Below, piece after piece: positions 1 through 45,857 of a stretch of 45,857 nt of DNA (within the stretch, counting starts at the first letter, position 1; each line of letters opens with the position of its first letter). Where the stretch lies: positions 1-45,857 of the IMG/VR virus record IMGVR_UViG_3300025890_000043; one strand, given 5' to 3'. Source of the stretch: a virus. The notes under the pieces are model-generated. The model made no database searches. It saw nothing but the letters and a program-made list of their open reading frames with translations, and was not told where the DNA came from. A program made the translations under genes and the position numbers.

Positions 1-272
1 CTTATTCTTGAGTTAGGATCATTTCTGGTTTTAGCGCTAGAATTTTTTAATTGTCCTGCTGATCTAGCGCAATAAGACTTCCTTCTTTTAGCGTCTTTAG
101 ATCCTTTCTTAGGATTTCCTGTTACTGCTGTTTTAAGTTTAGATCCTGGATTTGCTTTGCGATGAGCGGCTACTCCCGCCTTTGTCATTCCTGCGCCTGC
201 TTTAGTTTTTCTAAAGTTAGGCTTTTTTCCTGTAGTAGTTTTAGGTATTGGCTTTTGTTTTCTTTCAGCCAT
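1..272 (-). CDS. Small basic protein, DUF6321-like, runs off the left edge
   Basis: Read leftward from the ATG at 272, this frame is open to base 1, so its 3' end lies outside the window. About 90 residues are visible. They are strongly basic, with Lys/Gly/Pro-rich sequence at the start, then GMTKAGVAAHRKANPGSKLK, a run of Lys/Arg, and YCARSAGQ followed by DPNSR near the edge. That motif order matches a small phage protein family I know as DUF6321, commonly found among late genes and of unknown function. The start overlaps the stop of the upstream gene as TAATG, so translation is probably coupled. If the window ends are joined as a circle, this frame continues without a stop into the ORF at 45548-45857. 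Family assignment is from memory of motifs. Confidence 0.75.
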   Translation of the reverse strand, partial: MAERKQKPIPKTTTGKKPNFRKTKAGAGMTKAGVAAHRKANPGSKLKTAVTGNPKKGSKDAKRRKSYCARSAGQLKNSSAKTRNDPNSRI

Positions 273-490
273 TATCTAGCCTCTGGGCCCAACACTCGTT
301 GTAACATTTTTTCTAATGTTTCTAATCTATAGGATAAAACATCTAAGTTATCTATAATCATAGCCATGTCATCTCTGTCACGTTTAAGCATTTCAACATC
401 ATTAGATATACTACTGGCCCACCACACTGCGGTAGTTGTTTGGACTATTAAAAATATAATGGCACTAATTAAGTATGGTGGTATTGTCAT
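272..490 (-). CDS. Small membrane protein with coiled coil (holin- or spanin-like candidate)
   Basis: This is a 72-residue protein. Residues 5-28 form one hydrophobic segment (ISAIIFLIVQTTTAVWW), followed by an acidic and basic helix of about 40 residues with heptad-like Leu/Ile/Met spacing (ISNDVEML to LEKMLQRVL). One N-terminal membrane segment plus a coiled coil near the terminase suggests a lysis-associated or envelope protein (holin, i-spanin or class-III-holin type), but no family motif proves this. It starts at 490 in a TAATG overlap with the upstream gene and ends in another TAATG overlap with the basic protein, so three consecutive leftward genes appear translationally coupled. Membrane topology is inferred from hydrophobicity only. 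Confidence 0.75.
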   Translation of the reverse strand: MTIPPYLISAIIFLIVQTTTAVWWASSISNDVEMLKRDRDDMAMIIDNLDVLSYRLETLEKMLQRVLGPEAR

Positions 491-879
491 TACGTTTCTA
501 CCGGAAAAGCAGGATTAGGATTTAAAGAAAATGAAGTTCCGTTAGAGGCTCCACCAAAAACAATACAAGCTTGTTCTTTTTCTTTTGTGCGCTTAGTCAC
601 TACAACAGTGCTTGTGGTTGAGTCGTGATTGACAAACAAGACCATGCTCATTGATGGAGTAAGGTGCGAGATCACCATAGGAATTTCTTGATAATCTTTT
701 TCCAGAATCTCCATCATACGCGTAAACGAATCGACGCACATAAACGTCATTGGTGCAGCAAACTCGTACATATCATCAGGCATTTTTTCTTGCGCTTTTA
801 ATAGTACGGGAAACATTACAATAAACATAACAAAGGTAAATGCAGCTATAGTCGCTAATAAATATTTAATATGGTTCAT
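490..879 (-). CDS. Hypothetical protein with N-terminal membrane anchor
   Basis: This is a 129-residue protein. Residues 6-28 are a strong hydrophobic segment (YLLATIAAFTFVMFIVMF) after a short basic start, consistent with a signal anchor. The remainder is soluble and acidic in its first half (DDMYEF, MEILEKDYQE), then turns beta-rich (VISHLTP, MVLFVNHDSTTSTVVV), with a Cys in FMCVDS and another in QACIVFGG. The two cysteines and the membrane anchor suggest a domain facing the periplasm, which is inference. It lies directly after terL and a 56-residue basic protein and before the small membrane protein, a usual place for lysis or late accessory genes. I do not recognise the family. Confidence 0.75.
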   Translation of the reverse strand: MNHIKYLLATIAAFTFVMFIVMFPVLLKAQEKMPDDMYEFAAPMTFMCVDSFTRMMEILEKDYQEIPMVISHLTPSMSMVLFVNHDSTTSTVVVTKRTKEKEQACIVFGGASNGTSFSLNPNPAFPVET

Positions 880-881
880 AG

Positions 882-1052
882 TTAATCATCCACACAATAT
901 CCAGCAACCCAGTACGTAGGCTGAACATAAGGAAGAACCCCATATGGAATATCGCGAGGCTGCTTTTCATAGAAAGCTTTGCCGTTACTCATCCTATAGG
1001 CTACACGCCTAGGTTGATAAGTTCGTCGTCCTATTCTCCTTGTTCTTGCCAT
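882..1052 (-). CDS. Small Arg/Tyr-rich protein (56 aa)
   Basis: This short ORF starts at the ATG at 1052, which overlaps the terL stop as TAATG. The first 20 residues are Arg-rich (RTRRIGRRTYQPRRVAYRM). The rest is Pro/Tyr/Trp-rich (PYGVLPYVQPTYWVAGYC) and ends in VDD. The length fits the gap between terL and the 129-residue membrane protein almost exactly, and the frame is uninterrupted, which supports a real gene. The basic N-terminus could bind nucleic acid, but no function can be assigned. Confidence 0.65.
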   Translation of the reverse strand: MARTRRIGRRTYQPRRVAYRMSNGKAFYEKQPRDIPYGVLPYVQPTYWVAGYCVDD

Positions 1053-2716
1053 TAATAAGCTGCCTCTGCCTCTGGCTCCAGATTCCTGTAGGTGCGAATA
1101 ACTGGAGGTGTTGGGTCAATATCGTATATTCTTGATAGTGCGTCTAAAAAATCAGGGTGAATTGTAGGAAAAAGATTGTACTCGTTATCTCTTACCCATT
1201 TTGCTAAATCATAAACAACGCCACTTTCATCTTTACGCATTATTTTTTTAGACATAAGAAACTCTTGCTTCCTGTCTTTTACGTCTAACTGCAAAGATGT
1301 AAGTCTTTTATTGTCTGTTGGGTAAGGCCAAAAAAATGAACCATCTTTTAGATCAGGCTCTAATCTTTGTATCCTATCCTTCTTGGATTGTGACCCTCCA
1401 CCACCAACCCAGTTTAATTCGTACACAGGAAAGCTTTGCCCCTCTATACGCATCATTTCTTTAAAATGGTCTATGTCCGATTGAGCCCCATACCTCTCAT
1501 ACCCAACTTTTACTTCTCTAATTCCTGGGGCCATCTTCCATTTAGATCGCAACTTTTTTAAATAGTCCCAACGCTCTGAAAGACTTAATCTGTGACAAAC
1601 TCCATCGAGTAAATATTTATTATAGAACGAATCAACACCAACAACGCACATAGCTGTACGGTTAGACCCTTTCTTTTTTGAGCTAGCTGGATCGACAAGA
1701 ATATATACATTCATAGTATATGGTCTTACTTCCCACTCTCTCCACCACTCTGATTTAAACGCTACATCACTGCCCGCAATTGGGTTTAGTAACTGCTGAC
1801 AAGCTACAGTGTATGTAGAAGTTGTTTTTTTAATCTCTTCCCAGCGCTCATCCATAAGAAACACTGGTACTCCATCCATTTGACCGTTGTGTGTGGCTGG
1901 ATGTATACGAGGCTTTACCGCTGCTCGTTGTAAAATTGTACCATACGTGTCACCGTAGGAATATCTTGTACCTGCGTACTGATATCTTGGATTATGTGTA
2001 GACCCAAGGTTTAATGATAGCTCCCATTGTGTGGTTGTTTTTGCTATCTGCTCTGGAGTTGACACACTTTCCTGAACAACAACATCATCGTATATAATTA
2101 ACGAAAAGTGTCTACCTGTTGGCTGCCCATCAACCAAACCGTGAGCTTCTACCGTCTGCTCTTTAGGGTTTGACTTTCTTTTTACACAAAGACCTTCATT
2201 TTCTGCCCATTTTGGAGCTTGCTGCCTAGGTTTTTCGTACAATATATCTGGATATAAATTAATAAGCTTTTCATTTGCTTCTAACTCTTGCATAACTTGC
2301 CGCAAAAATGGCTTAGCCTGCTTAGAAGAAAAAGATAAAAGACCTATTGTTATATCTGGATTACATAATATTTCTTGAACACAGCCAAGAAAAGTTATTA
2401 TAGTACTTTTATAGTGAAACCGCGCCCAAAGATCGAGTCTTCTATCTCTGTCATTTTCGACCTCACGGCATCTTTCATATATCCAAGGGTGAAGCATGTC
2501 ATGACGGTTACAGAGGAAAACACCAAGATAATACCTGTCAAGCTGACCGAGAGTGCGAATAAAAGTATCATCAAGATTGGGATCGCTATGACACTTAGCA
2601 TATGCAGCAACGACTTGATCGTACTCTGCACCTTGTGCCCATTGAGCAAACTTGATGGCTGCTTCAGCATTTTTTGTATTAGCAAAAACATCTTTGGATA
2701 TCTCTGGTAAACTCAC
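1052..2716 (-). CDS. terL: Terminase large subunit (ATPase-nuclease packaging motor)
   Basis: This 554-residue protein is the DNA-packaging motor. The ATPase half has a P-loop variant RFHYKST at residues 99-105 and a Walker B strand LIIYDD at 206-211. The nuclease half starts at YILVDPASS (Asp342), continues with the RNase-H-like strand MCVVGVDSF, and ends with the late acidic motif HPDFLDALSR near residues 520-528. All expected motor and nuclease motifs are present and the length is typical. The start is GTG at 2716, overlapping the upstream stop as GTGA. Its order after the TerS-like gene and before membrane and small late genes fits a podovirus late operon. On a circular map the portal gene would follow downstream. 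Confidence 0.95.
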   Translation of the reverse strand: MSLPEISKDVFANTKNAEAAIKFAQWAQGAEYDQVVAAYAKCHSDPNLDDTFIRTLGQLDRYYLGVFLCNRHDMLHPWIYERCREVENDRDRRLDLWARFHYKSTIITFLGCVQEILCNPDITIGLLSFSSKQAKPFLRQVMQELEANEKLINLYPDILYEKPRQQAPKWAENEGLCVKRKSNPKEQTVEAHGLVDGQPTGRHFSLIIYDDVVVQESVSTPEQIAKTTTQWELSLNLGSTHNPRYQYAGTRYSYGDTYGTILQRAAVKPRIHPATHNGQMDGVPVFLMDERWEEIKKTTSTYTVACQQLLNPIAGSDVAFKSEWWREWEVRPYTMNVYILVDPASSKKKGSNRTAMCVVGVDSFYNKYLLDGVCHRLSLSERWDYLKKLRSKWKMAPGIREVKVGYERYGAQSDIDHFKEMMRIEGQSFPVYELNWVGGGGSQSKKDRIQRLEPDLKDGSFFWPYPTDNKRLTSLQLDVKDRKQEFLMSKKIMRKDESGVVYDLAKWVRDNEYNLFPTIHPDFLDALSRIYDIDPTPPVIRTYRNLEPEAEAAY

Positions 2717-3012
2717 TTTTTCTCTACGTCAGGTCCCTTTGCTTCTTCAGACCAACCATTATCTTTTTTGCCTTCAACAACTTTGAACAGAATGGAACCA
2801 TCTTCTTGAACTTCAGTCCTATACGTCGTAGGAGTTAGCTTCCATACCGTGAACTCTTCACTGTTGGTTGGAATCGAGCTAAGCATCGACTCCATCCTGT
2901 CCATTGTTGACTCTACCATTGCAAGTGGTGAACGGTGTCCCGTCATACCCATCATGCGCTCAAACATTCTATCCATAGCTCTAATTTGATTACCTACCAT
3001 TTTTTTCTCCAT
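2713..3012 (-). CDS. Met-rich hypothetical protein between terL and a Gly-rich protein
   Basis: This is a 99-residue protein with an N-terminal Met-rich amphipathic helix (MFERMMGMTG, MDRMESML) and a charged C-terminus (VVEGKKDNGWSEEAKGPDVEKK). I chose the ATG at 3012 because AGGTG lies five bases upstream; a GTG at 3021 is in frame and would add three residues. Its stop overlaps the GTG start of terL, so translation of terL is probably coupled to it. A Met-rich helix can mediate protein contacts, for example in terminase assembly, but that is speculation. The family is not recognised. Confidence 0.75.
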   Translation of the reverse strand: MEKKMVGNQIRAMDRMFERMMGMTGHRSPLAMVESTMDRMESMLSSIPTNSEEFTVWKLTPTTYRTEVQEDGSILFKVVEGKKDNGWSEEAKGPDVEKK

Positions 3013-3088
3013 GTTGTACACCTATTATATTACACCTAAATATTTAGCAAAAAATCTAAAATTAACATTACAATAAGATCTTCAATCA

Positions 3089-4264
3089 TTAAGCAGACGC
3101 GCTTTTATTCATTTGTTCGTAAAGGTTTCTAACCCAATCAAGCTCTTCTTCGTTATCGTAATAATATTCTATTTGTCTTTTATTTAAACCTTTGGTCCAA
3201 GGCTCTACCACCGCTAAAATATCTCTTATCTTTTTTTCTTGATTATTTTGGTTAGCCCCTCCTGTCCCTAAAGGATTTCCTAGTGGTCCAAAAGCCCCTG
3301 GGTCATCCAATGCTGACATCATTTGGTCAAAAGTTGTTCTGTCAAACATGCCAGCTTTAACTGCTCTTGATTCTATAGCTTTGGCAATAGATACTGCCGG
3401 CCCTAATCCAGAAAATAAAGCCATTGCTTTTGCTAACATGTCTCTCATTGCTGATGGATTTGCAATAGCATAAGATTTAGAAAATAAATCTGTATTTTTT
3501 ATAGCGTTAAGATTTCTTAAAGCTAGAGATCTCTCTTTGCTAAAAGCTTTTGTTTCCTTCATTATTCTGTCGTATTCTTTTTCTGCGTCATTAACGAAAG
3601 ATAAGGCAAGAGCTTCTCTTTCTTTCTCCGCCATAGTGCCGCCAAAAGGATCATCATCTAGCGATGCGCTAGCAACTTCTGGGGATGGATCTCTATCTAA
3701 TGCTTCAAGTGTTTGGCCCATCCTTTTAGATTCTTCATTTCTAAATGCATCTTTTGGTGTTTCAGGACCAATACCTATATCAACATTTTTATTAACATCT
3801 CTACTGGATTCCATTGCATCCCTTGCTGCTTGTTCTGCATCAAGACCTTTTTGAGTTCCTTGAGGATCATCTATTGATGGACCTAGAAGACCTCTATCAT
3901 TATCGTCATCATTGTCTATACCCATCATACCACTGTTCAATTCACCAAGATCAGCAGCATCTCTTATTGCCTTATCTCTTGCCTCTACTGCTGCATTTCT
4001 AGCTCTTTGGTTTGCAGCTTCCTCTTGAGCTTCTACAGCTGTATCTTTTTGTTCTTGTGTAACTTGACCTAAAGCCTTAGCAAGAGCAGCTCTAAAACCT
4101 TCTATAGTGCTGGTATCTTTAGATGCTTGTCCGCCTCCACCAAATGCATCAGCTCCCATTCCCTCACCAGGAGCATTACCGGTTCCTGACGATGAGCTAG
4201 ATCCTCCAGGAGCAGAATCAGGGCCTCCGCCCATTCCCATTCCGCCGCCGCCTGTACTAGCCAT
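3089..4264 (-). CDS. Gly/Ser-rich protein with acidic helical body, candidate virion-associated protein
   Basis: This 391-residue protein starts with about 45 low-complexity residues made mostly of Gly, Ser, Ala and Met (GGGGMGMGGGPDS). A long acidic, Ala/Glu/Asp-rich helical part follows (EAQEEAANQRARNAAVEARD). Near residues 265-310 there is a more hydrophobic segment (MALFSGLGPAVSIAKAIESR). The C-terminus (VEPWTKGLNKRQIEYYYDNEEELDWVRNLYEQ) looks compact and helical. The mixture of disorder and small hydrophobic stretches resembles internal or ejected virion proteins. It sits between the TerS-like and TerL genes. No enzymatic motif was seen. Confidence 0.8.
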   Translation of the reverse strand: MASTGGGGMGMGGGPDSAPGGSSSSSGTGNAPGEGMGADAFGGGGQASKDTSTIEGFRAALAKALGQVTQEQKDTAVEAQEEAANQRARNAAVEARDKAIRDAADLGELNSGMMGIDNDDDNDRGLLGPSIDDPQGTQKGLDAEQAARDAMESSRDVNKNVDIGIGPETPKDAFRNEESKRMGQTLEALDRDPSPEVASASLDDDPFGGTMAEKEREALALSFVNDAEKEYDRIMKETKAFSKERSLALRNLNAIKNTDLFSKSYAIANPSAMRDMLAKAMALFSGLGPAVSIAKAIESRAVKAGMFDRTTFDQMMSALDDPGAFGPLGNPLGTGGANQNNQEKKIRDILAVVEPWTKGLNKRQIEYYYDNEEELDWVRNLYEQMNKSASA

Positions 4265-4265
4265 C

Positions 4266-4382
4266 TTAGTACCCCTTTGGAGCCTTCTTCTGTACTTTCT
4301 TGCCAGAAGATTTAGCGTATTGTTTAGCTTTTTTCATACCAGCTTTGGTATAAGCAAATTTTTTAGTTCCGACTTTAGGCAT
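4266..4382 (-). CDS. Tiny Lys-rich protein (38 aa)
   Basis: The ORF begins with MPKVGTKKFAYTKAGMKKA and is Lys-rich to the end (KKVQKKAPKGY). Small basic proteins with an MPKVGxKKFxYTxxG start recur among late genes of marine podoviruses, in my memory without an assigned function. It fits exactly between the TerS-like gene and the Gly-rich gene, and its stop nearly touches the next start. No strong Shine-Dalgarno sequence precedes it, so translation may depend on coupling to the TerS-like gene. Confidence 0.7.
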   Translation of the reverse strand: MPKVGTKKFAYTKAGMKKAKQYAKSSGKKVQKKAPKGY

Positions 4383-4383
4383 A

Positions 4384-4845
4384 TTAATTAAGGAGCTTTG
4401 GCTCCCCCTCCTTCATACTTTCGTTTAGTTTATCAATTATAGACTCTACATCAACAGCCTTCTTAACCTCGACAGTTGTAGTCTTGGTTTCTTTCTTTTC
4501 TACTTCTTGCTTGGAATAGGTGGATCTATAGTTAAATTTATTAACCATCATGAATGCATATAGTGATGTATTAAATGATTTATTATCTAGGTTATCCCTA
4601 CCTATCTGTATCCAGTAAGCTTCAGAAGCTTGTATACCTAACTCAATGGTTCGCTGGAAATCACCCTTTCTTTCGTCTTTTAGCCAGCGGTAGAACGTAG
4701 ACTTATGAATACCAAGGAACCTGCATACTTCAACAACGGTAGACCCACAAGCAAACATCTCAATTACTTTCTTCTTGTTTGCTGTGGTCCACACACTGTT
4801 GTGCACTACCTTGCCTTCCCTACGTTTTACAGGGTTAACAGCCAT
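4384..4845 (-). CDS. terS: Terminase small subunit-like DNA-binding protein
   Basis: This is a 153-residue protein. Residues 22-55 form a helix-turn-helix: NKKKVIEMFACGSTVVEVCR, then LGIHKSTFYRWLKD. The rest is helical (FQRTIELGIQASEAYWIQIG), with a charged C-terminal tail containing Lys/Glu/Thr/Val repeats. This HTH plus helical core matches phage small terminase subunits, which recognise the packaging site and feed DNA to TerL. The position upstream of terL in the same operon supports the call. AAAGGA lies about eight bases before the ATG. A transcriptional regulator with the same HTH fold is the main alternative. Confidence 0.75.
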   Translation of the reverse strand: MAVNPVKRREGKVVHNSVWTTANKKKVIEMFACGSTVVEVCRFLGIHKSTFYRWLKDERKGDFQRTIELGIQASEAYWIQIGRDNLDNKSFNTSLYAFMMVNKFNYRSTYSKQEVEKKETKTTTVEVKKAVDVESIIDKLNESMKEGEPKLLN

Positions 4846-4870
4846 TTAAATATCCTTTGTTAAATTTTAA

Positions 4871-5071
4871 TTATGATCTTCGCGATCTGCCGCTACCGCT
4901 TGGACCTTTGCCTGCTCCACCTCTATCCCCTGGGCCACCTCGTCCACCTCCTTTACTACCACTACTCATTGGCTTGGGTTTAGGTTTTCCAGGAACTTTA
5001 CCAGTTCCTTTACATGTAGGACAGGTTCTTGAACCCATCTTTGATCCTGCTATTTTTGCTGGTCCACGCAT
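4871..5071 (-). CDS. Gly-rich protein with a CPTCKGTGK zinc motif (66 aa)
   Basis: This is the first gene of the leftward packaging operon. I place the start at the ATG at 5071 because AAGGAG sits six bases upstream, although the frame is open further upstream. Residues 17-25 contain CPTCKGTGK, one half of a DnaJ-type zinc-binding repeat (CxxCxGxG). The second half is a Gly/Arg/Ser/Pro tail (GGGRGGPGDRGGAGKG). A single CxxC could bind zinc only as a dimer. Arg/Gly-rich tails often bind nucleic acid. No function is known to me. Confidence 0.7.
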   Translation of the reverse strand: MRGPAKIAGSKMGSRTCPTCKGTGKVPGKPKPKPMSSGSKGGGRGGPGDRGGAGKGPSGSGRSRRS

Positions 5072-5090
5072 TTTAATCTCCTTTGTAAGG

Positions 5091-5160
5091 TGGGACTGTA
5101 CCAACAGAAGGGAGAAGGGACCCTCAACAAGGAGGGGAGAGATGTGCTGGTACAATCCCA
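5091..5160 (-). promoter_or_regulatory. Long inverted repeat in the leader of the packaging operon
   Basis: The arms TGGGACTGTACCAA (5091-5104) and CTGGTACAATCCCA (5147-5160) are inverted repeats matching at 12 of 14 positions, separated by 42 purine-rich bases. They lie between the predicted promoter -10 box (5175-5180) and the ribosome-binding site of the first leftward gene, so in mRNA they would form a stem in the 5' leader. Likely roles are mRNA stabilisation, translational control or a protein-binding site. Confidence 0.5.
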
Positions 5161-5174
5161 AATTCATTACTTAT

Positions 5175-5183
5175 ATTATAGCA
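5175..5183 (-). promoter_or_regulatory. Extended -10 promoter for the leftward packaging genes
   Basis: On the minus strand the sequence reads TGCTATAAT, a perfect TATAAT -10 box with the extended TG-N element. A -35 match is weak (GAGACA at 5200-5205, 19 bases away), as is common for extended -10 promoters. Transcription would start near 5168 and run leftward through the inverted-repeat leader into the first gene at 5071. A host sigma70-type holoenzyme would be the user, in line with the absence of a phage RNA polymerase. Confidence 0.45.
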
Positions 5184-5269
5184 TATTGGGGGGGTAGAGT
5201 GTCTCACTTTTAATCTGTTAGCAAATTTATTAGCCAGGCACCTAAGAAAATCCTTACCAATTTTGTCCA

Positions 5270-5400
5270 TATAGTAATATAAATATATATATATTATAAT
5301 AAGGGAGGGGGTTATCTGTGGATAACTTTATGATTACCCTTTATAATCATACATTTAACCTACTTTTTACCTGTGGATAACCCTGTGTATAACTTTTGAA
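5270..5400. other. Candidate replication origin: A+T-rich tract with DnaA-box matches
   Basis: Two exact DnaA boxes read TGTGGATAA at 5317-5325 and 5372-5380. A third, TGTGTATAA (5384-5392), differs by one base. All three are in the same orientation. A run of A/T (5276-5302) lies beside them, and an 8-bp perfect hairpin TATGATTA/TAATCATA (5329-5336, 5344-5351) lies between the boxes. The cluster sits where transcription diverges, the usual site for an origin. With no phage DNA polymerase visible, recruitment of host DnaA is plausible. No direct proof is available from sequence. Confidence 0.5.
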
Positions 5401-5615
5401 TAACTTTTTATAAAAAATATACCCCCCAAAAAATTTGGAATCAAAAATTTCTAGGTCTCTTAGCCCCGGACACTGCCTACACGCAACGCACTTTCCAAAA
5501 TTTTGCCGCTAAGCCAGATATGACAATACTCCATATAGGTAAACATAATATAATATTCCATAGGGGGACAATAACCAATAGATATACCCCCATCCAATTT
5601 CAATTCTACACCTCC

Positions 5616-5640
5616 AGGGAACACTAAAAACATGCTCCCT
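5616..5640 (+). repeat. Conserved hairpin element, copy A
   Basis: AGGGAACA, a nine-base loop with an A5 core, then TGCTCCCT. The arms pair over eight positions with one A-C mismatch. The same arms and loop length recur at 7198-7222 (plus strand) and 39404-39428 (minus strand). Each copy points in the direction of transcription of the genes after it, which suggests a phage-specific regulatory site. Confidence 0.6.
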
Positions 5641-5739
5641 AGCTATATACAAAGAATAACCTATACGTAGGGGTACCTAAAGCTTAATAAACTCTTGGGA
5701 TCAGCTTAATGTTGTGTTAATGCCTTTTTTTATTTATAT

Positions 5740-6330
5740 GTATGGGCGGGTGGACCGGGACTCCTAAACCTGGATCGCTCGGGTGCGCCTCTGGGAGTAC
5801 CTTCAGAATATTCGAATATGCTTATATTACAGGGTTAGTATATTAGAAAGCACTTATATAGGTAGTCAATTTGCAATTCGGGTCTGGGTACGCTATATTA
5901 AATGCATGGGAACGAAAGACCTTCCCAAAGACCGCATAAAGTAGTCGCAGTCTACGGTTACCCCACGCGCCAGAGAAAAAAAGCGGGGATCATACCTCAA
6001 GGTAAGTCAAGCGATATGCTTTGTGCTAGTGAGTGCCAGCAATGAGTAACGCCCCATAATTCTCAAGGGATAGGGAACAACGTTAAACGCTCGCGACAAT
6101 GTACAAGGGTGACGATATCGCCACAAGCCGGAGTTATACAAGCGAAAGCGACTATAGCAATTCCCTAGTAACACGTGGATATTAGCAAGGGGTTCGATAA
6201 GACCAAAATGGGCTGTAATACCGATAAGTATTTAAAATGACTTAGCGGGGCTTGAGCCAGAGTTAGTGTTCAGCACTATTCTCAAGCCAGTTCGTGACCC
6301 GAAAGGGAACTGATATGGTAATGGGAACAA
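5740..6330 (+). ncRNA. Candidate large structured non-coding RNA
   Basis: No ORF of note covers this stretch, and it is visibly richer in G+C than its flanks. Many helices can be drawn on the plus strand. TGGGAA/TTCCCA (5907-5912, 5922-5927). CCCC/GGGG (5961-5964, 5985-5988). TACC-TCAA-GGTA (5993-6004). A long-range TAGGGAA/TTCCCTA (6071-6077, 6161-6167) encloses GTGACG/CGCCAC (6109-6124, one mismatch) and a GC-GAAA-GC tetraloop (6142-6149). GGCTTGAG/CTCAAGCC (6249-6256, 6281-6288) is topped by TAGTG/CACTA. AGTT..CCC-GAAA-GGG..AACT spans 6289-6311. GNRA loops on this strand only indicate rightward transcription. Size and complexity recall ornate phage RNAs such as GOLLD or ROOL, but I cannot confirm membership. 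An mRNA leader is the alternative. Ends are approximate. Confidence 0.5.
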
Positions 6331-6352
6331 TGTTATTTGTGAGAATCACACT
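6330..6352 (+). repeat. Left arm of a 23-bp inverted repeat flanking an ORF
   Basis: This arm matches the reverse complement of 6917-6939 at 22 of 23 bases, with core TGTGAGAATCACACT identical over 15 bases. It lies between the structured RNA and the ORF at 6387. Part of the arm also forms a local hairpin GAATCAC/GTGATTC (6343-6349 with 6356-6362). Confidence 0.75.
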
Positions 6353-6386
6353 TCCGTGATTCATACAAAAACGGAGCACCGCAACG

Positions 6387-6893
6387 ATGGAAATCATCAA
6401 AAATGGAAAAGACCTCGGCACGGCAATCAAACGCGCAGTAAATCAAGCACTTAAGTGGCAAGATAAAGTGCAAGAACTGTTCGTGTCGTCCGCATGGCAC
6501 TACTCTGAGCATGGCGATAGTACATACCTATCTATGCTTGTGAAGGGTATTACAAAGTGCGACGGAGTTAATAAGCAAAAACTTATCGGCTTCGTGTCGG
6601 AGGTATGCCAAGTTAACTGGGATAAAGAAAACTTACGCTTCAAGAAAGCAAAAAAGTCTGAGTTCGAGTTTGATATGGTTACACTTCATGCCCGCAAATG
6701 GTACGACTTCGAGGTGGAATCATCGCTAAGTATCTGGCAGTTAAAGAAACTTATCGAGAAAACCACGGCAGATATCGAGAAGCACTCTGATGAAGCGCGA
6801 GATCAAGTCATCGAAGCATATGACGCAATCGGCGAACTCAATCAGACTATCGAAAGAATTGCCAAAATGGAGGAGTGGTCAGAAGCGGCATAG
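6387..6893 (+). CDS. Conserved phage early protein of unknown function, codon usage like the capsid gene
   Basis: This is a 168-residue protein. It begins MEIIKNGKDLGTAIKRAVNQ, has an HGDSTYLSMLVKG segment near residue 42, WDKENLRFKKAKK near 78-90 and WYDF near 105, then ends in a long helix. The order of these pieces resembles a family seen in many podoviruses (MxLIKxGKxLxxAI, HGDxxxLxxL, late W-Y-D/E-F), whose role is unknown to me. Codons end in C or G more often than in neighbouring early genes (CTC, CGC, GGC, TTC), much like the capsid gene, which suggests high expression or a different origin. The gene is enclosed by a 23-bp inverted repeat and follows the structured RNA, which may regulate it. 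Confidence 0.9.
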   Translation: MEIIKNGKDLGTAIKRAVNQALKWQDKVQELFVSSAWHYSEHGDSTYLSMLVKGITKCDGVNKQKLIGFVSEVCQVNWDKENLRFKKAKKSEFEFDMVTLHARKWYDFEVESSLSIWQLKKLIEKTTADIEKHSDEARDQVIEAYDAIGELNQTIERIAKMEEWSEAA

Positions 6894-6900
6894 TCAGCGG

Positions 6901-6926
6901 GATTCACACTGGAAACAGTGTGATTC
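6901..6926 (+). terminator. GNRA hairpin just after the 168-aa ORF (terminator-like or processing site)
   Basis: TCACACTG (6904-6911), loop GAAA (6912-6915), CAGTGTGA (6916-6923) form a perfect 8-bp stem starting about 10 bases after the stop codon, extended by GA/TC. No U-tract follows, so it is not a classical intrinsic terminator. It may stabilise the 3' end of the message or be an RNase processing site. It overlaps the right arm of the flanking inverted repeat. Confidence 0.5.
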
Positions 6927-6939
6927 TCACAGATAACAT
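6917..6939 (-). repeat. Right arm of a 23-bp inverted repeat flanking an ORF
   Basis: This arm is the inverted copy of 6330-6352 (22 of 23 bases match). Together the arms enclose a 610-bp unit holding one ORF. In RNA, the two arms could pair over long range, closing the message for the 168-residue protein into a loop, in competition with the local hairpins in each arm. Confidence 0.75.
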
Positions 6940-6954
6940 CATAAGAGGAGGAAA

Positions 6955-7095
6955 ATGTACTACGATAAAGAGGTAGGCGTGTGGATTGAAGTTATACCCG
7001 CACAAAAAACGCCTAGAGTTAAGTCTAATATTAAGACTAAACGAACTAAGTCTAGTCATGTCCCGCCTAGGATAGCGAGGCAGAGATTTAGATAG
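6955..7095 (+). CDS. Small basic protein (46 aa)
   Basis: The ATG at 6955 is preceded by an excellent ribosome-binding site (AGAGGAGG). The product begins MYYDKEVGVWIEVIP and has a strongly basic C-terminal half (Lys/Arg with Thr/Ser, ending RIARQRFR). The basic tail suggests nucleic-acid binding. It is the last gene before a hairpin-rich spacer and lies inside the block bracketed by hairpin-element copies A and B. No family is recognised. Confidence 0.7.
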   Translation: MYYDKEVGVWIEVIPAQKTPRVKSNIKTKRTKSSHVPPRIARQRFR

Positions 7096-7358
7096 TAATT
7101 CCGGTAATCAGTCCTGAGTATGACTGTCAATAACTGCTCCTGAGTTGTAACCTACCGTACCCTGTGGGTACATACTACTAACCCCTGCTATATGTCTAGG
7201 GAACACGTTTTTCATGCTCCCTGCGACCTTGTGCGGGATATTCTGAGGTCATTCTGTTATGCCAATTGGATTGGTTGTGATGAATATCACAGTAATATCT
7301 CTTAGCGTGTGCGCTACGCTGTACGTCACGCTGTAATAATAAAAACAAGGAGATTAAA
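7096..7358 (+). promoter_or_regulatory. Hairpin-rich spacer upstream of the second early block
   Basis: This spacer of about 260 bases has no gene but contains GTACCC-TGT-GGGTAC (7157-7171), the conserved hairpin element B (7198-7222), TGTGAT-GAAT-ATCACA (7276-7291), and overlapping GCGTG/CACGC and AGCGT/ACGCT stems near 7303-7335. It ends in a strong AAGGAG ribosome-binding site. It probably acts as a regulatory leader or transcription control region. No clear -35/-10 pair was found. Confidence 0.45.
7198..7222 (+). repeat. Conserved hairpin element, copy B
   Basis: AGGGAACA, loop CGTTTTTCA, TGCTCCCT. The arms are identical to copy A (5616), in the same orientation. The downstream bases CTCCCTGCGACCT also nearly match the minus-strand copy near 39.4 kb (CTCCCTGGGACCT). 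Copies A and B bracket the RNA, inverted-repeat and ORF block as direct repeats. Confidence 0.6.
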
Positions 7359-7427
7359 ATGGATGTATTTGTTATGTACTCGCTTATGATATCTTGCTCA
7401 ATACTGGTACTTGTACTGTTCTCATGA
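7359..7427 (+). CDS. Tiny hydrophobic peptide (22 aa), coupled to the next gene
   Basis: The ATG at 7359 follows a textbook AAGGAG at the proper distance. The peptide begins MDVFVMYSLM and its second half (ISCSILVLVLF) is hydrophobic enough for one membrane span. Its stop overlaps the next ATG (ATGA), so it may serve as a leader peptide that loads ribosomes for the downstream gene, as a small membrane toxin or host-interaction peptide, or both. Confidence 0.55.
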   Translation: MDVFVMYSLMISCSILVLVLFS

Positions 7428-7915
7428 ATATATTTTATGTAGACGATGACCCAGTGATATCTGCTGTTCAGTTATGCAACAAGCATATAGTTAAAATGCC
7501 GTTAGAAACTGCACAGATATTGAGCACCGCACATAGACACCTTGACGGTGACGATTATGCGGACAATCACGGATTGTACAAGGTTGCACACCTCAATCAC
7601 CCCTCAACTGTATGGGCGCGTAGTTCTAAGCAACATTATGAGTGGCTAATTGCTCATTTTGAAGCGTTGCTTGACGAGAAACTGCGCCGTTATACCAAAA
7701 AACCACCACATAAATCAGGAGAATTGTTAGATGCACTGCGTAAAGTGCCAGATAATATGCCAGACGCAGGATTTTCACCCCCACCTCAGTGTATGCCAGA
7801 CGAATACAAGGATAAAAGCACTACAAAAGCGTATCGTAACTACTATTGTGGTGCAAAAGCGTACATGGCTCAATGGAAATGGCCCGCAATAAGACCCGAA
7901 TGGTACAAGATATGA
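7424..7915 (+). CDS. Conserved phage protein, MNIFYVDxDP family
   Basis: I set the start at the ATG at 7424, which overlaps the 22-aa peptide stop (ATGA). The product has 163 residues. It opens with NIFYVDDDPVISAVQLCNKH, then VKMPLETAQILSTAHR, NHPSTVWARSS, and ends with AYRNYYCGAKAYMAQWKWP before the C-terminal WYKI. This motif series recurs in many phages, including marine T4-like and podoviruses, usually without a proven function. Conserved Asp, His, Lys and Glu residues suggest an enzyme, possibly acting on DNA or nucleotides, but I will not name a reaction. The stop overlaps the next start as ATGA. Confidence 0.85.
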   Translation: MNIFYVDDDPVISAVQLCNKHIVKMPLETAQILSTAHRHLDGDDYADNHGLYKVAHLNHPSTVWARSSKQHYEWLIAHFEALLDEKLRRYTKKPPHKSGELLDALRKVPDNMPDAGFSPPPQCMPDEYKDKSTTKAYRNYYCGAKAYMAQWKWPAIRPEWYKI

Positions 7916-8580
7916 GACATAGAAAGGACTGGCCCCGACAAGTAGCGTATGATAATGAGAAATATTCTCATGAATTGCTCAAAAGATTAGATGCTCTTGT
8001 CAGTTTTGCTTACGCATTCTCCAAGTCTGAGAATGTAATGTATCTGAAGGAATATGGTGCTGTAGTTGATAGCGGGTACATAGAAAACGTAACAAATCAT
8101 CGTATTTCTTTCCGGCTCTTGCTTAATTACAGCGCTATTCTTTGGCTATCTAGAAATCTTTTGGATTGCAAGTTAAGATTTAAGGGTGGTGAGAGCAGGC
8201 AAACACAATTACTAAACCTGAACAAAAGCAATGCTTTATTGGGCAGAAGATGGGAGGATGCTTGGGGCTATCACTTGGTTAGCGGATGGTCTTCCAGTGA
8301 GGACGAATGGGTCAGATTGATAGCGATGGCGGAGTCTAACGAGAGGGAGTTTGTGATATTTAATCTAACCAACTCACAGTTACCGCCTAAAGATAATGGT
8401 AAATGCCCAGAGAATAGTAATGATTGGATTAATTTGTGCCAAGATTACAGACATGACTATATAATTGAGCCTAGGTATGAATACTGGGTGAACATTCCGA
8501 TCAAAGGCAATGAGGGTTTCATTGCTAAGACAAGATTCCACGGTATCGTGGAGAGGCAACGCCCTAGCCATATAGGGTAG
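7912..8580 (+). CDS. Hypothetical protein (222 aa)
   Basis: The start is taken at the ATG at 7912 because it overlaps the upstream stop (ATGA). The frame is open further upstream, but that part overlaps the previous gene. The product begins MRHRKDWPRQVAYDNEKYSH. It is mixed helical with a Trp/Leu-rich centre (YSAILWLSRNLLDCKLRF, WEDAWGYHLVSGWSSS). The C-terminus has RYEYWVNIPIKGNEGF. No motif, signal or membrane segment stands out. It is likely an early accessory protein. Confidence 0.75.
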   Translation: MRHRKDWPRQVAYDNEKYSHELLKRLDALVSFAYAFSKSENVMYLKEYGAVVDSGYIENVTNHRISFRLLLNYSAILWLSRNLLDCKLRFKGGESRQTQLLNLNKSNALLGRRWEDAWGYHLVSGWSSSEDEWVRLIAMAESNEREFVIFNLTNSQLPPKDNGKCPENSNDWINLCQDYRHDYIIEPRYEYWVNIPIKGNEGFIAKTRFHGIVERQRPSHIG

Positions 8581-8595
8581 TAAGGAGAAATACAA

Positions 8596-8826
8596 ATGGT
8601 ATTTAACTTTGCGGGAGAGTATCTGGATGGCAAGCAATTAACAGAGAAAGAAAAACTAAAGATCTTTTCTGATATGATTGCGCGTCAGGATAAGATTGAC
8701 GCTAGAAAAGAAGGCAAAAGAAGTAAGCGAGAGGTTTGCGTCACCGAGTCCGAACTAGAAGCACAGCAACAGAGTATGGTAGACTCTGGCAAAACATGGG
8801 AGGACATCAAGAATGAGTGTATCTGA
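8596..8826 (+). CDS. Small charged hypothetical protein (76 aa)
   Basis: The start ATG at 8596 has AAGGAG upstream. The protein is helical and charged (LTEKEKLKIFSDMIARQDKI, then Lys/Arg-rich DARKEGKRSKREV, then ESELEAQQQSMVDSGKTWED). It looks like a small alpha-helical regulatory or adaptor protein. Its 3' end overlaps the next gene by 14 bases in another frame. No family is recognised. Confidence 0.7.
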   Translation: MVFNFAGEYLDGKQLTEKEKLKIFSDMIARQDKIDARKEGKRSKREVCVTESELEAQQQSMVDSGKTWEDIKNECI

Positions 8827-9043
8827 GTATGACGATGACATCTATGATGAAGAAGATGCGGAGTATGATGACCTTTCTAAAGTGCCAATGCTGTTTGATG
8901 AGATACATGAAGGCAGAGAGATTAAGGTATGGCGATTGGGAACTAATGATAAGACCGCCCATTATGCTGTTAATAATCAAAGAGATAAGTACATTTCCGC
9001 ATTGGTTATGTACTCTTTACCAACTAAAATTTCCTACAACTAA
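8813..9043 (+). CDS. Small acidic protein (76 aa)
   Basis: The first 25 residues are extremely acidic and Tyr-containing (SEYDDDIYDEEDAEYDDLSK). The C-terminal half has a more compact pattern (IKVWRLGTNDKTAHYAVNNQ). A strongly acidic segment in an early phage protein may mimic DNA and block a DNA-binding host enzyme, or it may mediate protein contacts; both are inference. GAGG precedes the ATG. The gene overlaps the previous one by 14 bases and lies just before the MoxR gene. Confidence 0.7.
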   Translation: MSVSEYDDDIYDEEDAEYDDLSKVPMLFDEIHEGREIKVWRLGTNDKTAHYAVNNQRDKYISALVMYSLPTKISYN

Positions 9044-9055
9044 CGGAGCAATGTA

Positions 9056-10066
9056 ATGTCAGAAGTTACTATAACACCTAGTCAAATCCCTGAGTTTTTA
9101 AGAGCATCACATGAGCATGATTTTACTTGTTTGTTTACTGGACTGCCAGGGATTGGTAAGACAGAGATGGTTACTGAAACTGGGCTAGAACTTTTAGGTA
9201 ATGTAAAAGATGTCAGGGTATCTCAACTTGATCCAGTAGATGTAATGGGTGTGCCTCAAGTGCTAGATGGGCGCACTCGTTTTGCTACGCCAGACTTGCT
9301 ACCCGATGAGGATAGAGATGGTAAGACAGGTTTGTTTATTCTTGATGAGGTTCTTGATGGTACGACTGCAGTGCTAACTGCTATTCAACAACTAATTCTT
9401 GAGCGTAGAGTTGGCTCTTATGTATTGCCAGATGGTTGGCATATAGTAGCAATGGGAAACAAGAAAGAGCATGGCGGTATTAATCGTGGTCTATCTGCCC
9501 CACTCAAGGACAGGTTTGCCCATGCTGAGGTGATTGTTGATGCGTCAGAGATCATCACTTACTTTATTAAGAAGGGTGCGGATACTATCGTAACATCATT
9601 TCTTAAGTCGCACTCTGACTTGATACATCAACTTCCCAAAAAGGGTGGCTCATGGGCCGGACCTACGCCTAGATCATGGTACAAACTTTCTCAAGTAAGG
9701 CAAGGTAATCCAAGTGATTCGATAAGGTTTCAGTTGTATGCTTCTCTTGTTGGGGAGGGTGTTGCTGCAGAGTTTATAAGCCACGAGAAGATAGCAGATC
9801 AAGTGCCAGACCCAGAGGATTGCATCAAGAATCCTATGAAAACTATGATCCCAGAGAATCCTAGTGCAAAGTATGCTATTGCTGTAGGGTTAGCACACTG
9901 GATTAATGTTGATAACATGGGTAATGTGATGAAGTATCTTGGTCGTTTACCAAGCGAGTATGCTGTAACAAGTATCATGGAAGCCAGAAAGATCAAGCCA
10001 GAGATTCAAGATACACCTGAGTTTGGTCAGTGGGCTATGGATAATGTCGATATCGTATTAGGATAA
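9056..10066 (+). CDS. MoxR-type AAA+ ATPase
   Basis: This is a 336-residue protein. The Walker A motif is GLPGIGKT (residues 29-36) and the Walker B motif is LFILDEV near residue 94. The sensor-1 region is AMGNKKEHGG, followed by APLKDRF, the arginine-finger pattern of the MoxR/RavA/CoxD group. These ATPases usually work with a partner that has a von Willebrand factor A (VWA) domain to remodel or insert metals into target proteins. The two genes after it are a DUF3150-like protein and a metallopeptidase-VWA protein, completing the triad. Its GGAG-type ribosome-binding site is moderate. The phage target is unknown; host-protein remodelling or a counter-defence role are possible. Confidence 0.9.
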   Translation: MSEVTITPSQIPEFLRASHEHDFTCLFTGLPGIGKTEMVTETGLELLGNVKDVRVSQLDPVDVMGVPQVLDGRTRFATPDLLPDEDRDGKTGLFILDEVLDGTTAVLTAIQQLILERRVGSYVLPDGWHIVAMGNKKEHGGINRGLSAPLKDRFAHAEVIVDASEIITYFIKKGADTIVTSFLKSHSDLIHQLPKKGGSWAGPTPRSWYKLSQVRQGNPSDSIRFQLYASLVGEGVAAEFISHEKIADQVPDPEDCIKNPMKTMIPENPSAKYAIAVGLAHWINVDNMGNVMKYLGRLPSEYAVTSIMEARKIKPEIQDTPEFGQWAMDNVDIVLG

Positions 10067-10071
10067 TACAA

Positions 10072-11004
10072 ATGAAACTAGAAAATAAAGCAATGTTGTT
10101 TAAGGTAGATTTTAGTATCACTTCTGGGCGTAAGGTAGACAAGGAGGTATCAAGTAAGATAGCGGATGACTACAATGTAAGTGGTGGTAGTCAAGCATCT
10201 GGTAACTTCAACAAGATTACTATAGCACAGAAGTATATTAAACCTTTCCAAGATATCAAGCGTAAGGTAGAGCAAGCAGTAAAGCAGAACACCTTGCCAT
10301 ACTTGCATGACAGTGATAATACTTATCTGTTACCTAACAATCGTATCATGAACATCAGTAAGATATGGCGTGATGCTGAGCGTGAATGGGAAACAGCCAA
10401 AGATGAATTGGTTAACGGCAAGTATCACGAGGCTTTGCAGGAGGCTAAGAAAAGACTCAATGATAGTGGTGGTATGTTTAGATACGATGACTATCCAGAT
10501 GTTGAGGACTTTGTAGCCAAGTTTAAGATGAAGAAGTTTCTTAGACCAGTGCCGTCTGCTCATGGTCTTGAGATGCTTACTGGACTGAGTGAGATAGAAG
10601 CCAAGCGCATCAAGGATGAGGTAGAGCAGAGTATGAATGAGAGTTTAGAATCATCTGTTGAGTCTTTATATAATAAGATTAAAGATGAGATGAATGGTTT
10701 GATTAGTGTGTTAGACAAGGATAATCCTAGGATATGTGAGACTAGGATTGATGGATTGAATCATCTTATTAGAATTATTGATTGCCTTAACTTTACTAAT
10801 GATGATAAACTAAAAGATATACAACAGTATATGAAAGATAATCTTTTGTTTGTACCAGCCTCGCTAAGAGGTAACAAGCCTGCTCAGACTCGTGCTATTA
10901 ATCATGCTCGCAAGGTATTGCAGATGATTTTTGTTAATGATGTGGCAGATAACCAAGAACAACCACTAACAGCAATGGAGAAACTGTATGGATTCGGCTC
11001 GTAA
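10072..11004 (+). CDS. DUF3150-like helical protein of the MoxR/VWA module
   Basis: This 310-residue, largely alpha-helical protein has long charged helices (WRDAEREWETAKDELVNGKY, EIEAKRIKDEVEQSMNESLE). It lies five bases after the MoxR gene and overlaps the VWA gene by 17 bases. I believe it belongs to DUF3150, whose members occur beside MoxR-like ATPase and VWA genes in phages, but this rests on layout and general sequence character. It may bridge the ATPase and the VWA protein. No catalytic motif is seen. The C-terminal part (ASLRGNKPAQTRAINHARK) is basic. Confidence 0.8.
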   Translation: MKLENKAMLFKVDFSITSGRKVDKEVSSKIADDYNVSGGSQASGNFNKITIAQKYIKPFQDIKRKVEQAVKQNTLPYLHDSDNTYLLPNNRIMNISKIWRDAEREWETAKDELVNGKYHEALQEAKKRLNDSGGMFRYDDYPDVEDFVAKFKMKKFLRPVPSAHGLEMLTGLSEIEAKRIKDEVEQSMNESLESSVESLYNKIKDEMNGLISVLDKDNPRICETRIDGLNHLIRIIDCLNFTNDDKLKDIQQYMKDNLLFVPASLRGNKPAQTRAINHARKVLQMIFVNDVADNQEQPLTAMEKLYGFGS

Positions 11005-12130
11005 GTTAGAGATTGCACGATCAAGAGCGTTGATGGACTTCCCTTTCTTTGGTCATTTACTTTTGTCAATGGAGATAGTTCGCAAGGATGAGATACCTAC
11101 ATTTGCTACTGATGGGAGGAGTATTTTTTATAACGATGATTTCCTTAACAAACTTAGTATGGATGACATTCAGTTTGTATTACTGCATGAGGTTATGCAC
11201 CCCGCTTTTTTCCATCTAACTAGGAGAGCACATAGAGATCCTACGCTATGGAATATTGCAGGTGACTATGTAATTAACTATCAGTTAGTTGATGAGGGTA
11301 TGAAGCCACCAGAAGATGTATTGTATGACAAGAAGTATAACTTTGACTGGAATACTGATGCTGTTTACAATGATATATTAGAGGGTAATAATCCTAACAT
11401 ATCTATACAATCTCTTGATGATATGCCATGCACTGGACACTTCACTGACATGGATGGTGAGGGTGAAGGTAAGAAACAAGAGATGGAGAATGAGTGGAAG
11501 CAGAAGATATTATCTGCTGCAAACTCATGCACTCAGCGTGGTAGTGTACCCGGGGCGTTCAAAGAGATCATAGATGAGATACGCAATCCAAAAGTATCAT
11601 GGGCTGATGAACTTGCTGAGTTAGCAAGGGAGCCAATGAGAGATGAGCACAGTTGGAAGAGACCACAGAGAAAGTTTATTGCAGATGAGTTATACTTACC
11701 ATCCATTCAAAAGATAGATGGCTTGCGTAAGATTATATTCGCTGTAGATACTAGCGGTTCAATGAATACAGATATACTTATTCAAGCATGGTCAGAGATT
11801 GTTTCAGTAGCACAGGATTGTGATGTTGATGAGATAATTATTATGGATGTAGATACTGAGGTACAAAACATACATAGATTCCAAGCACTTGATATACCAG
11901 AAGCATTAAATGTAGTTGGTCGAGGAGGTACTGCCTTCGAGCCTGCGTTTGATTGGGTTGTAGAGAATGATGAGAGTCCATGTGTACTTATATATCTAAC
12001 TGATTTGTATGGTTCTTTTCCTTCATACGAGCCAGACTACCCAGTGATTTGGGTAAACTATGGCGACGAGGGAACAGCGCTTAGTGTACCATTTGGAGAT
12101 GTAATTAACGTAGAAAACTCAGGAGAATAA
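10988..12130 (+). CDS. Metallopeptidase-like and VWA-domain protein (DUF2201-like)
   Basis: This is a 380-residue protein with two parts. The N-terminal half has HEVMH at residues 67-71 inside VLLHEVMHPAFFHLTRR, a zinc metallopeptidase signature, followed by AGDYVINYQL, as in the DUF2201 N-terminal family. The C-terminal half has a VWA fold with a complete MIDAS metal site: DTSGSMN (254-260), GRGGTAFEP and YLTDLYGS. The partner MoxR ATPase is two genes upstream. Such pairs act as substrate-selecting chaperone complexes, and here the HExxH suggests that the complex may also cleave a target. An acidic linker lies between the halves (DMDGEGEGKKQEMEN). Activity is inferred. Confidence 0.9.
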   Translation: MDSARKLEIARSRALMDFPFFGHLLLSMEIVRKDEIPTFATDGRSIFYNDDFLNKLSMDDIQFVLLHEVMHPAFFHLTRRAHRDPTLWNIAGDYVINYQLVDEGMKPPEDVLYDKKYNFDWNTDAVYNDILEGNNPNISIQSLDDMPCTGHFTDMDGEGEGKKQEMENEWKQKILSAANSCTQRGSVPGAFKEIIDEIRNPKVSWADELAELAREPMRDEHSWKRPQRKFIADELYLPSIQKIDGLRKIIFAVDTSGSMNTDILIQAWSEIVSVAQDCDVDEIIIMDVDTEVQNIHRFQALDIPEALNVVGRGGTAFEPAFDWVVENDESPCVLIYLTDLYGSFPSYEPDYPVIWVNYGDEGTALSVPFGDVINVENSGE

Positions 12131-12131
12131 A

Positions 12132-12995
12132 ATGAGCAATAGTCATAGAGATTTTGTACATTCAGATTTTAAAACTAAAGAATCTCTTATAAAGTTTCAT
12201 GAGTATGAGACAAGTTTAGCCAGATTAAACTATTATCATAGCACCCGAAGTTCATTAGTGCTTCAAAAAGAAGATGATGGGTATGCTATTAAGCAAGAGA
12301 TGTCATATAGAAATGACTCGGAAGAAGAAAGAGGTTTGATGACAAGGATTAAATACTATAACGATGATAGTATTGATGTTGACTTTACACCCGCTAATAA
12401 AACACATTATTATTATCATAATATAGAGGAAGATCTTCTTAAGTTTTTACCTCAATCAATACATATATATACTGCTAACAATAAAAGATATGCTGTATAT
12501 GAGATAGATGAAGATGTTAGACGAGTGCACTATGATGTTAGTAATGTTTGGGAACTTCAAAAGGATCGCATTACTTTTAAACCAGATGGTACAATAGATG
12601 GTGGTAAAAAATGTACTAGAGGTGAGTCTAAATTTGCTGATGATAAGCCACTGAAAGAACACTTAACCCCAAAACATTTTACAGAGATGACTAAGGCTAG
12701 GCTTGACGGAGACTTCAAGGTTGAGTGGGGTCAGTTAAACGCTACGTTTAGAGGGGTGGATACCAGAAAGTTTCACTTCGTTGTTGAGTTATTTAGACCA
12801 AAAGTAGCAGGAACATATGGCACTGGACCAAACTCAGGAGTCATTAGAAAGCTTAGTGTTGCAAGGTTTGTTAGTCATATTAAAGATATACAAGAAGCAG
12901 AAAGACTTGCCCTAAGTATCATAAAAGATTTACCAGATAGTTGCTTGGGGTATCATATGTCTAAACTAAGGAGTAAATATAAAAATGCAAACTGA
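12132..12995 (+). CDS. Hypothetical protein (287 aa)
   Basis: The start follows GGAGAATAAA, directly after the VWA gene stop. The protein is rich in Tyr, His and Asp (THYYYHNIEEDLL, YAVYEIDEDVRRVHYDVSNV), alternating beta-like and charged segments. A Gly/Lys stretch (DGTIDGGKKCTRGES) occurs in the middle and a conserved-looking RPKVAGTYGTGPNSGVIRK near residue 229. It may be a fourth member of the MoxR/VWA operon by position. No family or catalytic motif is recognised. It overlaps the following small gene by 11 bases. Confidence 0.8.
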   Translation: MSNSHRDFVHSDFKTKESLIKFHEYETSLARLNYYHSTRSSLVLQKEDDGYAIKQEMSYRNDSEEERGLMTRIKYYNDDSIDVDFTPANKTHYYYHNIEEDLLKFLPQSIHIYTANNKRYAVYEIDEDVRRVHYDVSNVWELQKDRITFKPDGTIDGGKKCTRGESKFADDKPLKEHLTPKHFTEMTKARLDGDFKVEWGQLNATFRGVDTRKFHFVVELFRPKVAGTYGTGPNSGVIRKLSVARFVSHIKDIQEAERLALSIIKDLPDSCLGYHMSKLRSKYKNAN

Positions 12996-13203
12996 AATGT
13001 TTAATGACGAGATAGATTTAACACCAGAGGATTATGATATACTCATGTACTTGTTAGATGAAACATCTATTAGTGTTGATGATGGTAATGATAACGCAAT
13101 CATGAATGATATGACTCGACTTAGAATGAGAGGGTTCGATCTACTTCAGTCATGTGCTATAATGGATAGTACAAATAATAATCCTTTCGGATACTCAATG
13201 TAA
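12985..13203 (+). CDS. Small acidic hypothetical protein (72 aa)
   Basis: The acidic N-terminus (MFNDEIDLTPEDYDILMYLL) is followed by a helical part (NDMTRLRMRGFDLLQSCAIM). It overlaps the end of the 287-aa gene. The size, charge and position are those of an early accessory protein. Nothing more can be said about function. Confidence 0.65.
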   Translation: MQTEMFNDEIDLTPEDYDILMYLLDETSISVDDGNDNAIMNDMTRLRMRGFDLLQSCAIMDSTNNNPFGYSM

Positions 13204-13206
13204 GTA

Positions 13207-13215
13207 TGTTATAAT
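13207..13215 (+). promoter_or_regulatory. Possible internal extended -10 promoter
   Basis: TGTTATAAT lies in the 30-base gap between genes, with a perfect TATAAT at 13210-13215 and an extended TG. No good -35 is visible. It could start a transcript for the replication genes from 13234 onward. Such matches also arise by chance in A+T-rich DNA, so this is weak. Confidence 0.3.
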
Positions 13216-13233
13216 ATATATAGGAAAAATAAA

Positions 13234-13452
13234 ATGATTATAGATATAAGGGAACATAAATATAAAGATGGTAACTCTGGTTTATATATAACATCTAATG
13301 CTGACCCTCTTTCTGGAGATGAGCATAGCGCAATTCTTTTAGATTGGCATGATGTTGATTTTCTTATCACTCAATTAATGTCTCATCGAGATGCTAAGCA
13401 AAGTAAAAATAGATATCTTGAGAGGAAGGGTTATGAAAGTAACATGGGGTAA
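13234..13452 (+). CDS. Small hypothetical protein (72 aa)
   Basis: The product begins MIIDIREHKYKDGNSGLYIT and contains a beta-rich centre (SAILLDWHDVDFLITQLMSH), ending in a basic stretch. The ribosome-binding site is weak (GGAAAAATAAA). It overlaps the following gene by 20 bases. Its place just upstream of the primase-helicase suggests a replication-associated or accessory role, without direct evidence. Confidence 0.65.
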   Translation: MIIDIREHKYKDGNSGLYITSNADPLSGDEHSAILLDWHDVDFLITQLMSHRDAKQSKNRYLERKGYESNMG

Positions 13453-13684
13453 GGGTAGTTCTTTTAATCTATCTGAACTAATAGGTGATACTACTTGGGG
13501 AGCAGAACGATATAGAACTATGGAAAATAAATGGAAGTTTATTATTACTAATCATAGTGGCAAAGGTGTATGGTATAATTATTATGATGGTGGTGAATAC
13601 GATTCTGTTGAAGATTTAAACCTAGCAATTTCAGATGTAATTGAATGGAAAGAATGGAAGAGATTAAATGCAAAAAACATATAG
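13433..13684 (+). CDS. Small hypothetical protein (83 aa)
   Basis: I start the gene at the ATG at 13433, preceded by AGAGGAAGGG, rather than at an earlier in-frame start inside the upstream gene. The product (MKVTWGKGSSFNLSELIGDT) contains repeated Trp/Tyr (WKFIITNHSGKGVWYNYYDG) and an acidic C-terminal helix (DSVEDLNLAISDVIEWKEWK). It overlaps the primase-helicase start by 17 bases. Function unknown. Confidence 0.7.
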   Translation: MKVTWGKGSSFNLSELIGDTTWGAERYRTMENKWKFIITNHSGKGVWYNYYDGGEYDSVEDLNLAISDVIEWKEWKRLNAKNI

Positions 13685-15434
13685 CGACTTTGATATAAAT
13701 ATCCCTGCTCGTAGTAGCAGCGGGCAAGTAAATACTCAATGCCCTAGATGTTCAGGACAAAGAAGGAAGAAGAAAGCAACTTGTTTATCAGTAAACATTG
13801 ATGAAGGGGTGTGGTTGTGTCACCATTGTGGTTGGTCAGGAAGTCTAGCCAAAGGTGATGATAAAGGTTCTGATGTATTGCACTGGAGAAAGCCTAAGTT
13901 TATCAAGCCAGATCCACTGCCTACAGTAGACTTAAGTTCTTCAGTAATCAAGTGGTTTTCTGACAGGGGTATTAGTATATCTACACTAGAAGAAAATAAT
14001 ATAAGTGAACGTAAAGTATATATGCCACAGATTGAATCAATGGCACAGTCTATTGCGTTCCCTTACTATAGAAACAAGGAATTAATTAATGTAAAGTATA
14101 GAGATAACAAAAAGCATTTTCGTTTAGAGGCTGGTGCACAGCGACACTTGTACGGTATTGATGACATAGTAGGTAACGATGTTAGTTGTGTTATTGTTGA
14201 GGGTGAGATAGATAAGTTATCATTGTGGGAGGCAGGGATTAGAACTTGTGTTAGTGTTCCCGATGGCGCACCACCAGTTAATAGTTCTGATTACTCCTCA
14301 AAGTTTGAGTATCTTAATGACCCGTGGCTACACAAAGAAAAATTTAATATAGTTTCCAAGTTCATTATTGCTGTAGATAATGATGAGCCAGGAAGTAAGC
14401 TTGAGAATGAACTATCCCGCAGACTAGGTAAAGACAAGTGTTACAGAGTTGTGTGGCCCGAGGGTTGTAAGGATGCTAATGATGTATTGGTTAAGCATGG
14501 TAAAACTGTACTGTCTGAATGTATCGACCATGCTAAGCCGTACCCAATAGCAGGTACTTACAGTGCTACTCATTTGTCAGACTCAATCAATAGATTATAT
14601 GAGGGTGACATTGAAAAAGGTGTAAGCACTGGATGGGAAACAATGGATGCTCATTACTTGGTAAGGCCTGGGGCATTCACAGTGCTAACAGGTATACCTA
14701 GTAGTGGTAAATCTAATTGGCTTGATGCAATGATGGTCAACATAGCAAAGAGGGAGGGCTGGAACTTCGGTATCTTTTCACCAGAGAATCAGCCACTTGA
14801 AGATCACATGGCTAGGGTTATTGAGAAGTGGGCGGGTCAACCATTCTTTGATGGGCCGACACCTTGCATGGACAAGAACAAACTTGAGGAGGGTAAGCGT
14901 TGGTTAACCAAACACTTTACTTGGATACTTCCAGAGGATGATAAGGAATGGTCTATTGATGTTATATTAGAATCAGCAAAGAGATTGGTTCTTACCAAGG
15001 GCATACGTGGATTAGTTATTGATCCTTGGAATGAGTTAGAACATCTGCGAAGAGATGGACAGAACGAAACAGAGTACATTTCAGTAGCACTCAAGAGGAT
15101 GAGACAGTTTGCAAGAAAGTATGGTATTCATTTATGGATTGTGGCTCACCCTGCTAAACTATACAGAGATAAGAATGGTAACATTCCTATTCCAACACCG
15201 TATGATATCAGTGGTTCAGCCAGATGGCGTGACAAATCTGATAACTGTATTACAGTATGGAGGGACTTTACAAAGAATGATTCAATCATTGAAGTTCATG
15301 TGCAGAAAGTTAGGTTTAAACAGGATGGGCAGTTAGGAAACGTGGAGTTAACTTATAATTGGAGGACAGGAACATATCATTTACCAAGCAATGCTGTTAG
15401 AGAAGTACCCGCTAAGATATTAAACTATGGATAA
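13668..15434 (+). CDS. Primase-helicase (T7 gp4-type architecture)
   Basis: This 588-residue protein joins primase and replicative helicase. The N-terminal zinc site uses CPRC (25-28) and CHHC (51-54). The TOPRIM primase core has VEGEID (177-182) and the metal-binding AVDNDEPG (235-242). The RecA/DnaB-like helicase has Walker A GIPSSGKS (342-349) and a Walker B strand GLVIDPWNE (448-456), followed by LWIVAHPAKL. The order zinc, TOPRIM, RecA-like ATPase is that of T7 gp4, which unwinds DNA and makes RNA primers at the fork. No DNA polymerase is seen beside it, so it may load a host polymerase. The stop overlaps the next gene by eight bases. Confidence 0.95.
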   Translation: MQKTYSDFDINIPARSSSGQVNTQCPRCSGQRRKKKATCLSVNIDEGVWLCHHCGWSGSLAKGDDKGSDVLHWRKPKFIKPDPLPTVDLSSSVIKWFSDRGISISTLEENNISERKVYMPQIESMAQSIAFPYYRNKELINVKYRDNKKHFRLEAGAQRHLYGIDDIVGNDVSCVIVEGEIDKLSLWEAGIRTCVSVPDGAPPVNSSDYSSKFEYLNDPWLHKEKFNIVSKFIIAVDNDEPGSKLENELSRRLGKDKCYRVVWPEGCKDANDVLVKHGKTVLSECIDHAKPYPIAGTYSATHLSDSINRLYEGDIEKGVSTGWETMDAHYLVRPGAFTVLTGIPSSGKSNWLDAMMVNIAKREGWNFGIFSPENQPLEDHMARVIEKWAGQPFFDGPTPCMDKNKLEEGKRWLTKHFTWILPEDDKEWSIDVILESAKRLVLTKGIRGLVIDPWNELEHLRRDGQNETEYISVALKRMRQFARKYGIHLWIVAHPAKLYRDKNGNIPIPTPYDISGSARWRDKSDNCITVWRDFTKNDSIIEVHVQKVRFKQDGQLGNVELTYNWRTGTYHLPSNAVREVPAKILNYG

Positions 15435-15738
15435 GACATGGAAAAAGTTTGAACGTTGGGTTGCAGAATTCCTTACCGAACTAGGCGATGATGCTGATCG
15501 TGTACCAGTTACTGGCAGGACAAGAGGAAGCGCACCAGATGTTACAAGCAATACACTATCCATTGAATGTAAGTATAGGAAGAAGATTCCTGAGTGGATT
15601 AAGGATGCTATGCGTCAAGCTGTTGCATCATCTAGGAACGGAACAGTACCAGTTGTATTCATAAAAGAAAATGGTACCGCTTTTGATGACACACTTATAG
15701 TCTTTAGGGCTAAGGATTTTAGGGAGAAATTAAAATGA
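15427..15738 (+). CDS. Holliday-junction-resolvase-like PD-(D/E)xK nuclease
   Basis: This is a 103-residue protein. FERWVAEFLTELG (8-20) supplies the N-terminal helix with Glu9. The catalytic core is PDVTSN (Asp38) and IECKY (Glu47, Lys49), the D-ExK pattern of archaeal-type resolvases and VRR-NUC-like endonucleases. The rest is a compact alpha/beta fold (PVVFIKENG, TLIVFRAKDF). It probably resolves branched DNA produced by recombination-dependent replication before packaging. It is coupled to the primase-helicase gene by overlap and to the next gene by ATGA. Confidence 0.8.
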   Translation: MDKTWKKFERWVAEFLTELGDDADRVPVTGRTRGSAPDVTSNTLSIECKYRKKIPEWIKDAMRQAVASSRNGTVPVVFIKENGTAFDDTLIVFRAKDFREKLK

Positions 15739-15944
15739 AACGTGAGTACTTTAATTTAGCAAGAGCAATAGCAAGCGAACAATCTCCATGCAATCCTTGC
15801 CTCAGTTGGAAGTATTGCGCTCAAAAGAAAACTGCTTGTGAAGCGTATCAAAATTATTATGAAACAGGAGAAATAATGGGTACAACTAAGCCAACAACTA
15901 CAATCTATAAGGAAATATTTGATGTCAGGTCTGGAAGCACTTAA
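15735..15944 (+). CDS. Small Cys-containing protein (69 aa)
   Basis: The ATG overlaps the upstream stop (ATGA). Four cysteines lie in one block: SPCNPCLSWKYC followed by KTACEAYQ, spaced CxxCx5Cx6C, a plausible zinc or metal site. The C-terminus is Thr-rich. It overlaps the next gene by 23 bases. Small Cys4 proteins of this kind are common in phage replication regions, but no specific function is known to me. Confidence 0.65.
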   Translation: MKREYFNLARAIASEQSPCNPCLSWKYCAQKKTACEAYQNYYETGEIMGTTKPTTTIYKEIFDVRSGST

Positions 15945-16452
15945 GTCTTTAACAATAAAATCAAACAGTATTTGGAGTACAAACTCTGGCCCTGCTTGGG
16001 AGGATGTGGCGGCTACGTTAGCAAAGGCAAGTTATCTAAGTGGTTGTTACGCTAGGTATAAGTATTGCTTAGAACACAAATGGCATAACAAATTAGTAAA
16101 TGAAATATATAAAAAAGCAAAGGAATTAAAATGGAATAAAACAATATCCGATGATAATATATTTGGTGTAGCTAATCTTGTTTTATACGAGATGGTTAAT
16201 CCATCTATATGTCCTAAATGCAATGGAAGAAAAGAGGTTATCATACTAGATAAACTATACAAATGTGATTTATGTGATGGTGTAGGTAAAAAACAAATGT
16301 CCGATAGGGCTAGGGGTTTGTATATAAAGGGAGAAAGAAATATATTTTATAGACATATTAAGTATAATTATTTTAACTATCTTATTCCTATTGTAGAAGA
16401 ATGGGAACTAGAGTTACAAAGAGTATTCAATCCTTACAGGAGGGTTAAGTGA
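15922..16452 (+). CDS. Zinc-binding protein, possible antitermination Q-like
   Basis: I start at the ATG at 15922, with AAGGAA upstream, giving 176 residues. Near the middle are two CxxCxG-type knuckles, CPKCNGRKEV and CDLCDGVGKK, separated by about 14 residues. They resemble the DnaJ-like zinc fold found in some lambdoid antitermination Q proteins (PF06530 group). The flanks are helical and basic, and a conserved-looking SDRARG follows the zinc site. A Q-like role in switching to late transcription is attractive because no phage RNA polymerase is seen, but the similarity is limited to the zinc knuckles. DnaJ-like or nuclease accessory roles are alternatives. Confidence 0.75.
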   Translation: MSGLEALKSLTIKSNSIWSTNSGPAWEDVAATLAKASYLSGCYARYKYCLEHKWHNKLVNEIYKKAKELKWNKTISDDNIFGVANLVLYEMVNPSICPKCNGRKEVIILDKLYKCDLCDGVGKKQMSDRARGLYIKGERNIFYRHIKYNYFNYLIPIVEEWELELQRVFNPYRRVK

Positions 16453-16715
16453 AGAGTCGTAAGTACCTTGAGTGGGTAGCGGATCAACCATGTATATACT
16501 GCGGTCAAGATTCACAGGCTCACCACCTTAGAGTTCAGGCTCTTGGTGCGGGGATGGGTAAGAAAGCGCCAGATTATTTTACGTTACCAGTATGCTACAC
16601 TCACCATGCTGAATGTCATAGCGGGGAGATAGATAAGGAAACACAAATGAGATGGTGCTTGCAAACAATAGGACGTGCTTTTGAATATGGTATAATAGAA
16701 TGGACAAAAAAGTAA
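16449..16715 (+). CDS. HNH-like protein, DUF968/Ref-type
   Basis: This 88-residue protein starts at GTG (16449), overlapping the upstream stop, with a perfect AGGAGG six bases before. It contains PCIYCG (zinc Cys pair), QAHHLRVQALG (HH of the HNH fold), then LPVCYTHHAECHSGE, the C-terminal zinc and His ligands. This pattern matches small phage HNH proteins (DUF968; P1 Ref is a RecA-dependent member). It probably nicks or cuts DNA during recombination. It lies directly upstream of ninB, the usual neighbourhood of such genes. Confidence 0.8.
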   Translation: MKSRKYLEWVADQPCIYCGQDSQAHHLRVQALGAGMGKKAPDYFTLPVCYTHHAECHSGEIDKETQMRWCLQTIGRAFEYGIIEWTKK

Positions 16716-17107
16716 AGAGATTTAAATTGTATAACTTGCACGAAAAGAATAATTGTGTAGATTATATTAAACAATTATCTCATTCTAATGAGCCTTATGA
16801 AGTTATAATAAGACCGTACAATAAAAAGAATCAACGATCTATAGATCAGAACAATAGGTACTGGCATATTATTAGGGAGGCTGCAAATGAAATAGGGTAT
16901 ACTGCTAATGAACTACACTCTATTATGTGTGTTCAGATCCTGGGTACTAACACAGTTACAAACTTGAATGGTGAGGCAGTGGAGGTTGCTATACAAACAT
17001 CTGGTTTAAATGTTGAGCAGTTTGCTGAGTACATGGAGAGAGTTGAAGCAACTCTTATAGAGGCTGGGTTCTACAATCCAGCGAGCATGACTAAAGGGGA
17101 GTTTTGA
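16700..17107 (+). CDS. ninB: NinB-like recombination protein
   Basis: This is a 135-residue protein. The motif RSIDQNNRYWHIIREAANEI at residues 46-65 is the diagnostic NinB signature, followed by YTANELHSIM and a C-terminal helix (VEQFAEYMERVEATLIEAG). NinB (lambda Orf) binds single-stranded DNA and SSB and replaces RecFOR in recombination. The SSB, annealing protein and exonuclease genes nearby fit this role. It overlaps the upstream HNH gene by 16 bases. Confidence 0.9.
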   Translation: MDKKVKRFKLYNLHEKNNCVDYIKQLSHSNEPYEVIIRPYNKKNQRSIDQNNRYWHIIREAANEIGYTANELHSIMCVQILGTNTVTNLNGEAVEVAIQTSGLNVEQFAEYMERVEATLIEAGFYNPASMTKGEF

Positions 17108-17109
17108 TT

Positions 17110-17259
17110 ATGGGTTGGGAACAACAACAATCATTAGAACAAGAGGAGTTTGAAGAGGGGTATAACTTATGGCTTGATAACTTAGAGAAAGAAGATAGGG
17201 AGGATAACTTCAGAGAGTATCTTGATTCACTAAAAAAATACAGGGAAAATAAATACTAA
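17110..17259 (+). CDS. Small acidic helical protein (49 aa)
   Basis: The ORF starts at the ATG two bases after the ninB stop and ends in a TAATG overlap with the annealing-protein gene. The product is almost entirely Glu, Gln, Asn, Leu and Trp (MGWEQQQSLEQEEFEEGYNL), with high acidity. It could be a small partner of the recombination proteins. The tight fit between two real genes supports coding status. Confidence 0.65.
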   Translation: MGWEQQQSLEQEEFEEGYNLWLDNLEKEDREDNFREYLDSLKKYRENKY

Positions 17260-17681
17260 TGAATAGTTTAGAGATGGCATTTAAAAGGCCTTTTCCAGAA
17301 GGTAAGGTTAAGTTTAGAAAAGGTGGGGGTAGTAAGGAGTTAGCTTATATTGATGCTAGAAATGTAATGGATAGGCTAGACGAGGTTGTTGGTATTTCTA
17401 ATTGGCAGACTAAGTACCATTGGATTGGCAATCGTATGATATGTGAACTGTCTGTTAATATAGATGGAACATGGATTACTAAGTCAGATGGTGCTGATGA
17501 TTCTAATATTGAAGGTGCAAAGGGTGGCATCAGTGACGCTCTTAAGAGGGCTGCTGTCTTGTTCGGCATAGGAAGATACTTATACCATCCCAATGCTTTT
17601 GATCGTAATAATAAAGCTGCTGTATGGGCTACACCAGAGGGTTTTGATGAACTAATGAGCAAAAGAACAAAGGATAAATAA
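17259..17681 (+). CDS. Rad52/22-type single-strand annealing protein
   Basis: This 140-residue protein carries the Rad52/Rad22 family signature: AYIDARNVMDRLDEVVG near residue 28, NWQTKY, then the conserved DALKRAAVLFGIGRYLY segment near 105. Phage annealing proteins of this group pair complementary single strands during recombination. The length is short but typical for minimal phage members. It is coupled by TAATG overlaps to the small acidic protein upstream and the nuclease downstream. Annealase plus exonuclease is the standard phage recombination pair. Confidence 0.9.
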   Translation: MNSLEMAFKRPFPEGKVKFRKGGGSKELAYIDARNVMDRLDEVVGISNWQTKYHWIGNRMICELSVNIDGTWITKSDGADDSNIEGAKGGISDALKRAAVLFGIGRYLYHPNAFDRNNKAAVWATPEGFDELMSKRTKDK

Positions 17682-18442
17682 TGCACTGGTATGACAGACA
17701 AGGAGAACCAAGACATTTTATTGAAGGAAAGAACGGGAAGACTAGGGCTACAACATTAAGAGATGCAAGGAAATATGGATGGATGCCCTCTGTAACTTCT
17801 GTTCTAGACATACTAGCTAAGCCTGGATTAGACACATGGAAAACTAACAAGGCTATTGATGCTGCTGCTTTAGTACCAAGAGGAGACTTAAGTATTGAGA
17901 TATGGAGGTCAAAGGTACTACAAGAAAGCAAAAGGGAAACAGTTGAGGCATCCGAAAGAGGTAGTAGGATACATAATATGTTAGAGAACTGTTTTAAAAA
18001 TGAACTATCTCCTACTGGTGCTGACTCAAATATCTTTAATGCTGTTGATGCTTTGTTAAAGATTAATTGTGGTGAACAACAATGGAGATCAGAGGAAACT
18101 GTATGTAATGTAAAGGATGGATATGGTGGTATGATAGACTTGGTATCAGACGAATGGGTTATTGATTTTAAAACCAAAGAATTCTCTACTGGTAGCAAGC
18201 AGTTAGCTTACGAGTCTATGGCATACCAATTGATTGCTTATGAGAGAGCACTGCCTGCGCCAGCTAAGAGAATAGCAAATGTATTTATCTCTGCTAGCAA
18301 CCCAGGCACTGTTGTCTTTCATGAGTGGGATAGCAAAGACTTCGATAGGTACTGGACTATCTTTAGTTCAGCATTAGAAGTATGGAAAAACGTAAAGAAA
18401 TATTGGCCCGAAAAACACGGAGAAAGTAATGAAGGGAATTAA
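17681..18442 (+). CDS. RecB/Cas4-like PD-(D/E)xK exonuclease
   Basis: This is a 253-residue protein. The core motif is GYGGMIDLVS (Asp153) followed by EWVIDFKTKE (Asp162, Lys164), then the Q/Y motif MAYQLIAYERA. An upstream helix with SERGSRIHNM supplies the conserved His. This is the RecB/Cas4-like nuclease fold used by phage exonucleases that work with annealing proteins. Its position directly after the Rad52-type gene supports this pairing. No Cas4-type iron-sulfur cysteine cluster is obvious. It overlaps the SSB gene by 14 bases. Confidence 0.9.
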   Translation: MHWYDRQGEPRHFIEGKNGKTRATTLRDARKYGWMPSVTSVLDILAKPGLDTWKTNKAIDAAALVPRGDLSIEIWRSKVLQESKRETVEASERGSRIHNMLENCFKNELSPTGADSNIFNAVDALLKINCGEQQWRSEETVCNVKDGYGGMIDLVSDEWVIDFKTKEFSTGSKQLAYESMAYQLIAYERALPAPAKRIANVFISASNPGTVVFHEWDSKDFDRYWTIFSSALEVWKNVKKYWPEKHGESNEGN

Positions 18443-18860
18443 TAAAGTAATTCTAGTTGGTAGTGTATGGAAAGAACCTACTATTCGTACCACTAAAAAT
18501 GATAGCAAGATTGCTCAGGTATCTATGGTTACCGAGTCAGGCTATGGTGAGTATAAGAAATCTGACTGGCACAACGTAGTCTTCTTTGGTAAACAAGCGG
18601 AGATTGCTGAGGCTTATGTAGGAAAAGGTACTAACTTATATGTAGAAGGATCAATTGATTATCGTAAGTATACTGATAAGAGTGGTGTAGAAAAATATAC
18701 TACTGACATCAAAGGGTATATGATGCAGATGATTAACAGTCCAGATGCATACAAAGAAGTAGAGATGGGATCTTCTGACAAGAAGTCTATGCCTTCAGGT
18801 GCTAGAGATGCTATGAAAGATATAGCTAAAGAAGTATCAGCTGATGACATACCGTTCTAA
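18429..18860 (+). CDS. ssb: Single-stranded DNA-binding protein
   Basis: This is a 143-residue protein. It starts with the OB-fold pattern KGINKVILVGSVWKEPTIRT and contains DWHNVVFFGKQAEIAEAYVG and LYVEGSIDYRKY, all SSB landmarks. The C-terminus is acidic and ends DDIPF, the tail that bacterial SSBs use to bind partner proteins. This ending suggests interaction with host replication and repair proteins. It sits within the recombination operon. Confidence 0.95.
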   Translation: MKGINKVILVGSVWKEPTIRTTKNDSKIAQVSMVTESGYGEYKKSDWHNVVFFGKQAEIAEAYVGKGTNLYVEGSIDYRKYTDKSGVEKYTTDIKGYMMQMINSPDAYKEVEMGSSDKKSMPSGARDAMKDIAKEVSADDIPF

Positions 18861-19059
18861 AGGAGAGCCACAAGATGAGATCATATACTTCCTTGCAAGA
18901 GACATTTACTCTGGTAAAAAACAGCCGACTGTTAAATTTAATTCTTGGGAAGAATGTTTTAAACACCATGCTGGATGTTCTCTGCAAGAGTATATGCGAT
19001 ATGCAAAAGAACACGATCTAAAAGGAAAATATATAAATGTCAGATCAAGTAAAGATTGA
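18844..19059 (+). CDS. Small hypothetical protein (71 aa)
   Basis: The frame overlaps the end of ssb by 17 bases and the start of the dUTPase gene by 23. The sequence looks protein-like (NSWEECFKHHAGCSLQEYMR). The AGGAGA at 18861 is better placed for an ATG at 18874 in another frame that would give a 48-residue product of less natural composition, so I prefer this frame. Function unknown. Confidence 0.6.
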   Translation: MTYRSKGEPQDEIIYFLARDIYSGKKQPTVKFNSWEECFKHHAGCSLQEYMRYAKEHDLKGKYINVRSSKD

Positions 19060-19492
19060 GTTGATGAGTACAGCAAGTGCTATACCACAGAGAGCAACTG
19101 AGTTTTCTGTTGGGTATGATATCTGTTCATCAGAGGATGATGTGATTAGACCTTTGTCTACAAAGGTAATTAGCACTGGAATAAAACTTCATATGCCAAT
19201 TGGTATTGAAGGTCAGGTAAGAAGTAGAAGCGGCTTAGCATCTAAACATGGTGTGTTTGTTCTTAATTCCCCAGGAACTATTGACCCAGACTACAAGGGT
19301 GAGGTCAAGGTAATCCTTTTTAATTCGGGACATCTGCCATATGATATTGAGAAGGGAGATAAGATAGCGCAGTTAGTATTCTCGCATTATCTTTCTCCAG
19401 TTTTATCTACTGAGGTTAGTAGCTATGTTGTTAGGGGTGAGGGTGGTTTTGGTAGTACAGGAAATAAAGTAATTAACGAAGGTATACAATGA
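19037..19492 (+). CDS. dut: dUTPase
   Basis: This 151-residue protein has all trimeric dUTPase motifs: SVGYDICSS (motif 1), RSRSGLASKHG (motif 2), GTIDPDYKGE (motif 3), GDKIAQLVF (motif 4) and RGEGGFGSTG (motif 5). It hydrolyses dUTP to dUMP and pyrophosphate, keeping uracil out of phage DNA and feeding thymidylate synthesis. It precedes the ribonucleotide reductase gene, to which it is coupled by ATGA overlap. Confidence 0.97.
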   Translation: MSDQVKIELMSTASAIPQRATEFSVGYDICSSEDDVIRPLSTKVISTGIKLHMPIGIEGQVRSRSGLASKHGVFVLNSPGTIDPDYKGEVKVILFNSGHLPYDIEKGDKIAQLVFSHYLSPVLSTEVSSYVVRGEGGFGSTGNKVINEGIQ

Positions 19493-21126
19493 CATTTAAA
19501 ACTAAGCTAGGCGAAGATATATTTAAAAACAAGTACGCATCTACAGAGTATGAGACTTGGAATGACAAGGCGCATGCAGTAGTTAACAGCGTATGTGGTG
19601 ACTTTAATGGATCAAAAAATCCTTTGATGGATAAGACCGAACGAGATCAGCTTGCTCAGTATATCTCTGACTTTAAGTTTGTCCCAGGCGGTAGGTATTT
19701 ATGGTATGCAGGTAGAGATGCTAGGTTTTACAATAACTGCTATCTTCTTAGGCTTGAGGAGGATACTAGAGAAGAGTGGGCTGGCGTTACTCAACGTGCA
19801 ATGTCTTGCTTGATGACAGGAGGAGGAATTGGTGTTGATATCTCTAAGGCTAGGCCATCAGGACGCAGACTGGTTCGTACTGGAGGCGTTGCTTCTGGGC
19901 CTATTCCACTACTGTCTACCCTCAATGAGGTTGGACGTAATGTAATGCAGGGTGGTAGCCGTAGGTCTGCACTGTATGGCTCAATGAACTGGCAACATGA
20001 AGATGCTAATGACTTCCTAAAGGTTAAGAACTGGCATGACATCAGTGTTGGTGATACTAACTATGCTGAACTAAAGAAAGCAGACTTTAATGCTCCTGCT
20101 CCTTTAGATATGATGAACATATCACTTAACTATGATGATGCATGGCTTAAAGATAAGATGAACCCAGTGTTTGTTGAGAACATTAGGCAAGCTATGATGA
20201 CAGGAGAGCCTGGGTTCTCGTTTAACTTTGGAGACAAACAAAATGAAACGCTTCGTAATGCTTGCACAGAAATTACTAGCGAAGATGATAGCGACGTTTG
20301 CAATCTTGGGTCTGTTAATCTGGCTAATGTTGGGGACCTTAATGAGTTTAGGGATGTTGTTAATCTTGCAAGTAAGTTCCTTGTTTGTGGGCTTATCAGA
20401 GCGCAAGTCCCCTACGAAAAAATCTCAAAAGTAAGGATGCAAAATAGTCGTATTGGTTTGGGTCTTATGGGTATGCATGAGTGGCTTCTTCAGCGTGGTC
20501 ATAAGTATGAAATGACAGATGAACTTAAACAATGGATGAGGGTTTATGAATCAGAAAGCAAGCGATCAGCCGACGCTCACTGCGATAGACTTTTTCTCAA
20601 ACGTCCTAAAGGATACAGAGCAATTGCTCCGACAGGAACCATTAGTATCCTCGCGGGGACTACTTCTGGAGTGGAACCGATATACGCCGTTGCTTACCGC
20701 AGGCGTTATCTTACGGATGGAACCAAATGGAAGCATCAGTTTGTCGTCGACGGTACAGCTCAAGCCCTTATCGACGGAGGAATCAAACCAGAAAACATAG
20801 AGTCAGCAGTAGACTTAGCGGGTGATCCAGAAAGACGCATCAAGTTTCAGTATGAACTACAGAAGTATGTTGACCATGCTATTAGCAGTACAATTAATCT
20901 GCCTGCTTGGGGTAGTGATCTAAATAATGAGGATACAATCATGAAGTATGCAGAGACTATCGCTAAGTATGCGCCAGGATTACGTGGCTTAACAGTATAT
21001 CCTGATGGTGCTAGAGGTGGTCAGCCTATTACTTCTGTTCCTTATGAGGAAGCTCATGCTAAACGTGGTGTTATCTATGAGGACAATAGCGAAGAGCAAT
21101 GCTTAAGTGGGGTGTGCGGAATATAA
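19489..21126 (+). CDS. Ribonucleotide reductase, compact class II (B12-dependent) type
   Basis: This is a 545-residue protein. FVPGGRYLWYAGR and NNCYLLRLEED give the first redox Cys (Cys84). NACTE (257-261) holds the thiyl-radical Cys259, and DVCNLGSVN holds Cys271. PTGTISILAGTTSGVEP is the phosphate-binding loop, and the tail CLSGVCGI carries the reactivating Cys pair. There is no ATP-cone at the N-terminus and no small-subunit gene nearby, which suggests the adenosylcobalamin-dependent class II type common in aquatic phages. It converts ribonucleotides to deoxyribonucleotides. It is short for the family, which is usual in phages. The host or environment would need to supply B12. Confidence 0.9.
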   Translation: MTFKTKLGEDIFKNKYASTEYETWNDKAHAVVNSVCGDFNGSKNPLMDKTERDQLAQYISDFKFVPGGRYLWYAGRDARFYNNCYLLRLEEDTREEWAGVTQRAMSCLMTGGGIGVDISKARPSGRRLVRTGGVASGPIPLLSTLNEVGRNVMQGGSRRSALYGSMNWQHEDANDFLKVKNWHDISVGDTNYAELKKADFNAPAPLDMMNISLNYDDAWLKDKMNPVFVENIRQAMMTGEPGFSFNFGDKQNETLRNACTEITSEDDSDVCNLGSVNLANVGDLNEFRDVVNLASKFLVCGLIRAQVPYEKISKVRMQNSRIGLGLMGMHEWLLQRGHKYEMTDELKQWMRVYESESKRSADAHCDRLFLKRPKGYRAIAPTGTISILAGTTSGVEPIYAVAYRRRYLTDGTKWKHQFVVDGTAQALIDGGIKPENIESAVDLAGDPERRIKFQYELQKYVDHAISSTINLPAWGSDLNNEDTIMKYAETIAKYAPGLRGLTVYPDGARGGQPITSVPYEEAHAKRGVIYEDNSEEQCLSGVCGI

Positions 21127-21311
21127 TGAACGACCATTACAAGATGAAGATTGAACCAATAGATTTTATTATGTCTAATGGGCTTGACTTCTGTTCTGGA
21201 AATATTATTAAGTATGCTGCCAGATGGGACAAAAAAGGAGAACCTCTGGCAGACTTAGAAAAGATTATATCTTATGCTAATATACTAATCAAAGAAGTAA
21301 GGAAAGGGTAA
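21126..21311 (+). CDS. DUF3310 protein
   Basis: I start at the ATG at 21126, which overlaps the RNR stop as TAATG, giving 61 residues. The sequence HYKMKIEPIDFIMSNGLDFC, then GNIIKYAARWDKKG and DLEKIISYANIL, is the DUF3310 pattern (HYxxxIEPI, GNxxKYxxR, DLxKxxxY). Phage members are often annotated as nucleotide-kinase-related, but the function is not established. Its neighbours dut and RNR suggest a link with nucleotide metabolism. Confidence 0.9.
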   Translation: MNDHYKMKIEPIDFIMSNGLDFCSGNIIKYAARWDKKGEPLADLEKIISYANILIKEVRKG

Positions 21312-21490
21312 TGAGTAGAAGCAAAGCAATTATGGACAAGTGTATTGAGTGTATATACGATCCACTAGAGTCAGGGTCTATGAGGTATCAAGTAGAGAGA
21401 TGCGAGATTACAAGCTGTGCTTTGTATCCATATAGACCAGTGTCCAAACCAAGACGCAAAACAAAAACGGAGAATCAAATTGAAGGGTAA
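21311..21490 (+). CDS. Small zinc-motif protein (59 aa)
   Basis: The start overlaps the upstream stop (TAATG). The protein begins MSRSKAIMDKCIECIYDP, then ERCEITSCALYPYRP and a basic tail. Cysteines are spaced CxxC and CxxxxC, with ALYPYR after them. This layout matches a common small phage protein (KAIxxKCxxC ... CxLYPxR) that probably binds zinc. Function is unknown. Confidence 0.75.
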   Translation: MSRSKAIMDKCIECIYDPLESGSMRYQVERCEITSCALYPYRPVSKPRRKTKTENQIEG

Positions 21491-21497
21491 TAAAAAT

Positions 21498-22274
21498 ATG
21501 CTAATCATACCAGATGCTCATGCTGCACCTGAGTATGACAGCGACAGGTTTACTGCTTTAGGAAACTACATAGTAAAGCACAAGCCTGAAATCATTGTAT
21601 GTTTGGGAGACTTTGCAGATATGCCTAGTCTCTCATCATATGATAAGGGGACTAAAGGTTTTGAAGGAAGACGATACAAGAAGGATGTTGAATCTGTTAT
21701 TGATGGACAAAATAAGATGTTCGATCCTATCAAGAAGCTTAACGCTAAGAAGAAAAAGAATAAAGAAAAGCAGTACAAGCCACGGCTATTCATGTGTTTA
21801 GGTAATCATGAAGATAGAATAGACAGGGCTGTTAACTCAGCACCTGAACTAGAGGGAGCTATCTCAATCAAAGACCTACAGTATGAAAAGTTTGGTTGGA
21901 AACTAACACCATTCAAAAGGACATTAACTGTTGAAGGTATTATATTTTCCCATTACTTTACTTCTGGTGTTGCAGGAAGGCCAATTAGTTCATCACATAT
22001 TGGTCATCAACTGGTATCTAAACTGCACTGCTCAGCGGTGCAAGGACATTCACACTTGTATAATCATGCAGAACAAACTAGACCTGATGGTCAAAAGATA
22101 TTTGGATTAAGCGCAGGATGTTTCTCTCACCCTCACTACTCAGAGAGTTGGTGTAGGGATACAGAGTACACTTGGTGGAGGGGGGTTGTTAGTTTAAACG
22201 GACTAGATGGGGAGGGATACTACGATGAAATAAACGCTGTAACTCAACGCAAACTACTACGGGAATACTTATGA
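21498..22274 (+). CDS. Calcineurin-like metallophosphoesterase
   Basis: I start at the ATG at 21498 (GAAGGG upstream), giving 258 residues. A TTG at 21480 with GGAG upstream would add six residues and cannot be excluded. Metal-ligand motifs are complete: IPDAHA (Asp6, His8), CLGDFAD (37-41), LGNHED (102-106), IFSHYF and QGHSHLYNH. The protein belongs to the calcineurin-like phosphoesterases, which cleave phosphodiesters or phosphomonoesters with two metal ions. Phage examples may act on DNA ends, RNA or signalling nucleotides; the substrate here is unknown. A Lys-rich insertion (KKKKNKEKQYK) near residue 85 is notable. Confidence 0.9.
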   Translation: MLIIPDAHAAPEYDSDRFTALGNYIVKHKPEIIVCLGDFADMPSLSSYDKGTKGFEGRRYKKDVESVIDGQNKMFDPIKKLNAKKKKNKEKQYKPRLFMCLGNHEDRIDRAVNSAPELEGAISIKDLQYEKFGWKLTPFKRTLTVEGIIFSHYFTSGVAGRPISSSHIGHQLVSKLHCSAVQGHSHLYNHAEQTRPDGQKIFGLSAGCFSHPHYSESWCRDTEYTWWRGVVSLNGLDGEGYYDEINAVTQRKLLREYL

Positions 22275-22432
22275 GTTTAAAACATTGTCCATTCTGTGGA
22301 GCAAAAGCAATGATTGGTAAGTTCTTAGTTGGATGTACAAAGTGCTCTTTGTTCTTAAGCTTTCACCCAAAGGTAGACTCTCAAAAAGAATCCGCCGTTA
22401 AGAAATGGAATCAAAGATGGCAAGAGATTTAA
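22271..22432 (+). CDS. Lar-like zinc-ribbon protein (restriction-alleviation family)
   Basis: This 53-residue protein starts in an ATGA overlap with the metallophosphoesterase gene. It has HCPFCGAKAMIG, GCTKCSLFLSF and the C-terminal AVKKWNQRW pattern. CPxCG, CxxC and AVxxWNxR are the hallmarks of the Lar family, named after the Rac-prophage protein that alleviates type I restriction. Many phage members are shorter and of untested function, so an anti-restriction role is plausible but not shown. Confidence 0.8.
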   Translation: MSLKHCPFCGAKAMIGKFLVGCTKCSLFLSFHPKVDSQKESAVKKWNQRWQEI

Positions 22433-22500
22433 TTTATATGCTTGGCTGGTACGGAAGCTATGTGTTTTTCTCTGCCTGTCTAATTATGTTATTCGTTTGA
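22417..22500 (+). CDS. Tiny membrane peptide (27 aa) at the end of the early operon
   Basis: The ATG at 22417 lies inside the end of the Lar-like gene in another frame. The product (MARDLIYMLGWYG, then YVFFSACLIMLFV) is one membrane span. It ends at 22500, immediately before the terminator hairpin. The ribosome-binding site is weak. It could be a lysis or host-interaction peptide or a chance ORF. It also overlaps the end of the leftward 94-residue gene on the other strand. Confidence 0.4.
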   Translation: MARDLIYMLGWYGSYVFFSACLIMLFV

Positions 22501-22742
22501 TTTGAATAGCCCCCCTTCCCCAGGGGGGTTATTTTTTTAACACAACCTATGGGCATGATAGTAAACCCATACCATTCACCATCCTCATCTTTGGTCGTAG
22601 CTATACGAACCTCTTCATCATCGTGGTTAATTAAATATCCATAAGACCAAAAGATGGGGGTCTTTATTTCATCAGATTTTTCCCACCCAGATGTAGATAT
22701 AATATCTACCCATTCAACTTCAACATATAGACTAGAGGACAT
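22458..22742 (-). CDS. Hypothetical protein at the end of the late operon (94 aa)
   Basis: The start overlaps the end of the giant gene by 11 bases. The pattern VEVEWVDIISTSGWEKSDEI, then YGYLINHDDEEVRIATTKDE and MPIGCVKKITPLG resembles a small conserved phage protein (W-D, W, G-x-L, then a Pro-x-Gly-x-V-x-x-I end) of unknown function. The final 20 residues are encoded across the intrinsic terminator that ends the rightward operon. The 3' end also overlaps the 27-aa ORF on the other strand. The conserved core is upstream of these overlaps. Confidence 0.75.
   Translation of the reverse strand: MSSSLYVEVEWVDIISTSGWEKSDEIKTPIFWSYGYLINHDDEEVRIATTKDEDGEWYGFTIMPIGCVKKITPLGKGGYSNQTNNIIRQAEKNT
22506..22538 (+). 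terminator. Strong intrinsic terminator of the early operon
   Basis: CCCCCC (22510-22515) and GGGGGG (22523-22528) form the stem, extended by AUAG/UUAU pairs (22506-22509 with 22529-22532). The loop is TTCCCCA, and a run of seven T follows (22532-22538). It directly follows the last rightward ORF, where the two operons converge. No comparable U-tract exists on the minus strand, so it stops rightward transcription mainly. Confidence 0.85.
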
Positions 22743-25700
22743 CTTCTACCTGTCTATATGCATCAGCATACTCACGGTATTTTTCTATTGCATTTGCTTG
22801 ATGCATTCTGTACTCTTCTATAAGTCTTTCTCGTTGATCTTCTTTTACATTAGGATCATCAATAAGTTTTATTAATCTCTGCATGATTTTATCAACATCC
22901 TTACCTTTAAAGTAAACCTTTCTACCTGCTGTTTCAGCAGTCAAAGCGGCAGTATTAATTCCCATCCAAGAAAGTATAGAGCTTCCAACAGTATTTTTTG
23001 GTAGGCCATCGGCATCTGTATTGCCGTCCATCCATCCAGCAGCCATAAGAGTTTTAACTATCTGCCCTCCGTTCCCTATGACATCACCTGATTTATTTCT
23101 AGGCATAATCATGGGTGGAGTAGCGTAGCTTACAAGAAAGCCTAGTATATCTTGATACTGTTGCATCGGAGGATCAGCTTCGCTCCAAATGCTTTGTCCA
23201 GTAAATGGATCTGTATTAGTTTTCATTCCAGCCACAAGCTCGAAAGGTCCTCCAAAGAACCCTGGAGTCTTAGCAGCCTCACCAAACTCACCCTCCATAA
23301 GATTCTTTGCCATGCTTAAATGTGCACCCCACGGCAAGAAGTATCCCATATCAAAAACTCTAAGCCTACCCTGTTCATCCTTCCAAGGAAGAATCATTGT
23401 AGTCATGTTACCTTCCATGTAGTCAGCAACAAGCTTCTGCATTGCGGGAATATCTTCTTCTTCAATGTCATCGTTATTCTCAAGAAGCATCTGAGAAACA
23501 ATGTAAGGTATAGCTGCATACTTGGCAACAGCAATAGGATGATTCCTAATATTGCGAATCATCTGAGCACCTGCTTTAAGGTTAAACGTAATAAACGGAG
23601 AACCAAGAGGCATAGATCTAATAACCCTTACACCTTGCGATACATTACTATAGTCAAGCAATGCTTCGTTTGCTAGCTTGGCTGCTTCAGCCTCAGACTT
23701 GCCATGATTTTCCATAAGGTCAATCATCTTGGCAATCTTAAACATCACCTCTGTCTTTTGATAGGCACGACCACCAACGTCTAGGTAATCGTTAAAGAAT
23801 ACCTGACTTCTTGCCCACAAGCCACCCCAACTTTTATCCTGAGACTTTATTTTCTGAAGCTCTTTGTCCATAGTGACAAGTTCTTCTGAAGCAAATGTCG
23901 TTGATTCAATACCATACTTCCTAGCTAACTCCATGTACTTTCCATTAGATACTATGTCTTGTATTGCTCTGTTAAGCAGTCCAGGTATCTTAAAGAAGTT
24001 AGTTCCAGATGTATCCATAAGCACAATGTTAGATATAACGTTACGTGCCTGAGTAGGAATATTCATTGGAACTTTAGTATACTTAAATACTTTGGTAGCT
24101 TTTGATGATACGTTAAGAACTGAGTTTAAGAATTCATTATTTGTATACAATGATTCCTGACTCATGATATCGTTAGCAATTTCTTTCTTAACATACAAGC
24201 CACGCATCGCTCCATACCTTGCACTGTCTGGTATACGTTTGTATCCTTGAGCAGCAGGTATAGTTCCAACAGCATCTATTGCTCTTTGAAGTTTGCTAGC
24301 AAAGGCATTCATTTCTTTTGCTTGCGATGGATTGAGTGACTCCATCTGAGCTGCATTTCTTCTGATACCATCTAGCCTTTCATTCCAAAAGCCAACAGTA
24401 CCTTTCATTCCCTCGAAGTTAACAATCTGATTAGGAAGAACCCAACCATTCTGACCTGTATCAGCAGCTATAAAGTCAAGATACTTTATCGTTGCTATAT
24501 CAGAACCCGCCATTGAAATGTATCTAGCTGCTAAGAAGCCTGGATCTTTTATCCTACCATCCATAACATCCCTTAAGAATGTATCAGTAGAAGTTCTAGC
24601 TTTAGTATAGTTTAGTTTACTTGTGCCAAGTCCAATTCCCAATCTATCTTTACCAAGATATTCAAGATAGGTTCTTGGAAGGTACGATCCTTTTAACTCG
24701 TTATACTGCTCTTGAGTAATAAGACCCATATCTACTAGATCTTGTCCAAGTTTTTCAATTTGTTTCTTAGCTTGAATTACAGAATCTTTAATTGATACCC
24801 GCTCTGCAGTCCTTGCATCGGATCTTGTTCCCCTTGCAACTGTAGGTTGCATAGCTACACTTACCTTCCTTTCTGGAAGATTGTCAGGAGATGCATCTTT
24901 TGTTTCAAAGTACTTAAGAATTTCTCTCTGCTCTTTCTTGTTAGCTTGGTATAGCGTATCAAATAGAACCCTTCCAGTATTGTGAGCCTTAGATACCTCA
25001 CCCTTTGCTAGCATACGTGCAGTCTCTAGCTCACTGTACCCTTGAACAGTCATCAATGGTTCAATAGCTCTCTGCATGGTCTTAAGAACACCAAACATTT
25101 TGCCTTGAGCTTTTCGTGTGTTCGTTACTTGAGGGCCCGCTATGGATTCAATCTTTCTGGACTGCTCAACAGCTTTCTCTGGAGATTCTTCTATAGCCCT
25201 CTTATCCATAAACACATTGGTTCCTGATCGGAACATTAAAGAATCAACATCTTTAAACTGGTTATCCTTAAGAAGGATATAGCTAATGGATCCAACATCT
25301 TCTTGTGTATTTTTATAAGCAATTGAATCGTACCCAAAAGATATCAGAGCATTTCTAATATCTTCCATAAAACCTCTTTGAGCTTTATCCATATCTTGAG
25401 CATATTTAACTCGCTCTAGGTGTATGTCGAGCAAGGGCGCATTAGGTGATGGTTCTTTAATTTTAGATATAGCAATTTCCCATCCAGCAGCAATACTAAA
25501 AAGTTCCCTGTATTCTTTTAAATCTTTTTCATCTGATACTAATGGCGCTCTTTTGCCTAGCTCAACTTGAAATGCTTTTGGTGATCCAAAGAATCCTGCA
25601 TCGTTAAACTCAAAAGGATTTTGTATATTAATATATCCCTTCTTAAGCTTTTGCCTATCTCCAAAAACTCTTTCGAGAGCTGCCTTCTCAGTTCCAACAT

Positions 25701-28700
25701 GAAGGCCAAGCTCAGTTTTATCTAGCACTGGTGCTGAAAAATTATAGTGTCCTGCATGAAACATAGGAGATTTAACTACAGAATCTTTAACAAAGTTATT
25801 TCTATTTCTATCCCTTACTTTAGAAAAGTTTTTGCTATCACCATGTCTCTTCAATGCGTAAGAATAAACATTCCTCATTGAGTAACCAGAAATAAGATTA
25901 AACATATCATCAGCTGTTACATCTGGAGTAAGGTTATCTACTCTGGTCTCATCCCCACTAACAGTATAGAATAATTTTTCAAAGAACTTCTGGAATGCAG
26001 TCTTTAGTTTATCAAACAATGATTTATTAATTGTTTCTAGGTTATAAGCTTTAGACTCTATAACATGAGCAAGAACTTCTTCATTAAACCTTCTTTCAAA
26101 TAACTGAAGATCAGGATAAGCTTTGGCAACAACGTTAAATGCGTTAACAAATTCTGGATCTTTTTGATCGTACAGTTTAACAACTTGATCCATTACTAAA
26201 TCAAACTCTTGGCCACTAAAGATATTTTTTCCTGCGTGAACACCTACCTCATGCATAATTAATGATCGAGTAAGTTTGTCTACGTCTTTGTTTTGAGACT
26301 TAGCGTATGCTGCAATTCTTTCTGGTACAAAGTAAACCTTTACATCTCCAGATCCATAGCTAGCTATAGCACTATCTTCAATGCCTAATCTTTTAGCTTC
26401 AGATGAAGTTATAAAATTAATAAACTTAATATTTTTTAATTCTTTAGCCTTAGATCTACTAAACATTGCACTAAGATTATTGTCAAGAGATCTTTCAATG
26501 TTCAATACTTCTTCATTGGAAGGCTTAACACTACTTGTTTCGACTGCTTTATTATCAAACCCAGATGAAGGATCGAAATCATCACTAGGTGCTGTATAGA
26601 AATCACCGTCATCATTTACATTATCTACAAAGTCTGGGTCTAAAACGTCTGTATCTACTGTAGATCCGGACCCCTCCTTCCATCCAATAAGATCTACCGC
26701 AAGATCAGCCCTATTCTTTTTAGTGTTAAATGTAACAGTTGGATCGTTTGCTTCGATGTTGTTAGCAATTTCAACTAATTGTTTTTTGCTCCAGCCAGGT
26801 TTTCTACGACTATTAGCTAACTGTAAAAAATCAGCAAGCTCCATATTATCTATTGTTTCAAAGCTAACCTGTTCTGACTCTCGCTCTAGCTTTAGTCTTA
26901 ATCTGTCTGCCTGTGACGCTGCTTCTTCCGCTGCAATTTGCGCTTCAATGTCAGCATCAATGTCTTCCATAAGTCCACTTGATTGAGCCTCCCTTATTCT
27001 GTTTTGTTCAGCTTCTTGAATGCTAGCAATTTCTTCAGGAGTCAAATCTTCCTGAACCATTACAGCGTTTTCCATAACCCTGCGCTCTGTTTGCTTCCTA
27101 GCAATCTTTTCAAGAGGAGCCTCTGGAACAATCTCTTCAGCTTTCTTCTGAACTTCCTCTGCTATGTTAGCTGATGGCGCTTCAACTGGCTTCATTTTAT
27201 CTATGATAGTAATAATCTCGTCATACAACTGCTCTTCAGTTGTAACTACATCAGTATCTACACCAAACTTTTTTGCTTGTTTAAGTCGCATACTACCAAG
27301 AGTATCTTTGAATGGTTTATTGCTAGACATAAACTTGTATACACCAGGAGTAAGGACTCCTTCAGGACCTTTATATACCTTACCTTCTGGTCTGACTTTG
27401 GGAGCAGCCTTTGCTTTAGGGCCTCTCATTTCAACCGCTGTCCTAGTTAGATTGTTAGCATAGGTTACAGCTTTCTTTCTATCCTTTAATCTTTTAAGAA
27501 TAACACCTTCTGATTCAACAATATTAATTTCAGGGTTTTCTGGATCTTTATATATTCTAACAGGAACATCTTGAGAATTGACAGTTGTTTCTTCATAAGC
27601 TAGTCTTACTGGCTCAGCAGGAGCTACCTCAATAGTGTCAGTATCAATAGGCGTGGTAGTCGGATCGGAAGCTGCAGTGGTGGTAATGTCGGCAGTTGAA
27701 ATGTCAGCAGTTTCACCACTGACTGTAGCGCTTGCACCAGCTTGTCCTTGAGCAGCAGTATCGGCTGCATCAGCAACTTCAAAATCAGATATTGCATCGC
27801 TAACTTTTGTATCTTTATCAGTGGTAGTGGTTGCTTGATCTGTTCTAGCAGTTGCACCCTTATCTTCTTTCTTTCTGGTAGTTTCAGCTTCATCATCAGC
27901 GGATGCAGATCTTGTCCTTGTTGTCTTATCATCTTGTTTAGCGTCCTTGGGAGCACCTTTTTCTTGTTCCCCAGCACCCTTACTATCTTCAGTAGTGGTA
28001 TCGTCAGGCTTAGCTTCTTCTTCTTTGGGAGCACCTTTTTCTGCTTCACCTTTGTCTCTCTTAGCAGTATCAGTATCTTCTAATATAGCTTCGTCTACGG
28101 GAGGGGTAACATCTGCTTGGGTGGGAGTGGTATCTGCTTTAGGATCAACAGGCTTTCCTTCTCTGTCTGTTGGTTGACCAGAAGATCCAACTCCACCTTT
28201 AGGTGGGGCTTTCTGGACTGGTGGTGTAGTATCAGCTTGAGTAGGCTTCTCTCCTTTAGCTGTTAGAGTGGGCAAGCCTCTCTCTTTAAGAATAGCATTA
28301 GCCTTTTCAAGCGGAACCGCTTTCCTGTAAGCGTTGACAGCAGCTGTGCCTCCTATGCCATCTTTTATTTCCGCTATTTCCCGCTGCCTTCTAGAAGAAA
28401 ACTCTTGAGCGCTTATTTGTCCATAGAAAAAAGCATCATATGTTTCGCCAGCCATCTCTATAGCTTGTTCTTTAAGTTCACCAGCCTGTTCTTTTTCAAA
28501 CTTCTTCTGCTCATCAATCCTGCGCTGAGCTTCAAAGTTCAATTTAGCTTCTCTCTCTTGCCTTACCTTAGCAGACTCCTCTTGAGCTTTCCTTCTAGCT
28601 TCAGGATTTGGGAATACTCTTTTCCTTCTAGATCCACCGCTTTGGAGAACTCTTTCACGAGCTTCATTTCCTGCAGCTAAAGCTTCTGGATAATCCATAC

Positions 28701-30396
28701 CGTCAGCTTCTGCTTGCTCGAAAGCATCTGATTCAGCTTGCATAGCAATATCTTCAAGCTCTCTGCTAGCCTTAGAATACTTAGCCTCTTCGATATCCTG
28801 CCTAAGTATAAGAACTTCTCCATCAGTAAGCACGTTATCAGATGGTACTGCACTAGAGATTACAGGATTAGAACTTCTTTCTTCTTGAGCAGACCCTCTG
28901 TTAGCTCTTTCAGCTACTGCTTTTCTATAAGCTTCTCTTGTTCTTGGGAATGGACCTTGAGGTCTAGCATCTTCTAGAACAGATGGATCTTCTCCCATAG
29001 GAAATTCTGCTCTTGTATCCTCAATAACAGAAGGATCTTGCATTCCTTGGTCAGCTCTAGTAGCCGCTTCATCCTTTAGTCTTTGCTCGATCTCTGACTG
29101 AGTAGGAGCGGTTCCTATTTGAGTTCCTTCTGGCGGTATTACATCAGGCTGCTGTTGTCTCTCAATAGCGGACTCACGAGGATCAGCTGCCATTATCTCA
29201 GCTAATGTTTTACCTTCTTCTAATGGAGCTTCAATTGCTACATCTTCTTCAATAGGCTCTGCAAATAAAGAATCAATTTCTTCTACAGTCTTAGCTTTAA
29301 AGATAGCTTTATCTTTAGACTTTGTATCTTTAATAAGCTGTTTAAGTTCTTTCTTTAGCTCTGACTTTCTATTCTTTCCTTCTTTGTTTAAGAAAGATCC
29401 AATACCTCTAGGACCTTTTCTTGCAAACTCTTCGTTTTGTTTTAAAGAATTAATTTCTTCTATTATTCTTGCAGTCTCAGAACCAAGAGTATCTTTTAAA
29501 TTAATGCTAGCATTTTTCTTTGCTAATGCTACAGCTTTTTCTTCAGGGCTTGCCTCGCCTAAAGCAGCAGAGAAAGTAGCACCAACACTACCACCGCTTA
29601 AGAATGCCTCAATTAACTCATTAACTTCTTCTTTGCTAAAGTCTGTTAGATCTTGCTCATTAACATAATTTTTAGAAGCTGTCATCAAAGCTTCTTGAAG
29701 GACTTCTGTTGAGCCCTCCCTAAGCATACCCTTTACTCCAGCATGAAATCTATTTGATAAAGCTCCTCTAGAGGCCAGCTGGTTGGTAAGGTAATTGTTA
29801 AATCCTTTTCCTATACCAAATGCATTAAGTATTTTTTTAGGTGTAAGAACGTCAAGAGCACCTACAGTCATGCCTGTAATCATGGCAATTTTAGAATCTA
29901 GATTGCCTCCAGCTTCTAATTGTTTTGCGTAAGACTCACCTGTTCCAAGAATTGCCGATGGAAGCAAAGTTGCTCCAGCAAAAGCTAGACCGCCAAATGG
30001 AGCAGCTACCATACCTGCAGCAACAACAGGAGCAAAAGATCCAGCATTAATAATTAAGTTATCAAGCCACCACTTATTTAAATCGCTAAGATTTTCTATA
30101 TCATCATATCCAATTCTTGAATACTCTGAAAGCTCTTGCTTATTTACTTCAATGCCTTTATCTGCAACAGTCCTAAGAACGCCAACGTCAAACTCATCTG
30201 CAAATGCTCTTAAAGCATTGTAAGCCATAAACTGAAGTTGATCTACGCCAGCTCCAGCAGCTCCTGATAAACTAAAATCTGACTCTTCTTCAACTTGTTG
30301 CTCAACTGCGCCCTCTGACGGAGATACATAACCTGGCATAAGTGGAGCAAGAGCTGATTGTACATCATCAGAACTTAATATGAACTTAGAACTCAT
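22732..30396 (-). CDS. Giant polyvalent internal virion protein with metallopeptidase, ART-like and LPD38-like regions
   Basis: This 2,554-residue protein is encoded by 17% of the window. The N-terminus (about 113-260) has Ala/Gly-rich hydrophobic stretches (APVVAAGMVAAPFGGLAFAG, GMTVGALDVL) and STEVLQEAL, typical of ejected proteins. Residues 380-720 are charged helix; 723-932 are disordered Thr/Asp/Ala/Lys sequence. HEVGVH (1382-1387), with NEEVLAHVIE near 1440 as third ligand, is a zinc metallopeptidase. FHAGHYNFSAP (from 1546) with LGLHVGTEKAALERVFG is an ADP-ribosyltransferase-like (ART-PolyVal) signature. From about 2110 (PMNIPTQARNVISNIVLMDT) it resembles LPD38. Polyvalent proteins enter the cell with phage DNA and modify host targets. 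It follows the lysozyme-like gene in the late operon. Confidence 0.85.
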   Translation of the reverse strand: MSSKFILSSDDVQSALAPLMPGYVSPSEGAVEQQVEEESDFSLSGAAGAGVDQLQFMAYNALRAFADEFDVGVLRTVADKGIEVNKQELSEYSRIGYDDIENLSDLNKWWLDNLIINAGSFAPVVAAGMVAAPFGGLAFAGATLLPSAILGTGESYAKQLEAGGNLDSKIAMITGMTVGALDVLTPKKILNAFGIGKGFNNYLTNQLASRGALSNRFHAGVKGMLREGSTEVLQEALMTASKNYVNEQDLTDFSKEEVNELIEAFLSGGSVGATFSAALGEASPEEKAVALAKKNASINLKDTLGSETARIIEEINSLKQNEEFARKGPRGIGSFLNKEGKNRKSELKKELKQLIKDTKSKDKAIFKAKTVEEIDSLFAEPIEEDVAIEAPLEEGKTLAEIMAADPRESAIERQQQPDVIPPEGTQIGTAPTQSEIEQRLKDEAATRADQGMQDPSVIEDTRAEFPMGEDPSVLEDARPQGPFPRTREAYRKAVAERANRGSAQEERSSNPVISSAVPSDNVLTDGEVLILRQDIEEAKYSKASRELEDIAMQAESDAFEQAEADGMDYPEALAAGNEARERVLQSGGSRRKRVFPNPEARRKAQEESAKVRQEREAKLNFEAQRRIDEQKKFEKEQAGELKEQAIEMAGETYDAFFYGQISAQEFSSRRQREIAEIKDGIGGTAAVNAYRKAVPLEKANAILKERGLPTLTAKGEKPTQADTTPPVQKAPPKGGVGSSGQPTDREGKPVDPKADTTPTQADVTPPVDEAILEDTDTAKRDKGEAEKGAPKEEEAKPDDTTTEDSKGAGEQEKGAPKDAKQDDKTTRTRSASADDEAETTRKKEDKGATARTDQATTTTDKDTKVSDAISDFEVADAADTAAQGQAGASATVSGETADISTADITTTAASDPTTTPIDTDTIEVAPAEPVRLAYEETTVNSQDVPVRIYKDPENPEINIVESEGVILKRLKDRKKAVTYANNLTRTAVEMRGPKAKAAPKVRPEGKVYKGPEGVLTPGVYKFMSSNKPFKDTLGSMRLKQAKKFGVDTDVVTTEEQLYDEIITIIDKMKPVEAPSANIAEEVQKKAEEIVPEAPLEKIARKQTERRVMENAVMVQEDLTPEEIASIQEAEQNRIREAQSSGLMEDIDADIEAQIAAEEAASQADRLRLKLERESEQVSFETIDNMELADFLQLANSRRKPGWSKKQLVEIANNIEANDPTVTFNTKKNRADLAVDLIGWKEGSGSTVDTDVLDPDFVDNVNDDGDFYTAPSDDFDPSSGFDNKAVETSSVKPSNEEVLNIERSLDNNLSAMFSRSKAKELKNIKFINFITSSEAKRLGIEDSAIASYGSGDVKVYFVPERIAAYAKSQNKDVDKLTRSLIMHEVGVHAGKNIFSGQEFDLVMDQVVKLYDQKDPEFVNAFNVVAKAYPDLQLFERRFNEEVLAHVIESKAYNLETINKSLFDKLKTAFQKFFEKLFYTVSGDETRVDNLTPDVTADDMFNLISGYSMRNVYSYALKRHGDSKNFSKVRDRNRNNFVKDSVVKSPMFHAGHYNFSAPVLDKTELGLHVGTEKAALERVFGDRQKLKKGYINIQNPFEFNDAGFFGSPKAFQVELGKRAPLVSDEKDLKEYRELFSIAAGWEIAISKIKEPSPNAPLLDIHLERVKYAQDMDKAQRGFMEDIRNALISFGYDSIAYKNTQEDVGSISYILLKDNQFKDVDSLMFRSGTNVFMDKRAIEESPEKAVEQSRKIESIAGPQVTNTRKAQGKMFGVLKTMQRAIEPLMTVQGYSELETARMLAKGEVSKAHNTGRVLFDTLYQANKKEQREILKYFETKDASPDNLPERKVSVAMQPTVARGTRSDARTAERVSIKDSVIQAKKQIEKLGQDLVDMGLITQEQYNELKGSYLPRTYLEYLGKDRLGIGLGTSKLNYTKARTSTDTFLRDVMDGRIKDPGFLAARYISMAGSDIATIKYLDFIAADTGQNGWVLPNQIVNFEGMKGTVGFWNERLDGIRRNAAQMESLNPSQAKEMNAFASKLQRAIDAVGTIPAAQGYKRIPDSARYGAMRGLYVKKEIANDIMSQESLYTNNEFLNSVLNVSSKATKVFKYTKVPMNIPTQARNVISNIVLMDTSGTNFFKIPGLLNRAIQDIVSNGKYMELARKYGIESTTFASEELVTMDKELQKIKSQDKSWGGLWARSQVFFNDYLDVGGRAYQKTEVMFKIAKMIDLMENHGKSEAEAAKLANEALLDYSNVSQGVRVIRSMPLGSPFITFNLKAGAQMIRNIRNHPIAVAKYAAIPYIVSQMLLENNDDIEEEDIPAMQKLVADYMEGNMTTMILPWKDEQGRLRVFDMGYFLPWGAHLSMAKNLMEGEFGEAAKTPGFFGGPFELVAGMKTNTDPFTGQSIWSEADPPMQQYQDILGFLVSYATPPMIMPRNKSGDVIGNGGQIVKTLMAAGWMDGNTDADGLPKNTVGSSILSWMGINTAALTAETAGRKVYFKGKDVDKIMQRLIKLIDDPNVKEDQRERLIEEYRMHQANAIEKYREYADAYRQVEDVL

Positions 30397-30405
30397 TATT
30401 TTTTC

Positions 30406-31938
30406 CTATAAGTTTCGGTAGTTGTATAGGCGCTGTTGATAACGAGCACCAGAAACTCTAGCTTTATTGCCAAGTTCGTCAGTAGGATCTCCTATTTGTG
30501 TTTCTTTTGTTGGCGGCATTCCTCTCCATACATTAGCTATTCTTTTCTGGAACTTCTCTGGAGATAAATCTCCTTTAGCTATTTTAGTAAGACCTGCATC
30601 TTCCAGACCTAAAGCAATCATGTCTAGTTGAAACTGTCGAGTAAACACCTGTTGTTTTAATTCCTCTTCCTCCATTCCTAAATATTTTTTAGCCATAGGT
30701 TTAGTAAATTCTTTGTATTTAAATTGACCAGCACCTACAGCATCATTACCATATTTATCTACTATTTCTCCAATAGTCATATTGGTAAGATTTGGATCTT
30801 CTCTATTGCCAGATACGGCATTAAACTTATTATTAATAGCATCCTTTCCAGACTCTGCTTGTAGTATAAGATCAGTCAAAGATGCAATGATCCTTGATTT
30901 AGTAGATTCAATTTCTGGAGATTCTTTTTTTACATTTGCTCTAGCAAGAACATCGGTAGTTGCTGGCTCACCTATAGGACCACCAACAGCATATAAAGAC
31001 TCTATAGCTTCATCAGAACCAATGTAACCTTGTTGCTGTATAGCGGCTTGTCTATCAGTCTCTCTCGATAAAGCATCCATTTGTTCTTGTGTCATATCAG
31101 CTGATGTTGCACCAGTCCCTGCTAAAGCCGCTTCATTTCTAGCATCTTCGTATGCTTCTTGCTCTGGTGTAATAACCTGCTCTTGGCTTAATAAGCCGCC
31201 TTCGCCGCCTGCTGCTAAAGGCATATCAATCCCAGATCCTGAAGGAATTCTGTTCATCTCTGATTGAGCGTCACTCAAAGGAACTTCTGATCCTCTAGCC
31301 CCTTGATTATCATTAGGATTTCCTTTTCCATAATCACCACTCATCATTCTATTAAAAACTTCAGAAGCAATCTGCTTTTCAGTTGCGTTAGGGAATTCTG
31401 AATTAACTTCAGCTATTGTATCAGAAAGTATATCAGATGATCCAGCCAGAGAATTTAAAGTTTTCATAAATTCCATAACATTTTCTGGCTTAAATTTAAA
31501 TACTTCTGTATCAAGAAATTTTACAAAATTACGTACAAACCCTTCATTAGCTTCTTCTTCTTCTTTTCCAGTTGTAGGAGCTTCTAAAGTTTGCCCAGAC
31601 AAAAGAAGGTTTTTCTCTTCTTCACTTAAACCAGCATCTGGTCCTATGCCAAACATTAAATTAGCTAGCTGCTTGTTTGAGTGTCTAAGATTGTTTAGTC
31701 TATTTTGATCTTCTTGAGATACTACGCCAAATTGTCCACCTTTTAATAGTGCAGCAATCTCATCATTATTTTCTTTGTATATAAACTGAAGCTTGTCTTG
31801 CTGAACAGATTGTGTAGCAACATCTAATTCTTTTTGCATGTACTCTTCTTTGAGCTTCATGGCCCCATAAGTTTGAGCAGCTTTACCGCCCTCAATAAGA
31901 CCAGTAGTTAAAGCGCCTAGGATATTAAGCTTCGCCAT
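30406..31938 (-). CDS. Internal virion protein with lysozyme-like C-terminal domain
   Basis: This is a 510-residue protein. The N-terminal part is helical, with small hydrophobic stretches (LNILGALTTGLIEGGKAAQT) and Gln/Glu-rich coils. The C-terminal 170 residues contain ESGKDAINNKFNAVSGNRED, MTIGEIVDKYGNDAVGAGQF and a late ARYQQRLYNY, a pattern like muraminidase domains of the GH104/phage-lysozyme kind (GxxxAxGxxQF). Such a domain in an ejected protein could open peptidoglycan at infection. No separate endolysin was recognised, so a lysis role is possible too. It lies just upstream of the giant polyvalent gene. Catalytic residues cannot be assigned confidently. Confidence 0.8.
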   Translation of the reverse strand: MAKLNILGALTTGLIEGGKAAQTYGAMKLKEEYMQKELDVATQSVQQDKLQFIYKENNDEIAALLKGGQFGVVSQEDQNRLNNLRHSNKQLANLMFGIGPDAGLSEEEKNLLLSGQTLEAPTTGKEEEEANEGFVRNFVKFLDTEVFKFKPENVMEFMKTLNSLAGSSDILSDTIAEVNSEFPNATEKQIASEVFNRMMSGDYGKGNPNDNQGARGSEVPLSDAQSEMNRIPSGSGIDMPLAAGGEGGLLSQEQVITPEQEAYEDARNEAALAGTGATSADMTQEQMDALSRETDRQAAIQQQGYIGSDEAIESLYAVGGPIGEPATTDVLARANVKKESPEIESTKSRIIASLTDLILQAESGKDAINNKFNAVSGNREDPNLTNMTIGEIVDKYGNDAVGAGQFKYKEFTKPMAKKYLGMEEEELKQQVFTRQFQLDMIALGLEDAGLTKIAKGDLSPEKFQKRIANVWRGMPPTKETQIGDPTDELGNKARVSGARYQQRLYNYRNL

Positions 31939-32485
31939 TCATCATCTCCTGTGGCATTGGTATTCCGTTTGCTTGCTGTTGGTCTTCAGCTCCTAGCATT
32001 CCTGTTACCAATCTCATCATTGATTCATTATTTACTTGTGGGTCATTAGAATCCATTGCTGCTGTAATAGCAAAGGTAAGGGCTTCCCCCATAAAAGTCT
32101 GTTCGCTTTTTTCATCTGGCAAATCAACCGCACCTTCATGCATTGCTAGGTCTGTAAGCTCATGAACAATCTCAGCCATCATTTCAATCTCGATATCCCT
32201 TGAAATATCTTTACCTTCTTCTTCTTCTAAAGCCACTTCGTTTGTAACTAGATTTCCAGCTATAGCACCAAGCTCTTTGGGAGCACCGTTAGGCATCTGA
32301 GAAATAATATCTCCAGCACCATCCCCATAAATATAAGAAACAATATTTTCTATCATTCCTTTGGCTTCAGCAACCTCTTCTTCTGGTGCTTGCTCTGCTC
32401 CAAGTTTAGCCATGTCCTGCTCTTCAACACTTCCTTGATTAGACTGGGTAGGTATAGGCATTGGTCTTGCTTGAGGTTTCATCAT
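31925..32485 (-). CDS. Acidic virion-region protein (186 aa)
   Basis: The start overlaps the upstream stop as ATGA. The protein has a Pro/Gln-rich start (MMKPQARPMPIPTQSNQGSV), then acidic helices (EEEVAEAKGMIENIVSYIYG, VALEEEEGKDISRDIEIEMM) and a Met/Gln-rich C-terminus (GIPMPQEMMNGEA). Its place between internal-protein genes suggests a small internal virion component or chaperone for them. No family is recognised. The 3' end overlaps the lysozyme-like gene by 14 bases. Confidence 0.75.
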   Translation of the reverse strand: MMKPQARPMPIPTQSNQGSVEEQDMAKLGAEQAPEEEVAEAKGMIENIVSYIYGDGAGDIISQMPNGAPKELGAIAGNLVTNEVALEEEEGKDISRDIEIEMMAEIVHELTDLAMHEGAVDLPDEKSEQTFMGEALTFAITAAMDSNDPQVNNESMMRLVTGMLGAEDQQQANGIPMPQEMMNGEA

Positions 32486-33222
32486 GCTGCATTCTCCGCT
32501 TGAGATATTAGCCCACCAGATACTGGATGTATTCCAGCTATGCTTGCTGGCTTAGAAGGGGTGTACCCTGCAGTTGTATTAACTCCCTCTAGTTCTCCAA
32601 ATATAGGATTAGTAGCTCCCATAAAAGTTCCCGCAAGAGCTCCCTCTCTAATTGCTTGGTCGATCTTTGCTCCTGCAATATTTAATTCCGCATCTAATGC
32701 GGCATACCTATAGTCCATTAGCTCATCAAACTGGCGCTGATCTTCTGCAAGAATGTCACTGTCATCCTCAAGTAAAGCCCCTAAAGTAGATCCAGCAACA
32801 CTAGCTATTTGACCTAAGCCTATAAGTTGACTTCCTGACAAGTCACCCAACTTACCAAATACATTACTAAGAAATCCAGAATCAGAAGAGTTCGAAAGAA
32901 TATCGCTTGTAAAAGCTTTTGCTCCTGCTTTTTTGGCAATATGAACAGGCACCTCTGATATAGCGGAAGATCCTCCTGTAAAGAACTTGCCAATACTTGA
33001 GCCAACAGTACCAGCAGCTTTTTTTCCAGCACCAAAAAGAGAAGACAAAAATCCTTGGCCTGAAGACGCACCCATTCCACCAATGCCTGCAAACAAAGCG
33101 GCTCCTCCAATAATAGCAGGAACAATCCATCTGCTTTTACTTTTCTTTTTCTTTGTTACAGATAAGCGTGAGGTTCCGTCTGCATTTAATCCAGCCGTCT
33201 TTAGTTTTTCAGTATTGCTCAT
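32482..33222 (-). CDS. Internal virion protein with hydrophobic segment
   Basis: I place the start at the ATG at 33222 because it overlaps the upstream stop as ATGA; a GTG at 33234 would add four residues. A basic stretch (SVTKKKKSKSRW) is followed by a strongly hydrophobic Gly-rich segment (IVPAIIGGAALFAGIGGMGA) and more Gly/Ser/Phe sequence (GFLSSLFGAGKKAAG). Later parts are helical (DQRQFDELMDYRYAALDAEL). This layout is typical of podoviral ejection proteins that cross the cell envelope to form a DNA-delivery channel. Length about 246 residues. Confidence 0.75.
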   Translation of the reverse strand: MSNTEKLKTAGLNADGTSRLSVTKKKKSKSRWIVPAIIGGAALFAGIGGMGASSGQGFLSSLFGAGKKAAGTVGSSIGKFFTGGSSAISEVPVHIAKKAGAKAFTSDILSNSSDSGFLSNVFGKLGDLSGSQLIGLGQIASVAGSTLGALLEDDSDILAEDQRQFDELMDYRYAALDAELNIAGAKIDQAIREGALAGTFMGATNPIFGELEGVNTTAGYTPSKPASIAGIHPVSGGLISQAENAA

Positions 33223-34274
33223 TGCGTCCACCAATCAGGGGTTACTGCAGCCATTCCTAATTCAGCTGATTCTGCACCCATTCCAGGTGTAGTGGTAATG
33301 TTACTACGAGCTTGAAGAACTGCTCTCCAGTTAGCTGACTGCTCTGTTAACTGTCGTAAAGCCATATCCATACTACCTTGTAGCTCTGTTAAAAATGATT
33401 CATAGTAAGCTTTATTCTGAGCTGCTCTAAACTCATTGTTGTATGCTTGGTTCTGCATTCTTTGGTTCATATATGCATTAGCATCTCGCTCAGCAATAGG
33501 CATAGCAACTGAAAGTATAGCGCTCATTACTGCTTCTTCAGCGATTGAGCTATTAACTAAGCCACGCGCAGCCATAGCCTGCATGGTTTTAGTTGTTGCC
33601 GCTTTAAATAGAGGGTTGTTCTTATTAATAAGATTAGTTAACCTCGTTTCTAAAAGCTCTGAGTTAACTCCGTCTGCTACAATCTCATCTAGCATTGGTT
33701 GCTGAAGCTGGCTTTCATCTATTGCAGGTTTTGATGGTGCTCTCTCTGTTCCTGGTTCCATGCTACCTGCTCCACCAACAACTGGCCTAACCGGTGATCT
33801 GGTAGGGCTAGATCCACTACTGCCGCCGCCCCCTGAAGGTGGTGTTGGTTCTGGTTTTGGTTTTGGTGCTGGTTCCTTTTTTTCAGGAAGAGAGCTACCC
33901 ATTGATGGGAATCTGCGAACCTCATCAGCACCCATTCCATACTTAATAGGTGATGCAGAAGGAGATCCAACATAACCAGCACTAAGACCTTTTCCTATGT
34001 GTACATATTTTTCAGCTCCACCTGTGCCTTTGCCGCCACCAGCAGTTAGCAATTTTTCAAACCCAGCTTTCCTTAAAGCATCTTCTTTGGCTCGTAACTC
34101 CTTCTCTCTTGCTAGCTCCATCATATAGTCGGATTCGGGTGCTAGCTTAGGAATTCCATATGACATCTTTTTATTAGGTGATCCTTTTACAGCATCCCTT
34201 CGCCGAAGAAGCTTACGCTCTTCATCTGTTACATATGCTAAGCTTGTCTTGCCACTTTTTACTGGAATTTTCAT
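33219..34274 (-). CDS. Internal or tail-associated virion protein (351 aa)
   Basis: This protein has three parts: a basic N-terminus (MKIPVKSGKTSLAYVTDEER), a central Pro/Gly/Ser-rich disordered stretch (about 130-185), and a C-terminal helical domain with MAARGLVNSSIAEEAVMSAI and NNEFRAAQNKAYYESFLTEL. The motif MxARGLxNSS recurs in structural proteins next to internal virion genes of marine podoviruses, in my memory without a named function. Both junctions are ATGA overlaps, so expression is probably coupled with the tail nozzle protein upstream. Confidence 0.75.
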   Translation of the reverse strand: MKIPVKSGKTSLAYVTDEERKLLRRRDAVKGSPNKKMSYGIPKLAPESDYMMELAREKELRAKEDALRKAGFEKLLTAGGGKGTGGAEKYVHIGKGLSAGYVGSPSASPIKYGMGADEVRRFPSMGSSLPEKKEPAPKPKPEPTPPSGGGGSSGSSPTRSPVRPVVGGAGSMEPGTERAPSKPAIDESQLQQPMLDEIVADGVNSELLETRLTNLINKNNPLFKAATTKTMQAMAARGLVNSSIAEEAVMSAILSVAMPIAERDANAYMNQRMQNQAYNNEFRAAQNKAYYESFLTELQGSMDMALRQLTEQSANWRAVLQARSNITTTPGMGAESAELGMAAVTPDWWTQ

Positions 34275-36214
34275 CGTCTAATGCCTCTAAGAGAATAATT
34301 AACAACCGCCCCTTGAAGGGTTATTGGTTTATCGTAAATGGATTCGTTTTTAATAATAAGTCCCATGTTGGTTCCTATACCGTTTATTTTAATTCTTTCT
34401 GATGCAACAACTGTAACTCCAGTAGCGTCATTAGATATATCAGCTGCTGTCCATTGGTCCGCTGTAACAGGTACAGTGTAGCTTGATGCTGCTGGTGAAG
34501 TACGTGGGTCGTATGTGCCACCATAATCAAAGCTTGGCTGAATAGTAAGTGATGTAGATGTATCAGCATTAACTTCTAGGTTTATATCTCTAAATCTTTT
34601 CTTAGCTTGTGGTGATCCATAGCTATGATAAGAAGTTCTAATAAATGATGGCACTGATTCTCCATCGAAACTAGTACCTGAATCAATCTTTCTTACATAG
34701 CCGTCTTCAAACCCACCGTATACAACTTCAAATCCATTCTCATCTTCAGCAGAGCATACAGAATATAGTTGATGCTTTAAAGTAAACGGCATAATACCTC
34801 TATTCTGTCTATTAATATAGGTCATCGTAACACCTGTTTTATCATTAAAGAATAAACGGTATTGATTCTTTGCTCTAACCTTTACAGAGTTTATAGCTTT
34901 TTCTTTTTGTTGCTGCATGTAAGGATCAATAGCATCAGATGCAACAGCTGCTTGGAAGTCACCAAACGCTTGAACTGTAAATATAGAAGTAAGTCCTCTA
35001 TCATCCAGAAAGAATGTTTGATCCATTTTCTGCAGCGTATAGGGTATAGCTCCGGTTCCTTGATGGAATCTTTTAAGAGCCCAGTCTAGAGATGAGGAAC
35101 CATACAACATAAACGTTTCATTTCTGGTAAAGATAGACATCACATCGTTTACTTCTGTTGAGAATCCTGACACAACATCACCAACAGAAAGCTCAGCAGC
35201 TCCAGTTATTACGCTCCATTTGTTAGGCGCTGCAATACTTGAATGTTGAATAGAGCCGCTCGGAAAAGAATAAAATAAATGTTTTGTGTGAGCTATAACA
35301 TGCTGTGGTTTATCTACAGATGTGCCTGTGTTTATCTTTGTAAACGTAGTACCGTCCCAAGAGAATCCCTTATCAACAGTATTGACACCATACATAGTAA
35401 TGCCAGACGTGGTACCTCTAAAATTATAATTTATAAACTCGTACTTACCATCAGGATTAATTGTTTGCTCGTATACAGTACCGTTAGCTTTTGCTACAGT
35501 AACAGAAGTTGGTTGAGATGCTCCATTAACTTCTGCTCTTTTAACCCCAGAAACTGTAATATCTTCTCCATCAGTCCATGTCCCACTATTGTTTTTTACT
35601 GAAAAATATCCAACAGCTGTGCCTGCGCTAAAAGTTCCAGATGTAATTGTAACGCTTGTTACTTCAGCAGTCTCTCCAGATGTTCCACCAGTAATAGTAT
35701 CTCCAGCACTTATCTCTATTGTTCCTGCGTCAAAAGCAAGAAGAGGCATCTGAAGATCTTCATTATCAACAAATCCTCCAGATATATTAGTAAAAACCAT
35801 TGTTCCTGCAGCGCCTGTTTCCCACAACCCATGATAACTAATGCCCTGAAGGTCTCCGCTTGCTCCGCTAGTTGCGCCAACTAAAGTTGTTGGGGTGCCC
35901 GTGTCTCCAGGAGTAGGCTCACCATTTGTAGTGGTGCCATCAAAATCTAATGCTTCACCAAGGCTAACTTCTGTCCATCCAGAAGAAGATGACTTATACA
36001 TTCCAGCGGTTGCCCCGCCCACCTTATTTCTAAAAGCATATATGTCTCCGTTGTATACCCAAACGCCAAGAACAGATCCTTCTCCAGGAACAATAGTTAT
36101 AAGGTCTCTTTGGTTTTCAATACGCTCTTGCAGCTCTGGCAAAAGGCTTGCATCAGCACTAGCATCTCTTAATACTGGATCGCCATAAACATATGCAGAA
36201 GCGTAGATACCCAT
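34271..36214 (-). CDS. Tail nozzle-like protein, large part (P22 gp10-like)
   Basis: This is a 647-residue, beta-rich protein. Near residue 35 it has RDLITIVPGEGSVLGVWVYN followed by GDIYAFRN, then SGDLQGISYHGLWETGA, and later SIFTRNETFMLYGSSSLDWA, GAIPYTLQKMDQTFFLDDRG and SYGSPQAKKRFRDINLEVNA. This series is that of P22 gp10-like nozzle proteins, a beta-propeller closing the tail. The usual N-terminal segment (GGINLVDPALSISPGEC) is missing here and is found instead in the 177-aa gene two genes upstream. A repeated beta-module (SGTFSAGTAVGYF, SGTWTDGEDITVSG) lies near residues 185-225. Confidence 0.8.
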   Translation of the reverse strand: MGIYASAYVYGDPVLRDASADASLLPELQERIENQRDLITIVPGEGSVLGVWVYNGDIYAFRNKVGGATAGMYKSSSSGWTEVSLGEALDFDGTTTNGEPTPGDTGTPTTLVGATSGASGDLQGISYHGLWETGAAGTMVFTNISGGFVDNEDLQMPLLAFDAGTIEISAGDTITGGTSGETAEVTSVTITSGTFSAGTAVGYFSVKNNSGTWTDGEDITVSGVKRAEVNGASQPTSVTVAKANGTVYEQTINPDGKYEFINYNFRGTTSGITMYGVNTVDKGFSWDGTTFTKINTGTSVDKPQHVIAHTKHLFYSFPSGSIQHSSIAAPNKWSVITGAAELSVGDVVSGFSTEVNDVMSIFTRNETFMLYGSSSLDWALKRFHQGTGAIPYTLQKMDQTFFLDDRGLTSIFTVQAFGDFQAAVASDAIDPYMQQQKEKAINSVKVRAKNQYRLFFNDKTGVTMTYINRQNRGIMPFTLKHQLYSVCSAEDENGFEVVYGGFEDGYVRKIDSGTSFDGESVPSFIRTSYHSYGSPQAKKRFRDINLEVNADTSTSLTIQPSFDYGGTYDPRTSPAASSYTVPVTADQWTAADISNDATGVTVVASERIKINGIGTNMGLIIKNESIYDKPITLQGAVVNYSLRGIRR

Positions 36215-36813
36215 TAGCCAACCCTAACTACATTAAGTTGCCCGTATTGAAATAGCATGTTCTGTGATGATCCTTGGTCATGGCGCAATCGAACAAGAAG
36301 ATCAGAGTGTGTAGTATGCCCAGTAGTATCTATAATGCCTCCAGCAGCAATGGCCGCGGCCTCAGAAGAAGAGCCAAGAAGTCTTTGTACTTTAAAGTTA
36401 CTTTCTACAACCGCGCCACCATCAGCCTGAGTAGCAAGCAACCAAGTCCACAGTACGTTACCCGCAGTTCCTTGCTTGTAAGAGATGTTCATTTGTGCCA
36501 TGAACAATCCTTTTGTGTAGATTCGAATACGATCATTAGCGTAGTCAGCATCTGCTCCATAGGTAGCGCCATCGGTGTCATCAGAGCCGTTAGCGCCTGA
36601 ACCTCCTCCTGCCCAATCAAGAGTGACTGTAGTTCCATTCGCCACTGCCTGTGCCGCAGGAGTTCCGTCTGCCGCATTGTTGTTTATATTTGCATATGAA
36701 CCCATTGCAGAGACAACATAGTCTCTCATGTCTTGCGCTGAAATAGAGCCAACAGTATTATCTGGAAAACTAGTTCCAAGTAAGTATGCTCTAGTACGTC
36801 TAGTATCTGCCAT
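36214..36813 (-). CDS. Beta-rich virion protein inserted between the nozzle parts (199 aa)
   Basis: The start and stop form TAATG overlaps with both neighbours. The N-terminus (MADTRRTRAYLLGTSFPDNT, then ISAQDMRDYVVSAMGS) recurs as a short leader in small structural genes of marine phages. The rest is beta-rich and Gly/Asp/Asn-containing (VTLDWAGGGSGANGSDDTDG) and looks like a jelly-roll or fibre-head domain. It may be an attachment or decoration protein bound to the tail. Its location separates what looks like one nozzle gene into two. Confidence 0.75.
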   Translation of the reverse strand: MADTRRTRAYLLGTSFPDNTVGSISAQDMRDYVVSAMGSYANINNNAADGTPAAQAVANGTTVTLDWAGGGSGANGSDDTDGATYGADADYANDRIRIYTKGLFMAQMNISYKQGTAGNVLWTWLLATQADGGAVVESNFKVQRLLGSSSEAAAIAAGGIIDTTGHTTHSDLLVRLRHDQGSSQNMLFQYGQLNVVRVG

Positions 36814-37346
36814 TATCTATACTCCATATTAAATGCGCTACCGTATGCGCTATCTGCGTTAAAAATATTAATTGTTTCGCCTATTTGAAATTGACCACTT
36901 ACAACTGAATAGTAAATATAACCTTGTGCATTATCATTTGAAAATGATCCACCGTTAGAACCGCTCTCAATACCTTCTATTTCTACCTGAAGTATTACTC
37001 CAACAGCCCCAGTAGTTTGACCTTTTATTAAATCACCAGGCGATGGTATGTTTAATAAAAACCCAATGTTATAATCAGATCCAAACTGTTCAAACAAAGA
37101 TTTGCCAATAGTAAATGGCATTCTGTAATAAACAATATTTGATGGAAGAGTTTGACCATCTGCTCTCTCATATCCATCTAACCTTTGGTATCGACCTCTG
37201 ATATCAACCTCAAAGTTATCAGCAGATACACACTCGCCAGGACTTATAGATAAAGCAGGATCAACAAGGTTTATTCCACCAGTAAATGGAAAATACTTTG
37301 ACTGAAGTCCCGAAGGAGCTAAACGCCTATTTCTTAATTTTGTCAT
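36813..37346 (-). CDS. Tail nozzle-like protein, N-terminal part
   Basis: This is a 177-residue protein. It contains FPFTGGINLVDPALSISPGE, SADNFEVDIRGRYQRLDGYE, and a beta-module (GDLIKGQTTGAVGVI, then SGQFQIGETINIF). In related phages these segments are, as far as I remember, the first third of the gp10-like nozzle protein, directly continued by the VPGxGxVxGVWxYN segment that is here in the 647-aa protein. This one ends soon after the beta-module (NMEYR). The start overlaps the adaptor stop as ATGA. A split gene whose products reassemble in the virion is the simplest reading. Confidence 0.75.
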   Translation of the reverse strand: MTKLRNRRLAPSGLQSKYFPFTGGINLVDPALSISPGECVSADNFEVDIRGRYQRLDGYERADGQTLPSNIVYYRMPFTIGKSLFEQFGSDYNIGFLLNIPSPGDLIKGQTTGAVGVILQVEIEGIESGSNGGSFSNDNAQGYIYYSVVSGQFQIGETINIFNADSAYGSAFNMEYR

Positions 37347-38038
37347 TCTGGCCTAACTGTATAATTAAATAAGTCTTGAACTTTAGAAAACCTTCTATTC
37401 TTTTGGCCTGGAAGTTGGTCAGCTTCTAACTTGTCAAGCAAATCTTCAAAAGAAGCTAATGCCCCGCTAAGTATTTCAGGAGCATCTTCATTCTCACCAT
37501 AATATATTTTTGCTCTAGCAATAATCATATTGTGAAATCGTGGAGGAATAGAAGATATATCTGAATCTGCTGCTAATTCTGTAGGAACTCTGTAGTATTC
37601 TGTAGATATAGTTGTAGTAGAATCTGGGGTAGGCCAAACATCTATAACGTTATCAGGCTTAATAGAGAAAACTTCTGGAGTTCCTGAGTCTATTACGCCA
37701 AGCTTGTATTCAAGTCTATATTGCTCCCAATCCATAAAGTCTAACTGTTGATAGTCATCTGTAGCTTTACTAAAGACAATAGAATCTAATTTCCAATTGC
37801 CTAAATCTGCTGGTGAGGTTAGAGTAGACACTCCAATCGAAGGGGCTATATTTGCTTCGCTCCATAGATAATTCCAGTTGAACCATCTACGCTGTATATC
37901 TAGATCTGCGTTTTTAATGTAGCGAACAACAGCAAGCTCTTCTTCTGAAAGATCAGAAGCTGTTACACTTGATGGACCAGTTCCAGGAATACCTATATCT
38001 CTGGACATATCTTGGCATAATTGTAAGTATGTACTCAT
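37343..38038 (-). CDS. Head-tail adaptor (P22 gp4-like)
   Basis: This is a 231-residue protein. It begins MSTYLQLCQDMSRDIGIPGT, continues with VVRYIKNADLDIQRRWFNWN, WKLDSIVFSKATDDYQQLDF and IKPDNVIDVWPTPDSTTTIS, and ends in a helical region with PPRFHNMIIARAKIYYGENE. This pattern is typical of gp4-like adaptor proteins that join the portal to the short tail. It is adjacent to the nozzle genes, as in other podoviruses. ATGA overlaps link it to both neighbours. Confidence 0.85.
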   Translation of the reverse strand: MSTYLQLCQDMSRDIGIPGTGPSSVTASDLSEEELAVVRYIKNADLDIQRRWFNWNYLWSEANIAPSIGVSTLTSPADLGNWKLDSIVFSKATDDYQQLDFMDWEQYRLEYKLGVIDSGTPEVFSIKPDNVIDVWPTPDSTTTISTEYYRVPTELAADSDISSIPPRFHNMIIARAKIYYGENEDAPEILSGALASFEDLLDKLEADQLPGQKNRRFSKVQDLFNYTVRPE

Positions 38039-39141
38039 TTTAAGTTCTTCGCTATATCCATGTAAACTTTACCTACTGGTATTTTAGATGCACATAATGC
38101 ACCACCTGTTTCTTTATCCCTAACACAAGTGTCAAATCCGTGATGCATCTTATGACAAGGATAACACTCTGCTTCAAATGGCTCAAAGGTTGTGGTGTTA
38201 TTCCAGTGCTTGCTTAAATTTTCTTTTGATGAGTGAGACAAGAACAAACTTTTATGCACTCTGCTGTAGTTAGAAACAGAGTTTAATACTCCTGTCTCTG
38301 GCCCTACAATTACATTGCATAGTTTTGCTAAAGCTAGAACATCTCTTATAGGCCACTCACCCGATGTAGTTATTACCCTGCTTTCTTTTTCCCATCCTTG
38401 CTCAAGAAGTTTACATGCATAATCACCTACTGTGATAAATGTAACATCTTTTCGCATATCAAGAAACCTAGCCATTAAAGCATCATTTCCAGGCCAGACT
38501 TTATGAACAGAAGATCCAGATAAAACATTCATAACAAGATGTTTAGTTTTTACTTTCTTCTTCTTCCAATCCCTCATTCTGGATTCTTCTTTTTTTGTTG
38601 GGTAGAATGATGTGTCAAACTCATGCTCTACACCAGCGATGTCATGCATTCTCTCCATGTAATTAACATTACATTCTGCATGAATATCTTCCTTATTCCA
38701 TTTAAACCTTTCATCTCCTGGAATAAGAACTGGTCCTTGTTCTAACTGAACCGTTCTATCTCCAACAACTAATAAGGTTCCCTCTACAGATTCTGAGAAT
38801 TGAATCACCTTGTCAAATAGCCCATCAAAATGCGCCCAGTAATCATCTAGTTTATCTGGGTATATTTGATTAGTTCTTTGTACTAAAAGCTCATCAACGT
38901 AAGGATTAGATCTTAATATATCTTTTCCTGTCTCATTAGTATTAACGCAAACTCTGTATCCCTGCTTTTGTAGTAGTGGCAGAACTGAACTTGTCTGCAG
39001 TATGTCTCCAAAAGCTCCATATCTAATTACACAAACTGTTTTTTCTTTTCTTATTCCACCAAAGTCTTCGGGAGTAAAGTCAGAAATTTCCTTTTCAGGA
39101 ACTTTTATTATTTTCAAGTTGTCCTCTTTTAGAAGCCCCAT
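38035..39141 (-). CDS. GT9 heptosyltransferase-like protein
   Basis: This is a 368-residue protein. VIRYGAFGDILQTSSVLPLL (about residues 38-57) is the N-terminal signature of glycosyltransferase family 9 (LPS heptosyltransferases), and VIVGPETGVLNSVSNYS near the end is the nucleotide-sugar-binding motif. A Cys/His-rich part (ECYPCHKMHHGFDTC) near residue 325 is unlike typical LPS enzymes and may bind a metal. GT9 enzymes transfer heptose or related sugars. Between capsid and tail genes this one may glycosylate virion proteins or alter host lipopolysaccharide. The ATGA overlap ties it to the adaptor gene. Confidence 0.85.
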   Translation of the reverse strand: MGLLKEDNLKIIKVPEKEISDFTPEDFGGIRKEKTVCVIRYGAFGDILQTSSVLPLLQKQGYRVCVNTNETGKDILRSNPYVDELLVQRTNQIYPDKLDDYWAHFDGLFDKVIQFSESVEGTLLVVGDRTVQLEQGPVLIPGDERFKWNKEDIHAECNVNYMERMHDIAGVEHEFDTSFYPTKKEESRMRDWKKKKVKTKHLVMNVLSGSSVHKVWPGNDALMARFLDMRKDVTFITVGDYACKLLEQGWEKESRVITTSGEWPIRDVLALAKLCNVIVGPETGVLNSVSNYSRVHKSLFLSHSSKENLSKHWNNTTTFEPFEAECYPCHKMHHGFDTCVRDKETGGALCASKIPVGKVYMDIAKNLK

Positions 39142-39353
39142 CCTGACACAGTCATTCCAGACCGTACCATTTTGCCATTTACTCTGGCTTCATTGTTAGA
39201 TCGTGGCTGCTCTGCAGCATACTCTTTGCAACGCTCGTCAAATAGCTGATCGCCACTCGTGAATCCTTTTTGCTTGGGCTCGGTAGAACCATAGCTTTCT
39301 TTAGGCGTTTCTTCTTGGTCGCCAATATACGCAGTTATTACATTAATTTTCAT
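39129..39353 (-). CDS. Hypothetical protein (74 aa)
   Basis: The product begins MKINVITAYIGDQEETPKES and is charged and Gly/Ser-rich (GSTEPKQKGFTSGDQLFDER), ending VSGWGF. It overlaps the glycosyltransferase-like gene by 13 bases. It is the first gene after a spacer carrying the conserved hairpin element and a G/C hairpin, so it probably heads a transcriptional sub-unit. No family is recognised. Confidence 0.65.
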   Translation of the reverse strand: MKINVITAYIGDQEETPKESYGSTEPKQKGFTSGDQLFDERCKEYAAEQPRSNNEARVNGKMVRSGMTVSGWGF

Positions 39354-39403
39354 ATGATTACCTTACCCTGTAGGTTGGCTTAGGTTACATCTATATAGGT
39401 CCC

Positions 39404-39428
39404 AGGGAGCACGAAAAAGCTGTTCCCT
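39404..39428 (-). repeat. Conserved hairpin element, copy C
   Basis: Read on the minus strand it is AGGGAACA, loop GCTTTTTCG, TGCTCCCT, with arms identical to copies A and B. Downstream bases also resemble copy B (CTCCCTGGGACCT). It lies between the capsid gene group and the leftward genes from 39353 onward and points in their direction. Confidence 0.6.
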
Positions 39429-39452
39429 ACGGCCTTAGAATTAAAATGAATT

Positions 39453-39474
39453 GGGGGAGAGTTGCCCCTCCCCC
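39453..39474 (-). terminator. G/C hairpin after the capsid genes (partial terminator candidate)
   Basis: GGGGGAG (39453-39459) and CTCCCCC (39468-39474) form a 7-bp stem with loop AGTTGCCC. On the minus strand it follows the 58-aa gene and is followed by AATTCATTTTAATT, a weak U-rich stretch. It may lower transcription between the highly expressed capsid genes and the tail genes, or protect the capsid mRNA 3' end. Confidence 0.55.
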
Positions 39475-39481
39475 GCATCAA

Positions 39482-39658
39482 TTAGGCTTGCTCGAACTTC
39501 CCTTTTGAGGGAGCACTAACACTGCCTTTTGCGATACCCATAGGTTTCTGATCTGGGCCTTTGCTGTCCATCCCCATTGAAGCTAGGGATTCTCCTGCAA
39601 AAGACTTCTTCTCAGTCAAACCATTGTCGGGCATTTTGCCACTTGCACTATCTTTCAT
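39482..39658 (-). CDS. Small protein downstream of the capsid gene (58 aa)
   Basis: An excellent AGGAGG lies seven bases before the ATG at 39658. The product begins MKDSASGKMPDNGLTEKKSF, is rich in Lys, Gly, Ser and Met and ends SKGKFEQA. The strong ribosome-binding site and position next to the capsid genes suggest an abundant small virion component or cement protein, but no family is known to me. The G/C hairpin follows its stop. Confidence 0.75.
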   Translation of the reverse strand: MKDSASGKMPDNGLTEKKSFAGESLASMGMDSKGPDQKPMGIAKGSVSAPSKGKFEQA

Positions 39659-39667
39659 AATTTCCTC

Positions 39668-40048
39668 CTAGTACCATTCAATCATGACATGAACATGCGC
39701 CTGACCAGCAGGAGTACCGCCAGTAGGAGCTTTCAAAGTCAGATGAATATCGGTATCAGCTGGAAGTGCGTCGAGCACAAGGTCAGCAGCCGTGTCAGTC
39801 AGGCTCTGCTGAGCACCAGCAGCAAGCGTACCTAAACCCATGTTTACGTACTGCGTACCAGCGGCAGAAGAACCAAGATTGACAGCGCCTTCCGTGGTGA
39901 CGGCATTGAAAGTTTCGATAGCTTCAACATCAATCTCTTTGATGCTACCTTGCTTTCCTTCTGGGCCACGAATAATCATGGAACCAGTGCCTGCACCAAA
40001 GTCGTGGTAATAGCTGAATGCATAAGGACGTGGATCGCTGTAACTCAT
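39668..40048 (-). CDS. Small capsid-associated protein (126 aa)
   Basis: The start has AAGGAG upstream. The sequence has MSYSDPRPYAFSYYHDFGAG, GSIKEIDVEAIETFNA and a beta-rich C-terminus (DIHLTLKAPTGGTPAGQAHV, then HVMIEWY). Its codons end in C/G more often than those of surrounding genes, as in the adjacent capsid gene, which points to high expression. A head decoration or minor capsid protein is the likely role. No named family is claimed. Confidence 0.8.
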   Translation of the reverse strand: MSYSDPRPYAFSYYHDFGAGTGSMIIRGPEGKQGSIKEIDVEAIETFNAVTTEGAVNLGSSAAGTQYVNMGLGTLAAGAQQSLTDTAADLVLDALPADTDIHLTLKAPTGGTPAGQAHVHVMIEWY

Positions 40049-40060
40049 AACAATTTCTCC

Positions 40061-41026
40061 TTAAGATTGGCTATCCCACATCACGATGCGTGACTGGGCT
40101 GCTTGTGTGTGAACGAGGCCGAAACCTCCCAAGTAATACCACGCAATACCACGGTCCCGTCCGAAGTCGCCAGGAATTTTCCCACGAATTTCTTCAGGAA
40201 CAGCGATAGCTTCAGCAACAGTATCTTCACCAAAGAACAGGCACCAATCGGACTTGCCGTTGGACCATGCACTAGCTGAAGTACCGAGAGCTGCGGCACC
40301 TTTGTGGGTCTGCTCAACGAAACGCACACCCTCGTAACGACCAATTTCGCCGTTCATAATCATCTGGAAACCAGCATCAATATACTGCTTAATTCCTTCA
40401 AGATCATTCTTCAACTGACGATAGGTCGAAGGACGCGAGATTGAGTAATAATCATCATCAGCATACGCTGGGATGTTACGCTCTTTCATTTCGTCAACAA
40501 TCAACTTGACATGCTCTTTACCAAGAGCAATGTTGTTAACCGTTGCAGACGCACCATTCTCTGTAACCACCAAAGAAGTCGTACTCGTACCTGCAGTAGG
40601 CGTGACGCGAACTTTCGCGGCATCGAACTGCGCAGCAGCAAGATTATCGAATCCTTTAGTAGCATCGTTTTTCAGCACTTTCCGGATAACTTCGGCCACA
40701 GGCTGCTCAGAGAGATCATCCAATTTACCAGTGTACGGTACGCTGTTACCAGCTTCCGTAATGGTCATGGTTCCCTGAGAAATAGTGAACGAGGTTTCTG
40801 GGATGGTGCTGGTCTCTGTTAGTGTCGTGCCTTGCGTGGCAACGTCACTGTACACGTTCCAATGGAATGTATCGCCGCGATGTAAGCCCTGATGCGCTGC
40901 GTCTTTTACGTCGCAGAACTGACGGAACTTGACCATCGGCTGAACTGCCATCCGAAGAAGGCGGCTCAGGTTGTCAGCATACATATAACCACCAGAGGTG
41001 TTAACTGACCATACTTGTCCAGCCAT
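40061..41026 (-). CDS. Major capsid protein (N4-gp56-like)
   Basis: This 321-residue protein follows a strong GGAGG ribosome-binding site and the scaffold gene. Segments such as QPMVKFRQFCDVKDAAHQGL, RGDTFHWNVYSD, NGEIGRYEGVRFVEQT and GIAWYYLGGFGLVHTQAAQS match the N4-gp56 branch of HK97-fold capsid proteins. The codon usage is unusually C/G-ending for this genome, in line with a very abundant product. Position after portal and scaffold agrees with the head gene order. Confidence 0.92.
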   Translation of the reverse strand: MAGQVWSVNTSGGYMYADNLSRLLRMAVQPMVKFRQFCDVKDAAHQGLHRGDTFHWNVYSDVATQGTTLTETSTIPETSFTISQGTMTITEAGNSVPYTGKLDDLSEQPVAEVIRKVLKNDATKGFDNLAAAQFDAAKVRVTPTAGTSTTSLVVTENGASATVNNIALGKEHVKLIVDEMKERNIPAYADDDYYSISRPSTYRQLKNDLEGIKQYIDAGFQMIMNGEIGRYEGVRFVEQTHKGAAALGTSASAWSNGKSDWCLFFGEDTVAEAIAVPEEIRGKIPGDFGRDRGIAWYYLGGFGLVHTQAAQSRIVMWDSQS

Positions 41027-41044
41027 AATTAACCTCCAAAAGAG

Positions 41045-42031
41045 TTATAAGTTTTGGCCTCTAGCTTTACGCATTTCTGCAACAATTTGAGATGGTGTCA
41101 TAGGGACATCATTCTTCGCATTGCCAGCCGAAGCCCTTACGGATTTAGGTTGTCTCACAATTTTTTGTTTGCGATTAACCCGTTCATTTGAATCATTACT
41201 AATTCCAGCCCACTCACGAGTGTACTCAGCAGCTGCATTGATAATCTGCGACGGTGTCCAATTAGGATTTTGCTCCGTTAGGGTAATCGTCTTCCTATCT
41301 GCAATTGCTCGAAGCTCCTCAGATTCTGCAATATCTGGATAGCTTTCATTAAAAGATCTTACTGCATCCTCTAATTCAGACTGATATGCTGCCCTCTGAA
41401 TATGCTCTTGCTCTGCTTTTTTTCTTGCTTCGTGAGAAAGAATAGCTTGATTTACAACCTCTTCTACATTTTGGGTGGCATTGCTGCGCCCACTATTTGC
41501 CAAGGTCCTGAGTAGTTTAGCAGCCTCCGCTGCGTCATCCTGGAATAATGCTTCATGGTATTTTTCGACAATGTCTTCAACACCTTCTGCTTCTTCCGTT
41601 TGCTCAACGTCCTGACGGGATGGTTGAGAATTTAACATTCTTAATTGTTCTTGAATCTGCTGCTCTCGATACATAAGCTCTCGCTCTTTAACAGCAGCAG
41701 CTTGAAACTTTTCTTGAGATGCGCGATCTTTCTGATGGGAAGACTTTAAAGAATCAAACGGAACATCTACTTCTTCACCGTTGACTTTAACCTTGGTAAC
41801 CCACTGTTCTCCATTAAACCATACTGGCGCATCTGGAGCTTCCTGAGCTTCTTCTACTTCTTCTTCTACGTGCTCTTCTTCCCTACGTCTGTTATAGATC
41901 TCCTCTAAAGCCTTTTCCCTAGCGGAAAGAGGGTTTATCTTAGGCATATCAAGATCATTAACAGCTTGTTCTTCAACAACTTCTTCCGACTCTAACGCAT
42001 CCTGAACCTCTTCTTGGGTAGCGTTTTCCAT
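41045..42031 (-). CDS. Scaffolding protein
   Basis: This 328-residue protein is extremely acidic at its start (EEVQDALESEEVVEEQAVND), with long charged coiled-coil sequence (VKERELMYREQQIQEQLRML, NQAILSHEARKKAEQEHIQR) and a basic C-terminus (NRKQKIVRQPKSVRAS) able to bind the acidic inner face of the capsid. That composition and its position between portal and major capsid protein are typical of phage scaffolds, which shape the procapsid and leave before packaging. No protease domain is seen. Confidence 0.88.
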   Translation of the reverse strand: MENATQEEVQDALESEEVVEEQAVNDLDMPKINPLSAREKALEEIYNRRREEEHVEEEVEEAQEAPDAPVWFNGEQWVTKVKVNGEEVDVPFDSLKSSHQKDRASQEKFQAAAVKERELMYREQQIQEQLRMLNSQPSRQDVEQTEEAEGVEDIVEKYHEALFQDDAAEAAKLLRTLANSGRSNATQNVEEVVNQAILSHEARKKAEQEHIQRAAYQSELEDAVRSFNESYPDIAESEELRAIADRKTITLTEQNPNWTPSQIINAAAEYTREWAGISNDSNERVNRKQKIVRQPKSVRASAGNAKNDVPMTPSQIVAEMRKARGQNL

Positions 42032-42043
42032 ATTACTATCTCC

Positions 42044-42379
42044 TTATGGTTCTAATACACCAGAAGATTTGTATTTTGAAATCTTATCAGCATTCTCCCC
42101 TTCTTGTATAATACTGTCAAACCACTGCAGCGTTTTTAAGGGTGTTGAGAGATCAGAAACAATCTTCCGGTACTCTTTTAGTTCTTCTTCTGAAGAACCC
42201 TTAAATCCGTTTAAACCAATATCTTCTAAATTATTAATTCCCTTTATGTACTCATTGAGGGCTTTTGTTAATATTGCTTTACCTACGGATGTATTTAAAA
42301 AATCTTTTGTGGTATGACCTATTCTTATTCTTTTAACTAAGTCATCAATCCCGACTTCACGGGGATCATAGTAATCCAT
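42044..42379 (-). CDS. Hypothetical head-region protein (111 aa)
   Basis: The gene lies between portal and scaffold. The product begins MDYYDPREVGIDDLVKRIRI and is helical (AILTKALNEYIKGINNLEDI, STPLKTLQWFDSIIQEGENA). A small helical protein at this place is common in podovirus head modules and may assist head assembly or peptide recruitment. No family is recognised. Confidence 0.75.
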   Translation of the reverse strand: MDYYDPREVGIDDLVKRIRIGHTTKDFLNTSVGKAILTKALNEYIKGINNLEDIGLNGFKGSSEEELKEYRKIVSDLSTPLKTLQWFDSIIQEGENADKISKYKSSGVLEP

Positions 42380-42380
42380 A

Positions 42381-44561
42381 TTATCCTACTGCGTAAGGTA
42401 TTTTACCATAGTCGTCTCTAGCCATTACTCCAATATCGCCTTCGTCAACCATCTCTTCTTGTCTTGCAATCTCAGAATCTGCTATCTGATTTATTAAAGC
42501 TTCTCTTTGCAGCATTAACTCAGCACGTCTAGTTGCTACGTCTTCCTGCTTCAATTGTAAATCAATATTTTTTAGCTGTGCTTCCATTTCTTTTTTGCGA
42601 ATTTCTGTGCCGTACTTCATGTTAGCAACTTCAAGATTTCCTTGCTGTTTCATCTGTTCAATAGTAATTCTATTTTGCAGCTTTCCTTGTTCAGACTGAA
42701 TGTATCCTTGCATCTCTTCAAGTTGCGCTGTAAGTTCTGCAACCTGTGGATTCTGCTCCATCATAACAAAACGTTCACCGTCTTTATATCCAAGAGCGCC
42801 AAACACTTCTTTTACAATCTCCTGAACATTCAAGCTCTCTGCAAATCCTGGAAGACCTCCAAGCATCTGTATTCCAGATATAAGGTTTTGAACTTTGCGT
42901 AATGGATCTGTAGCACTAATTCCAACGTTAACCTTTAATAGAACTTCGTACTTTAACAGATCGTTTATAACACCCTGGTATTGCTGATTAACTTGAATTG
43001 CTGCATCGCTCGCTAATTCAAGAATAATTTCATCTGTTTCATAGTACTGCTCAAGACGCATAAGCTGTTTAAGTACACGCTCTACCCAAGTTTCAGAAAA
43101 GGTTCTAAGAACATACTCTGTAACTGTTCCACTGTTGCTTGCCATAAGTGACATACCGCCAACAGTTTCATTTAAAGATCTAGCTCCTTGTACTGTAGAC
43201 GTTGAGAAGTTACCTTGCAACTCATCAAAGTCCATATTGATCCTATCCTGTTCTGCATAAGCTGAACCTGTAACATCTCTAGTATCAATAACACGTACAT
43301 CGTTATCTGGATCATCCATCTCTACCGCGCCACCAGGAACAGATCTAAACAAAGCATCTAGATCAATGTTTCTATCTCTGCGAATATGGTAACGTTTGTT
43401 CATTGCTAAACGAACATTGTCAAACCTTTGGTTCCATATGTCGTTAGCAGCGGCCTGCAATTCTTGTGTTAGCTCTACTGTTCCAGCTGGATAAAGTCTA
43501 TGAGATTCTACATTAGTGTAACCCATTACATAAGGGCGCTCACCATTCCTTAACCAAGGATACTCTTCTAGAAGAGGTTTTGGATCTGTAAGCATTGCAT
43601 CAGTTCCTACTGTATAGTAGCACCAATCCATTCCTTCTCTGCGAACAATGTTTTTATGTATCCATACAACTTTGTAAGAATCAATATCACCATAGCCAGC
43701 ATCGTTATCTAATCGATCCTCTCTTGGCTCATCCCTAATCATTCGGGTGGTATCATCATCTTCATCTGTATCAGAAGCTAGAAGCTCACCTATAGGAATA
43801 TCTAACCACTCTCCATCTATCATTTTTTGTCTAACATCCTGAACGTACATAGGCATAAGATGAATGATATAAGGACTGCTTTCCATAGGATCATGCCAGT
43901 CAGCAGCAGGATCAATTCTAATATTTTCTGGAGAAATAAGATCTATAATAGGTTTATCTTTAATAGATGTCTTCTGTTTAGTTACAACAGGATTACCGTC
44001 AGCATCCATAACAGGTCTGTTCTGGCTATCTACATTTAAGTAAGCTTCTTCTTTCTCTTCATATTCCCAATACTGATGGCTTACACATATGCCCTGTACA
44101 GCTGCATCTTGCAAGGCTGCAGACATTGTCTGGAACCAAGGAAGAGTGTTTGTAAGCCTATACTGCATGATAGATTGAGATACCGCTGCAGCCGCAACCT
44201 GATCTGGGTCGTTAGGATTTCTAGGCTGAACACTTACAACATCTTCGTTAGTAAAGAAAGCAACAGCCATAGCAGACTGAAGGTTTCTTACAGCAGTTCT
44301 GGTCTTTGGTCTAAAAAACCTAGACCTTTTGTCATACGCCCCAGTGTTATACTTAGAACCAGGGGGATGCTTGCTGTTAAACAAAGAAATGCTTTTTTCC
44401 CACTGATCTCTAAGGTTAGAATCAACCCAATCACTAGACTCTTCATAAGCTTCACGAGCAATACGCAGCCAAAAATCTTCTATGTACGGAGTATCCTCCA
44501 TCTGTTCAACAGATATATTTTCTGAACCCTCCGTAGGAGGCTGCGGTCTAATTCGGCTCAT
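42381..44561 (-). CDS. Portal protein (P22-type)
   Basis: This is a 726-residue protein. It has an N-terminal region with TAVRNLQSAMAVAFFTNEDV and PISIN-like core sequence (LISPENIRIDPAADWHDPME, VESHRLYPAGTVELTQELQA, ANDIWNQRFDNVRLAMNKRY), followed by MSLMASNSGTVTEYVLRTFS and a long C-terminal coiled coil (NRITIEQMKQQGNLEVANMK, RRAELMLQREALINQIADSE). Size and order fit the large P22-type portal with a barrel-like C-terminus. The portal ring is the DNA channel and binds TerL during packaging. ATGA overlap links it to the upstream gene. Confidence 0.92.
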   Translation of the reverse strand: MSRIRPQPPTEGSENISVEQMEDTPYIEDFWLRIAREAYEESSDWVDSNLRDQWEKSISLFNSKHPPGSKYNTGAYDKRSRFFRPKTRTAVRNLQSAMAVAFFTNEDVVSVQPRNPNDPDQVAAAAVSQSIMQYRLTNTLPWFQTMSAALQDAAVQGICVSHQYWEYEEKEEAYLNVDSQNRPVMDADGNPVVTKQKTSIKDKPIIDLISPENIRIDPAADWHDPMESSPYIIHLMPMYVQDVRQKMIDGEWLDIPIGELLASDTDEDDDTTRMIRDEPREDRLDNDAGYGDIDSYKVVWIHKNIVRREGMDWCYYTVGTDAMLTDPKPLLEEYPWLRNGERPYVMGYTNVESHRLYPAGTVELTQELQAAANDIWNQRFDNVRLAMNKRYHIRRDRNIDLDALFRSVPGGAVEMDDPDNDVRVIDTRDVTGSAYAEQDRINMDFDELQGNFSTSTVQGARSLNETVGGMSLMASNSGTVTEYVLRTFSETWVERVLKQLMRLEQYYETDEIILELASDAAIQVNQQYQGVINDLLKYEVLLKVNVGISATDPLRKVQNLISGIQMLGGLPGFAESLNVQEIVKEVFGALGYKDGERFVMMEQNPQVAELTAQLEEMQGYIQSEQGKLQNRITIEQMKQQGNLEVANMKYGTEIRKKEMEAQLKNIDLQLKQEDVATRRAELMLQREALINQIADSEIARQEEMVDEGDIGVMARDDYGKIPYAVG

Positions 44562-44893
44562 CTAGAGTAATCCCCATTAAGTTTGCCTTTGGAATCCATT
44601 GATAGGTCATGGTACAGTGTGTCATCAAACTGACCCCTCTTCTGCCTAAACCTTTCTAGTATTTCTCCGCCAGCCATAACAACCATTTTGTAATCGTTGT
44701 CTATTTTATCGGTATGAAGAACAAATCCCCAGTTGCCAGAAAGACGCATTGATTTTACAGAAACAACTCCGTCCATTACATGTACAGCCCATAACCACCC
44801 AGGATACTTTTCTTCTAATTTTTCTGCAATATTTTTAGCTAACATATTATCATTTAAAGAATATATGTTTGACTTTGCAACATCTAAATTCAT
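44558..44893 (-). CDS. Conserved hypothetical protein before the portal gene (111 aa)
   Basis: The product begins MNLDVAKSNIYSLNDNMLAK and has a compact alpha/beta pattern (EEKYPGWLWAVHVMDGVVSV, GFVLHTDKIDNDYKMVVMAG). Small proteins with YPGWxWxV and a late GGEILERF occur next to the portal in other marine podoviruses, as I recall, without a known role. ATGA and TAATG overlaps join it to both neighbours. Confidence 0.8.
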   Translation of the reverse strand: MNLDVAKSNIYSLNDNMLAKNIAEKLEEKYPGWLWAVHVMDGVVSVKSMRLSGNWGFVLHTDKIDNDYKMVVMAGGEILERFRQKRGQFDDTLYHDLSMDSKGKLNGDYSR

Positions 44894-45075
44894 TACTTTC
44901 TTCCCTTCTTTTGTTTCTTTTTTGCAGCGGTTTCGGTATAGAAAACTCTGTTTCCATTGTTGAATATATATGTTGGTGTTGGATACTTAAGAGAAGGATC
45001 AGCCTTGTAGCACTCATCCATCCAACTCCAAGTAGTTTCTTTTGTTTTTATATCACCCATATTGTAGGTTTCCAT
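44893..45075 (-). CDS. Small hypothetical protein (60 aa or 55 aa)
   Basis: Either the ATG at 45075 or the one at 45060 could be the start; neither has a strong ribosome-binding site. The sequence has TKETTWSWMDECYKADPSLK, PTPTYIFNNGNRVFY and a basic tail (AAKKKQKKGRK). It overlaps the upstream gene by up to 28 bases and the next start as TAATG. The basic tail may bind nucleic acid. Function unknown. Confidence 0.65.
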   Translation of the reverse strand: METYNMGDIKTKETTWSWMDECYKADPSLKYPTPTYIFNNGNRVFYTETAAKKKQKKGRK

Positions 45076-45548
45076 GTTGGGTCTTTCCAGACAGAGCTAG
45101 GAAATTTACCATCTATTGTAAGTATTCCGCTAACAGGATCATAAGAATGAGTCTGCCCTACAATTGGTGCCCTGCCATAAGCGCTCCAAGTATTTGGATC
45201 TGTTGCCCAAGTGGTTGATATGGTGTACCACTTAATTAAATCCATTGATAAGGAGCCAGCGGGAACAGTCCTGAAAACTCCTTTAGCAAATACTGGTCCA
45301 TGTCCAGTAAGAGATAAAGATCCAGCTCCTATACTTGGCGCAAAACTTATACCGAGATTAGGAGAAATACCATTAAGAGTTAGGTTTACACTGTCTGGAT
45401 AAACTATATGATTGTTAGGATTATCTGGAGCATATCCAGTTAGGCTTGCGCTATATGCACTAGGGGCAAGATAGTAGTCTTCCCAATGATACGTAGCCGC
45501 ATTCCAAGCATCCGAATTAGATGACCAAGAATCCCAAGGGTTAGACAT
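45048..45548 (-). CDS. Beta-repeat fibre-like protein (166 aa)
   Basis: The protein contains repeats of the form SASLTGYAP, NLTLNGISP, SLSLTGHGP and ILTIDGKFP, each about 30-40 residues apart. This is a beta-strand repeat pattern common in tail fibre or spike proteins. Trp-rich segments precede and follow it (NPWDSWSSNSDAWNAATYHW, TTWATDPNTWSAYG). TAATG links it to the upstream gene. It may be a small fibre or a capsid decoration. The host-contact role is inferred. Confidence 0.75.
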   Translation of the reverse strand: MSNPWDSWSSNSDAWNAATYHWEDYYLAPSAYSASLTGYAPDNPNNHIVYPDSVNLTLNGISPNLGISFAPSIGAGSLSLTGHGPVFAKGVFRTVPAGSLSMDLIKWYTISTTWATDPNTWSAYGRAPIVGQTHSYDPVSGILTIDGKFPSSVWKDPTWKPTIWVI

Positions 45549-45857
45549 TACAGATACCTAACGTGTAAAGGATCAGCCTCCGCATCAGGTGATTCAGGCC
45601 ATCCCCAATATGTTTTATCTACTGTAGAATTAATTGTTTCAGTTTCATCAGATACAGTTGTTACGCCTTCTTCATCAGTAACTTCAATTCTTCGCTCCTC
45701 TTGCACTTCATGATTCTGAAAGTTACGAATAGCATCTACAGAAGCAAACGCTTCAATTCCTGACTCAAGACTGTTACCATGAGCGCGTACTTCATTACGG
45801 TATGTAGTCCATTCAGAAGACATAGCAGTTTCACTGTCAATAGACCTGATAACTCTC
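45548..45857 (-). CDS. Tail-assembly-chaperone-like protein, open to the right edge
   Basis: The frame is open from 45857 down to the stop at 45548. An ATG at 45823 would give 91 residues, but codons upstream read RVIRSIDSETAMSSEW and look like part of the same protein. SEWTTYRNEVRAHGNS and the charged VQEERRIEVTDEEG resemble the YRxxLR region of XkdW-type tail-assembly chaperones, although such proteins are unusual in podoviruses. When the ends are joined as a circle, the frame is continuous with the small basic protein at 1-272 over 194 codons, so the true start may be there. Confidence 0.6.
   Translation of the reverse strand, partial: RVIRSIDSETAMSSEWTTYRNEVRAHGNSLESGIEAFASVDAIRNFQNHEVQEERRIEVTDEEGVTTVSDETETINSTVDKTYWGWPESPDAEADPLHVRYL

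Follow-up and report, generated by a model that had tools for sequence, protein, structure and literature searches.

In phage T7 the early mRNA arises from a sigma70 promoter, has a long untranslated leader and carries RNase III duplexes by its first genes. The locus analysed here resembles it in two respects, a sigma70-like promoter where the early genes begin (a match in sequence only) and a duplex of about 20 bp that adjoins the first gene. The RNase III sites of T7 are local hairpins, whereas the duplex found here is long-range and encloses the gene, and the T7 leader is not known to be a multi-helix RNA that covaries. Natural RNAs as large as the one considered here are few, and the phage examples are mostly unexplained. 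GOLLD and ROOL constitute the comparison set for large structured phage RNAs (PMC12286853). The RNA described here shares with both that it is large, non-coding, rich in helices and found in a phage. However, GOLLD and ROOL are frequently located near tRNA genes, whereas the present RNA has no tRNA island; moreover, unlike them it immediately precedes a gene of one early family and extends into that gene, which is enclosed by a helix. The put RNA of phage HK022 is likewise a structured RNA with which an early phage transcript begins (PMC9378689), although put is far shorter and antitermination by the present RNA would be hypothetical.

The window, by which we mean the whole stretch of 45,857 nucleotides, is a 45.9-kb contig of a marine virus of bacteria. 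It encodes a SU10-type portal, and its TerL gives weak matches to cultured phages, including VpV262 (Zobellviridae) and CVT22. The terminase and structural genes run leftward and the early and replication genes rightward; the 1.2-kb gap between the two sets contains three DnaA boxes, a conserved block and the RNA region, and the folded RNA is predicted to open the first early message. The layout is as follows.

5713-5804, no strand assigned: conserved DNA block of about 90 bp, upstream of the promoter and outside the predicted RNA
5871-5899, plus strand: sigma70-like promoter TTGCAA-17-TATATT (sequence match), start expected near 5906
5906-6386, plus strand: predicted large structured non-coding RNA or 5' leader of about 480 nt, from comparison of related loci
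6330-6352, plus strand: upstream arm of a long-range helix, from complementarity and covariation
6336-6369, plus strand: local hairpin competing with the long-range helix
6387-6893, plus strand: 168-aa gene, phrog_1448 by profile match, inside the long-range helix
6917-6939, plus strand: downstream arm of the long-range helix, from complementarity and covariation

The preliminary description had placed the RNA at 5740-6330. Since position 5740 falls inside the conserved block and the promoter follows that block, the RNA probably starts near 5906; the earlier 5' border is thereby given up, 5740-5804 being part of a separate DNA block, and at the other end the RNA reaches the 168-aa gene at 6387. 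One helix partner lies even beyond the gene, at 6917-6939. The suggestion that the RNA could be a leader of the 168-aa gene is physically correct, as it lies directly upstream and runs into the gene, and on the plus strand no terminator-like site was found between the two. The reported contrast in composition with the flanks is real and modest (GC 0.41-0.49 versus 0.30-0.37 just upstream). The conserved block can be aligned in nearly all related loci, including ones with a diverged RNA and gene, and is possibly a packaging, end or regulatory site; its sequence pattern also served to scan for further loci. A promoter-like sequence follows the block at a distance of 41-99 nt in 17 of 17 loci, in most of them as the top-scoring one, and where no small gene is inserted the -10 element and the ATG are 464-670 nt apart. 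The DnaA boxes (5317, 5372 and a one-off at 5384, together spanning 5317-5392) are the only ones in the window and adjoin an A+T-rich stretch (5270-5420), which gives this part an origin-like appearance.

Related IMG/VR loci were gathered by searches with the 168-aa protein and with TerL and form a graded series. Three of them (L003-L005) are more than 99% identical to the window over 5000-7400. In L006 and L007 the flanks are about 95% identical and the segment corresponding to about 5959-6238 is rewritten, L097 has 73% identity across the RNA, and further groups have the conserved block, the gene and the layout in common with the window. In addition, the region recurs with 98.8% identity on a contig (L137) from a metagenome-assembled genome; this contig was binned in an uncultured Dokdonia genome, which is either a binning error or a hint of the host. 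The candidate RNA measures 438-679 nt across 17 related viral loci. Four loci (L098, L101, L102 and L104) have an extra ORF of 82-102 aa past the first promoter, conserved in pairs; a second promoter-like sequence precedes the RNA in L098 and L104 and is weak in L102 and L101, and the RNA parts of these four were taken as 438-571 nt.

By comparison of related sequences, 5906-6386 is a large, multi-helix, non-coding folded RNA. The lack of coding capacity claimed before was borne out, there being no plus-strand ORF of at least 60 aa in 5740-6386, and no conserved reading frame was found in the RNA interval across 17 related loci. Taken singly, the sequence folds only moderately better than shuffles (z of -2.8 for the plus strand and -2.5 for the minus strand), and some relatives fold no better than theirs; because both strands fold better than shuffles, the single sequence does not prove the strand, whereas the comparison does. 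In RNAalifold tests of nine sets against column-shuffled alignments the plus strand gave z values of -7.9 to -1.9, and its consensus fold was at or below every shuffle in eight of the nine. The minus strand also scores in this test, as expected from helix complements, yet the consensus energy of the plus strand was the lower one in all nine sets, in agreement with the rightward RNA that had been proposed.

Compensatory changes in homologues, the evidence that the preliminary description had called for, were found in the helix that encloses the gene, in two local hairpins (5929-5953 and 6249-6288) and between the loci L125 and L135. The leaders of the latter two are about 95% identical except for one rewritten block of 45 nt, in which both hairpins persist with new stems (GATCA/TGATC becomes GGCG/CGCC, and CGCTAT/ATAGCG becomes GCACCA/TGGTGT). 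Stems are thus rewritten between near-identical phages. The local elements are the following.

5929-5953, plus strand: 5' hairpin, stem 5929-5935/5947-5953, loop AUAAAGUAGUC, covaries
6142-6149, plus strand: GC-GAAA-GC hairpin, kept in L097 and absent in L007
6187-6320, plus strand: 3' domain, source of covariance model R1, matches RNAs of the second group
6221-6248, plus strand: hairpin 6221-6228/6241-6248, present in consensus folds
6249-6288, plus strand: 8-bp stem with nested hairpin, conserved, covaries
6298-6307, plus strand: CCC-GAAA-GGG hairpin, shared with L097 and with most second-group loci

The rows of the short alignments (A7, A8 and A14) were excised manually from the loci, and their arms were picked with the complementarity known, a choice that the slid and shuffled controls address in part only. 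A further alignment (A15), in which three rows were improvised, was set aside and underlies none of the results. The stem with nested hairpin at 6249-6288, already singled out before, is both conserved and covarying: 98% of the cells in nine sequences are paired, with 17 two-sided changes, a result reached in 0 of 500 shuffles, and the slid controls gave 24-39%. For the hairpin at 5929-5953 the figure is 96% paired (4 of 500 shuffles as high); within the RNA L137 differs from the window by just two changes, and both are in this stem. The loop of the hairpin at 6221-6248 is replaced by a longer hairpin in L007. As to the GNRA loops that were noted initially, CCC-GAAA-GGG recurs in L097 and in the majority of second-group loci, whereas GC-GAAA-GC recurs in L097 and not in L007. 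Comparison lends no support to the 7-bp stem proposed between 6071-6077 and 6161-6167: it can be drawn in the window, but L007 lacks an equivalent and L097 forms it imperfectly.

A covariance model built from the window's own group alone (R1, 6187-6320) was used to search 343 kb. It matched four RNAs of the second group, all where expected and on the expected strand, three of them with E below 0.01 (L129, 5e-4; L105, 2e-3; L115, 5e-3; L065, 0.08). Run without filters on the remaining groups it gave no significant match, so for these groups homology of the RNA is unsupported by sequence and structure, and so is a single common fold.

Searches against Rfam at gathering thresholds, with the window and ten relatives, yielded no family, GOLLD and ROOL included; at E up to 10 for the window region and up to 1 for eight relatives neither of these two appeared. 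The earlier statement that the RNA is not recognisable as either one therefore agrees with the Rfam covariance models. When 50,697 phage records were searched by blastn, neither the region nor the RNA of a relative gave a match, and no description of such an RNA was found among open-licence papers. Because relatives retain the folds under changed sequence and no Rfam family fits, the sequences probably represent a new RNA class, a suggestion made before. The present RNA can be placed clearly within the infection programme and comes with a gene family attached to it.

The helix that encloses the 168-aa gene (6330-6352 with 6917-6939) is new here and had been missed in the preliminary description. 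Arms of at least 18 nt occur at similar places in 14 of 14 loci tested, in each case above all 300 shuffles, and the length of the helix ranges from 20 to 24 nt. Over 12 loci 95% of the cells are paired and 14 of 20 pairs show two-sided changes (0 of 500 shuffles), the covariation is 0.64 versus 0.26 in shuffles, and the slid controls were paired for 34-44%. No comparable flanks were found around 37 other genes of the window. When each arm is compared with the reverse complement of the other, the differences comprise 15 that are compatible with G-U pairing, 2 A.C and 10 transversions; the 15 sit in three columns and hence represent fewer independent events. A mobile-element origin of the inverted repeat was considered and rejected, as it occupies the same place with covarying sequence across groups. 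One could further suppose that the inverted repeat and its neighbours are protein-binding or replication sites in the DNA and that the RNA folds are incidental, given that the DnaA boxes (5317-5392) and the conserved block adjoin; in view of the G-U bias of the arm differences, the plus-strand preference, the covariation of the helices and a promoter pointing into the region, we regard this as very improbable.

In the loci examined each arm can instead fold into a hairpin of its own, which allows two states, and a regulatory switch fits the pairing equally well. The arm at 6330-6352 would then pair either locally, by the ribosome-binding site, or with 6917-6939, the state being chosen by a ligand or by the 168-aa protein itself. 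A weak match to the SAM-SAH riboswitch (RF01727) at 6340-6378 would suit such a translational control, and as in that riboswitch a small hairpin is followed by GGAGCA just before the gene. However, at 22.8 bits the match falls far short of the gathering score (40), it is obtained only with gaps in conserved portions of the aptamer, and a switch would leave the 430-nt folded part superfluous; we consider it improbable.

The gene that follows the RNA belongs to phrog_1448 in every group tested (profile E of 6.8e-19 for the window, and of 7.7e-4 or better in five further groups), and its distant homologues are located at the early left end of cultured Autographiviridae genomes. The AlphaFold2 model of the 168-aa protein has a mean pLDDT of 79 and a pTM of 0.58; the predicted structure found no fold match in the PDB, and the protein profile no significant sequence match there.

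The reading that we favour, tentatively and by analogy with T7, is that of a structured leader of the first early transcript, which an RNase III-type enzyme would cut at the long helix; we rate it somewhat short of probable. A host sigma70-type promoter at 5871-5899 is predicted to start the first rightward early transcript, of which the first 430 nt or so would fold into the large multi-helix non-coding RNA, as comparison supports, and the helix of 20-23 bp would loop out the phrog_1448 gene, as its covariation supports. RNase III cuts duplexes in T7 early mRNA and in pre-rRNA, and by analogy this two-turn duplex may be a cutting site of that type, parting the folded RNA from the protein message. 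From its position alone we infer, with less weight, that the folded part might act in cis by protecting the early transcript as it emerges and by setting the expression of the first early gene, while its stems appear to change fast with the shape kept. The scheme provides a concrete and testable model for the shaping and cutting of the phage's first transcript.

The size (438-679 nt), the many helices, the rewriting of stems with retention of shape and a possible release at the helix could also point to action in trans. A released RNA of about 430 nt would then accumulate as a free structural particle, as do GOLLD and ROOL, which form RNA-only nanocages, or would serve as a decoy that draws off a host RNA-binding factor or a defence enzyme, with the 168-aa gene as mere neighbour or as protein partner. 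Against this, in every group the RNA immediately precedes a gene of the one family, as would suit a role in cis, the window has no tRNA genes, and an abundant or oligomeric form would be hypothetical; we think it rather unlikely. The broader proposal of a new class of large phage RNA, constant in shape and quickly changing in sequence, joined to the first early gene by a helix that encloses it and acting in trans as particle or decoy at the onset of infection, seems to us unlikely to a similar degree. Alternatively, the nascent RNA might bind the host RNA polymerase and allow it to read through early-operon pauses and terminators, since HK022 put acts from early transcripts (PMC9378689) and the present RNA lies at the start of one. 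That put is far shorter, and that a small part alone of the present RNA is kept between groups, makes antitermination a slim prospect.

An enclosing helix was not found around the first ORF of VpV262 or around three Autographiviridae homologues, and the same test on the homologue of Vibrio phage G1 gave a score of 26.5 (p 0.007) with arms at other positions. The genome of the cultured phage VpV262 likewise opens with about 1 kb in which no genes are annotated, ahead of the first early ORF (L134, 1-1033), and in Vibrio phage G1 an inverted repeat of 27 nt surrounds the small gene gp13, upstream of the phrog_1448-like gene (L132, about 2060-2500). About 345 bp just before the small terminase gene (L003, 3109-3454) are present in L003, L006 and L007, whereas the window (4841-4846) and L004 are without them. 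The region as a whole is flanked by two copies of AGGGAACAC-N6-CATGCTCCCT (5616-5640 and 7198-7222), and directly past the downstream helix arm there is a 46-aa ORF with a ribosome-binding site (6957-7097).
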